Positions 1 through 43,401 of a stretch of DNA of 43,401 nt are shown piece by piece (position 1 is the stretch's first letter; every line of letters starts with the position of its first letter). The stretch comes from Candidatus Gastranaerophilales bacterium (lineage in GTDB: Bacteria; Cyanobacteriota; Vampirovibrionia; Gastranaerophilales; Gastranaerophilaceae). The stretch lies in contig CANRGC010000016.1 of the NCBI GenBank assembly GCA_947630045.1, positions 1 through 43,401 of the forward strand, given 5' to 3'. Under the pieces are notes generated by a model that was not told the origin of the DNA, did not search any database, and saw nothing but the letters and a program-made list of their open reading frames with translations. The position numbers and the translations under genes are program-made.

Positions 1-20
1 TTCAAATCGCGTCTCCCAAG
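1..20 (+). tRNA. 3' end of a tRNA cut by the window edge
   Basis: The first seven bases, TTCAAAT, are a canonical T-loop. They are followed by CGCGT (3' half of the T-stem), CTCCCAA (3' half of the acceptor stem) and a G at the discriminator position. No CCA is encoded, and a terminator follows directly. The implied 5' end TTGGGAG with a U1-A72 pair and G73 would suit tRNA-Gln, but the anticodon lies outside the window, so the identity is only a guess. Confidence 0.45.
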
Positions 21-32
21 GGAGACTTTTTT
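11..32 (+). terminator. intrinsic terminator overlapping the tRNA 3' end
   Basis: GTCTCCC-AA-GGGAGAC forms a perfect 7-bp stem followed by six T. The left arm lies inside the presumed tRNA acceptor and T-stem strand, so mature tRNA folding and terminator folding compete for the same bases. Confidence 0.65.
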
Positions 33-76
33 ATAACGGAAGCTCTCGCTTCCTGCGGCAACTGAGCTAAACGCCC
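33..76 (-). other. tRNA-like 5' fragment with GNRA hairpin
   Basis: Read on the minus strand, the sequence begins GGGCGTTTAGCTCAGTTG, which matches a tRNA 5' end: a 7-nt acceptor strand, TA, GCTC and an A-box-like stretch. Instead of a normal D-loop and anticodon arm it runs into a GGAAGC-GAGA-GCTTCC hairpin with a GNRA tetraloop. No acceptable anticodon loop (T at position 33) can be built. It may be a decayed tRNA or a tRNA-mimicking structure. Weakly supported. Confidence 0.3.
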
Positions 77-164
77 TTTTGTCAAATTTCCGTCTTTGGC
101 TTAAATAAAAGCATAAAGCGGAAACTCCTTTTCCATGTTACATAATCAATTTTTATTGTCAAGT

Positions 165-194
165 TGCTATAATAAATTATTTTTATGCTAGAAT
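165..194 (+). promoter_or_regulatory. tandem extended -10 promoters of the heptose kinase operon
   Basis: TGCTATAAT (165-173) is a perfect extended -10. TGCTAGAAT (186-194) is a second one, ending nine bases before the ATG at 204. There is no Shine-Dalgarno before that ATG, so the second promoter would give a nearly leaderless message. No good -35 hexamer is visible. Confidence 0.5.
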
Positions 195-203
195 TTATTT
201 GAA

Positions 204-1211
204 ATGGATATGCAAAATTTATTAAAAAATCTTGACAAACTAAAAGAGCCAAAAATTCTTGTCATAGGCGATTTTGCGATTGATGAGATGATTTTTGGGC
301 AAACTGAGCGAATTTCACGTGAAGCGCCGGTTTTAATTTTAGAACATACGGAAACCAAAATAATTCTCGGTACCGCTTCAAACGCCGCTCACAATATTTC
401 AACCCTGAATTGCGGAAAAGTTGCAGCTCTTGGTGTTATGGGCGACGATTATCACAGTGAAGTTTTAACCAAAGCGCTTCTTGAGGCTAAAATTAATACA
501 GACTTTATGGTCAAAGACAAAACAAGGAAAACAACCACAAAAACAAGAATTTCAGGCTCTTGTTCCCAAAGTGTAACTCAACAAATCGTCAGAATTGACA
601 GGCAAACAAAAACCCCGATTTCCGGCGAAATTGAAGCAAAAGTCATAGAAAACATTAAAAAAGCCATTCCTTTATATGACGGAATTATCCTTTCCGATTA
701 TCATTTGGGATGTTTAACCAAAAACGTTATTGATACGGCAATTTCAGAAGCCAAAAAACACAACAAAATAATAGTTGCCGATATTCAAAAAGATATGGAA
801 CGATATAAAGGAGTTACGGCAATTACCCCCAATCAGCCGGATACCGAAAAGTTTCTTTCAAGGTTTATAAAAGATGACAAATCTCTTGTTGAAGCCGGTC
901 TTGAATTAAGAGAAAAACTCAATCTCGATTGCCTTTTAATCACCCGTGGCGAAAGCGGCATGGCAATTTTTGAAAAAGATAAAGAAATGAAAAAAATTCC
1001 CGCCTTTAATAAAAAAGAAGTTTTTGATGTAACGGGCGCAGGAGACACCGTTGTTGCCGCATTTACGCTTGCTTTGTGTGCGGGCTTTTCGCCGACGGAT
1101 TCGGCAAAAATCGGCAATTTGGCTGCAAGCATAGTTATAAGATATTTTGGTTGCCATACAACAACAATTGAAGATTTAAAATCTGAACTTAAAAACGTTA
1201 AGGAGATATAA
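204..1211 (+). CDS. rfaE1: D-glycero-beta-D-manno-heptose-7-phosphate kinase (RfaE1/HldE kinase domain type)
   Basis: This is a 335-residue PfkB-family sugar kinase. The N-terminus has the heptose-kinase signature ERISREAPV (HldE-type proteins have RISPEAPV) with a Gly/Ala/Asn stretch after it. The C-terminal catalytic motif DVTGAGDT, at about residues 274-281, carries the catalytic Asp. The length equals the kinase half of HldE, and the adenylyltransferase half is absent. The family phosphorylates heptose-7-phosphate at C1 on the way to ADP-heptose for LPS inner core. It leads a tight operon with a DUF4330-like protein and an O-antigen-ligase-like protein, which supports an envelope role. 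ATG 204 and ATG 210 are both possible starts, and neither has a clear ribosome site. A ribokinase-like kinase for another sugar phosphate is the main alternative. Confidence 0.8.
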   Translation: MDMQNLLKNLDKLKEPKILVIGDFAIDEMIFGQTERISREAPVLILEHTETKIILGTASNAAHNISTLNCGKVAALGVMGDDYHSEVLTKALLEAKINTDFMVKDKTRKTTTKTRISGSCSQSVTQQIVRIDRQTKTPISGEIEAKVIENIKKAIPLYDGIILSDYHLGCLTKNVIDTAISEAKKHNKIIVADIQKDMERYKGVTAITPNQPDTEKFLSRFIKDDKSLVEAGLELREKLNLDCLLITRGESGMAIFEKDKEMKKIPAFNKKEVFDVTGAGDTVVAAFTLALCAGFSPTDSAKIGNLAASIVIRYFGCHTTTIEDLKSELKNVKEI

Positions 1212-1212
1212 A

Positions 1213-1776
1213 ATGGAATTTATAAAAAAATTAAGACCTTTTGATATTGTAATCATCATGCTTATTGTTGTCGGTCTTGTTGTTTTCGGAATTACAAAAG
1301 CAGGAAAACACGTAACATCTTCTCAACAAATTGTTGCCGACACAAAGGTTGATATCGAGGTTTATTTCAGAGGGGTTGTAATTACAAGCCAAGATTCTCC
1401 TTTTAAAGAAGGTGAAGAAACCTTTATAACCATAAGAAATGTGCCTTATACAAAACTTAAAATTAAAAATGCAAAATATGAAAGAAAAAAAGTTATAGTT
1501 CCTTCCGCAAACTCAAAATATCAAATTGTGGAAGATGTTACATCGCCATTTAACTACGATTTCCTTGTTACAGTTGAAGACAGTGCAAAAATTACCAAAG
1601 ACGGGGCTGTTGTTGGCGGAAACAAAATAAAAATCGGTCTCCCCGTTACTCTTGAAGGAAAAGCATATAAACTTAACGGCGTTGTTTCAAACATCACCCT
1701 TTCAAACACTTCAGAAGGCGAAAATTCAAACAATGAAATTGATGCAGAGGTAAATAAAAACCAAGATGTTCATTAA
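1213..1776 (+). CDS. DUF4330-like membrane-anchored protein
   Basis: 187 residues. A single N-terminal membrane segment (about residues 11-28) is followed by an extracytoplasmic beta-rich domain. The pattern of a conserved FRGVV, then IRNVPYTKLKI, then DGAVVGGNKIKIG, and LEGKAYKLNG near the end matches my recollection of cyanobacterial DUF4330 proteins. The biochemical function is unknown. AAGGAG lies at 1200-1205, inside the end of the kinase gene, and the ATG starts one base after that gene's stop. The downstream membrane gene overlaps its last 11 bases. The position between a heptose kinase and an O-antigen-ligase-like gene suggests a role in surface polysaccharide assembly or export, but nothing in the protein proves it. 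Confidence 0.65.
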   Translation: MEFIKKLRPFDIVIIMLIVVGLVVFGITKAGKHVTSSQQIVADTKVDIEVYFRGVVITSQDSPFKEGEETFITIRNVPYTKLKIKNAKYERKKVIVPSANSKYQIVEDVTSPFNYDFLVTVEDSAKITKDGAVVGGNKIKIGLPVTLEGKAYKLNGVVSNITLSNTSEGENSNNEIDAEVNKNQDVH

Positions 1777-3142
1777 TACATTAATGTGCCGTTTTCAAAA
1801 TTCAAAAATCGCCTCTTTCCTGAGAGATAGCTTGTTTTTTGAAAACATAGACAACATTTCGTTTCTTCTTTTGGTGTTGACGATAATTTCCACGGGGTTT
1901 TGCCAATCGGGAATAATCGGTTCTTTCGCCATGTTATTTTCTCTGTCGTGCATTTTTAAAGGGTTTGTCAAAAAAAACGAAAGTGCCGAGGTTTCTTTCG
2001 TTAATAAAATATTAATCGTTTATTTTTTGTTTGTGATTATTTCCGCACTCGGCGCAAGCCTTTTTAAACTAAGCCTGTACGGAATTTTAAAAACTTTTGT
2101 TTATGCGGCTTTTTATTTTTCAGCCGTTTATTTTCTCTCAGTTAACAGAAATAAAATTCTGCCCACAGTAATAACAATTGCGGGCATGGTCTCTTTTGAA
2201 GGCATAATAGGGGTTTTGCAAAATGTATCTCATGTTCAGGAAATTGCAACATGGCAAGACCAATCTGCCTTAACAGACCCAACAAGGGCAATTTCAAGAG
2301 CATACGGCACTTTAAAACCCTATAATCCCAACTTGCTTGCGGGTTATATAGTTGCTGGCATTTCTTCCGTTTTTGCTCTTTGCGGAATTTCTTATTTAAA
2401 TAAAAATAAAAAAATGACCCTCGTTTTTGGCGCCATGTTTTTATTGTTGGCGTTTTCAATATTCGTAACCGGTTCAAGAGGGGGTTATTTGGGGCTTTTT
2501 GGCATTTTGGCGGTTATATTTTTCTATTGTTTTCGCTTAATTAAAAAACGTTTTGGCGGCTTTTCAAAAATAAAAACACAATATAAAGCCATCATTGCTT
2601 CTGTTATTGTGTTTTTTCTGGGAACAATTTGTCTTGTGCCTTCATTTTTGGAAAGATTTTTGTCAATTTTTTCATTCAGAAACGATTCTTCAATTTCATT
2701 CAGGATGAACGTCTATGAGGCTTGTTATCAGATGTTTTTAGACAACAAGTTTCTCGGAATAGGTGTCGGGAATAAAAACTTTAGAGAAATTTACGGTCTT
2801 TATATGAGAACGGGTTTTGACGCCCTGGGCTCATATTGTACCCCTCTTGAAATAGCTGTTGAATCGGGAATTTTTGCCCTCATCTGTTTTATGGCATTTA
2901 TAATTTTAGTTTGCACAAAATGCTATAAATATACACAAAACGAATATTATCCGCCGTTTAACAGATTTCTGGTTTTTTCCGTTCTTCTTACAATAACGGG
3001 AGTTATGTTCCACGGGCTTTTTGACACAATATTTTTCCGTCCTCAGGTTCAAATTATTTTCTGGACAAATATAGCTATTTTCCACGCCCTTGTTATTAAG
3101 CGTTCAAAACTAAGAAAGATTAGAACTTTAAGAGTTATTTAA
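1766..3142 (+). CDS. O-antigen ligase / IctB-like polytopic membrane protein
   Basis: 458 residues with about ten to twelve hydrophobic segments. The central motif YGTLKPYNPNLLAGY followed by FVTGSRGGYLGL, and the late GIGVGNKNFREIYG loop with the periplasmic stretch ending in ETAVESG-like residues, are characteristic of the Wzy_C/O-antigen ligase superfamily and its cyanobacterial IctB branch. WaaL-type members join polysaccharide to lipid A-core. IctB was once proposed to be a bicarbonate carrier, but that role is disputed. Next to a heptose kinase, a glycan ligase or polymerase is the better guess. ATG 1766 overlaps the upstream stop by 11 bases, and ATG 1784 is an alternative start. Confidence 0.7.
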   Translation: MFINTLMCRFQNSKIASFLRDSLFFENIDNISFLLLVLTIISTGFCQSGIIGSFAMLFSLSCIFKGFVKKNESAEVSFVNKILIVYFLFVIISALGASLFKLSLYGILKTFVYAAFYFSAVYFLSVNRNKILPTVITIAGMVSFEGIIGVLQNVSHVQEIATWQDQSALTDPTRAISRAYGTLKPYNPNLLAGYIVAGISSVFALCGISYLNKNKKMTLVFGAMFLLLAFSIFVTGSRGGYLGLFGILAVIFFYCFRLIKKRFGGFSKIKTQYKAIIASVIVFFLGTICLVPSFLERFLSIFSFRNDSSISFRMNVYEACYQMFLDNKFLGIGVGNKNFREIYGLYMRTGFDALGSYCTPLEIAVESGIFALICFMAFIILVCTKCYKYTQNEYYPPFNRFLVFSVLLTITGVMFHGLFDTIFFRPQVQIIFWTNIAIFHALVIKRSKLRKIRTLRVI

Positions 3143-3227
3143 AATTTTTGTTACAATTTTTTGTTTTTGTGTCAATTTTTATTTTTAGCGTGCTTTAAAA
3201 TATTGTCACAAAAGAAGTGGGTTTTTA

Positions 3228-4055
3228 ATGATAAACAATTCCGTATCGTTTGGCAAAAATACCGGTTCTTCCGGGGGGGTCTTAAGCTCAGTAGCTTCAT
3301 CTGCATTAAATGTTGGTGTGACAGCAGGTGTCGGAGCAGGCATAGGAGCCGGAATAGGAAAACTCGCTTCTTTAACTCCCTACAAAATTAAACCCGAAGA
3401 CCTTAACTTTCAATTTGAAGACATGTTTGTTTCGGCTGTAAGAAACAAACAAACCCCTTCTTATTTAAAAGATGCTGGCGGGGATGTCTTAGACATTGTA
3501 AGGCAAGGAAAAGAAGTTTCAAAAAAAATAAACATGGCGACACAAAATGTCAACAAATATGCTTCATTACTCAGAAAAGTCAGCGCTCTTTCCGATGAAG
3601 AAATTAAAAGTGCCGACTTTCAATCAAGCATAAAGAAAATAATTAAAGGCAAAATGCCTGAAGGGGGTTTTTCCAGAAAAGAAATGCTTGAAAAACTCGT
3701 CATAAAAGGCGAAAAAGCAAGTAAATTTATCAATGATTCCTGTGAAAAATTAGCTCAAACCTCAAATGAATTTGCAACCAAAGTTGCCTCAAACGAAAAT
3801 GTAAAAGAACTTGCGGAAAAAGGCGCAAAACACTTAAGAGCCAAAACAATAGTCGGAACGGCAGTTGCAATTGGCGTTGTCGGCGCTTTATTTTTAAACA
3901 TTTTAAAAACATTTGGCGTGATTAAGCCAAAACGCAAGAATGCGCAGACACAAGCTTTAAGCCAACAAGATATGAATGCCCTTGCAAGCCAAATACAACA
4001 GACACAATCTCAAGCCTTTCCTTCTCAAACGCAACGTGGAACTCACCAAGGCTAG
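3228..4055 (+). CDS. unrecognised membrane protein with SFG N-terminal motif and Gln-rich tail
   Basis: 275 residues, no family recognised. It begins MINNSVSFGKN, followed by a Gly/Ala-rich hydrophobic hairpin-like stretch (about 19-47). A long Lys/Glu-rich helical middle comes next, then a membrane segment near residues 207-228 (VGTAVAIGVVGALFLNIL). It ends in a Lys/Arg patch and a Gln/Ser/Thr-rich tail with repeated Q-T-Q-S character. Layout resembles the larger proteins at 9688 and 16390: short tag, charged helical body, hydrophobic segments, polar low-complexity tail. It stands alone between the envelope operon and convergent bioD. ATG 3228 has no convincing Shine-Dalgarno. Possible roles (surface attachment, secreted or phage-like membrane protein) are speculation. 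Confidence 0.7.
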   Translation: MINNSVSFGKNTGSSGGVLSSVASSALNVGVTAGVGAGIGAGIGKLASLTPYKIKPEDLNFQFEDMFVSAVRNKQTPSYLKDAGGDVLDIVRQGKEVSKKINMATQNVNKYASLLRKVSALSDEEIKSADFQSSIKKIIKGKMPEGGFSRKEMLEKLVIKGEKASKFINDSCEKLAQTSNEFATKVASNENVKELAEKGAKHLRAKTIVGTAVAIGVVGALFLNILKTFGVIKPKRKNAQTQALSQQDMNALASQIQQTQSQAFPSQTQRGTHQG

Positions 4056-4068
4056 TTGAAAGTAAAAT

Positions 4069-4731
4069 CTAAAATTCTTTCATTGCAAGCGTTTCAATGA
4101 TTTTAGAAGTTAATTTTCCAAAATCTTTCTGGTCTTGTTTAATAATTTCTAAAACCTTAATATCCCCCGAAAACATCTCTATCATTTCTTTTGCTCTTAA
4201 AATAACTGGGTTTTCGGTTTTATTCGGATAATTTGAAATAACAACCCCTAAAACCTTAATATCATTATTTGTGAGGGTTTCAATCGTCATCAATGTATGA
4301 TTAATGGTTCCTAAATCAGGTCTTGCAACAATAAGGGCGGGAAGTTTTAATTCTTTTATAATATCAAGCATTAAAACCCCCTTTTTGACGGGAACATAAA
4401 CCCCGCCGGAGCCTTCAACAATAACGTTTTCGCATTCTTTTTTTAAACTTTCAAAATCAGATATAACTTTTTTTATATCAAATTCAACTCCGTCAATTTC
4501 AGCGGAAATTAAAGGTGTGGAAGGGGTTTTTGTTATATATGAACTTGCGGTTTTGACTTCATTTTCTTTGCCGACATAATCACTGTCGCTCAAAATTCCT
4601 TCAATAATTCCAGATTGAAAAGGCTTTAAATATCCAACCGTTTCATTTTCTTTAATAAGTTGGTTGGCTATCCCTCTTGATATATAGCTTTTTCCAACGT
4701 CGGTATCTGTTCCTGTCACAAAAATGTACAT
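4069..4731 (-). CDS. bioD: dethiobiotin synthetase
   Basis: 220 residues, the usual BioD length. The P-loop is GTDTDVGKS (about 7-15), then KPFQSG (substrate side), then VEGSGGVYVPV (the BioD VEGAGG motif), followed by the typical ARPDLGTINHTLMT segment. BioD carboxylates 7,8-diaminopelargonic acid with CO2 and ATP to form dethiobiotin, the penultimate step of biotin synthesis, in the cytoplasm. A strong ribosome site GGGGGG precedes ATG 4731. No other bio gene is in the window, so it is either a stand-alone member of a scattered pathway or part of an incomplete one. The 24-base gap to the upstream glycosidase-like gene suggests co-transcription with it. Confidence 0.93.
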   Translation of the reverse strand: MYIFVTGTDTDVGKSYISRGIANQLIKENETVGYLKPFQSGIIEGILSDSDYVGKENEVKTASSYITKTPSTPLISAEIDGVEFDIKKVISDFESLKKECENVIVEGSGGVYVPVKKGVLMLDIIKELKLPALIVARPDLGTINHTLMTIETLTNNDIKVLGVVISNYPNKTENPVILRAKEMIEMFSGDIKVLEIIKQDQKDFGKLTSKIIETLAMKEF

Positions 4732-4755
4732 AATTCCCCCCTTTTTTTAACAAAA

Positions 4756-6546
4756 TTATTTTTTAGGCAAAAATACTCTTGATTTTAATGCGTTTTGATA
4801 TTTTAAAGGCAAATGTGCCCAATCGAAAAGGATGACCCCTTGTGATTTAAGACTTCTTGCAACACTGATTTGTTTTAAAAGGTCCTCGGGTTCTGCGTCA
4901 AGAAAGCCCACAAAAAGCCCTGTATAAACTTTAGTTCTTGGTGATATTCTTGTTGTTACACCTTTTAAAATTTTATTAAAAAGTTCGTTATCCGATGTCA
5001 TAATTAAAGGCGTAACAGCGTCAACAAGGTTATCTCCGGACCATTTTTGCCAATCTTGCTGTTTGGTTTCAAGGCAAAGCTCATAATCGGGGAAAATTAC
5101 GGCTGAAAGCAAAATGTTTTCGGGCACGGTTTGTCTTATTTTCTTTACATAATCATAAAGTTTGTTTTGTCTGTATTCGCACCATTTTTTCCAAAGCACC
5201 GTATCGTCTTTTTCAATCTCAACAGGGTCAATTTCATACATTTCTTTAAATTCTTCTCTTGCAATTTCCGTATAGCCCCAATTTGATTGTCTGTATGAAG
5301 GTACGGAAGAATTTGAAGCGGAAGGATACCTTGTGTAATCAAGATTTATACCGTCAACTTTATATTTTGTTGTAATTTCATTGATAATTTCGGCTAAAAA
5401 TGTTGTTACTTCGGGGTTTGCAGGATCAAGAAAATAGCCGTTATGTTCCGTTTTGTGAAAAACGGGAACGGTTGATGAGTAATTTGCAAGATTTTTATTT
5501 CCCCATGAAGGATAAACGGCAAGAATACTTTTCGGGTCTGTTGCGGGTCTGTTATTTCCGATATAGAAAGATTCAAACCAACAGTGAACCCTCATTCCTC
5601 TTTTGTGCGCTTCTTCAATATAAACTTTGAGCGGGTCATACATTAAAAACCTCGGGTTTTGTAAGGAAAGCCCGTAACTTCTCATAACATATGAAGGGTA
5701 AATTGTGTATCCGTGGAAAAAGGTTTCGAGGAAAATTTCTTTAATTCCGACAGATTGCATATTATCAAGCGTTTTTCTTATTTCATAAACATTTTGTTCT
5801 TTCGGGCGGACCCAAACTCCCTTAAATTCGTTTTCTATATAGGGGAGAGAATATTTTATTGCAAGTTTTGAAAATTCAATTGAAGAATTTGCATAAGTTT
5901 TATTTAGCCCTTCTTTTTCATGTTCGGCTTTTTTAAGTTCGCTTTTTGCTTTTTTAAGGTAATATGCGGCTTTTTTGTTTGTTTCATCGGTTTTCAATTC
6001 GCTTCTTTTGGTGTTTTCATAAAATTCTTCCGCATTTTTCAGTTTTTCTTTTGCCTTATACAAAACGCTTTCCGGAGTTGTATAGGCGATAATTGTGTTG
6101 CCTTCAATAATAACGTATGTGCCGATTTTTAAATTGTTTTTTATCCAAGTTTTGCTTGAGCCGTGTCCCGAAACAACAAAGCCGTTTCTCGGAATAATTG
6201 AATCTGCCCCCGTTAATCTGACAACAACCCCGTCTTCAACAACGGCTTCAGTGCCGAATTCGTTTGTTCCGGTTGAATAATTAAACCCCGGATAATAAAC
6301 AACAAGCTGTCCTGAGCCTCTATATCCCGGAAAATTCATTCCAAGCGGGTTAATTGTTTCAGAAGGATATTTTGCGCTAATTCGCCTTGTTTCAAAAGTC
6401 AAAATTTTTGTTTTTTCGGAAATTTCCTGTTTTATTATTGCAAAAGGGTCGTCAAGAACGTATTCCCCCGCTGATACAGGGCTGAAAACTCCTTGCTGCA
6501 ATAATAATAAAACTCCAAATAGTACAGTGGACAATAACTTTTTCAT
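4756..6546 (-). CDS. secreted GHL10-family glycosyl hydrolase-like protein
   Basis: 596 residues with a clear signal peptide (1-26, ending SPVSAG). Residues about 50-160 form a beta-rich module with YPGFNY and GFVVSGHG. Residues about 160-225 are a Lys/Glu/Ala coiled coil. From about 242 the GHL10 (PF02638-type) TIM-barrel begins with FKGVWVRP, and carries EIFLETF, HKRGMRVHCWFE, GYFLDPANPEV and DGINLDYTRYP (398-408), with the acidic residues expected in the active site. It probably acts on a cell-envelope glycan outside the cytoplasm; the substrate is unknown. It is transcribed ahead of bioD and divergent from the gene at 6635. No truncation is seen. Confidence 0.85.
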   Translation of the reverse strand: MKKLLSTVLFGVLLLLQQGVFSPVSAGEYVLDDPFAIIKQEISEKTKILTFETRRISAKYPSETINPLGMNFPGYRGSGQLVVYYPGFNYSTGTNEFGTEAVVEDGVVVRLTGADSIIPRNGFVVSGHGSSKTWIKNNLKIGTYVIIEGNTIIAYTTPESVLYKAKEKLKNAEEFYENTKRSELKTDETNKKAAYYLKKAKSELKKAEHEKEGLNKTYANSSIEFSKLAIKYSLPYIENEFKGVWVRPKEQNVYEIRKTLDNMQSVGIKEIFLETFFHGYTIYPSYVMRSYGLSLQNPRFLMYDPLKVYIEEAHKRGMRVHCWFESFYIGNNRPATDPKSILAVYPSWGNKNLANYSSTVPVFHKTEHNGYFLDPANPEVTTFLAEIINEITTKYKVDGINLDYTRYPSASNSSVPSYRQSNWGYTEIAREEFKEMYEIDPVEIEKDDTVLWKKWCEYRQNKLYDYVKKIRQTVPENILLSAVIFPDYELCLETKQQDWQKWSGDNLVDAVTPLIMTSDNELFNKILKGVTTRISPRTKVYTGLFVGFLDAEPEDLLKQISVARSLKSQGVILFDWAHLPLKYQNALKSRVFLPKK

Positions 6547-6598
6547 GACTTTATTCTACATTTAAAATAAAAAAATAGCCATATTTTAAAAAATGTAA

Positions 6599-6604
6599 TA
6601 TAAT
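6599..6604 (+). promoter_or_regulatory. -10 box for the 6635 gene
   Basis: TATAAT lies 30 bases before ATG 6635 in the divergent spacer. The -35 region is not recognisable. The gene has its own ribosome site AAAGGAG (about 6617-6623). Confidence 0.4.
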
Positions 6605-6634
6605 GTTTTCTATGTTAAAGGAGAACTATTTTTT

Positions 6635-6982
6635 ATGGCAAAAAACCAAGACACAATTCCAATAGAGGTTTATATTTTAACAAAAGACCACGATATCAAA
6701 GGAACTGTTCATGTTTCAAAATATACAAACACAAATCGTGAGTTGACAGACCTTTTGAATGACAGAGAAAAAAGGTTTCTTGCCGTTACAAATGCCGAAT
6801 TAATGGGCAAAAATTCTTCTTCAGCCCCGAGAAAATATGACTTTTTGGAAGTACATATCGACGCAATTATTATTGTTCATCCTGCAACACAGGTGTTATT
6901 CAAAGAAACCTCAAAAGCTCAGGAAGACATTTTAAGATTTAGAGAATTAAGAAACAGACTTTCTCAAACAAAGCCTTTTTAA
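6635..6982 (+). CDS. small conserved cytoplasmic protein of unknown function
   Basis: 115 residues, soluble, without signal or membrane segment. It starts with a predicted beta-rich half (IPIEVYILTKDHDIKGTVHV) and includes RELTDLLNDREKRFLAVTNAEL, ending in an Arg/Glu-rich helix. The design, a small beta domain with a 'fix a name, then set limit' pattern, recalls small DUF families found in cyanobacteria and planctomycetes (DUF6812-like), but I cannot confirm this. Good ribosome site AAAGGAG. It lies upstream of the NarL-type regulator at 7145 but is separated from it by 160 bases with inverted repeats, so it is probably monocistronic. Confidence 0.75.
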   Translation: MAKNQDTIPIEVYILTKDHDIKGTVHVSKYTNTNRELTDLLNDREKRFLAVTNAELMGKNSSSAPRKYDFLEVHIDAIIIVHPATQVLFKETSKAQEDILRFRELRNRLSQTKPF

Positions 6983-7040
6983 TTTTTTTATTATCAAAGC
7001 GCCTGTTTATTTCATTTTTTCCCTTATTTAGGGTCAAATT

Positions 7041-7096
7041 CCGTGTGTAATTTTAAAAATTACCCAAACGGCTAATATTAAACGCCCTTTTATAAT
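7041..7096 (+). promoter_or_regulatory. inverted repeat and -10 box upstream of the NarL-type regulator
   Basis: GTAATTTTAAAAATTAC (7047-7063) is a near-perfect palindrome, bracketed by CCGT and ACGG, which extend the stem loosely. TATAAT is at 7091-7096, followed by a leader of about 40 bases ending in AGGAGGG before ATG 7145. The palindrome could be an operator for the autoregulating protein or a terminator for the gene at 6635. Confidence 0.3.
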
Positions 7097-7144
7097 TATA
7101 GAATTATTTCAAACAAACATCTTATTATTAAACAGGAGGGATAA

Positions 7145-7861
7145 ATGACAACTTTGTGCGCAGCACCGGTGAAGGTTCTTATTGTGGAAGATTATAAATT
7201 AACAAGAGTGGGGCTGAGATGTGCCCTTAACAATTATGAAGGAATTGATGTTATAAACGAAGCGCAAAGCGCAGAAGAAGCGCTCAACATGATAGAACAG
7301 GAAAAGCCCGATGTTGTCATTATGGACTTAGGCTTGCCAAACATGAACGGGCTTGAGGCAACAATTAAAATTATGGAAAAGTTTAACAAAAAATTGAGCG
7401 AAACGAATAACGATATAAAGGTAATAATTTTGACATCTCACGACAGAGAAGAAGAAATAGTTGCTTCTCTGGGGGCGGGCGCTACGGGATATTGTATGAA
7501 AGATATTGACCCTGATACCCTTGCGGATGTTATCCAACAGGTTAACAAAGGCGCTTGCTGGCTTGACCCAAATGTTTGCAAAACGGCGCTCAAGCTTTTC
7601 CCGAAACCCGAAAATACGCAACTTATTTATAAACAGGAAACAAAAGACGATAAGGGTCATTTGACCGAAAGAGAACAGGAAGTCTTGAAATTGCTTGTCA
7701 AAGGTAAATCAAACACCGAAATTGCTTCTGAATTAATCGTTTCGGTTCACACGGCTAAAGCTCACGTTTGTTCGATTTTACAAAAATTATGCGTGGATGA
7801 CAGAGTTCAAGCCGCAGTAAAAGCAATTAAAGAAGGGCTTGTGGACGACAAAGAAGTTTAG
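7145..7861 (+). CDS. NarL/LuxR-family response regulator
   Basis: 238 residues. The receiver domain spans about 10-140 with acidic ED near the N-terminus, phospho-acceptor Asp61 in VVIMDLGLPNMNG, Thr in ILTSHD and the Lys of MKDIDPDTL. The linker leads to a LuxR-type helix-turn-helix (about 172-235) with LTEREQEVLKLL and HTAKAHVCSILQKL. It should bind DNA when phosphorylated. No kinase is adjacent, so it is an orphan in this window. Strong ribosome site AGGAGGG. Its last four bases overlap the convergent etfA gene. Its HTH is a paralogue of those at 14893 and 20620, and all three proteins end in EGLV. Confidence 0.9.
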   Translation: MTTLCAAPVKVLIVEDYKLTRVGLRCALNNYEGIDVINEAQSAEEALNMIEQEKPDVVIMDLGLPNMNGLEATIKIMEKFNKKLSETNNDIKVIILTSHDREEEIVASLGAGATGYCMKDIDPDTLADVIQQVNKGACWLDPNVCKTALKLFPKPENTQLIYKQETKDDKGHLTEREQEVLKLLVKGKSNTEIASELIVSVHTAKAHVCSILQKLCVDDRVQAAVKAIKEGLVDDKEV

Positions 7862-8814
7862 TTTTTATATTTTTCAATAAGAAAATCTATCACACCGTTT
7901 GCGTCCGCAACGACTCCTATGTCTGAATGATTGAATATAGGTGCATTTTTATCCGTATTTATTGCGATGATTTTCTTTGAATTTTCCATTCCGACAATAT
8001 GATGAATTGCGCCTGATATGCCAAAAGCTAAATAAATATCAGGCGTGACCGTTGTTCCGGTTTGACCTATTTGATATTTTTTTTCAATAAAGCCGTTTTC
8101 AACGGCTTTCCTTGTGCCTGCGGCTTTTGCGCCCATTAATGAAGCGAGATGTTTTAATTTTTCAAAACCTTCTTTATTTTTAAGTCCCATTCCGCCCGCA
8201 AGAATTATTCTTGCGTTTTCAAGCTCAAAAAAACACCCCGTTTCTTCTTTAAAATCGGTTATTTCAAGCTCTTTTTCTTTTATATCAAAATGTGTTTCTT
8301 CAATTTCAAGAGAGTTGTTTTTTTCAAACTCTTTTTTCTTGAATGTATTTATTCTAACCGTTGCCATTTGCGGGGTTTTTTTACACAAAATTGAAGCCAT
8401 AAGCTTTCCGCCGTATGTCGGGCGGGTTGAAACCAGCTTGTTATCTTTAATTTCAAGCTTTGTACAATCGGCAGTCAGCCCCGTATTTAAACTCGAAGCT
8501 ACAATCGGAGCAATTTCCCTGCCTTCGGTTGTTGAGTTTAAGATAAAAATTTCAGGGTTAATTTTTTTAACCAATTCGGTAATATAGCCCCCGTTTTGTG
8601 TTTTATCAAACTCTTTTTTATCCGTCCTTATTATATAGAGCTTATCCGCTCCGAATTTATTTAAAAGTTCAAAATTAACCGAACTGTCATAAGGCAAAAC
8701 AACAACACCCGAAATTTTAGCGTTTAATGAAATTTCACGGGCATAAGAAATTAAATCGTAAGAGAAATCTTCGATTTCGCCATTTTTTATTTGAATGTAT
8801 ACTAAAATTTCCAC
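7858..8814 (-). CDS. etfA: electron transfer flavoprotein alpha subunit
   Basis: 318 residues, the standard length. The C-terminal FAD-binding domain is well kept: ARIILAGGMGLKN, then VTPDIYLAFGISGAIHH, and IIAINTDKNAPIFNHSDIGVVAD. The N-terminal alpha/beta domain carries STTEGREIAPIVAS and GLTADCTKL. EtfA holds FAD and pairs with EtfB to pass electrons between a flavin dehydrogenase and the respiratory chain or, in bifurcating forms, ferredoxin. It is two bases downstream of etfB in one transcript. No acyl-CoA or lactate dehydrogenase partner is nearby, so the electron source is unknown. Confidence 0.93.
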   Translation of the reverse strand: MEILVYIQIKNGEIEDFSYDLISYAREISLNAKISGVVVLPYDSSVNFELLNKFGADKLYIIRTDKKEFDKTQNGGYITELVKKINPEIFILNSTTEGREIAPIVASSLNTGLTADCTKLEIKDNKLVSTRPTYGGKLMASILCKKTPQMATVRINTFKKKEFEKNNSLEIEETHFDIKEKELEITDFKEETGCFFELENARIILAGGMGLKNKEGFEKLKHLASLMGAKAAGTRKAVENGFIEKKYQIGQTGTTVTPDIYLAFGISGAIHHIVGMENSKKIIAINTDKNAPIFNHSDIGVVADANGVIDFLIEKYKN

Positions 8815-8816
8815 TT

Positions 8817-9560
8817 TTATTTAATTTCTCCAATCAATTCACAAGGCTCTATAAATTTGCAAACCCTGTTATTTTGGGGTTTAAAGGCTTTATATACATA
8901 TGTAGGCGAGCCTTTAATACCGATTTCATCAAGGTTTGCACCGATTACATCGGCGTTTATTGTTTCAATTTTGATTTCTTGCGCTCTTATATAATCTTTT
9001 GCAAGCGGAATATAATCTTTTCCGTCAAATTTTGAAAAAGAAAGCAAAATCGGAAATTTTCCCTTATATTGGTAAATTCCGCTGTCTTTAACCGATGTGA
9101 CCGAAATTTCATTTTCATTTATATAATTAATTTTGTTTACATACCCTATATTTGGAATATTTAACAAATTTGCAAGCGAATAAGGGGTTTGCCCCGTGTC
9201 ACCGTCTTGAGCAAATTGACCGGTTAAAATGATATCAAACTCTTTAATATAATTTTTAATTGTCCAATAAAGAGTTTTTGCAGTTGCAAGCGTGTCTGCG
9301 CCTGAAAATCTTTTGTCCGAAAGCAAAATTCCCCTGTTTCCGACATAACAAAAAGCCCTTTTAATTGCGTTTTTTGAAGCGGAAGGACCCATTGTTAAAA
9401 CTGTTACATCGGCATTTTCAATTGATTTTGCCGCCAAAAGCGCATAGATATCGGAAGGGTTTAAAATCGAAATTACTCCCTCACGAAGAATATTGTTGTC
9501 TTTTGTCCATCTGACATCGCTTGTATCGGGTATTTGTTTTATGCAAACCAAAATTTTCAT
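8817..9560 (-). CDS. etfB: electron transfer flavoprotein beta subunit
   Basis: 247 residues. It begins MKILVCIKQIPDTSDVRW and contains LNPSDIYALLAA, GPSASKNAIKRA, then the AMP/FAD-binding stretch ILTGQFAQDGDTGQTPYSLA, which has the DGDT motif of Etf beta subunits. The first gene of etfBA. Its ATG has no Shine-Dalgarno, and an extended -10 box ends eight bases upstream, so the mRNA may be leaderless. An HLR1-like direct repeat sits at the -35 position (9590-9606). Whether the pair is bifurcating would have to be judged from the flavin-site residues by alignment. Confidence 0.93.
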   Translation of the reverse strand: MKILVCIKQIPDTSDVRWTKDNNILREGVISILNPSDIYALLAAKSIENADVTVLTMGPSASKNAIKRAFCYVGNRGILLSDKRFSGADTLATAKTLYWTIKNYIKEFDIILTGQFAQDGDTGQTPYSLANLLNIPNIGYVNKINYINENEISVTSVKDSGIYQYKGKFPILLSFSKFDGKDYIPLAKDYIRAQEIKIETINADVIGANLDEIGIKGSPTYVYKAFKPQNNRVCKFIEPCELIGEIK

Positions 9561-9568
9561 ATCTAAAG

Positions 9569-9577
9569 TTTATACCA
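9569..9577 (-). promoter_or_regulatory. extended -10 promoter of etfBA
   Basis: On the minus strand this reads TGGTATAAA, with the hexamer ending eight bases before the etfB ATG. The transcription start would fall at or next to the start codon. A TTTACT hexamer lies 15 bases upstream and could serve as a weak -35. Confidence 0.55.
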
Positions 9578-9589
9578 TGATTAAGACTT

Positions 9590-9606
9590 AGTAAAGAAAT
9601 GTAAAA
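9590..9606 (-). promoter_or_regulatory. HLR1-like direct repeat overlapping the etfBA -35 region
   Basis: The minus strand reads TTTTACATTTCTTTACT: two TTTAC(A/T) hexamers separated by four bases. This matches the cyanobacterial HLR1 consensus (K-TTACA-WW-NN-K-TTACA-WW, the RpaB site) with one mismatch in the second half. It is identical in 16 of 17 bases to the site at 15221-15237. Binding by an RpaB-like protein is inference. Confidence 0.4.
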
Positions 9607-9687
9607 GTTACCCGCCTCTCGTTTTGCTTTCAGGCAATAATTTGTGAGAAACAAACTTTATATTATTAGGTAGTATAGTGTGTTTTT

Positions 9688-11967
9688 ATGATTTCAGGAA
9701 ACTTTCCGAATAACAATATTCAGGCGAATAATATCCCATATGGCGCAATAAAAGATGTCGTTCCGAGTGACATTAATGCCAAGCTGCCTGAAAATATACA
9801 AAATATTGATGCAAAAGAGATTGCAAATTCAAACGGTGCAATTGCTTCCACCCAAAATATTAATGCAAAAACCGTTCTTGCAACTTTGCCTGTTTATGGC
9901 GCTTTTGTCGGTCTAAGAAGCATAAATGACTCAACAAAACTACCTTTTAAGTTTTCGGGCGAATATGAAAAAACAGTTTTAGGAAAACTTGCAAAAGCGG
10001 GGGATAAAGTTACCAAGTTTTTCAGAAAACTTATTCCCGATAAAATTGAATTTTCCGCAATTGATAAAGCAAAAGGGGCAAAAAAATGGGTTCTCAACCA
10101 TTCTGCAATAGCCCGTTCGTTCACAACCCCCTTAAGGTTTGAAAATAAAATGGCACTTTCCGAAGCAAACGGACTATTCGGACGTGTCATGTATGATAAT
10201 TCCGTAATGTTTGAAAAAGGCTATCAGGGCGGATTTAAAGAATTAAAGGCACTGTTTGAAAAAAATGCTGCCGGCGATGAAACAAAAATCTGGAAACTTT
10301 TAAAAGAAAAAGGAATTGAATCTTTTAAAAGCGCAAAACAATCAGGTGAAGCAAGAAAAGTAGTAAGCGACACTTTGAGAGAAATAGCGGAACAGCCCGT
10401 TAAATCAGAAAAAGCTCAAACTTATATAAAAGAAATAATTGAAAATTTCTCTAAGTCTGACCAAAAAATAGTCATAGACAAATGGGGAAAACTTCCTATA
10501 GGAAAAATTCCCCTTTTAGGAAAACTTTTCACCCTGAATGTTCCTGCAAGCGAAATGGCAAACAAATTAAGAACCGCAGCGGGTGTTTCAGGCTCACAAC
10601 TGGCAGGCGGTGCGGGCGCCGCAGTCGGTGTAACGGCTTTGGGCAGAGGGCTTCCGAGCGCATTTGCGAAAATTTATGAAGGGCTGACAAGCAACTTTGT
10701 CGGCGGAAAAATTGCTCCTTTAATGCAGGCGTTTTGGTTGACTTCTGCGGCACTAAGAGCTAAAGACGCGCCAAAAGGTCAAAAACTTGCAACCTTTATG
10801 GATGAAGAAACCAGCGCAGTTTCATTCCTGTTCACCATGCCTCTTGCAACTTCCATTTTAACAAAAATGGGCGGTCTTAAATATCTCGGAATGGGCAAAA
10901 CCGTTGAAGAACAGGCAAAAAATGTTTCAAAATTCAGAGAAATGATAGCCTCATTAAATAAATGTATTGATGAGGGAACAATTTCAAGGGGTGAATATGT
11001 TGAAAAGGCAAAAGAAATTAAAAATGTCTTAAAAGGAAAAACCAGATTTTGGCAAAAACCCCTTAAATTTATAGGTAAAATCTTAGGTTCAAACTATAAA
11101 CAAGAAACCATTAAGCCTTATCTTGAAAAAAATATTCCGCAAGACGCAAGCAAATTGAAAGCATTCGGAATTTCGGCTTCAAATAAAGTTCAAAGTATGC
11201 TCTATAAATTAAAAACGGGCGGATATCATTTCAGCCTCGGCGGAGCATTGAGATTTATGCTTGTTATGTTCGTTTTATCTCCCCTTGTTTCAAAACCAAT
11301 TCAGTGGGTGGTAAATAAGATTTTCGGAAAACCCTATAACCCCGACAAAAAAGACGAAAAAAATAAAGATAAAAAAGCTGATAATCAAAACAACCCGTTT
11401 GCAAATTTGACGGACGAACAGTTTATTTCACTTATGCAAAAAAATAAAGACAATATTGAAAAAGCTCAAAATGACCCTAATCTTATGGCTGAGCTTCAAT
11501 CAAGCCCGCAAAAACTTTATGACTTCTTAGTTAACGGGGCAAACGAATTTGATAACAAAATGAAAAATCTTCCCCCGAGCCAAATGTTGCAAAGTTATGC
11601 AAACAACGTAAGGAATAATCAAAATCAACAGTTATACACAAACCCGCCTGTTCAACCAAACGGAATGATTGCTCAAAACCCTGCTATGCCTAATAATGTT
11701 ATGCAAAACAATTTTTCTAACCCCCCCATAATGCCGCAAAATCAGGGCTTAAATTTAAATCAAAATTCGGGAATTATGCCGGAACCTAATGTTCAAAACA
11801 ACGGTCAACCACAAATAAGTAATGAACCTCAAAGAACATACATTCCTTCATCTGCACCGATACAACAGGTTATAGACGCTCAAAATCAGCAAAACGCTCA
11901 ATTTAATGCAATTATTCAAGATATGGATAACACGGAAAAAGAATTCAGCAAATATTTATCAATTTAG
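9688..11967 (+). CDS. very large unrecognised membrane protein with Asn/Gln/Pro-rich tail
   Basis: 759 residues, no family recognised. The N-terminus is Asn-rich, with NIPYGAIKD near position 20. Hydrophobic stretches occur near 58-78, 293-317 (Gly/Ala-rich LAGGAGAAVGVTALG), 334-352, 372-391 and 513-545 (FMLVMFVLSPLV), separated by Lys-rich helical regions. After the last membrane segment comes a Lys/Asp linker, then about 200 residues rich in Asn, Gln, Pro and Met. The tail is typical of an extended or disordered region and ends in a short acidic helix. No signal peptide. It shares its general design with the proteins at 3228 and 16390. A -10-like TAGTAT (9672-9677) leaves a leader of only a few bases. 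Its stop is two bases from the convergent helicase stop. Confidence 0.75.
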   Translation: MISGNFPNNNIQANNIPYGAIKDVVPSDINAKLPENIQNIDAKEIANSNGAIASTQNINAKTVLATLPVYGAFVGLRSINDSTKLPFKFSGEYEKTVLGKLAKAGDKVTKFFRKLIPDKIEFSAIDKAKGAKKWVLNHSAIARSFTTPLRFENKMALSEANGLFGRVMYDNSVMFEKGYQGGFKELKALFEKNAAGDETKIWKLLKEKGIESFKSAKQSGEARKVVSDTLREIAEQPVKSEKAQTYIKEIIENFSKSDQKIVIDKWGKLPIGKIPLLGKLFTLNVPASEMANKLRTAAGVSGSQLAGGAGAAVGVTALGRGLPSAFAKIYEGLTSNFVGGKIAPLMQAFWLTSAALRAKDAPKGQKLATFMDEETSAVSFLFTMPLATSILTKMGGLKYLGMGKTVEEQAKNVSKFREMIASLNKCIDEGTISRGEYVEKAKEIKNVLKGKTRFWQKPLKFIGKILGSNYKQETIKPYLEKNIPQDASKLKAFGISASNKVQSMLYKLKTGGYHFSLGGALRFMLVMFVLSPLVSKPIQWVVNKIFGKPYNPDKKDEKNKDKKADNQNNPFANLTDEQFISLMQKNKDNIEKAQNDPNLMAELQSSPQKLYDFLVNGANEFDNKMKNLPPSQMLQSYANNVRNNQNQQLYTNPPVQPNGMIAQNPAMPNNVMQNNFSNPPIMPQNQGLNLNQNSGIMPEPNVQNNGQPQISNEPQRTYIPSSAPIQQVIDAQNQQNAQFNAIIQDMDNTEKEFSKYLSI

Positions 11968-11969
11968 CT

Positions 11970-14489
11970 TTATTCTTCTTCCTTGATATTTAATTCATAG
12001 CTTGCAACGTCTGTGACAGGAGCTTTTTTCAATTTTGAAATTGCATATTTTGCTTCTTTTTGAATGTTTTTATCGGGTGATAATTCGCCAATCAGTTTTA
12101 AAATGTCTGCGGCACTGTTAACCACCCTCAAAAAGTCCCCTTCATGTAAGATAATCTCTCTTTCTTGCATATTCTGCATAAGTTCATGCCATGCGGCAAT
12201 TGAGTCTTCTCTTGTTTGCGGGCTTTCCGCAAATTCCGTTACATAAGGAACCAAAGTGGTGCTTAACTTTGTTAAATTTTCTTTACCCAAATATTTATTT
12301 TCGTATTTATCTATTGTGTCAGATAAATCAAATATTTTATTTAATCTTTCATTTAAATATGAATGTGACCCTTGAAGATATCTGGACGGCACTTCGTCTT
12401 TTACGTCCGCATAACTTGTGGCAAGGGCAATAAGTTCACGGTATGTAAAATCTTTCAGATATTCGGGGTTTGTTAAAAGCTCGGTAAAGAAAATCTCGTT
12501 AATTCCAAAAACTTTCTTTGCCATTTCGCCTTTTTGAGTTCTTACATATTTTCCTTCGTCATTTTTTTCAATATATCCTAAATCAAGCAAAAGTTCTTTT
12601 TTGTTTTTTGCGTCTTCTTCTAAGCTTTCATTATCCGGATTTTGTTCTCTCCGGAGTGTTTTTTCCAAATATTCGCTTTCGTTATTAAGCATTCTGTTTG
12701 AAAGCAAAGAGGCATATGAAATGTTATAGCTGCTGTTAATTGATGTATCGTTTGAGCTTGATAAAAATTTATAATCGCAGCAATCTTGCTGTTCTAACGG
12801 TATTGTGACAATTGTGCCGATATAATCTTTTCCTCTTCTTCCGGCTCTGCCGCCGCCTTGTTTAAATATTTGCGGAGAAATCAACTCGATTTCTTCTCCG
12901 TTTGTTTTTTCTAACGAAGTAAAGACCGCAGTTTTAAAAGGCATATTTATTCCGGCAATAAGAGTTTCCGTTGCAAAACATGCTTTCACCAAGCCTTTTC
13001 TTGCAAGTTTTTCCACCAAACTTTTATAAGCGGGAAGTTTTCCGGCATGGTGAACGGCATAACCTTTCATCAAGGCTATAAGTTCGGTATTGTCAAAGTC
13101 GGAACCGAGATAAACCCCTTTTTCTTCCGCAGCTTTAACTTCATTGAAAACTTCCTGAGCTTCTTCTTCGGTTAAAAGGCTTTTGCCGTTTGTTGCAATT
13201 TGTTTAAGCTCCTCGTTACATTTTCTTTTTGAAAAAATGTATATTAAAGCGGGGGTCATTTTGTTTTTATCAAGATTGTCGACAAGTTTTTTTATTCCAT
13301 TATCTTCAACAAAATCATAAGGATAGTCATCTTTATATTTTGTTGACGTTTTATTTGAAAGAACTATGGAACAACTTTCCGCCTTTTCGGGGTCCATTCC
13401 CATTGATTCAAGCCTTTGGGCTAAATCAACTGACCTTATAAGGTTTCTCTTTCCGCCAATATTTTTTATATAGTCAATGGCATCTCTTTCGGTTTCAAGG
13501 TTAAGACAGTCTTTGATTTCATTCAAAGCTTCTTTTTGTCTGTCGGTTATATTAATCTCTTTGTCAAGTTTATAAGTGTCTATGCTGAAAAGTTTTGAAG
13601 GCACAAAAATATAGCTTCCTTTTCCTTTTTTCAAAAACGCCATTTCTCTTAAAGGAACGTGACGTTCCGATTCGGGAACATTTACAAGATGAGTTTTTAT
13701 TGAGCCGTTTATTTTGCCCAGCCATCCGCAGATTTTTTCCGCATTTGAAGCTGTTGCCGATAACATAACCTGTTGCATGTGTTTCGGAGTGTTTATAACG
13801 GCTTCTTCCCAAACCGTTCCCCTTTTCGGATCGCCCAGATAATGAAATTCGTCATAAATTACCGCTTTTGTGTCTTTATATTCTCTGTTTGTTTCTTCTT
13901 CCGTTTTTGTAAGCAAAGAGTTTCTGTATATTTCAGTTGTCATAACCAAAAGAGGCGCATCGGGGTTTATTGACGTATCTCCGGTTAAAAGCCCGACATT
14001 ATCAGTATTTACAAGATTTCCTTCTTCGTCATAAGTTCCGAAAAGTTTTGCAAAATCAGTATATTTTTCGTTGCTTAAAGCTTTCAAGGGAGATAAGTAA
14101 ATAACTTTTTTGCCTTCATCAAGACATTTTTTTATGTCATATTCGGCAATTAAGGTTTTTCCGGTTCCTGTCGGAGCTGTTGTAACAACGGTTTCACCTT
14201 GATTGAAATGGTCTATTGACTCTTTTTGATATTTATCAAGGGCAAATTTTGCATGCGAATTTTCAAAAGAGTTTGATACATCAGGCGTTTTAATAACGCT
14301 GTCCACAGGAGTAGTTTGTGCGTTTACTATAAACGGGGCAAAAAATGCCTGAATATCTTGAGAATTTGGTTTTTGGTCATAATAAAATTTTTCTTCTTCA
14401 ATATTATCAATTTGATATTTAGCCGGTTTTTTCCTTTTTGTGAACGTAAAAGCAGGTGTCTTGTTAACGTCTACTCTTAATATCTTCAT
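11970..14489 (-). CDS. Ski2/Mtr4-like superfamily 2 helicase
   Basis: 839 residues from ATG 14489, which has AAGGAA upstream; a longer frame to 14564 would overlap the preceding gene and is unlikely. Motif I is APTGTGKT, motif Ia YLSPLKALSNEKY, motif II is DEFH, motif III SATAS, and motif VI is QGGGRAGRRGKD, with FATETLIAGINMPFK before it. DEVH-like boxes and the GGRAGRRG pattern are Ski2/Mtr4 features. The family unwinds RNA, or DNA in Hel308-like members; cyanobacteria carry relatives. An N-terminal extension of about 100 residues precedes the helicase core and holds AFTFTKRKKP. It follows a small tail-anchored protein by 13 bases, so they are one transcript. Confidence 0.85.
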   Translation of the reverse strand: MKILRVDVNKTPAFTFTKRKKPAKYQIDNIEEEKFYYDQKPNSQDIQAFFAPFIVNAQTTPVDSVIKTPDVSNSFENSHAKFALDKYQKESIDHFNQGETVVTTAPTGTGKTLIAEYDIKKCLDEGKKVIYLSPLKALSNEKYTDFAKLFGTYDEEGNLVNTDNVGLLTGDTSINPDAPLLVMTTEIYRNSLLTKTEEETNREYKDTKAVIYDEFHYLGDPKRGTVWEEAVINTPKHMQQVMLSATASNAEKICGWLGKINGSIKTHLVNVPESERHVPLREMAFLKKGKGSYIFVPSKLFSIDTYKLDKEINITDRQKEALNEIKDCLNLETERDAIDYIKNIGGKRNLIRSVDLAQRLESMGMDPEKAESCSIVLSNKTSTKYKDDYPYDFVEDNGIKKLVDNLDKNKMTPALIYIFSKRKCNEELKQIATNGKSLLTEEEAQEVFNEVKAAEEKGVYLGSDFDNTELIALMKGYAVHHAGKLPAYKSLVEKLARKGLVKACFATETLIAGINMPFKTAVFTSLEKTNGEEIELISPQIFKQGGGRAGRRGKDYIGTIVTIPLEQQDCCDYKFLSSSNDTSINSSYNISYASLLSNRMLNNESEYLEKTLRREQNPDNESLEEDAKNKKELLLDLGYIEKNDEGKYVRTQKGEMAKKVFGINEIFFTELLTNPEYLKDFTYRELIALATSYADVKDEVPSRYLQGSHSYLNERLNKIFDLSDTIDKYENKYLGKENLTKLSTTLVPYVTEFAESPQTREDSIAAWHELMQNMQEREIILHEGDFLRVVNSAADILKLIGELSPDKNIQKEAKYAISKLKKAPVTDVASYELNIKEEE

Positions 14490-14502
14490 AATTATTCCTT
14501 TT

Positions 14503-14778
14503 TTAATGTCGTCTGATGAATGGCAGGAATGATAAACAAGCAAGCAAGATTGCACCGAGCGCAAGAAAGGCGCTCACTTTTCCGCTATCAGGCATGCCAC
14601 CGCCACCGGCTATTTTTTTAGGCTTTTGATTGCCGGCGGGAATATAGGCGTCGCCGTAAATATTGGCTGTCGGAAGCGCATTGGGGGGTGTAATTACGCC
14701 AAAATTAAAACCGTTATTTTCAGGCTTTTGTTTTGCCCCAAAGGCTTGTGTGTGCAAGTTAGCAAGCTGAAAATTCAT
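14503..14778 (-). CDS. small tail-anchored membrane protein with two FG motifs
   Basis: 91 residues from ATG 14778, chosen because GGAAGG lies just upstream; a longer frame to 14841 lacks support. The N-terminus MNFQLANLHTQAFGAKQKP has one FG motif, and a second, GFNFGV, follows at about 22-27. A Pro/Asn/Gly-rich stretch with GGGG leads to one C-terminal membrane segment (about 68-88) ending in Arg-Arg-His. It has the shape of a tail-anchored protein facing the cytoplasm. No family is recognised. It sits upstream of the Ski2-like helicase in the same transcript, which suggests a membrane anchor or partner for it, but that is inference. Confidence 0.65.
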   Translation of the reverse strand: MNFQLANLHTQAFGAKQKPENNGFNFGVITPPNALPTANIYGDAYIPAGNQKPKKIAGGGGMPDSGKVSAFLALGAILLACLSFLPFIRRH

Positions 14779-14892
14779 AAAAATTGTTTCACCTTCCAAT
14801 TCTTGTAGATATACAAAACTTCTCAAAAAAAATCTTTGCACTATATTAAACGAAGATTAACATAAGTTAATAATTTATTATATGGGAGATAT

Positions 14893-15102
14893 TCACACAA
14901 GCCCTTCAACAAGGGCTTTTATGCCGGCTTTTAATCTGTTTTTAACTTCAAGTTTTCTTAAAATGGAAGCCACATGAACCTTAACTGTATGATAAGAGAT
15001 AAATAAATCTTCTCCTATTTCAACGTTACTTTTTCCCATAACTATTCTTTTTAAAACTTCAATTTCTCTTTCCGTAAAATGATAATCTTTCCCGTTTTCC
15101 AT
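14893..15102 (-). CDS. LuxR-type HTH protein without receiver domain
   Basis: 69 residues from ATG 15102; AGGAAG (about 15114-15119) is well spaced for this start. ATG 15111 and a TTG at 15159 are longer alternatives, but the -10 box at 15169-15174 would make the TTG start leaderless. Almost the whole protein is a LuxR/GerE helix-turn-helix: FTEREIEVLKRIV, SNVEIGEDLFISYHTVKVHV and SILRKLEVKNR, ending EGLV like the regulators at 7145 and 20620. Without a receiver, it probably acts as a constitutive or competing DNA-binding protein. Its promoter lies beside the second HLR1-like box. Confidence 0.8.
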   Translation of the reverse strand: MENGKDYHFTEREIEVLKRIVMGKSNVEIGEDLFISYHTVKVHVASILRKLEVKNRLKAGIKALVEGLV

Positions 15103-15168
15103 ATTTTGCATACTTCCTATAAAACTGTTACATCTTTTATCTTCCCACCAAAATGACAAAATGAACCA

Positions 15169-15177
15169 ATTATAGCA
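15169..15177 (-). promoter_or_regulatory. extended -10 promoter of the HTH-only gene
   Basis: The minus strand reads TGCTATAAT, a perfect extended -10. The predicted start near 15162 gives a leader of about 60 bases that includes the AGGAAG ribosome site. The HLR1-like box is about 47 bases further upstream. Confidence 0.6.
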
Positions 15178-15220
15178 TTATGTATATTACTGATGATAGA
15201 AGTTTTTTATAAGATTTTTT

Positions 15221-15237
15221 TGTAAAGAAATGTAAAA
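15221..15237. promoter_or_regulatory. HLR1-like direct repeat between the HTH-only gene and the sigma factor
   Basis: The minus strand reads TTTTACATTTCTTTACA, followed by A-rich sequence. This gives two perfect TTTACAWW repeats with the two-base gap of the HLR1 consensus. The plus-strand 15222-15237 is identical over 16 bases to the etfBA site. It lies in a 403-base spacer between divergent genes and could serve either. The rest of the spacer is AT-rich without further recognisable elements. Confidence 0.4.
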
Positions 15238-15505
15238 AACAAATAAAAAAATAAAAATAATTTTAATATTTCTTAATAAACATGTTGAATTAATTTAATC
15301 GGAATGATATATTTAGGATATATAAAAAATATATATTAATCAAAGCAGTTATTTTGCTTACCTTATTTAATCCTCTTTTAAATTTTTAAAAATAAGTTTA
15401 TGGTTTTTCCCTTTAAAACAAAAAGGAAAGCTTCGTTGTTTGATTTAAAACAATGAACGGGTTTATTGCGTCATTATGGTTAGTTATAAATTGGAGTCAG
15501 TGTTT

Positions 15506-16393
15506 ATGAAAAAAAGCGGTGTTATTAAAATCGGTTATGAATCTTCAGAAGATTTTCAAGACAATACTTTGAGCATGTATTACAAAAAAATTAATCGTTA
15601 TCCTGTTTTGTCTTATGAAGAAGAAAAAAATCTTGCAATAAAAATGAGCGAAGGGGACAGGCTGGCAAAAACAAAACTCATTCAGTCAAATTTACGCCTT
15701 GTGGTCAGCATTGCAAAAAAATCTATTCATATGTCAAAGCTTTCAATTTCCGACTTGATTCAGGAAGGAAATATCGGGCTTATGGTTGCGCTTGATAAAT
15801 ATAACTATAAACTCGGATATAAATTTTCAACTTATGCAATATGGTGGATAAAACAAGCCATGTTTAAAGCAATTTCGGAACAATCTCACTGCATGAAAAT
15901 TCCTGTGTATATTCAAGAAACTCTTTCTAAATATAAAAAGATGAAAAACTCCCTAGAACAACAGTATAACTGTCAGATTAACCCTTCTGTCGTTGCGGGC
16001 AAAATGGGCATGAGCGAAGATAAAATCAACCTGTTTTTAAATGCTTTCACAAAATCTCTTTCAATTGAAAACTCTCTTTCTAACAATGAAGACAAAGATT
16101 TAAGCCTCGGCGACATTATAGAAGATGTCCGACAAAATGTTGAAAAAGAAGTTGAATTTGAAGATTTGAAAAAAGATATAAAACTTGCTTTAAATGTTTT
16201 AAAAGAAAAAGAACAAAAGGTTGTTTCTTTAAGGTTCGGGCTTGACGATAACAACAAAATGACCCTTGAAGAAATAGGAAACATTTATGGCGTTACAAAA
16301 GAATGCATTCGCCAAATTGAAAAGAAGGCAATCAGAAAAATATATGAAGACAACGAAATAAGGCTTCGTCTTTCAAACTATGTAAAAGACTAG
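15506..16393 (+). CDS. sigma-70 family RNA polymerase sigma factor (RpoD-related, group 2 type)
   Basis: 295 residues from ATG 15506, with GGAG nine bases upstream; an earlier ATG at 15476 is less likely. Region 1.2 has NTLSMYYKKINRYPVLSYEEE, region 2 has LIQSNLRLVVSIAKK, DLIQEGNIGLMVALDKY and FSTYAIWWIKQAM, and region 4 has VVSLRFGLDD and TLEEIGNIYGVTKECIRQIE. The large acidic region 1.1 of a housekeeping sigma factor is missing and the protein is short, so this is an alternative sigma of the RpoD-like class found in several copies in cyanobacteria. Its target genes cannot be read from the sequence. Convergent overlap of 4 bases with the gene at 16390. Confidence 0.9.
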   Translation: MKKSGVIKIGYESSEDFQDNTLSMYYKKINRYPVLSYEEEKNLAIKMSEGDRLAKTKLIQSNLRLVVSIAKKSIHMSKLSISDLIQEGNIGLMVALDKYNYKLGYKFSTYAIWWIKQAMFKAISEQSHCMKIPVYIQETLSKYKKMKNSLEQQYNCQINPSVVAGKMGMSEDKINLFLNAFTKSLSIENSLSNNEDKDLSLGDIIEDVRQNVEKEVEFEDLKKDIKLALNVLKEKEQKVVSLRFGLDDNNKMTLEEIGNIYGVTKECIRQIEKKAIRKIYEDNEIRLRLSNYVKD

Positions 16394-18975
16394 TCTTTTT
16401 TAACCTTTGCGCTCAACGGTTTTTTGCCCGTGATTTTCATAAAGGCTCTGTAATATTTTCCTTTAATGCCTTTATCATTCAAACGTTTATTTTCATATTC
16501 AATAAGCTCATCTCTGTTCATTTTTTTGGTTGGCGTACAAATCGAAGCCCTGACGGCAGTTTCATTGGTGAATTCCGTCGCCATCGCAACTGCCGTTGCG
16601 CCAACAACAGAACTCAAGTAAATATTTTCAAACGTTGTATTGAAGATATCCATAAACATTGAATTAAAGAAGAAGTTTGAAATTTTGTGTCCTATTCTTT
16701 CTTTCATTGTTGCGTTTGCACGTTCAATGTCTTCGCCTTTAGATTCGATTAAAACTTCGTTTCTGTAGTCGTTAACAAAGAAATATCCGGTAATTAAGGT
16801 TATTAAAAATCTTGAAACCATTGCAAGAGTTGTGTTTTTGTTTTTGGAATTAGCTTCGGAGAAATGTCTTGTAAAGGCGTCTTGCAGCTCTTCTTTAAAG
16901 GCGTAAAGTTCATTTGTACTTGAAGCCTTTTGGAATTTTTTTGAATAGTTTTCAAGGAAGCCTACCGCATTGTCTTTGCTTAATTTTGTTACTTCTTCTT
17001 TGGCGGGAAGGGCACCGGTAAAGATTTTTTTGGTTATGTTGTTTGCGCCCTTAAAGAGCTTAACAACAGTGTTTATTGGATATAAAAGCACATTGGCAAC
17101 GGTTGCCTTTGCTTTAGAGTGAACATCTCCGAAATCGTAATAAATTCCGTTCGGGTCAATTTCTCTTAACGGAAGATATTTTCTAACTATGCTTGATTGA
17201 CCCGTGAGTTTTCCTCTCGGGCCAGAATTTTTTCTTGCCTGTTCTATAAAGACTTGCAAGGTTTTACTCTGTTCGTCAAACCCGTTTTCTTTCATAAATT
17301 CCATAAATCCTTCCACCTGTTTTTCGGGAAGAATTAAACGTCTTCTTGTAAACTTTTTAACGGTATCATTATATTTGGCGGACATTGATTTAATTGTTGT
17401 ATCAAGTTTAAAAATGTTTCTTGACCTCAAAAAGCCGACAGCAAGAGAAATTCCCGCAATGCCGAGTAAAATTTCGGGTATTCTTGCAAGAAGCGGGGTT
17501 TTCTTTTTCTTTGAGGGCTCATCTTTTTCATCTTCTTTTTTAGGCTCTGATGTAAAATTCAAACCGTTTTTAAGAGTGTCGTCTTTTATTGTAAAAGCAC
17601 TAAACGGGTTTTTTTCGCCAATGTTGCCAAAAGCGGCGGGCGCATAATTTGTTTGAGCAGTTTTATCGGCTGAAGCATTTTCTATATTTTGCATTTTTTC
17701 TTTAATGCTTAAATTGTTTATATCTTTGTTTTTTAACCCTTCTTTTCTTTCTTTCTTTTCGGCAGCTTTTTTTGCAGCTTCGGGGCTTAACGGAGTTAGC
17801 GGAATTCCGCCGAGTTTTCTTGACAAGATTTCCGAAATAAGGGTAACACCGCCCAATGATAACACCGCATAAAGCATTGATTTGTTAACTTTGCTCTGGA
17901 ATGCACCCAAAATAAGGTAAGTTATACCGGCAGTAATTCCCTGTCTTCTCATATCCTGCCAGAAACGCTTTCTTCCCGAAGCGTTTGCCTGTTGTTCATC
18001 GTTATTTTGAAGCATTGAAATGTTATAGAAATCTTTTGCGGCAAAAGTTGCGCTTACAAGACCCGTGCCAAGCCTGTTCCACGCACGTTCATTTTTTGTG
18101 TTATATTTGCCGACCTTTTTAGACGCCGTTTTAATTGAATTTTTGGCAAGATTTTCAATGTTGTCTTTGATGAGTGCAATCTTTTCACGGCTCATGTTTT
18201 TGACATTATCAGTGACATATTTGTTGTCAATCCTGTCAATTCCGTCGGTTGCTTCTTCAAATATGCCCGATAATTTATAAAAGGCGTCCCTTGCTTTTTT
18301 CTGGGCAACTCTGTTATCAAGAATATTGTTAATAAAGCTTGATTTTTTGACACTTGAAGCTATAACTTCATTTGTTCCGACACCGGCGTGCATTTTTCGC
18401 AATTTCCCCCTGATTGCAACGCCGATGTCTAAGGCCGTACCCAGCGTAAACTCCTTAAAACCTTCGCATACGTTTTTAATAAAAGGATCCTTGTGGAACG
18501 TGATTGTGTTTTCGTTTAAATCGTCAATATATGAAAAAGCGGTATATTTTCCGCCATGCGAAGAAGAATGGCGTGCAAAAAGACCTATTAACCCCTTTTT
18601 TCGATTTGCATCCGCAATGTTATTATAAATATCAATTTTATCTATACATTCGTTGAAAGTGCTCCCGAAATTTTTTCTCAAAATCTCAAGAATTTCTTTC
18701 CTGTTCTCATATTTTACCTCTGTGCCTTCCGTGAATACGGTTTTTATGAAGTGACGTGATTTATCTTTTATGTTTGAAAGAAATTTTTTAAAAAACGGCC
18801 CCACCCTTTTGGTGAATGCTTTTGTGCCTATGCTGGAAATATCGTCCGTGAAGTTTGAAATTCCGCCACAAAAAGAAGGGGCAGAAACAACTTTGGGGAA
18901 AGTTTCTCTATCCTGTTTTGTTTTTGACAAAGCATAGCTATATCTAATATTTGGGGTATTAGAATTTAGTTTCAT
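16390..18975 (-). CDS. very large unrecognised membrane protein
   Basis: 861 residues from ATG 18975; a GTG at 18990 in the same frame is possible. No family recognised. The N-terminus contains PSFCGGISNF at about 31-40. The body is Lys-rich and helical, with hydrophobic segments near 355-400, 495-515 (LLGIAGISLAVGFL), 710-730 and 780-800. A Lys/Glu/Ala linker (AAKKAAEKKERK) separates the first pair from an acidic, Lys-rich region before the third. It ends in a basic tail (KPLSAKVKKD). No signal peptide. The layout resembles 9688 and 3228 but I see no clear sequence homology. It is convergent with the sigma gene and begins about 120 bases from the divergent kinase operon. Confidence 0.75.
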   Translation of the reverse strand: MKLNSNTPNIRYSYALSKTKQDRETFPKVVSAPSFCGGISNFTDDISSIGTKAFTKRVGPFFKKFLSNIKDKSRHFIKTVFTEGTEVKYENRKEILEILRKNFGSTFNECIDKIDIYNNIADANRKKGLIGLFARHSSSHGGKYTAFSYIDDLNENTITFHKDPFIKNVCEGFKEFTLGTALDIGVAIRGKLRKMHAGVGTNEVIASSVKKSSFINNILDNRVAQKKARDAFYKLSGIFEEATDGIDRIDNKYVTDNVKNMSREKIALIKDNIENLAKNSIKTASKKVGKYNTKNERAWNRLGTGLVSATFAAKDFYNISMLQNNDEQQANASGRKRFWQDMRRQGITAGITYLILGAFQSKVNKSMLYAVLSLGGVTLISEILSRKLGGIPLTPLSPEAAKKAAEKKERKEGLKNKDINNLSIKEKMQNIENASADKTAQTNYAPAAFGNIGEKNPFSAFTIKDDTLKNGLNFTSEPKKEDEKDEPSKKKKTPLLARIPEILLGIAGISLAVGFLRSRNIFKLDTTIKSMSAKYNDTVKKFTRRRLILPEKQVEGFMEFMKENGFDEQSKTLQVFIEQARKNSGPRGKLTGQSSIVRKYLPLREIDPNGIYYDFGDVHSKAKATVANVLLYPINTVVKLFKGANNITKKIFTGALPAKEEVTKLSKDNAVGFLENYSKKFQKASSTNELYAFKEELQDAFTRHFSEANSKNKNTTLAMVSRFLITLITGYFFVNDYRNEVLIESKGEDIERANATMKERIGHKISNFFFNSMFMDIFNTTFENIYLSSVVGATAVAMATEFTNETAVRASICTPTKKMNRDELIEYENKRLNDKGIKGKYYRAFMKITGKKPLSAKVKKD

Positions 18976-19098
18976 ATAGTTGTTCTTCACGAAAAATCAC
19001 GTATTCCAATCATGTAAAACCCCTTAATAACTAAATTTGCCATTAACCGTACAAAAAGTATATTTTTGTAAAATATTTGTTAATAAAAAAAAATAATT

Positions 19099-19104
19099 TA
19101 TTAT
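19099..19104 (+). promoter_or_regulatory. -10 box of the hybrid-kinase operon (leaderless)
   Basis: TATTAT ends seven bases before ATG 19112. No Shine-Dalgarno is present, so the message would be leaderless. No -35 is obvious in the AT-rich upstream sequence. Confidence 0.4.
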
Positions 19105-19111
19105 ATTTAAT

Positions 19112-20623
19112 ATGGATATCTTTGCCAAAATACTGGTTTTAGACGATGAAGCAATGGTTGTAAAAACCTTAAAAACTCTTCTTAAATTGGAAGGGTATAA
19201 TAACGTGTTTGATTTTACAAACGCAAAAGAGGCGCTCTTATGGCTTTCTTCAAACACTCCTTCAGTCATAATTTCAGATTTTATCATGCCCGAGATGAAC
19301 GGAATTGAATTTTTAATTAAGGCAAAAGAACTTCATCCCGATACAACTCAGATTTTGCTCACCGGTTATGCCGATAAGGAAAACGCAATAAGAGCAATTA
19401 ACGAAGTCGGAATTTTTAAATATATAGAAAAACCATGGAATAATGACGATCTTGTTTTAAACATTAAAAACGGCATTGAGCGAACAAATTTAAAAATTCA
19501 ACTTAAAAATAAGATTAACGAACTTGAAAATTTAAATAAAAATCTTGAAAACCTTGTTAACCAAAAGACAAAAGAATTAAAAACAACAAACGAAAAACTG
19601 GAAAATATAATCAAAAATTTATCAGAAGGGCTTTTGGTTTTAAATTCGAATAATCTTGTGGAACAGGCAAATAATGCGGCTTTTGAGATATTGAAAACAA
19701 AAAATCTTATTGATAAAAACTTTTTTGAGCTTGTCATAAATGAAAAAAATCAAAATACAAGTTTAAATTTAAATGAAACCCTTTATCTAAAAGATTTTTC
19801 GGTTGTTGATTATTCTAAAAATATAACCGTTCCCGTTGAAATCAGCCTTTCGAAAATCGATATGGAAGGTCAAGCCAAAACCCTTGTTTTAATAAGAGAT
19901 GTAACCAGCCAAAAGGAAAATGAGCGTTTAAAGGACGATTTTATCGCAACACTGACCCACGATTTAAGAACTCCCGTGCTTGCCTCATTGAACGGTCTTG
20001 ATTTTGCCCTGAAAGGCACGTTTGGAGAGTTAAACGAACAGTTAAAAGAGCTTTTTTCAACAATGAAGCGAAGCACGGAAGATATGCTCGGGCTTGTTAA
20101 TGTTTTGCTTGAAGTTTACAGATATGAATCAGGAAAAATGCACCTTGTAAAGACAGACTTCAACATAAAAGAGTTGATTTCAGACTGTATAGTTGAGCTT
20201 AAACCCTTATGTGTTAAAAATAATATAGTTTTTGATATATTGAAGGTGGATGATGTTGAAATATATGCCGACAGAAGCGAAATAAAAAGAGTTTTGTTTA
20301 ATATTTTGGGAAACGCAATAAAACACAGTTTTGACATGGGCGAAATTATTGTTAAAACTGAAATTAACGATAAAGACATTAAAGTTTCAGTTCAAGATTT
20401 CGGCGAAGGTCTTTCAAAAGAAGACTTGGAAGGTCTTTTTAAGAAATTTCAAAGGGGAACGTCCAAAAAAAGGCTGCCTTCAACGGGTTTGGGGCTTTAT
20501 CTTTCAAGACAAATCGTTGAAACTCACGGCGGCACAATTGAAGCAACGGGTGAAATTAATAAGGGTGCAAAGTTTACTTTTACACTTAAAAATGCACTTA
20601 GAAAAGAAAAGGCAATTTTATGA
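19112..20623 (+). CDS. receiver-PAS-histidine kinase hybrid
   Basis: 503 residues. An N-terminal receiver (about 5-125) has paired acidic LDDE, phospho-acceptor Asp56 in IISDFIMPEMNG and the Lys of YIEKPW. A coiled coil (about 130-165) leads to a PAS-like domain (about 165-270). The HisKA domain has THDLRTP with His282, and the ATPase domain has NILGNAIKHS and GLGLYLSRQIVETHGG with the G boxes. No membrane segment, so it is cytosolic and is probably controlled by another kinase through its receiver. It overlaps the response regulator by four bases (ATGA), which makes them a cognate pair. Confidence 0.92.
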   Translation: MDIFAKILVLDDEAMVVKTLKTLLKLEGYNNVFDFTNAKEALLWLSSNTPSVIISDFIMPEMNGIEFLIKAKELHPDTTQILLTGYADKENAIRAINEVGIFKYIEKPWNNDDLVLNIKNGIERTNLKIQLKNKINELENLNKNLENLVNQKTKELKTTNEKLENIIKNLSEGLLVLNSNNLVEQANNAAFEILKTKNLIDKNFFELVINEKNQNTSLNLNETLYLKDFSVVDYSKNITVPVEISLSKIDMEGQAKTLVLIRDVTSQKENERLKDDFIATLTHDLRTPVLASLNGLDFALKGTFGELNEQLKELFSTMKRSTEDMLGLVNVLLEVYRYESGKMHLVKTDFNIKELISDCIVELKPLCVKNNIVFDILKVDDVEIYADRSEIKRVLFNILGNAIKHSFDMGEIIVKTEINDKDIKVSVQDFGEGLSKEDLEGLFKKFQRGTSKKRLPSTGLGLYLSRQIVETHGGTIEATGEINKGAKFTFTLKNALRKEKAIL

Positions 20624-21288
20624 CGTCAAATAAAGAAGTTGTAAAAGTCCTTCTTGTTGAAGACCATATAATGGCAAGAATGGGAACGGCAATTTTTATT
20701 CAAAATACAGACGGCTTAGAACTTTTAGGGCAGGCGGAAGACGGACTTCAGGCTGTTCAAATGGCATGTGAATTAAAACCCGATGTAATTTTAATGGATA
20801 TCGGTCTGCCAAAAATCGACGGAATAGAGGCAACAAGAAGAATTAAAGAAAAAGGAATAAATTCTTCCGTTTTGATGTTAACCTCAAGAGATTCCGAAGA
20901 TGACGTATATGAGGCGCTTCAATCGGGGGCGGACGGGTATATTATGAAAGGGTGCAGCCTTGACGCACTAAATTCCGCAATTAAATCAGTCAGCCAAAAA
21001 GCGGCTTGGCTTGACCCGATGATAGCAAGGCTTGTTTTATCAGGGCTTCAAAAACAAAATATTTCAAACAAAGAAAAGCTTGAGAATATCAATAAATATG
21101 GGCTTACAAAAAAAGAACTTGAAGTTTTGGCTCTTATTTCAGACGGGTATTCAAACAAAGAAATCTCAGATAAGCTTGTTATAACTATGTCAACAACAAA
21201 GGCTCATGTTCATAACATTTTACAAAAACTTTATGTTTCAGACAGAACAAAGGCAACGGTTAAAGCACGAAATGAAGGGCTTGTATAA
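20620..21288 (+). CDS. NarL/LuxR-family response regulator, partner of the 19112 kinase
   Basis: 222 residues. The receiver has VEDH, phospho-acceptor Asp60 in VILMDIGLPKIDG, Thr/Ser in LTSRDS and the Lys in IMKGCSLDAL. The C-terminal LuxR helix-turn-helix (about 160-220) has LTKKELEVLALI, STTKAHVHNILQKL and ends EGLV. Translational overlap with the kinase upstream (ATGA at 20620) and one-base overlap with the secreted protein downstream place all three in one operon. It may autoregulate the operon and control others. Paralogue of the regulators at 7145 and 14893. Confidence 0.93.
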   Translation: MTSNKEVVKVLLVEDHIMARMGTAIFIQNTDGLELLGQAEDGLQAVQMACELKPDVILMDIGLPKIDGIEATRRIKEKGINSSVLMLTSRDSEDDVYEALQSGADGYIMKGCSLDALNSAIKSVSQKAAWLDPMIARLVLSGLQKQNISNKEKLENINKYGLTKKELEVLALISDGYSNKEISDKLVITMSTTKAHVHNILQKLYVSDRTKATVKARNEGLV

Positions 21289-22586
21289 TGAAGCGTTTTT
21301 TAGCCTTATTTCTAATTTTGGCTTTTATCCAGCCGGTTTTTGCTTTTAAGAAAAAAGAAAAAGCGGAACCTATGGTTCAAACAGTTGAAGAATGGATGGA
21401 AGCGGCAGAAGATATAAGAATAGATAACAGAGAACTCAAGCTTCCCGAAAAAGAAGATGAAAAGTTTATTCCGCCTGAAAAACTCCCTTTACAGCTGGAA
21501 AAATATAACGTAAAACCGGGGTCAAAAGAGCTTGACTTAAGCAAAATTTATAAAACACAAAGCGTTCGTTCCCCTCTTGTGAGCGATTCTTCATTTAAAA
21601 ATGCGGTTTTTACCGAAAGCTATTATTATCCTCAAACAAGACAGATAGCTTCTACATTTTATTTAATTCAGCTTGATGATTGGCTTTTTGGAAAAGAAAG
21701 TCTTGAGAGCACAAACATCTTTCAACACACAAGATATCCTTTAATTTCAACCGCCCTTCCTTCTTTAAAAGAAAACCTTTTTTCAACCTTAACCCTTGTT
21801 GATTTTTCAAAAAGCGGGAATGAAATTCTTGTCAAAGAAAAAACGGGTTCAACAAAATTCGGATTATATGAAACCCATGTCTGGCTTTATTTTTTAACCG
21901 ATGAACCCAAGGAAAATAATGACTGTTATATGAATAATTTGAGTTTTTCAAAAACAATGAATGATTTTGAAAGCTCATATAAAAGCGGAGCTTCTTCCGA
22001 TTTAAGTTATGTTGCCGAAGAAAAAGAATATAATTATGACCTTGAAAATTTAAAAGAAGCTCCAAACGATATCACCCCCCAAAATCTTTCGGGAAAGGCG
22101 CATTCGCTTGAAGAAGTTATAAGCGAAAAAAACCCTTCAGCGCCCGTCAAAAAGCTTACTTATAATGATATCAGCAATTATATTACAGGCGTTTGGGAAG
22201 AAAACCCCGAAGTAAAAATTCGGGAAAGGTGGTATAAAACTCCGCCAAAGGAATATAACGTAAGCAACTTTTCAAATGAACAGGAAAATTTAGGGTTTGC
22301 GGTTCGCTTAAATCTTTTGAACGAATCAATAAAAGCCTATTGGCTTGACAGATGTGACCTTGTTTTAAACCATATAAGGTGGGATTTAAACCCCTTGGGT
22401 TTTTCATCCAAAGGAAACGAAATTATCGTAAAAGCATACGCATATTCTCTTTTGGGAGAAAAAATTTCTCTCGGAATATGGGCGGTTGATGTTAAAACCG
22501 GTCTTCCAAGATTAATTACGGACGATGAGCCTGTAAAAATTCAATCTCACGGGGTTTATCTTGTCGAAAAATTAAATTCAAGATAA
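21288..22586 (+). CDS. secreted protein of unknown function in the two-component operon
   Basis: 432 residues. A signal peptide (about 1-19, AFIQPVFA) is followed by KKKEKAEP. The mature protein is soluble and rich in Lys, Glu, Ser and Tyr, with two similar halves: a first domain (about 95-220) with FYLIQLDDWLFGKES, and a second (about 290-432) with RWDLNPLGFSSKGNEIIVKAYAYS. No catalytic motif or family recognised. It starts in the TAATG junction of the regulator, so the same signal controls it. It may be the sensed or regulated envelope component. Confidence 0.75.
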   Translation: MKRFLALFLILAFIQPVFAFKKKEKAEPMVQTVEEWMEAAEDIRIDNRELKLPEKEDEKFIPPEKLPLQLEKYNVKPGSKELDLSKIYKTQSVRSPLVSDSSFKNAVFTESYYYPQTRQIASTFYLIQLDDWLFGKESLESTNIFQHTRYPLISTALPSLKENLFSTLTLVDFSKSGNEILVKEKTGSTKFGLYETHVWLYFLTDEPKENNDCYMNNLSFSKTMNDFESSYKSGASSDLSYVAEEKEYNYDLENLKEAPNDITPQNLSGKAHSLEEVISEKNPSAPVKKLTYNDISNYITGVWEENPEVKIRERWYKTPPKEYNVSNFSNEQENLGFAVRLNLLNESIKAYWLDRCDLVLNHIRWDLNPLGFSSKGNEIIVKAYAYSLLGEKISLGIWAVDVKTGLPRLITDDEPVKIQSHGVYLVEKLNSR

Positions 22587-22587
22587 T

Positions 22588-23220
22588 TCAACTTTTTAAA
22601 AAAATAGGCGGAGTTTGAATATATGTCGGTTTTAGCCCCGCAAAATTCACAACTTCATTTTTGGCGATTTTTTCTTTTGCAATTTCAAGTTCAACTTTTT
22701 CAAGATTTTTGCCGTTTTTTTCAAATGAGGTAAGTTTATTTTGATATTTTGTCATTTTATCATATAAAGAATTGTCGCAAATAAAGATTTCATCCGAATT
22801 TTCAAGAATTTCCTCACCTTTTGAAAAAGAAACCATTTCAATATTTTGCCCGTCTTTTGAATAAAAAACGGAATTTCTTCTTGCGTCAAGCATAATATTA
22901 TTATTTTTATATGCTCTTGATAAAACTTCTATTGTTGTAATCGGCACGGCTTTTATATTTAATCTGTTTGAAATTATTTTTGCAATGCTAAGCCCCGCTC
23001 TAATGCCCGTAAAGCTTCCTACTCCCGTATTAGCGCCAATGTAATCAATATCTTTTAAATACGAGTTTTCACTTTTTAAAATTTCGTCCAAAACTTTAAT
23101 TAAATATGCGCTGTGATAGTTTTTTTCATCACTTTCAATTTGTTTGTAAATTTCTTTGTTGTTTAATAAGACTGCAAGGTAAGTTTTGTCTAAAACCGTA
23201 TCTATAGTTAAAATATTCAA
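22588..23220 (-). CDS. tsaB: tRNA N6-threonylcarbamoyladenosine synthesis protein TsaB
   Basis: 210 residues. It begins MNILTIDTVLDKTYLAV, with the ASKHA-type IDT motif, and has the YeaZ signature GVGSFTGIRAGLSIAK at about 67-82. TsaB works with TsaD, TsaE and TsaC to place t6A at position 37 of ANN-decoding tRNAs. It overlaps tsaE by four bases. The neighbour on the other strand ends two bases away. Confidence 0.92.
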   Translation of the reverse strand: MNILTIDTVLDKTYLAVLLNNKEIYKQIESDEKNYHSAYLIKVLDEILKSENSYLKDIDYIGANTGVGSFTGIRAGLSIAKIISNRLNIKAVPITTIEVLSRAYKNNNIMLDARRNSVFYSKDGQNIEMVSFSKGEEILENSDEIFICDNSLYDKMTKYQNKLTSFEKNGKNLEKVELEIAKEKIAKNEVVNFAGLKPTYIQTPPIFLKS

Positions 23221-23717
23221 TTTTTTGCCCCCGCTTTATTTTGAAAATCTTTCACCGTTTTTTCAATAACATCTCGGTAATAATCGTTTGTGCCAAAAAA
23301 CTCAAAAACCCTTTCTGTTGAATAATTTTCGATATCATAAGAAATTTTGATTTCCATTTTTTCTACGGGAAGTTCATTTTTTCCGAAATCTGCCCATTCG
23401 ACAAAAGTTAAGACGTTATCTTTTGAATATTCTCTTAATTCTTCTTTTATGCTTTCTATTCCGCTGTTTTCAAGCCTGTATAAATCAAAATGGTATATCG
23501 GGCATGTTTTTGACTTGTATTCGTTTAAAATAACAAAACTCGGGCTTGTAACTTCATTTTCAACCCCCAGCTTTTTTATAACAAACCTTGCAAACTCTGT
23601 TTTTCCTGCGCCAATATTCCCAAAAAGCGATATAAAACCGCCCTTTTCTTTTATATGTTCCGCAAAAATCTCGGCTAAAATTTTTGTTTCGTTTTTGTCG
23701 TTTACTTTAACTTTCAT
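23217..23717 (-). CDS. tsaE: tRNA threonylcarbamoyladenosine biosynthesis ATPase TsaE
   Basis: 166 residues, typical length. The P-loop GNIGAGKTEFARF (about 33-45) and the later VTSPSFVILNEY and LYHFDLYRLE-type motif (IYHFDLYRLE) with FVEWAD are those of TsaE/YjeE. It is an ATPase that resets the TsaBD complex in t6A synthesis. It is the first gene of tsaE-tsaB. The start ATG lacks a ribosome site, and an extended -10 ends six bases upstream, which suggests a leaderless message. Confidence 0.92.
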   Translation of the reverse strand: MKVKVNDKNETKILAEIFAEHIKEKGGFISLFGNIGAGKTEFARFVIKKLGVENEVTSPSFVILNEYKSKTCPIYHFDLYRLENSGIESIKEELREYSKDNVLTFVEWADFGKNELPVEKMEIKISYDIENYSTERVFEFFGTNDYYRDVIEKTVKDFQNKAGAKN

Positions 23718-23723
23718 AATTTG

Positions 23724-23732
23724 ATTTTAACA
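23724..23732 (-). promoter_or_regulatory. extended -10 promoter of tsaE-tsaB (leaderless)
   Basis: The minus strand reads TGTTAAAAT, with the hexamer ending six bases before the tsaE ATG. No Shine-Dalgarno. The same TGTTAAAAT occurs in the same place before tatD and before the histidine kinase at 35529. Confidence 0.6.
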
Positions 23733-23810
23733 TAAATACACAATTGCTAAAGTAAGAAAAAATAAGTGCCGACTATCTTTTTATACAAGGAATAAAAGGA
23801 AGGTCTTTAA

Positions 23811-23987
23811 ATGAAAGAAGAAAAAATAGTATTAATTGACGGTTTTGACCCTGAATTTTCAGAATACAACCCTATTTTTGCCGAAATTGAAAATCTCAGA
23901 GAAAAACTTCTTCAAGACAAAGACAAGGGTTTTTTGGGAAATTTAATCGACAAGTTGACATTTAAAATAATGGTCAAACTGGATTAA
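23811..23987 (+). CDS. 58-residue acidic protein, unrecognised
   Basis: A short gene with a strong ribosome site (GGAAGG, seven bases before ATG 23811) that reads 58 codons to a TAA. It begins MKEEKIVLIDGFDPEFSEYNP and continues into a Glu/Lys/Leu amphipathic helix ending in KIMVKLD. No signal or membrane segment, no family recognised. The good ribosome site and codon use like the neighbours support it as real. It sits between divergent tsaE and the tatD operon. Confidence 0.6.
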   Translation: MKEEKIVLIDGFDPEFSEYNPIFAEIENLREKLLQDKDKGFLGNLIDKLTFKIMVKLD

Positions 23988-24018
23988 TTTAAATTTTTTG
24001 CAAAACAGGACAAAAATC

Positions 24019-24027
24019 TGTTAAAAT
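24019..24027 (+). promoter_or_regulatory. extended -10 promoter of the tatD operon (leaderless)
   Basis: TGTTAAAAT ends six bases before the tatD ATG at 24034. There is no Shine-Dalgarno in between. Confidence 0.6.
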
Positions 24028-24033
24028 TTCTAT

Positions 24034-24786
24034 ATGATTGATACACACTCTCATATAGACATGTTAAAAAACCCTGATGAAGCCATCTCAAATTCTGTTA
24101 AAGAAGGGGTTGAATATATAATTGTGCCCTCAGCTTCGCAAGAAAATTTTGAAGCTGTAATCGGGCTTTGCAATAACTATGATGTAATCTACGGGGCGCT
24201 TGGAGTTCACCCCGAAGATGTTTTGAAATATAACGAAAATACGGGCGGGGAAATTTATAAAAAAACGCTTGAAAATAAGAAAATAATTGCCATAGGCGAG
24301 ATTGGGCTTGATTATTATTGGGATAAAACCCAAACAGAAAAACAAAAAGAAATTTTTAAAAGCCAAATTGAAGTTGCGCTTTCTTTAGATTTGCCTGTTT
24401 TGGTTCACTCAAGAGAGGCAAACAACGACGCTTATGAGATTTTGAAAAATGCGGGCGCAAAAAAGGTTATATTTCACTGTTTTTCAGGAAATGTTGATTT
24501 TGCCGAAAAATGTATAAAGGAAGGCTGGCTTCTTGGAATTGGCGGGGTTGTTACTTTTAAAAATTCAAGAAAAATAAAAGAGGTTGTTAAAGAAATTCCT
24601 CTTGAATATCTTGTTTTGGAAACGGACGCACCCTATCTTACGCCTCACCCTTTCCGTGGAGAAGAAAATTCGCCTCAATATTTAAAGTTTATTGCAAAAG
24701 AAATTGCAAATATAAAAGACACGACTTTTGAAAGTGTGGATATAGTTACAACAAAAAATGCCAAAGAATTTTTTAATCTAGATTAA
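24034..24786 (+). CDS. tatD: TatD-family metal-dependent hydrolase (DNase)
   Basis: 250 residues. MIDTHSHIDML at the N-terminus holds the first metal-binding His residues. GEIGLDYYW supplies the bridging Glu, VHSREA and IFHCFSG supply the next His residues, and ETDAPYLTPHPFRGEENSP supplies the catalytic Asp. The family has 3'-5' exonuclease or D-aminoacyl-tRNA-deacylase-like activities, and the substrate here is not determined. It is the first gene of a five-gene operon, transcribed from a leaderless promoter, followed ten bases later by the 86-residue protein. Confidence 0.93.
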   Translation: MIDTHSHIDMLKNPDEAISNSVKEGVEYIIVPSASQENFEAVIGLCNNYDVIYGALGVHPEDVLKYNENTGGEIYKKTLENKKIIAIGEIGLDYYWDKTQTEKQKEIFKSQIEVALSLDLPVLVHSREANNDAYEILKNAGAKKVIFHCFSGNVDFAEKCIKEGWLLGIGGVVTFKNSRKIKEVVKEIPLEYLVLETDAPYLTPHPFRGEENSPQYLKFIAKEIANIKDTTFESVDIVTTKNAKEFFNLD

Positions 24787-24796
24787 GGAGAAGATT

Positions 24797-25057
24797 ATGT
24801 CACAACAGTTTACAAGTTCTCAAAATATTAACAAAAAGGTGGCGTTCATTCTTTTTGTGAAGGGTTCAATTGCGCCGGTTGTTTTATATTTGGATGACCC
24901 GAACAAGGTTTATGAAAATGTCCAAAATATAATCAACAGCCCCAATGCGCCTAAAATTTTTGAAATTGAAGCAAACGGGCCGATTAAAAAAGTTACGGTT
25001 ATAACCGCAGATGTTACAGGGTGTGCCCTTCAAGAGGAAATTCACTTTAGCAAATAA
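24797..25057 (+). CDS. 86-residue protein of unknown function
   Basis: Small soluble protein with ribosome site AAGGAGAAG. The sequence alternates beta-like stretches (KKVAFILFVKGSIAPVVLYL, KKVTVITADVTGCAL) with one helix (VYENVQNIINS), the look of a compact alpha/beta domain. No motif recognised. The stop overlaps the tlyA start by one base, so the two are translationally coupled. Confidence 0.75.
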   Translation: MSQQFTSSQNINKKVAFILFVKGSIAPVVLYLDDPNKVYENVQNIINSPNAPKIFEIEANGPIKKVTVITADVTGCALQEEIHFSK

Positions 25058-25845
25058 TGAAAAAACGACTTGATTTAATACTTTTTGAAAGAGGTTTTTT
25101 TGAAACAAAAAATTCTGCTCTTGCGGCAATTTTAGCGGGAAATGTTAAAATAGGCGAAAAAGTTGTCACAAAGGCGGGAGAGCTCTTTGATGAAGAAAAA
25201 CTTTTTTCGCCTGAAAATAAAGATAAAATTGAGATAAAAACCCTGCCTTTCGTATCAAGAGGCGGTTTAAAACTTGAACATGCCATAAAAGAGTTCCAAA
25301 TTGATATCAAAGATAAAATTTGTATCGACATGGGCGCTTCCACGGGCGGGTTTGTTGATTGTATGCTTCAAAACGGCGCAAAAAAGGTTTATGCCGTTGA
25401 TGTCGGGTATAATCAGATTGCATGGAAATTAAGAGAAGACGAAAGAGTTGTTGTTGTTGAAAAAACAAACGTTAAAAACTGTAATTTGTCTGACGTTTTT
25501 CAAACTGATACGCCCAAAGAGAGCGAAATGCCGGAATTTATGTCAATGGATTTGTCTTTTATTTCAATAAAAAAAGTTCTTAAAAATGTTTTGAAATTTG
25601 TAAAAAAAGACGCTGAAATGGTCTTTCTTATAAAACCTCAATTTGAAGCCGAAAGAAGCGAAATTCAAAAGGGCGGGGTTGTGAAAGATGAAAAAGTCCA
25701 TAACAAAATTATTGAAGATATAAAAAATTTTGCAAAAGAAAACGGGCTTGAAACAAAAGGAGTGGTGAAATCTCCGATACAAGGCGCAAAACAAGGAAAT
25801 GTAGAATATTTAATTTACTTATTAAAAGGAAAAGGAATGAAATGA
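25057..25845 (+). CDS. tlyA: TlyA-type rRNA 2'-O-methyltransferase
   Basis: 262 residues. An N-terminal S4 RNA-binding domain (about 1-62: [17 protein letters not shown]) is followed by a SAM methyltransferase of the FtsJ/RrmJ class. It has [13 protein letters not shown], the SAM-binding motif [14 protein letters not shown] (about 91-104), MDLSFISI and LIKPQFEA. The family 2'-O-methylates cytidines in 16S and 23S rRNA; some members act as hemolysins. It overlaps the downstream SEC-C gene by four bases. Confidence 0.93.
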
Positions 25846-27098
25846 CGGGAGTTGTTGAAACTGTTTCGATAATAAGCGAAACAATGGATAAATTGATTGA
25901 CTTTGTTGTTTCTGATGAAACTTTGAGCAAAGATTTTGAAAATTTTCTATCCGTGAATAAAATTCAAATTAATAAAGAATCGGAACTGAATGACATTTTG
26001 ATTGATTATCTTTTGTCGGGCAAAATGGAAAACGGACTTTTTGTTCTTGATTATTATCAAAAAAAGGTTCAAAATTGTGATAAAAACATTTTAGAAGCCC
26101 TGAAGAAAAGCTTTATTTCGGTGTTTAAAATAAATAAAATTACCAAAAACGCCTTTACTACAGAGGAGTTGTCTTCAAAGAAAGAGTTTTGTTTAATTCC
26201 GCTTGTGAAAACCACCAGCCTCAGGGGAATAGGGCTTTATGACTTTATTAAAGCAAGGGTAATTGAGCTTTTTAATAATTTTTATCTTCTTGAAATTCAC
26301 GACACTTACGGTCAATACAGAGAATTTGAAGCAAATTTGGAATGCGTAAAAGCAATAATTAAAGACCCGAAAATTGCTGTATTATATTCAAAAGAGAAGC
26401 TTTTTGAAATTAAAAAAATAACGGAAAGCTTTTATTCTTCTTTTATTGAATGTTTTAATAAAAATGAAATTATTGTTTCAAATAAAGATGCAGACAGGAT
26501 TTTAGATGAATTTTACAGTTTTCATCTCGGAAAAACCGACAAGGTTGATTTTAAAGAATTGACGGAAAAATTTGATTATAAATTTTTTGAAATCGACGAA
26601 TATAGCGGGAATTTGCTTTTGAATACGGCGCTGGGCTTTGGTGCGGGCGATGTTGAGTATGATGTCGGTTTTTATTTTGATAAAACATTCGGGCTTTTTA
26701 TAATTCCGTTTCTCGGAACATTTAATAAAATTTTGTCTTCTGATAAAGAAGTTGAAAATGATGATTTGTGTGTAAAAGAAATGCTTTTATCAGACAGGGT
26801 TTCGCCAAATCTTTTGATTGAATACGCTGAAAAATATCCGAATTTTGTTGAAATTATAAACAAGTATTCCTGTAAAAATTTTAACTCCGTATCTGAAATA
26901 ATTAATTCTTATAAATATGATTATCAAGACGGATTAAGATTTTCGCCCGTCATGGTTTTATATGGTTCGGAAGTTTTTGAAAAAGTCTTGGGTCATAAAG
27001 CGGAAAAAGAAAATAAAACGGTCGGAAGAAATGACCTTTGCCCTTGCGGAAGCGGGATAAAATATAAAAAATGCTGTTTAAAAAAATTAGGAGAATAA
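25842..27098 (+). CDS. SEC-C zinc-binding-motif protein of unknown function
   Basis: 418 residues. Most of the protein is Glu/Lys/Phe-rich alpha-helical sequence of no recognised family. The last 25 residues carry a complete SEC-C motif, [17 protein letters not shown] (about 396-412), with all Cys ligands. SEC-C motifs bind zinc and in SecA mediate binding to SecB or ribosomes; stand-alone examples are often tails on otherwise unrelated proteins. It overlaps tlyA by four bases and is four bases from the thioredoxin-like gene, in an operon that includes rRNA modification, which would fit a ribosome-linked role. Confidence 0.75.
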
Positions 27099-27101
27099 GA
27101 A

Positions 27102-27569
27102 ATGAAGAAAAAACTAAAATCTCTTGTCATGTTTACTTTGATATTAACCCTTATAAATACGGGCTTTATTGCCTTTTTAACTTTTGAGAGCGTGAGCGAT
27201 TATATTAAAAGTAAGCCTGTTGTAATTTCAAGAGATTATGATAAAGGGCAGTCTTTTCAAAAAGCACTTTTAACCGAAAAGCCCATAATTGTTTGGTTTT
27301 ATGCCGACTGGTGCGGATATTGCCAAAAATTTGCGCCAACCTTTAAAAAACTCACAAAAGATAAAGCGATTAAAAAAGAATATGCCGTTGCCTATGTTAA
27401 CGGGGAAGAACCCGAAAACAAAGATTTGTTAAAGGAATATGACGTCCATGGATATCCTACTGTTTATATGGTAAAGAACGGGTCGAAAAAAATGATAAAC
27501 GCATATAAACTTTTCTTGCCGGACGCATTTGTCAGCTTAAAAGTTGAACTTTTGGACTTTTTAAATTAA
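27102..27569 (+). CDS. membrane-anchored or secreted thioredoxin-like protein
   Basis: 155 residues. An N-terminal hydrophobic segment (about 8-27) leads to a linker and a thioredoxin fold. The active site is WFYADWCGYCQKF, with the redox pair Cys71-Gly-Tyr-Cys74, and HGYPTVYMV supplies the cis-Pro. It should act in the envelope, reducing or oxidising exported proteins, or in redox delivery to another partner. It is the last gene of the tatD operon, followed by a terminator. Confidence 0.88.
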   Translation: MKKKLKSLVMFTLILTLINTGFIAFLTFESVSDYIKSKPVVISRDYDKGQSFQKALLTEKPIIVWFYADWCGYCQKFAPTFKKLTKDKAIKKEYAVAYVNGEEPENKDLLKEYDVHGYPTVYMVKNGSKKMINAYKLFLPDAFVSLKVELLDFLN

Positions 27570-27587
27570 AAATATTTTAAAAACACT

Positions 27588-27620
27588 AAAAGCGCCTTGA
27601 TTAAGGCGCTTTTTAATTTT
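27588..27620. terminator. bidirectional intrinsic terminator
   Basis: AAAAGCGCCTT-GATT-AAGGCGCTTTT forms a perfect 11-bp stem with T-runs on both strands. It ends the tatD operon on the plus strand and the phosphohexomutase gene on the minus strand. Confidence 0.9.
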
Positions 27621-27630
27621 TTATTGTAAA

Positions 27631-29133
27631 TTATACCTTAATGCCCTTGGCTTTTTCAGTGCATTTTGTGCATAAATCGACAAGCGCTTTTTGGTATTGT
27701 TCGCATTTTGCTTTTGTTTTGGCTTCAAATCTTAAAGTAAAGACAGGTTCCGTATTCGATTGCCTGATTAGTGCAAAACCGTCCTCAAATATAAATCTCA
27801 GCCCGTCAAGAGTTATCACGTCTTTAATCTTGGCGCCGAAAATTTCGCTGTTGGCTTGCGCTTTAACGTCTTCCAAAACCTCTTTTTTGTATGCGTTAGG
27901 ACATTCAAGCCTTATTTCGGGTGAAATATGTACAGAGTTAAAAGGTTTCAAAAGGTCTTTTAACTGAAAATCGGGATTTATTTTTTTGTTTTTCGCAAAA
28001 ATTTCAATCAGTCTGCAGCCCGCATAAATTGCGTCATCAAAGCCGTAGTATCTGTCTTTAAAGAAAACATGTCCTGACATTTCTCCGGCAAGAAGGGCGC
28101 CTGTTTCTCTCATTTTGGCTTTGATGTATCCATGCCCCGTTTTGCACATAATTGCATTTCCGCCCATTGAGTTTATTTCATCATATAAAACCTGAGAACA
28201 CTTAACTTCGGAAACAACGACGGGAACTTCCCCTCTGGGTTTTAAGTCATTGATTAAATCAGCCGCATATATTAAAAGAAGCTTGTCGCCGGTAATCATT
28301 TTGCCTTCATTATCAACAACACCTATTCTGTCCGAATCGCCGTCGAATGCAATTCCAAAGTCGGCTTTTTCTTCTTTAACTTTTTTCTTTAAACTGTCTA
28401 AAGTGCTTTCAACACTGGGGTTTGGGTGGTGATTTGGAAATGTTCCGTCAGGTTCCGTATAAAGTTCAATTACTTCACACCCGATTTTTTTGTATAATTC
28501 CGGCGCAACCACACCCGCAGTAGCGTTTGCGCAGTCGGTCACAATCTTAACCCCTTCAACATGGAAATTCATGGTCATTTTGTCAATATATTCAGAAATT
28601 ATATCAGGCTTTTTTATCCAGCCTTTTTTATAATATCCGTATTTTCCTTGTTTGCTGAGTTCATAGACATCTTGAGTTTTTTCTTTAACCTCTTTAATGT
28701 CTTCTTCGCTCAAAGAGGCTTTATTAAAAGTCATTTTAAGTCCGTTATATTCGCTTGGATTATGCGAAGCGGTGATGATTAAAGCCCCCAAAACTTTTGT
28801 GTCTTCAAGAAAATCTTTATCATAGTGCATAAATTCTCCGAAATATGCAAGCGGAGTTGGCGCAAGGTCAATATCCAGAACATTTGCACCGGCGGTTATA
28901 ATTCCTTCGATAACGGCATTTTTTAATTCGGGCGAATGAAGTCTGGCATCCATTGCGACAACAAAACACATTTTTTCAGGTTTTCTTTGAATTCCCATCT
29001 GGGAAAGTTTAGAGCTTACCCACTTGATATATCCTCTTGCCGTGTGAAAAAACAGTTCAGAGTATACTTCTTTCGGAAACACCCCTCTGATATCGTTTTT
29101 GCCGAATGCGGTATATTTTAAATCATCTTTCAT
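27631..29133 (-). CDS. phosphomannomutase/phosphoglucomutase family protein
   Basis: 500 residues, typical of the alpha-D-phosphohexomutase superfamily. The phosphoserine loop is TASHNPSEYNG, the metal loop is FDGDSDRIGVVD and the sugar-binding loop is GEMSGHVFF. The C-terminal phosphate-binding motif RQSNTEPVFT is intact. It converts hexose-6-phosphate to hexose-1-phosphate for sugar-nucleotide and polysaccharide synthesis; Man versus Glc preference cannot be told. AAAGGGG ten bases upstream of the ATG is a good ribosome site. It diverges from the REC-STAS gene. Confidence 0.93.
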   Translation of the reverse strand: MKDDLKYTAFGKNDIRGVFPKEVYSELFFHTARGYIKWVSSKLSQMGIQRKPEKMCFVVAMDARLHSPELKNAVIEGIITAGANVLDIDLAPTPLAYFGEFMHYDKDFLEDTKVLGALIITASHNPSEYNGLKMTFNKASLSEEDIKEVKEKTQDVYELSKQGKYGYYKKGWIKKPDIISEYIDKMTMNFHVEGVKIVTDCANATAGVVAPELYKKIGCEVIELYTEPDGTFPNHHPNPSVESTLDSLKKKVKEEKADFGIAFDGDSDRIGVVDNEGKMITGDKLLLIYAADLINDLKPRGEVPVVVSEVKCSQVLYDEINSMGGNAIMCKTGHGYIKAKMRETGALLAGEMSGHVFFKDRYYGFDDAIYAGCRLIEIFAKNKKINPDFQLKDLLKPFNSVHISPEIRLECPNAYKKEVLEDVKAQANSEIFGAKIKDVITLDGLRFIFEDGFALIRQSNTEPVFTLRFEAKTKAKCEQYQKALVDLCTKCTEKAKGIKV

Positions 29134-29199
29134 AGTGGTTTAGCCCCTTTTATCTTTCTTTTATTATATTACAAATTTGATAAGAAGTGAAAATATATG

Positions 29200-29205
29200 T
29201 ATAAT
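29200..29205 (+). promoter_or_regulatory. -10 box of the REC-STAS gene (leaderless)
   Basis: TATAAT, preceded directly by TG, ends six bases before ATG 29212. No Shine-Dalgarno. Confidence 0.55.
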
Positions 29206-29211
29206 TAATAT

Positions 29212-30123
29212 ATGGAAAATTATGAAATTACAAAAGAGCAATATGAAAACCTTCTTAAGCTTGCGGGGGTTGAACAGGAAGGCTCTAAGTCTTATAAAGA
29301 TTTAATTTCAAAGGCTTTAATTGAAATTGAAAGAAAACTTAACTTTTTTAATTACCCTTTGAATTTTTATACAAGCGAAAATGTTCATGTTTTAATCGCC
29401 GATGATATGGAACTTTCAATTTATCAACTTACTTCCATGTTGAAAAAAATCGGCGCAAACGTTTGTGTTACAAGGACAAAAGAAGAAGCTATTTCAGAAA
29501 TTAAAAAGAAACATTTTGATTATATTATTCTTGATTTGTTTCTGCCCGATTTTGAAGACGGTTTTGAGCTTTTGAAATTTGCAAATAATTACAGAAAAGA
29601 AAAAGAAAGAGATTTTAAAATTCTTGTTGTTTCGGGCACGGATGACAACTCAATCATAGAAAATTGTTATGAAGAAGGAATTGACGAATTTATTTCAAAA
29701 CAGCCCGATTGGCATCAACATGTTATGAAGTTTATATCTGATACGGTTGTTAATGCAAAGAGCGATGAATATCAGAAATATTATATTAATGACGACATTT
29801 GCGTTTTAAGCATTCATAAAATTAACGGGGAAGAATATATTGACAATATTATTAAAGAGGTTAATGCAAACGCCCTGACCGGAAAACCTTATATAGTTTT
29901 TGATATGGAACAGGTTAAAGTTTTTTCGGATAAATATGCCACAGTATTTGCGCAAGTTTTTAAAATTGCAACCCAATCGGGCGGAAATTTTGTTCTTGTA
30001 AAACCGTCTTCCGACATATTGAATGCTCTCCAGTTTGTATTTTTAAATAATGTTATCAACACTTTCTATTCAATTGAAGATGCGGTTAAATATATTGAAG
30101 AAAACAAGTCGAGCAAAAATTAA
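29212..30123 (+). CDS. receiver domain fused to a STAS-like domain
   Basis: 303 residues. An N-terminal helical piece (about 1-55) precedes a receiver domain (about 60-185) with IADD, phospho-acceptor Asp108 in IILDLFLPDF, Ser in VVSGTDD and Lys in FISKQPD. The last 110 residues (about 195-303) look like a STAS domain: a beta strand, IVFDMEQVKVFSD, then helices and NFVLVKPSSDILNAL and IEDAVKYIEE. STAS domains bind anti-sigma factors or other signalling proteins. A receiver-STAS output would couple phosphorylation to partner switching. The typical STAS Ser-Gly-Leu is not obvious, so this part is tentative. Confidence 0.75.
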   Translation: MENYEITKEQYENLLKLAGVEQEGSKSYKDLISKALIEIERKLNFFNYPLNFYTSENVHVLIADDMELSIYQLTSMLKKIGANVCVTRTKEEAISEIKKKHFDYIILDLFLPDFEDGFELLKFANNYRKEKERDFKILVVSGTDDNSIIENCYEEGIDEFISKQPDWHQHVMKFISDTVVNAKSDEYQKYYINDDICVLSIHKINGEEYIDNIIKEVNANALTGKPYIVFDMEQVKVFSDKYATVFAQVFKIATQSGGNFVLVKPSSDILNALQFVFLNNVINTFYSIEDAVKYIEENKSSKN

Positions 30124-30172
30124 GCCAAAACTTTTTTACTTGAAAAAAACTTTTTTTTGAATAGAATAGATA

Positions 30173-30178
30173 TATAAT
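30173..30178 (+). promoter_or_regulatory. -10 box of tRNA-Gly
   Basis: TATAAT, six bases before the tRNA 5' end. No clear -35 in the T-rich upstream sequence. Confidence 0.6.
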
Positions 30179-30184
30179 TCCGCT

Positions 30185-30257
30185 GCGGACGTAACTCAAT
30201 TGGTAGAGTCCCTGCCTTCCAAGCAGGTTGTTGCGAGTTCGAGCCTCGTCGTCCGCT
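30185..30257 (+). tRNA. tRNA-Gly(TCC)
   Basis: 73 bases fold as a normal cloverleaf. The acceptor stem is GCGGACG/CGTCCGC, the D-arm ACTC/GAGT, the anticodon arm CCTGC-CTTCCAA-GCAGG with anticodon TCC, and the T-arm GCGAG-TTCGAGC-CTCGT. The discriminator is T, and no CCA is encoded. It decodes GGA and GGG. The region after it carries a fragment of the repeat found at 42536-43200. Confidence 0.95.
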
Positions 30258-30264
30258 AATTAAG

Positions 30265-30289
30265 ACCTTCTTTTCAAGAAGGTTTTTTT
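30265..30289 (+). terminator. intrinsic terminator of tRNA-Gly
   Basis: ACCTTCTT-TTC-AAGAAGGT followed by a T-run. The stem is 8 bp. Confidence 0.85.
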
Positions 30290-30690
30290 GTGTATAAACA
30301 AGCTTGAACGAGCAGTGTTGCGATACAAAGCGAACATAAGACTTAAGTTTGTAGTTTTGCCTTCACTCCGGCTTTGCATTTAAGTCCACCCTACACCCTG
30401 TTTATCTACAATTCAAATGTCCAAAATAAACTCCATAAAATTAAGTTTCATAACTTGCATATTAACTTTTTTTAAGATTTTATCAAAGTTTGGGCGTTAA
30501 ATTTTCTTCGGTTTTGCAACGATTTTCAGATTTCAAACTTAATTATTTTAGTATATATATAAAAAAATCTTTCAAAAGCTGCAAAAAATCTTGTCGTGAT
30601 TGAATTTTATTGTTTTTATTCAAAATTGAAACCCGTTTAAAAAGCCGCTATATTTAAATCAGAGGCGAAATAGCAATAAAAGGGTTTAGT
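30290..30690. other. 400-base gene-free spacer with a repeat fragment
   Basis: No open frame with a ribosome site is seen. Positions 30379-30394 read TTTAAGTCCACCCTAC, the reverse complement of the terminal palindrome of the repeats at 42536, 42909 and 43082, so this is a decayed copy or a half-element. The rest is AT-rich, including a TATATATATAAA stretch near 30550. Confidence 0.5.
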
Positions 30691-31704
30691 ATGATTAAAA
30701 AATGTTGTATTGAAATTAAAGAAAGAAAAAAAGGGTTTACTTTAGCAGAGGTGTTAATAACCCTGTCTGTTATCGGGGTAATTGCATCCATAACAATTCC
30801 TTCTTTAATGGCAAACATTCAGGAAAAAACGTGGGAATCTCAAAGAAAGGCACTTGCGGCAAGAATGAGCCAATCTTTTCCGCAACTTAAAAGATTAAAC
30901 GGATATGGATTTAAGACGGACGGAACGGTTGATGTTGATAATGCGTCACAGATTTTTATAACGGAAGGTTTATCTAAGGTTTATAAAATTGCAACCGTTT
31001 GTTCAAAAGACAATATCTTATCTTGCGGGTTGCCTTCCCAAATAACAACCTTAAGCGGCACAAAAACCATAGCTTTCCCCTTAACCCTTGAAGCGGTAAA
31101 TAATTATTTAACCCAACCCTACAGTGATTCCAACGTGAAAGAAGGCGACAGAAATTCAAAAGAAAACGGCGGAATTATTGAAAACACCTCTGTTGCCGCC
31201 TTTGAAACAATGAACGGAGAGTCAATCGCCTTATATTATAACCCTAATTGCAAGCCAACATCCGGACTTGCCGTTCGTAACGGACAGAGTGAAGTTTGCG
31301 TTAATATGATTTATGACTTAAACGGTGCAAAATCGCCAAACGAAGTCGGCAAAGACATAGGTTTTATGACCGTTTTTTCGGCGGTTGACCCTATAGTTGC
31401 TGCGCCTGTACCAATTTATCCGTTTTCAAGCGTGACAAAACCAATGTATAGTAAAAGCGGAGATGACGCCGCCGCTTATTGTAAAGGGCAAAATTCAAAT
31501 TCAAGACTTCCCGATGTTTACGAAGGATATTCGGTTTTTGTAAACCTGAATTTATTGGGCACGGGGCTGACTGATTATTGGACGGGCACACCCTTGAAAG
31601 GGGCGGGGGAAAACGGCGAAACGTTTGATATATGCCCGCATGGCGGCGCATTTTATTATCAAGCTAACAACGTCGGTCTTAACGTTGTTTGCGTAAAAAA
31701 ATAA
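30691..31704 (+). CDS. prepilin-type pseudopilin
   Basis: 337 residues. The type IV prepilin/pseudopilin signature KKGFTLAEVLITLSVIGVIASITIP lies at residues 13-38; cleavage after the Gly and methylation of Phe are expected. The +5 residue is Glu. The mature domain is about 300 residues with Cys pairs and a Gly/Ser-rich body, larger than a major pilin and resembling the minor or adhesive pseudopilins common in Gastranaerophilales genomes. It should be a component of a type IV pilus or type II secretion structure. It is not in an operon. The degenerate GspE/PilB-like ATPase lies convergent to it. Confidence 0.85.
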   Translation: MIKKCCIEIKERKKGFTLAEVLITLSVIGVIASITIPSLMANIQEKTWESQRKALAARMSQSFPQLKRLNGYGFKTDGTVDVDNASQIFITEGLSKVYKIATVCSKDNILSCGLPSQITTLSGTKTIAFPLTLEAVNNYLTQPYSDSNVKEGDRNSKENGGIIENTSVAAFETMNGESIALYYNPNCKPTSGLAVRNGQSEVCVNMIYDLNGAKSPNEVGKDIGFMTVFSAVDPIVAAPVPIYPFSSVTKPMYSKSGDDAAAYCKGQNSNSRLPDVYEGYSVFVNLNLLGTGLTDYWTGTPLKGAGENGETFDICPHGGAFYYQANNVGLNVVCVKK

Positions 31705-31789
31705 TACCCTTTTAACCTATATCCGAATTTAAAATAAGATATCCCAAAACGACACTTTTTTAAGGATGATAAAAACTGACGAATAAATT

Positions 31790-33169
31790 TTAAAATAAAT
31801 ATTTTGACAGCGCTTCTTTATCAAAAAACTCAATAGTGTCTTTTGTGTGTATGAAAATAAGACATGAAATAACCGACTTAAACATTGAAAATTCAGGATA
31901 TGAAAACTTTCTTCGAAGTTCATCCATATTGTCAGCTAAAAACTCCGTTATCAGGGTTTTGTTTTTTAAAGTTAGCGAGGTGAAAAAATCAAGCCCTTCT
32001 TTGGTTGCAATTCCTTCAAAATAAACAATATCCGGAGATTGAAACTCAATATACCGCATTGCCTTATCCAAATTAAACCCTACAGCCTCATTCAGCTCTG
32101 ATTGTCTTATGTTTTTTAATTTATATTTGGCAATTGATTCCAAAGTCATGGCTGTTTTATTTTCGGGCACAAGTTCGCTTAAAATTGAATAAACAAGATG
32201 AGTTTTCCCCGAAAGCGAACTTCCGCAGACAAGAATAACTCCGGGGGTTAAAAGCGCATTTTTAAGTTTTTCAATTGTTTCTTTGTTTTGAATGAGTTCG
32301 TCAAGTTTTTTTGGCGGATGATAAATTTTTAAAAGAATTCTTTCCCCGTTTATTGTCGGAAACGCAGATATGCTTGCAGTCAGGCTTATTCCGTTCACGT
32401 TGAAATTCAATTTTCCAAGCTGCGGAATTTCCGAAATTGTAGGGTCAAGCGCACACAAAGATTTTAACATTTGAATAAAAGGGCTTATTAATAAGGAAGG
32501 AAGGCTTCCCGTGGAATAAGAGGCATCCCCCTTTTTGAAATTTACCGTAAGTTCGTCAGTTAAATGTTCAAAGAAAAGTTCATGAACCCCTTCATTTATC
32601 GCTTGTTTCAACATTCCTCTGAATAAATTCTGTATACATTCTTCAGATAAATCTTCACTGTGAAGAAGTTCCGTCCAGCTGAAATCATCCTCTTTTTTTG
32701 TTGTAATATCCTGCACTTTGCCCTTAAGGTCATAATATTCATTAATTTTTTTTAAAATGACATTTTGACTTCCAAGCACAGGTTCAATTGTTTTTCCCGT
32801 TCTTTCAATAATTTTGTCAATCGCAAATAAATCTAAGGGGTCTGCCATAATAACGGTGAGCGTGTCTTCAATTTGGAAAAGCGGAAGAATTTTATATCTT
32901 ACAGCTTCGTGATAGCTTATATATTGCAAACACTTTTTATCAATTTCATAATCATCCAAATTAACAAAAGGAATATGAAGCTTTTCTTCCAAAAACTTTA
33001 AAAGGTTTTCTTCCGTAATTAATGAAGAATTAATTAAAACCTGTCCGAGATTTGTATTTTGGGCATTTGCAATCTCTTGCGCCTTTTCAATATCTTCAAA
33101 TGTGATAATATTGTTTCGGACTAAATCATACTTAAGCTTGTCTATGGTTTTGTTTGTAACTAAATCCAT
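31790..33169 (-). CDS. degenerate GspE/PilB-like ATPase
   Basis: 459 residues. An N-terminal MshEN/GspE_N-like domain (about 1-145: LGQVLINSSLITEENLLKFL) precedes a secretion-ATPase domain. Walker A is GSSLSGKT (316-323), which keeps G-x4-GKT. The Asp-box region reads MTLESIAKYKLKNIRQSEL where canonical proteins have EDPVEY. Walker B is DIVYFEGIATKEGL (380-393), where canonical ones have DIxMVGEIRDxETA, so the Arg-Asp is lost. The Cys-x2-Cys zinc pair is absent. This suggests weak or no ATP turnover, or a regulatory paralogue. Third gene of the kinase-receiver operon, three bases after the receiver. Confidence 0.8.
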   Translation of the reverse strand: MDLVTNKTIDKLKYDLVRNNIITFEDIEKAQEIANAQNTNLGQVLINSSLITEENLLKFLEEKLHIPFVNLDDYEIDKKCLQYISYHEAVRYKILPLFQIEDTLTVIMADPLDLFAIDKIIERTGKTIEPVLGSQNVILKKINEYYDLKGKVQDITTKKEDDFSWTELLHSEDLSEECIQNLFRGMLKQAINEGVHELFFEHLTDELTVNFKKGDASYSTGSLPSLLISPFIQMLKSLCALDPTISEIPQLGKLNFNVNGISLTASISAFPTINGERILLKIYHPPKKLDELIQNKETIEKLKNALLTPGVILVCGSSLSGKTHLVYSILSELVPENKTAMTLESIAKYKLKNIRQSELNEAVGFNLDKAMRYIEFQSPDIVYFEGIATKEGLDFFTSLTLKNKTLITEFLADNMDELRRKFSYPEFSMFKSVISCLIFIHTKDTIEFFDKEALSKYLF

Positions 33170-33172
33170 ATT

Positions 33173-33541
33173 TTAAGACTCCAAATATTTATTTACGGCA
33201 TTTAAAATTTCTTCAAATTCAAAAGGTTTTGTAATATATTCGTCAGCGCCCGTTTCTTCGCCGATAAGCTTATCGGCATCTTGCCCTCGTGCTGTCACCA
33301 TAATAATCGGAATATGTTTATATTTGGTATCATATTTTAAAAGACGGGCAATTTTATAGCCGTTAATTTTTGGCATCATAACATCCAAAATAATAAGGTC
33401 GGGCATGTTTTCTTTTGCAAGTTTGAGCCCTTCTTCTCCGTCATAACCTTCAATAACCTCATATCCTTTAGCTTTCAGCATAAAAGAAATGGTTTCCGTT
33501 ATATCTTTTTCATCATCAACAATTAAAATCTTTTTTGACAT
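33173..33541 (-). CDS. CheY-like single-domain response regulator
   Basis: 122 residues from ATG 33541, chosen because AGGGAAG lies upstream. A lone receiver: IVDDEKD, phospho-acceptor Asp53 in LIILDVMMPKING, Thr in MVTARG and Lys in YITKPF. No output domain, so it should act by protein-protein contact, like PilG/PilH or CheY. It sits 29 bases after the kinase and three bases before the GspE/PilB-like gene, so the three are likely one pathway. Confidence 0.93.
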   Translation of the reverse strand: MSKKILIVDDEKDITETISFMLKAKGYEVIEGYDGEEGLKLAKENMPDLIILDVMMPKINGYKIARLLKYDTKYKHIPIIMVTARGQDADKLIGEETGADEYITKPFEFEEILNAVNKYLES

Positions 33542-33570
33542 TTTTTCTTCCCTGATATATGGCAATTCGT

Positions 33571-35529
33571 TTAAACTTTGCTGTAATAAGACTTTGATAA
33601 TACTATATCATGTTTTTCATTATTTTTATTAATTTCTTCGTCTATTCTAAGGCTTATGAAATCGTAAGCTTTTCTGTCAAGCCCCGATATAAAAACTTTG
33701 GTGATACATTTATCATCCGCACAATTTATAAACTCTTTTGAATTTTTTGTTAACTTTATTATGTTTTCATCTTTAAGACGGTTATAAAATTCAGGAGTTT
33801 GTCCGTTTTCTTTAATGATAAAATAAGCGGTTTCACTTGCATTTTTTATCTTTAAATTTAATTCCGTTTCAAAAGCCTTGCTTTCGGAATATACCGGCAA
33901 AACAATGTTAAATGTTGAGCCTTCGTTTTTGACCGAATCAACCCAAATTCCGCCGAGGTGTGCGTCTATAAAATGTTTGGTAATTGTAAGCCCAAGCCCA
34001 ATTCCGCCCGTGTTTCTCGAAAGTGAATTTTCAATTTGCGAGAATTTATCAAAAATTTTAGGAATATCCTCTTTTTCAATTCCCACTCCCGTGTCTTTAA
34101 CGTAAATTCTTATAAAGCCGCCCTTATATTCTTTGGCATAAGGTGAAATTAATTTATCTTTTTCAACAGAGGTCAACAATTCCGCCCCCAAGGAAATCTG
34201 CCCGTTTTCGTTGGTAAATTTAAGCGCATTTGTAATTATATTTGATAAAATTTGATCTATTCTGTGAGAATCTATGTAAACGTCAGGCAAATTTTTATCC
34301 GCATTGAAAGAAAATTCAATTTTTTTGGCGGATGCCTGATTTTTAAACGTGTTATAAGCAAGCTCAAGCGAATTGTAAATAGGAGTTTTTTTGAATTGAA
34401 AATCAAATTTACCGGTTTGCATTCGTGACAAATCAAGCAAGTCTTCAATTATCCCCGATAATCTTGAAACATTTCTTTTCGCCATTTGAGCAAAGTTTTT
34501 ATTAACATCTCCTATTTTGCCGCCCTGTTCCGACAAAATTATATTAAGGGCGTTGTTAATGGGCGTTAAAGGAGTTCTTAATTCATGAGAAACAATTGAA
34601 ACAAATTCCGATTTAATTTTTTCAAGCCTCGTTAATTCAAGGTTTGCATTCTTTATTTCTTCATATAAAACCGCACTTCTTAAAGGGGGCAATATCTGAT
34701 GTACGATAGATTGAAAACAAGCGCCGTCTTCTTTTGTAAACGGATTTTTTCTGAAAACTTCAATTATTCCTTCAAACTTGTCTTTTATGATGATTGGCGC
34801 AATTAAAGTATCAAAATTTGATAAAGTTGAATCATAAAACTCGTTTTTATATGAAGGTTTAACGTTTTGAATGATTTCAACTTCATATTTTGAAGGTTTA
34901 ATTTCATTCAGCCCCTCTTGTTTTGCGGAAATTGCGAGTCTTTTTATAAGGTTTGAATTGGTTTCATCTGTTGTTTTTTTAAGCGAATTTATATAAAATT
35001 TTAATTTTTCGTCTTCAAGGTTTTCTTTAAAAAGTGCGCAGGCAACATCAAAACTTAAAATTCTTTCAAAGGTTTCAAACATAACCTCGTAAAGCTTTTC
35101 TTTATCTAAAGTGCCCGCAAATTTTGAGCTTGCATTATAAAAAGTGTCTATTTGGTATAAGTTTTTTTTCAACTCCAAATTTTCTTTTTGCAAAACAGAA
35201 AACTTTTCTTTATTTTTATATGAAAGATTAATTTCATTAATTAAAAACTCTTTGTTTACAGGCTTCAATATTGTTTTAACCCCGTATTTTGAACATTCTT
35301 CAAAGTTTTCATTTTCCGCAAGGCAAAAAATTTCATATTCTTTAGCTGAATTTTTGTTTGATAATTCCATTAAAATCATTTTAGAGTTTTCAATCTCGTA
35401 ATCTAAAATGATAATATCCGGCTCAAAATCAAACATATCGGAACTAAAAGCCTCAAACACTTTTAAATTAAAAGAAGCAAGAAAACTTTCATATTCTTTA
35501 TTTTTTGAAATTAAAACAATATTTGCCAT
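33571..35529 (-). CDS. cytosolic histidine kinase with degenerate receiver and GAF-like domains
   Basis: 652 residues from ATG 35529, chosen because the extended -10 TGTTAAAAT ends seven bases upstream; a longer frame to 35604 would include the promoter. Residues 1-110 resemble a receiver with IILDYEIEN and ILKPVNKE but without the N-terminal acidic pair. A GAF-like domain (about 130-290) follows, then a coiled coil. HisKA has SHELRTPLTP with His315; the ATPase has NIITNALKFT, DTGVGI and GGIGLGLTITKHF. The C-terminal about 110 residues are unrecognised. Stop is 29 bases before the receiver gene. Confidence 0.88.
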   Translation of the reverse strand: MANIVLISKNKEYESFLASFNLKVFEAFSSDMFDFEPDIIILDYEIENSKMILMELSNKNSAKEYEIFCLAENENFEECSKYGVKTILKPVNKEFLINEINLSYKNKEKFSVLQKENLELKKNLYQIDTFYNASSKFAGTLDKEKLYEVMFETFERILSFDVACALFKENLEDEKLKFYINSLKKTTDETNSNLIKRLAISAKQEGLNEIKPSKYEVEIIQNVKPSYKNEFYDSTLSNFDTLIAPIIIKDKFEGIIEVFRKNPFTKEDGACFQSIVHQILPPLRSAVLYEEIKNANLELTRLEKIKSEFVSIVSHELRTPLTPINNALNIILSEQGGKIGDVNKNFAQMAKRNVSRLSGIIEDLLDLSRMQTGKFDFQFKKTPIYNSLELAYNTFKNQASAKKIEFSFNADKNLPDVYIDSHRIDQILSNIITNALKFTNENGQISLGAELLTSVEKDKLISPYAKEYKGGFIRIYVKDTGVGIEKEDIPKIFDKFSQIENSLSRNTGGIGLGLTITKHFIDAHLGGIWVDSVKNEGSTFNIVLPVYSESKAFETELNLKIKNASETAYFIIKENGQTPEFYNRLKDENIIKLTKNSKEFINCADDKCITKVFISGLDRKAYDFISLRIDEEINKNNEKHDIVLSKSYYSKV

Positions 35530-35536
35530 AATGAGA

Positions 35537-35545
35537 ATTTTAACA
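35537..35545 (-). promoter_or_regulatory. extended -10 promoter of the kinase-receiver-ATPase operon (leaderless)
   Basis: The minus strand reads TGTTAAAAT, with the hexamer ending seven bases before ATG 35529. No Shine-Dalgarno. Confidence 0.55.
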
Positions 35546-35657
35546 GTTTTTTTAATCACAGGCATAAAGTTAACAATATTTTTTGATTTAAAATAACTTA
35601 ACAAAAGCGTATCAGCCGTTTTTTGATAAAGTGTGAAAAATACTATTATTAAAGGGG

Positions 35658-35686
35658 TTGCGGGATTTTTTTATTTGTGTTATAAT
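35658..35686 (+). promoter_or_regulatory. full -35/-10 promoter of the phosphodiester glycosidase gene
   Basis: TTGCGG at 35658-35663 and TATAAT at 35681-35686, with exactly 17 bases between, plus a TGT extension before the -10. It gives a leader of about 90 bases to ATG 35784. The strongest promoter match in the window. Confidence 0.8.
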
Positions 35687-35783
35687 AGTAGTAGAGCCAG
35701 CCAGACTTTTAAATTTTGAAAATTTCGTTAAAAAATATATATCCCCAGTAAATATAGATAAACAAAAGAAATTGGAAGCAGAA

Positions 35784-37082
35784 ATGAATGCGGCTCAAAC
35801 AACTTTGATATTTTCCACGCAAGATGGCAGAATGTTATCCTGCAAGAGGTGGTTTATATCAATTATGGTTTTCAATTTCAATGCGCTCATTTTACTTCTT
35901 TTCGGTTTGGGATTTTTGGGGTGTTTTCAAGCGCAAAATCCTACTCTTGCAATGGAAACGCCCTCAAAAGTCCATGTAAGTGAAATAAATGAACAAAACG
36001 AACTTGTAAACTGGCTGGATAAAATGTCAGTCAAATATGCAAGATATAAGCTCAGCTATCCCAAAGACGGAATTATTCACGCCAAAGGAACCGCAGCGGC
36101 AGGCAAAAATCTTGTCAGGGTAAACATTATAGAGATAAACAGAAAAGTTAACCCTTCTCTTGAAATAAAGCCCCAAACAGGTTCGAGTTATTTGAATTCA
36201 AGAGTAAAAATTAAAACCATTGCCTCAAAAAATAACGCAATTGCCGCAATTAACGGCGGATATTTTAAACCCCAGACCGGTGTTCCTCTGGGCGCTTTAA
36301 TGATTGATAACGAACTTTTAACGGGTCCGATTTATAAAAGAGCCGCAATAGGCTTTAATTCGGATGGAACTTATTCGGTAGGAAAAACGGATATAAAATT
36401 CTATTTACAAAATAAAAAAATCAACATAAAAGTCGATAATATAAATCAGCCGAGAATGCTCTCTACCTATACACTTTTATATAACGACAGGTGGGGCGCA
36501 AAATCTCCGCCGCCGCCAAAATACGGCTTGAACGTCGTAATTCAAAACGGTATGGTAAAAGGAATGTTTCATGAGGCTGTACCAATCTCAAAAGGCGATA
36601 TGGTAATTTCGGCGCCTTCCGCAATCGCAAAAAGCCTTTTAGGACAAAAGAAACTGTCTTTAAAGATTGAATATCCGAAAGCCTTTGAAAAATCGGAACA
36701 TATTGTTTCAGGCGGACCTTTTTTAATCAAGGATGGTGAGATTTATATTGATACAAATGAGGAGAAACTCTCCGCAATAGGCGGCAGAAACCCGAGAACC
36801 ATGATTGGTTACACAAAAAATAATGACCTTATAATGGTGACGGTTGACGGCAGAGAAAAACATTCGGTGGGCATGAGCCTTTATGAGGGTGCGCAATTTA
36901 TGAAAAAATTGGGCTGCGAAAACGCAATAAACTTGGACGGTGGCTCATCAAGCGTTATGTATATAAACGGCGTTGTTACAAATCTTCCGCCCGAAACAGG
37001 CGGAATTCCCATTGCGGGTGCGATTACGGTTGTTCAAAAGCAAATTACCGCAACAGGCAAAGAAAATACAGATGAAATGTAA
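35784..37082 (+). CDS. NAGPA-like phosphodiester glycosidase-domain protein
   Basis: 432 residues from ATG 35784, with GGAAG six bases upstream; the longer frame to 35658 starts inside the promoter and is rejected. An N-terminal membrane anchor (about 26-48, LILLLFGLGFLGC) leads to a phosphodiester glycosidase domain (PF09992-type). It has AAINGGYFKP, GALMIDNELLTG, IGGRNPRTMIGYT, DGREKHSVGM and NLDGGSSSVMYING, the last being the family hallmark. The human relative removes GlcNAc from a phosphodiester in lysosomal enzymes; in bacteria, members probably act on wall or envelope glycan phosphodiesters. The Cys at the end of the anchor is not a good lipobox. Confidence 0.9.
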   Translation: MNAAQTTLIFSTQDGRMLSCKRWFISIMVFNFNALILLLFGLGFLGCFQAQNPTLAMETPSKVHVSEINEQNELVNWLDKMSVKYARYKLSYPKDGIIHAKGTAAAGKNLVRVNIIEINRKVNPSLEIKPQTGSSYLNSRVKIKTIASKNNAIAAINGGYFKPQTGVPLGALMIDNELLTGPIYKRAAIGFNSDGTYSVGKTDIKFYLQNKKINIKVDNINQPRMLSTYTLLYNDRWGAKSPPPPKYGLNVVIQNGMVKGMFHEAVPISKGDMVISAPSAIAKSLLGQKKLSLKIEYPKAFEKSEHIVSGGPFLIKDGEIYIDTNEEKLSAIGGRNPRTMIGYTKNNDLIMVTVDGREKHSVGMSLYEGAQFMKKLGCENAINLDGGSSSVMYINGVVTNLPPETGGIPIAGAITVVQKQITATGKENTDEM

Positions 37083-37232
37083 CAAATTTTTAATATATTC
37101 TTAATATATATGTTATATATAATATATCGGGGGAATATCATGAGTGGTTAGTTCTTCTCTTTTCCACTCCTTCCTCCATTATAATACGAAATTTCAGGCG
37201 GTGTCGGCTTTTTCGCTCATCGCCTTTTTATT

Positions 37233-37733
37233 TTATATATATTTTGAAACTATATTAATAACTTTGCCCAGCTTTTCGCTGCTTATGCTTGAAAGCCCGT
37301 CCGTGGCTCCTTTAAATTTTTTGTTTGCATAATCATTAAAAGCTTTTATTCTTTCTTCTTCGTTTGTAAATTCATTTCTTATTGCCAATAATTCATTATG
37401 GTCAAAGAATTTACCGCCGCAATTGTAACATTCGTCAATTTCAATCTTTTTTAGTACACTTGCATAATTTTTAACCATATCATGACCGCACACGGGACAA
37501 ATTCTTGTTTTTTCTTCATCGGTTTTTTCAAACGTTTTATTTTTGATTGCTTCTAAAACCGGTGTTATGTCTTCTTTTTGTTCGTCAACTTTTTTAAATT
37601 CTCTGTTATCAAGATAAATGCCGCCACACCCGTCAAGACAGATATCTATATTAAAGCCTTGTTCTTTAAGATAGATTTTCGTCATTTTTTTGCCGCATGC
37701 GGGACAGTTAATTAAATCTAAAGTATCAGCCAT
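37233..37733 (-). CDS. two-zinc-ribbon protein (zf-TFIIB type)
   Basis: 166 residues. Two similar zinc ribbons: CPACGKKM with CLDGCGGIYLD (about 10-45), and CPVCGHDM with CYNCGGKFFD (about 77-112). The CxxCG, CxxCGG and Leu-Asp or Phe-Asp pattern is that of the zf-TFIIB (PF13453) family, whose function is mostly unknown. The C-terminus is helical and Lys-rich. Ribosome site AAGGGGAAAT upstream. It diverges from alaS. Confidence 0.85.
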   Translation of the reverse strand: MADTLDLINCPACGKKMTKIYLKEQGFNIDICLDGCGGIYLDNREFKKVDEQKEDITPVLEAIKNKTFEKTDEEKTRICPVCGHDMVKNYASVLKKIEIDECYNCGGKFFDHNELLAIRNEFTNEEERIKAFNDYANKKFKGATDGLSSISSEKLGKVINIVSKYI

Positions 37734-37842
37734 TTTTTATTTCCCCTTATATAATAAAGATAGAATATAGTTTTTTGCACTTTTTGTCAAAATTATTTCT
37801 ATGGTATTATTTACATAAAAATGTATGTTAAAGGTTTAAAAA

Positions 37843-40485
37843 ATGAAAACTTCAGCTGAAATAAGAGAAATGTTTTTAAGTTTCTTTGAAAAGAAACATA
37901 ATTCAACACGTGTTAAAAGTTCGTCTTTGGTGCCTGACAACCCGACAATTTTATTGACAACGGCAGGCATGGTTCAATTTATGCCATATTATCTCGGGTT
38001 GGAAAAACCGCCCTATGACCCGCCAAGAGCCGTCAGCTGCCAAAAGTGTGCACGTGCGGGGGGAAAAGATTCTGATATTGAAAATGTCGGAAGAACCCCG
38101 AGACACCATACATTTTTTGAAATGCTTGGCAATTTCAGCTTTGGTGATTATTATAAAAAAGAAGTTATTCCATGGGCTTGGGAATTTGTTACAAGTAAAG
38201 AATATTTAGGCTTGGACAAATCAAGACTCTGGATAACAATTTTTGAAACGGACGATGAAGCTTTTGAAATTTGGAAATCTGTCGGAGTTTTGCCCGAGAG
38301 AATTTTAAGAAAAGGCAAAAAAGATAATTTCTGGGGGCCTCCGGGGGCGTCAGGTTCTTGCGGGCCTTGTTCCGAAATTCATTATGATTTGGGCGAACAC
38401 TTGAAATGTTCTGATGATTGCTCAATTGCAACTTGTGAGTGTAACAGGTGGGTTGAAATTTGGAATCTTGTATTTACGGAACTTTTTCAAGATGAAAACG
38501 GAAATCAAAGCCCTCTTGATAAGAAAAACGTAGATACAGGCATGGGGCTGGAAAGAATTGCCATGGTATGTCAGGGGGTTGAATCAACTTTTGAAACCGA
38601 TCTTTTAAAGTCAATAATTGATAAAGTCTCGGAAATTTCAGGCAAAAAATATAAAGAAAATGAAAAGACGGATGTTTCCTTAAGAATTGTAACCGACCAT
38701 GCCCGCTGTGTTTCATTTATGATAGCTGACGGAATTTTGCCCACAAATGAAGGCAGAGGTTATGTTTTAAGAATGATTTTAAGACGTGCGCTTCGCCATG
38801 GCTATCTTTTGGGCTTAGAAATGCCGTTTATGGCGCCTGTTGTCGATAAAGTGATTGAAAACTACGGTGAATTTTACCCCGAACTTGTTGAAAATAAAGA
38901 AAAAATTCAAAAAGTTATTTTGTCTGAAGAAGAAAGGTTTAAACAGACCATTCAAAGGGGCTACAGCCAGATAGAAGAAATTTTTGTCAATGTTAAAAAG
39001 TCTGAAACAATGACTATGTCAGGCGAAGATGCATTTAAACTGTATGATACTTTCGGTTTTCCTTTTGAACTAACTAAAGAAATTGCCGAAGAACAAGGCA
39101 TAAAAGTTGATGAGGAAGGCTTTAAACTTGAAATGAAGGCTCAAAAAGAAAGAGCAAGAGCTTCAATGCAAAAGGTTATTTTAACGGATGACCTTCATTA
39201 TACAAATAACCCCGATACCAAATTTGTCGGTTATGAGCAAAATGAAGCTTCCGCAAAGGTTCTTGCCATTGTAAAAGACAATAAAGAGGTTGATTTTATT
39301 GAAAACGAACAGGCGGACGTTATTCTTGATATAACACCGTTTTATGCCGAATCGGGCGGTCAAATCGGCGACAGCGGAAAAATTAATGATTTTTGTGTCG
39401 AAAAAACTTTCAAGGCGGGAAAAGTTTTTGTTCACAGAGGCCTTGGCACTTTGAAAAAAGGCGATGAAGTTTTAGCGAAGATAGACCTTGAAAAAAGGGA
39501 AGAAATCAGAAAACATCACTCTTTAGCCCACCTTCTTCAAGCGGCGCTTATAAAAGTTTTGGGCTCTGAGGTTCATCAGGCGGGTTCACAAGTTGAGCCT
39601 GACAGAACAAGGTTTGATTTTTCATTCTCAAGGGCTTCATCCAAAGAAGAACTAAAAAAAGTTGAAAACATTATAAACGGCTGGATAAAAAAAGGTTTAA
39701 AAGGCGAAACAAAGATAATGAGCCTTGATGAAGCGAAACTTTCAGGCGCAACAGCTTTGTTTAATGAAAAATATGGCGAAACGGTTCGTGTGGTAAGTTT
39801 TTCCGACGGCGATAACACTGTTTCAAAAGAACTTTGCGGCGGATGTCATGTTAAAGACACAAAAGATTTAAGACTTGCAAAAATTGTGTCCGAATCCGCA
39901 ATTTCTCAAGGGGTCAGAAGAATTGAGATTATCTGTTCCGATTCCGCACTAAATTACTTAAATTTAAAGTCAGATTTAATAAATGAAATTGCACAAAATT
40001 ATAAGATTAAACCTGATGAAATAAAAGAAAAAATTGAAAAATTGACAGATGAAATTAAATCGAAAAACCTTGAAATAACCGAGCTTGAAAGTAAAATTAC
40101 CGCAGCAAAATTTGATTCTCTCATGCAAAGGGCGCAAGATGTTGAAATTAAAGGTCAAGAAGGCAAGCTTTTCATTTCTATGACCGAAGATTTACCCACA
40201 GGCGCAATAAGGCTTGGGGTTGAAATGCTTGCAAAAAAACTCGGCAAAGAATCAATCATTGTATTATGCTCTAAAAAGCCTGACGGCGGCGCCGTTGTTA
40301 TTTCAAAAGTAACTGACGGTTTTGTTAAAGCCGGAGTTCAAGCGGGCGCTATTGTTTCAAAAATAACAAAACTTATGGGCGGAAACGGCGGCGGAAAGCC
40401 CAATATGGCACAAGGTTCCGCAAAAGACATATCTTGCGCCCTTCAAATTCTTTCCGACTTGGAAAAAGAAATAAAAGAAGGATAA
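37843..40485 (+). CDS. alaS: alanyl-tRNA synthetase
   Basis: 880 residues, normal length. The catalytic core carries class II motifs (for example GRTPRHHTFFEMLGNFSFG and VDTGMGLERIAM). The editing domain keeps HSLAH at 559-563 and CGGCH at 665-669, the zinc-binding hydrolytic site that removes Ser and Gly from tRNA-Ala. The C-terminal C-Ala domain has GGNGGGKPNMAQGSAKD near the end, followed by a helical tail. It charges tRNA-Ala in the cytoplasm. It starts 109 bases from the divergent zinc ribbon gene and ends at a terminator. Confidence 0.97.
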   Translation: MKTSAEIREMFLSFFEKKHNSTRVKSSSLVPDNPTILLTTAGMVQFMPYYLGLEKPPYDPPRAVSCQKCARAGGKDSDIENVGRTPRHHTFFEMLGNFSFGDYYKKEVIPWAWEFVTSKEYLGLDKSRLWITIFETDDEAFEIWKSVGVLPERILRKGKKDNFWGPPGASGSCGPCSEIHYDLGEHLKCSDDCSIATCECNRWVEIWNLVFTELFQDENGNQSPLDKKNVDTGMGLERIAMVCQGVESTFETDLLKSIIDKVSEISGKKYKENEKTDVSLRIVTDHARCVSFMIADGILPTNEGRGYVLRMILRRALRHGYLLGLEMPFMAPVVDKVIENYGEFYPELVENKEKIQKVILSEEERFKQTIQRGYSQIEEIFVNVKKSETMTMSGEDAFKLYDTFGFPFELTKEIAEEQGIKVDEEGFKLEMKAQKERARASMQKVILTDDLHYTNNPDTKFVGYEQNEASAKVLAIVKDNKEVDFIENEQADVILDITPFYAESGGQIGDSGKINDFCVEKTFKAGKVFVHRGLGTLKKGDEVLAKIDLEKREEIRKHHSLAHLLQAALIKVLGSEVHQAGSQVEPDRTRFDFSFSRASSKEELKKVENIINGWIKKGLKGETKIMSLDEAKLSGATALFNEKYGETVRVVSFSDGDNTVSKELCGGCHVKDTKDLRLAKIVSESAISQGVRRIEIICSDSALNYLNLKSDLINEIAQNYKIKPDEIKEKIEKLTDEIKSKNLEITELESKITAAKFDSLMQRAQDVEIKGQEGKLFISMTEDLPTGAIRLGVEMLAKKLGKESIIVLCSKKPDGGAVVISKVTDGFVKAGVQAGAIVSKITKLMGGNGGGKPNMAQGSAKDISCALQILSDLEKEIKEG

Positions 40486-40503
40486 TTTAAAAAAAGAATA
40501 ATT

Positions 40504-40532
40504 AAGCCGATTTCAAACAATCGGCTTTTTTA
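40504..40532. terminator. intrinsic terminator after alaS
   Basis: AAGCCGATT-TCAAAC-AATCGGCTT followed by T-rich sequence. The minus strand also has A/T-rich flanks, so it could serve the convergent gene at 40540. Confidence 0.85.
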
Positions 40533-40539
40533 TTAAAAA

Positions 40540-41184
40540 CTAAAAGAAAAAGTTTGGTTTCGGGGTTTGTTCGTGTAAAACGCCGCCCGCACAAACAATT
40601 TCGATAACTTTTAAAAGAAAATCTCTCGGAGCGTCAACATGACTCAATAAAGATTTTTGGTTATCTTTATGGCGAATTGTCATTATTACGTTCTGGTTTT
40701 TTTCGGCGGGAACGTATAAAGAGGCAATTTCATTGTTTAAAAGAACTTTAATTTGTTCTTCATAGTCGCTGACTCCCTGCATAAGTTTTACATAACTTCC
40801 GTTTACGGCAAAAATTCTTCCGCACAAAAGCGGGTTTTCGCCTTCTCTTTGAAGGGCTTTTGGCGAAGTATTATAACGGGATGTAAAACTTATTGTGTGC
40901 CATAAAATGTTAATTGTGGCAATTGTTTTTGTAGAGTCTATTTCGCAATAAATGTTCCCCGAGGGAATGTTCCTTACGTTAAAAGACTGTTTCAGGGAAT
41001 CAACAATGCTGTTCATAATTTCCGCCATTTTGATAAAAATGTCGTTTGTATTTTGATTAGATTTTTGAAAATCAAGAAATTGTTTATACATATGAACGGC
41101 AACAAGCCCCGTTCTTTCTTGAACAACGGAAGATTTTCTTATATTGTCTTCTAAATTATTTAAACTTTCAAAGTTATTAGCCAA
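40540..41184 (-). CDS. unrecognised soluble protein
   Basis: 214 residues from a TTG at 41184; no in-frame ATG upstream, because a TAA lies two codons before. The next in-frame ATG would drop 31 residues, so the start is uncertain. The first half is a helical Asn/Gln-rich segment (MAEIMNSIVDSLKQSF). The second is a beta-rich domain (IYCEIDSTKTIATINIL, GRIFAVNGSYVKLMQG). No family recognised. The protein ends PKPNFFF. Convergent with alaS and divergent from the Xer gene. Confidence 0.7.
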   Translation of the reverse strand: MANNFESLNNLEDNIRKSSVVQERTGLVAVHMYKQFLDFQKSNQNTNDIFIKMAEIMNSIVDSLKQSFNVRNIPSGNIYCEIDSTKTIATINILWHTISFTSRYNTSPKALQREGENPLLCGRIFAVNGSYVKLMQGVSDYEEQIKVLLNNEIASLYVPAEKNQNVIMTIRHKDNQKSLLSHVDAPRDFLLKVIEIVCAGGVLHEQTPKPNFFF

Positions 41185-41315
41185 TTTTTCTTAACCATTT
41201 CTTTTAAAATCTTCAAAATTCATGTTAACTTAAAAATGAGGATTTACCACACTATAATATAATTTTTTTTACAATGGTTAAATACTTAATTTATATTAAT
41301 TTTTAAAAATGATTG

Positions 41316-41321
41316 TATAAT
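41316..41321 (+). promoter_or_regulatory. -10 box of the Xer recombinase gene (leaderless)
   Basis: TATAAT, preceded directly by TG, ends six bases before ATG 41328. The same layout as the REC-STAS gene promoter. No Shine-Dalgarno. Confidence 0.55.
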
Positions 41322-41327
41322 AAATTT

Positions 41328-42272
41328 ATGGCTGTAAGTGATAAATCAAAAGATTATTTTAAAGAGTTTGAATGTTATCTTAAACTTGAGAAAAATTTTT
41401 CCTCTCATACAGTTAGGGCATATTGTGCGGATGTTTTGTGTTTTTTGATTTGGGCGGGCGAAAAAGAAGTTTTTGAAATTGACGCCAAAAAATTTTCGGA
41501 ATACCTCTATTTTATTGGTCAGATGAACTATACAAAAACAACGGTTGCAAGAAAAATTGCCTCAATTCGTTCATTTTACAAATTTTTGTATAATATGGAA
41601 ATCGTTGATTATAACCCGACAGACACAACAAAAGGTCCAAAGCTTCCCAAAAATTTGCCTAATTTTTTAACAACTGAGGAAATTGAGCAAATTTTAACAA
41701 ATATAAAAATTGACACGCCTGCCGGTTATAGAAACCGTGTAATATTTGAACTTTTGTGGGTTTCAGGCATGAGAATTTCAGAATTGTCAGGCTTAAATTA
41801 TGAAAATTTAAATCTTGAACAAAACGAAATCAGAGTTTTCGGAAAAGGCGCAAAAGAAAGAATAGTGCTTGTTCCGGACAAAACAAAAACCCTTCTTTTA
41901 AATTATATTAATAATATTTCAGATATGATATGTAAAACCGACAAAACGGGCGCTTCGCCAATTTTTATAAATAACCATGGTTACAGATTACAAAATCAAA
42001 GCATAAGAAAAGCTCTTAAATCTGTCGTTGAGTCGATTGAGCTTACAAAACATGTTACTCCGCATGTTTTCAGACACTCTTTTGCAACAAAAATGATAGA
42101 AAACGGCGCAGACCTTAGAGTTGTGCAAGAATTGCTGGGACATGCAAGCATTTCAAATACTCAAATTTATACCCATATTTCAACCCAAAGGCTAAAATCT
42201 GTCTATGAATCCGCCCACCCAAGAGCGAAAATTCTGACGGACGAAGCGAACGAAGTGAGCGAAGCTCCGTAA
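41328..42272 (+). CDS. XerC/XerD-type tyrosine recombinase
   Basis: 314 residues from ATG 41328; a TTG at 41313 would lie in the promoter. An N-terminal SAM-like domain (about 10-95, FSSHTVRAYCADVLCFL) is followed by the catalytic domain. All catalytic residues are present: Arg in SGMRISELSG, Lys in GKGAKERIVLVP, His-x2-Arg in HVFRHSFAT, His in LGHASISNTQIYTH, and its Tyr. It is likely the chromosome-dimer resolvase. The last 16 or so residues (AKILTDEANEVSEAP) come from the first copy of the 137-bp repeat, which supplies the stop codon; a normal Xer would end near HPRA. Confidence 0.92.
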   Translation: MAVSDKSKDYFKEFECYLKLEKNFSSHTVRAYCADVLCFLIWAGEKEVFEIDAKKFSEYLYFIGQMNYTKTTVARKIASIRSFYKFLYNMEIVDYNPTDTTKGPKLPKNLPNFLTTEEIEQILTNIKIDTPAGYRNRVIFELLWVSGMRISELSGLNYENLNLEQNEIRVFGKGAKERIVLVPDKTKTLLLNYINNISDMICKTDKTGASPIFINNHGYRLQNQSIRKALKSVVESIELTKHVTPHVFRHSFATKMIENGADLRVVQELLGHASISNTQIYTHISTQRLKSVYESAHPRAKILTDEANEVSEAP

Positions 42273-42515
42273 TGCGAATGACGAGCGAAGTGAAAGAATT
42301 GTTTTTAAAAAACAATTCTGAAACGAAGTCCAAGGAATGAGCAATTAAGAATTTTCAAGAAGCGAAAATTCTGACGGACGAAGCGAACGAAGTGAGCGAA
42401 GCTCCGTAATGCGAATGACGAGCGAAGTGAAAGAATTGTTTTTAAAAAACAATTCTGAAACGAAGTCCAAGGAATGAGCAATTAAGAATTTTCAAGAAGC
42501 GAAAATTCTGACGGA
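42225..42515. repeat. 137-bp tandem repeat, two full copies and a partial third
   Basis: Copies start at 42225, 42362 and 42499 with GCGAAAATTCTGACGG. The first two are identical over 137 bases; the third diverges after GCGAAAATTCTGACGGAC. The unit holds the palindrome AGAATTGTTTTT-AAAAAACAATTCT (42295-42319, 42432-42456) and the junction hairpin GAATTTTC-AAGAAGC-GAAAATTC (42349-42371). The period is not a multiple of three. Confidence 0.9.
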
Positions 42516-42535
42516 CTAGCGAACGCAGTGAGCAC

Positions 42536-42870
42536 GTAGGGTGGACTTTAGTCCACCAATTAGCTTAAGGTATGCACTAAGTTCTTCGTTTGTTTTCGCT
42601 TTACGGAGCTTATTTCGCTTTCTTTTCTTTGTTCAAGCGCCCATCAAAGAAAAGAAAGCGAAGGTAAAGAAAAGAAAGAGGGCTTGAACCATTGCGGGGA
42701 ACTTTAAAAACGTGCACTAAATTCAACATTATTGCTTCGGACAACTCGTGGCTTTGCCACTCAAACAGTCCTTCGCAATAACATTTCATTAAGTGCACGT
42801 GTAGAAAATTATTTTATCTTTTAAATTGAAAAATCTTAAACAATAACCGGTAGGCTAAAGCCTACCCTAC
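42536..42870. repeat. 335-bp palindrome-ended element (copy C)
   Basis: It begins with GTAGGGTGGACTTTAGTCC and ends with GGTAGGCTAAAGCCTACC plus CTAC. Each end is itself a palindrome, and the two ends are imperfect inverted repeats of each other (22 bases, GTAGGGT/ACCCTAC identical). Inside is a 16-bp perfect stem at 42616-42660 and a nested inverted repeat at 42710-42800, whose arms start ACGTGCACT and end TATTGC. No coding capacity. MITE/REP-like. Confidence 0.6.
42616..42660. repeat. 16-bp perfect inverted repeat within copy C
   Basis: CGCTTTCTTTTCTTTG and CAAAGAAAAGAAAGCG flank a 13-base loop. A strong hairpin or cruciform; no T-run follows, so it is not a simple terminator. Confidence 0.8.
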
Positions 42871-42908
42871 AAGCTGCAGTCTTACACATCTAAACGCCAT
42901 AAAAGAAT

Positions 42909-43022
42909 GTAGGGTGGACTTTAGTCCACCAATTATTGTTTAAACTATAAAAACTTTTCTCTTGTGCACTTAATGAAATCTTGTTGCATAGAAAGCAATC
43001 GGTAGACTATAGCCTACCCTAC
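42909..43022. repeat. 114-bp palindrome-ended element (copy A)
   Basis: Bounded by the same end palindromes as copy C (second end GGTAGACTATAGCCTACC). The core includes GTGCACTTAATGAAATC, also found in copy B, and its start matches the right arm of copy C's inner hairpin. About 90% identical to copy B. Confidence 0.75.
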
Positions 43023-43038
43023 AAGTTTACACCGGTAA

Positions 43039-43063
43039 GACCCTGAAACAAGTTCAGGGTGAC
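43039..43063. repeat. short palindrome between copies A and B
   Basis: ACCCTGAA-ACAAG-TTCAGGGT is a perfect 8-bp inverted repeat, similar in design to the end palindromes. It occupies the spacer between the two elements. Confidence 0.6.
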
Positions 43064-43081
43064 AAACACGCAGGGCAGCAC

Positions 43082-43200
43082 GTAGGGTGGACTTTAGTCC
43101 ACCAATTATTGTTAAACTACTATAATAAAAACTTTTCTCTCGTGTACTTAATGAAATCTTGTTGCATAGAAAGCAATCGGTAGGCTAAAGCCTACCCTAC
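43082..43200. repeat. 119-bp palindrome-ended element (copy B)
   Basis: Matches copy A with a 5-base length difference in the AT-rich part. It has the ends GTAGGGTGGACTTTAGTCC and AAAGCCTACCCTAC. A second flank repeat, CTTACACATCTAAAC, follows both this copy and copy C. Confidence 0.75.
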
Positions 43201-43240
43201 AAACTGCCCTACAAACCGTCTTACACATCTAAACACCATA

Positions 43241-43265
43241 AAAGCCCTGTAAATTACAGGGCTTT
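43241..43265. terminator. inverted repeat, likely terminator of the last gene
   Basis: AAAGCCCTGTAA-A-TTACAGGGCTTT is a perfect 12-bp stem. On the minus strand it follows the stop of the partial gene and has a TTTTA run, so it may end that gene. Confidence 0.6.
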
Positions 43266-43271
43266 ATTTCC

Positions 43272-43401
43272 CTACACGCTTTCTTTAACTTTATCTTTAG
43301 TTTTCGTTTTATCCTTTACTTTACCTTTATCTTTACCTTTCATCTTATCTTTTCCGAGTTCAATATGAACTCCTGCGGAAAGAGAAACTCCGTTTCTTCC
43401 T
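43272..43401 (-). CDS. C-terminus of a Lys-rich protein (partial)
   Basis: Forty-two codons run to a TAG at 43272. The visible part reads GRNGVSLSAGVHIELG, followed by a low-complexity tail with Lys-Asp-Lys and Lys-Gly-Lys units. The GVSLSAG stretch recalls DUF4236-type small proteins, but too little is visible to judge. The start lies beyond the window. Confidence 0.6.
   Translation of the reverse strand, partial: GRNGVSLSAGVHIELGKDKMKGKDKGKVKDKTKTKDKVKESV

Follow-up and report, generated by a model that had tools for sequence, protein, structure and literature searches.

A soluble histidine kinase, a lone CheY-like receiver and a degenerate relative of the pilus ATPase PilB, here termed pseudo-PilB, are encoded side by side in Candidatus Gastranaerophilales bacterium, and their adjacency, their joint loss and their co-occurrence when unlinked support the placing of all three in one pathway. 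Gastranaerophilales are an order of gut bacteria, non-photosynthetic relatives of cyanobacteria that are widespread and barely cultured. The host genome comprises 1.70 Mb in 29 contigs, and the window referred to below is the whole stretch analysed, 43,401 nucleotides in length. The best explanation of the gene triad, to which we give slightly less than an even chance, is a signalling route that runs from kinase to receiver to pseudo-PilB and acts on the type IV pilus motor.

The triad lies on the minus strand, to which the coordinates of all its features refer, in the order kinase (35529..33571), receiver (33541..33173) and PilB relative (33169..31790). The intergenic gaps measure 29 nt between kinase and receiver and 3 nt between receiver and pseudo-PilB, and plausible ribosome sites precede the ATG of the receiver and ATPase genes. 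The coordinates, order, strand and gaps of 29 and 3 bases given in a preliminary description of this DNA proved correct on re-check. The first gene (33571..35529) encodes a histidine kinase of 652 aa with Pfam matches to HisKA and HATPase_c (AlphaFold model pLDDT 82). Its start at the ATG at 35529 is supported by a Met that is invariant in the aligned relatives. No membrane segment is apparent in the kinase, in keeping with a soluble protein. Predicted fold and residue conservation place a degenerate receiver-like domain at its N-terminus (~aa 1-90), in which 85 of 97 relatives keep the phospho-acceptor Asp whereas the acidic pair and the Lys have not been conserved; a GAF-like domain follows (~aa 140-265, by predicted fold), then HisKA and HATPase_c, and last a C-terminal alpha/beta extension seen in the AlphaFold model (~aa 549-652; 33571-33885). 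Alignment and predicted fold thus bore out a kinase that had been described as lacking a membrane part and carrying a degenerate receiver and a GAF-like domain. None of the 97 aligned kinases varies at the phospho-accepting His315 of the H-box (34585..34587) or at the residues of the N, G1 and G2 boxes. The structural matches of the whole kinase model were taken up by kinase cores. The C-terminal extension, ~100 aa in length, is well predicted, has no Pfam match and occurs in the majority of relatives, though not in every one. Some f1 genera have a gene of 260-285 aa and of unassigned family inserted between kinase and receiver on the other strand (L097:9473-10330; L098:6151-6969; L100:6032-6814), and the kinases of these three loci are devoid of the extension.

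The second gene (33173..33541) encodes a receiver of 122 aa without an output domain; a Pfam search of its sequence returned PF00072 only, with no PATAN domain. All five active-site residues (DD, D, T and K) are kept in 98/98 receivers, including the phospho-accepting Asp53 (33383..33385). By these residues, both the kinase and the receiver look active. The kinase would sense a cytosolic signal through its GAF-like and receiver-like input domains, autophosphorylate and then phosphorylate the lone receiver in a putative phosphotransfer.

The third gene (31790..33169) encodes a protein of 459 aa that combines an MshEN domain with a degenerate PilB/GspE-type core (Pfam MshEN and T2SSE). Its overall fold is of the PilB/GspE type, with an MshEN-type N-domain, an N2D domain and a RecA-like core. 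The model matched the PilB core with a Z of 23.7 and the MshE N-domain with a Z of 17.9, PilB itself being the closest core fold. In the phylogenetic tree, the relatives of pseudo-PilB were monophyletic (support 100/100) and formed one family on a long stem where long branches meet, so that an origin from one particular PilB paralogue could not be placed. The MshEN domain (aa 10-147; 32729..33142; Pfam and model match) is among the best-conserved parts of the protein and scores 33.8 bits against an NCBIfam cut-off of 38. The c-di-GMP motif of MshEN domains consists of two 24-residue motifs, RLGxx...LxxxLxxQ (PMC5013675). In pseudo-PilB, motif II is partly kept, and motif I is not (K-L-K for R-L-G; second Leu and Gln missing); the Gly at position 3 of motif I is Lys13, which makes canonical c-di-GMP binding unlikely, and a role as a canonical c-di-GMP receptor was therefore rejected. 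Eight GGDEF matches are present in the genome.

Residues of the ATPase site were aligned to those of the PilB and PilT encoded in the same genome, and their conservation was scored over 108 distinct relatives. Walker A (GSSLSGKT, aa 316-323; 32201..32224) retains the G-x4-GK[ST] pattern in 105/108. The Asp-box sequence TIEDPIE reads TLESIAK (EDPxE to ESIAK); in every one of the 108 relatives the Asp is replaced by Ser or Ala and the second Glu by Lys, and the resulting E-S-x-x-K motif (aa 344-348; 32126..32140) has Glu344 and Lys348 invariant. VGEIRD, the former Walker B region, reads FEGIAT within IVYFEG (aa 381-386; 32012..32029). Glu385 is present in 108/108, and the catalytic Glu position, 386, is occupied by Gly here and in 87/108 relatives and by Glu in 11/108, the latter having Glu at both positions. 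The tetra-Cys cluster is absent, two CxxC pairs being found in 1/108 relatives. The preliminary description had read the ATPase as one that keeps Walker A and has lost the Walker B context, the Asp-box acidic pair and the Cys pairs; in a proper alignment, the Asp-box and Walker B residues are indeed missing, and the retention of Walker A holds for this protein and nearly all relatives but fails in three. Further losses not described before are the His box, the N2D arginines (arginine fingers) and the C-terminal end of the core, none of which was present in pseudo-PilB aligned to its own PilB and PilT. Four tested features of active PilB/GspE proteins failed, and the protein was therefore classified as a pseudo-PilB and not as an assembly ATPase. 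The P-loop is lost in L110 (f4) and in L119 and L120 (f6); in all three, kinase and receiver still adjoin pseudo-PilB, so these lineages may be able to do without nucleotide binding.

The changes at this site are not those of a gene in decay. Compared with three members of the genus, pseudo-PilB and the receiver had dN/dS values of ~0.05-0.09 and 0.06-0.09, respectively, and the kinase one of 0.15-0.18; all are rough because synonymous sites are near saturation. With this ratio and open reading frames of pseudo-PilB maintained across the order, a decaying pseudogene was rejected; judged by its sequence, pseudo-PilB is a protein rebuilt under strong purifying selection.

Of 80 named loci, 78 carry the whole triad and the remaining two touch contig ends; the three genes mostly overlap or are separated by very short gaps. 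The flanks differ among genera (bioD-like, helicase and other genes) while the triad stays constant, and chance adjacency of the three genes was rejected on this basis; the operon is thus conserved across the order, and on this check the preliminary description was not refuted. Receiver and ATPase are still paired in L104, where the kinase is encoded on the opposite strand. Five genomes (G010, G023, G027, G032 and G036) carry the ATPase gene elsewhere; all five have receiver orthologues (63-66 % identity) and four have kinase orthologues, the fifth, G036, giving a split kinase match. Three others (G004, G094 and G195, the last of which is an assembly only 93 % complete) are without ATPase, receiver orthologue and kinase orthologue alike. 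A profile search for the family at a strict threshold (E<=1e-60), beyond which more distant relatives could exist, found it in 129 of 131 members of the order but in 0 of the 161 genomes from elsewhere in the phylum. In several f3 genomes (L109, L111, L118 and L121), pseudo-PilB does not follow the receiver; its gene immediately precedes the F-type ATP synthase beta/epsilon genes.

The close linkage of a lone receiver to a homologue unable to act as a canonical motor suggests pseudo-PilB as the output of this receiver, which has no output domain of its own. With fold, P-loop and MshEN docking domain retained, pseudo-PilB would no longer hydrolyse ATP in the canonical way. By analogy with the receivers and small adaptors known to act on PilB, the phosphorylated receiver would bind it, and the complex might serve as an adaptor, decoy or brake on PilB, PilT or PilC and so alter extension or retraction. 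Binding between receiver and pseudo-PilB is probable on our analysis, and the pilus as target is a tentative assignment that we rate below even. The preliminary description had proposed a route in which a receiver docks on a pilus or secretion ATPase paralogue to switch assembly or retraction, with a convergent pseudopilin gene beside it. Its shared pathway stands on the adjacency, co-loss and co-occurrence given above, and the docking switch is retained in conditional form: a receiver could act in this way. The pseudopilin was rejected as evidence. A gene for a pilin-like N_methyl protein (30691-31704) does converge with the ATPase gene; it is one of 29 such genes in the genome, the neighbour differs in most relatives, and a convergent pilin-like gene was found in only three other loci. 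The 29 scattered N_methyl genes are a large set for a genome of 1.7 Mb. A response regulator-STAS fusion (29212-30123) lies on the other strand, 1.7 kb from the triad, and a relative of it occurs near the triad in only 1/80 loci.

Genes for PilB and PilT were present in every genome checked and PilC in all six tested; the three genomes without the triad still have PilB and PilC and at least one PilT. The pilus motor is thus present with or without the triad, and presence or absence cannot prove the target. Core pilus motor genes were not seen beside the triad in the loci read, and no PilM_2 match was obtained in six genomes (G000, G004, G094, G195, G014 and G020), both of which are points against a pilus target. 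PilM is a known docking partner of the PilB N-domain, and in these genomes it is therefore missing or unrecognisable; docking on PilM found no support in these six genomes, although a diverged PilM could escape the search. Either PilM may be absent from the pilus of this order, or it may have diverged strongly. The missing C-terminal region, which in PilB bears the Cys cluster, also counts against the preferred explanation. The lack of neighbouring motor genes and of a PilM_2 match also favours a second explanation, rather unlikely in our estimate, in which the receiver controls pseudo-PilB but the pair has left pili and the motor fold now serves some other process as a scaffold that senses ATP or a ligand. 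The MshEN domain is not confined to pilus ATPases (a match to NfrB), the ATP synthase genes follow pseudo-PilB in some f3 genomes, and three members have lost the P-loop. Against such a departure from pili stand the retention of PilB, PilT and PilC in the genomes examined for them, a core fold nearest to that of PilB itself, and the known outputs of receivers on PilB.

It is common for lone CheY-like receivers to work on distant targets. This one could likewise diffuse to another target, such as the flagellar switch, transcription or a phosphorelay, leaving the ATPase as a co-transcribed passenger, and some members of the order are reported to possess flagellar genes (PMC5877343). A passenger, however, would hardly be expected to remain paired with the receiver where the kinase is displaced, to be lost together with both partners, or to accompany them even when unlinked, and we consider this explanation improbable. 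Least probable of all is a pseudo-PilB that has retained ATPase activity through a rewired site, in which Glu385, one residue before the catalytic Glu, would do the chemistry with Lys348 and Glu344: the near-universal P-loop, the invariance of these three residues and the 11 members with Glu at both positions fit it, but the His box and arginine fingers are lost and f6 members without a P-loop still keep the triad.

Control of the pilus motor through a receiver and pseudo-PilB, the explanation preferred here, has partial counterparts in known systems. One is PixE, a PATAN-CheY-like receiver reported to interact with PilB1 in Synechocystis and to control pilus motility (reviewed in PMC7690835). 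That case likewise pairs a response regulator with a PilB-family ATPase, and in the same phylum; however, PixE carries a PATAN domain and acts on the active motor, whereas the receiver of the triad is bare and would work through a separate, inactive copy of PilB whose gene adjoins its own. In the Pil-Chp system of Pseudomonas aeruginosa, phosphorylation of the receivers PilG and PilH controls the extension motor PilB, and PilG directs PilB localisation (PMC12632253). These are also CheY-like receivers, but they are driven by the ChpA chemotaxis-type array and have no dedicated pseudo-ATPase. The PilB-PilZ-FimX complex of Xanthomonas citri, in which PilZ docks on the MshEN-type N-terminal domain of PilB (PMC8389850), resembles the proposed arrangement in placing a small regulator on that domain, but PilZ is not a receiver, and the PilB that it binds works as an active motor. 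TfpB and PilU are secondary pilus ATPases that tune the main motor (PMC11656802); like pseudo-PilB, they are second ATPases of the same family, but they are not described as catalytically dead and have no tie to a kinase-receiver pair. MshE and PilB2 are c-di-GMP-binding assembly ATPases (PMC5013675, PMC11656802) that share the MshEN fold with pseudo-PilB, in which motif I is not kept. Receivers acting on active PilB and secondary pilus ATPases are therefore already known, and what appears to be new is a kinase-receiver pair with a pseudo-PilB of its own, of which we found no description; a search of the open-access literature for a comparable module or a degenerate PilB returned nothing relevant.

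Extended to the order, the finding raises the possibility, which we put at somewhat under one half, of an order-wide pseudo-motor: a PilB copy that has become the dedicated output of a lone receiver and is docked as an inactive homologue into or onto the pilus machine. The invariant signature of Lys348 and Glu385 makes this pseudo-enzyme simple to recognise and to test. If true, the triad would add a novel mode of pilus motor regulation, exercised by a signalling unit kept across nearly the whole of an order of gut bacteria.
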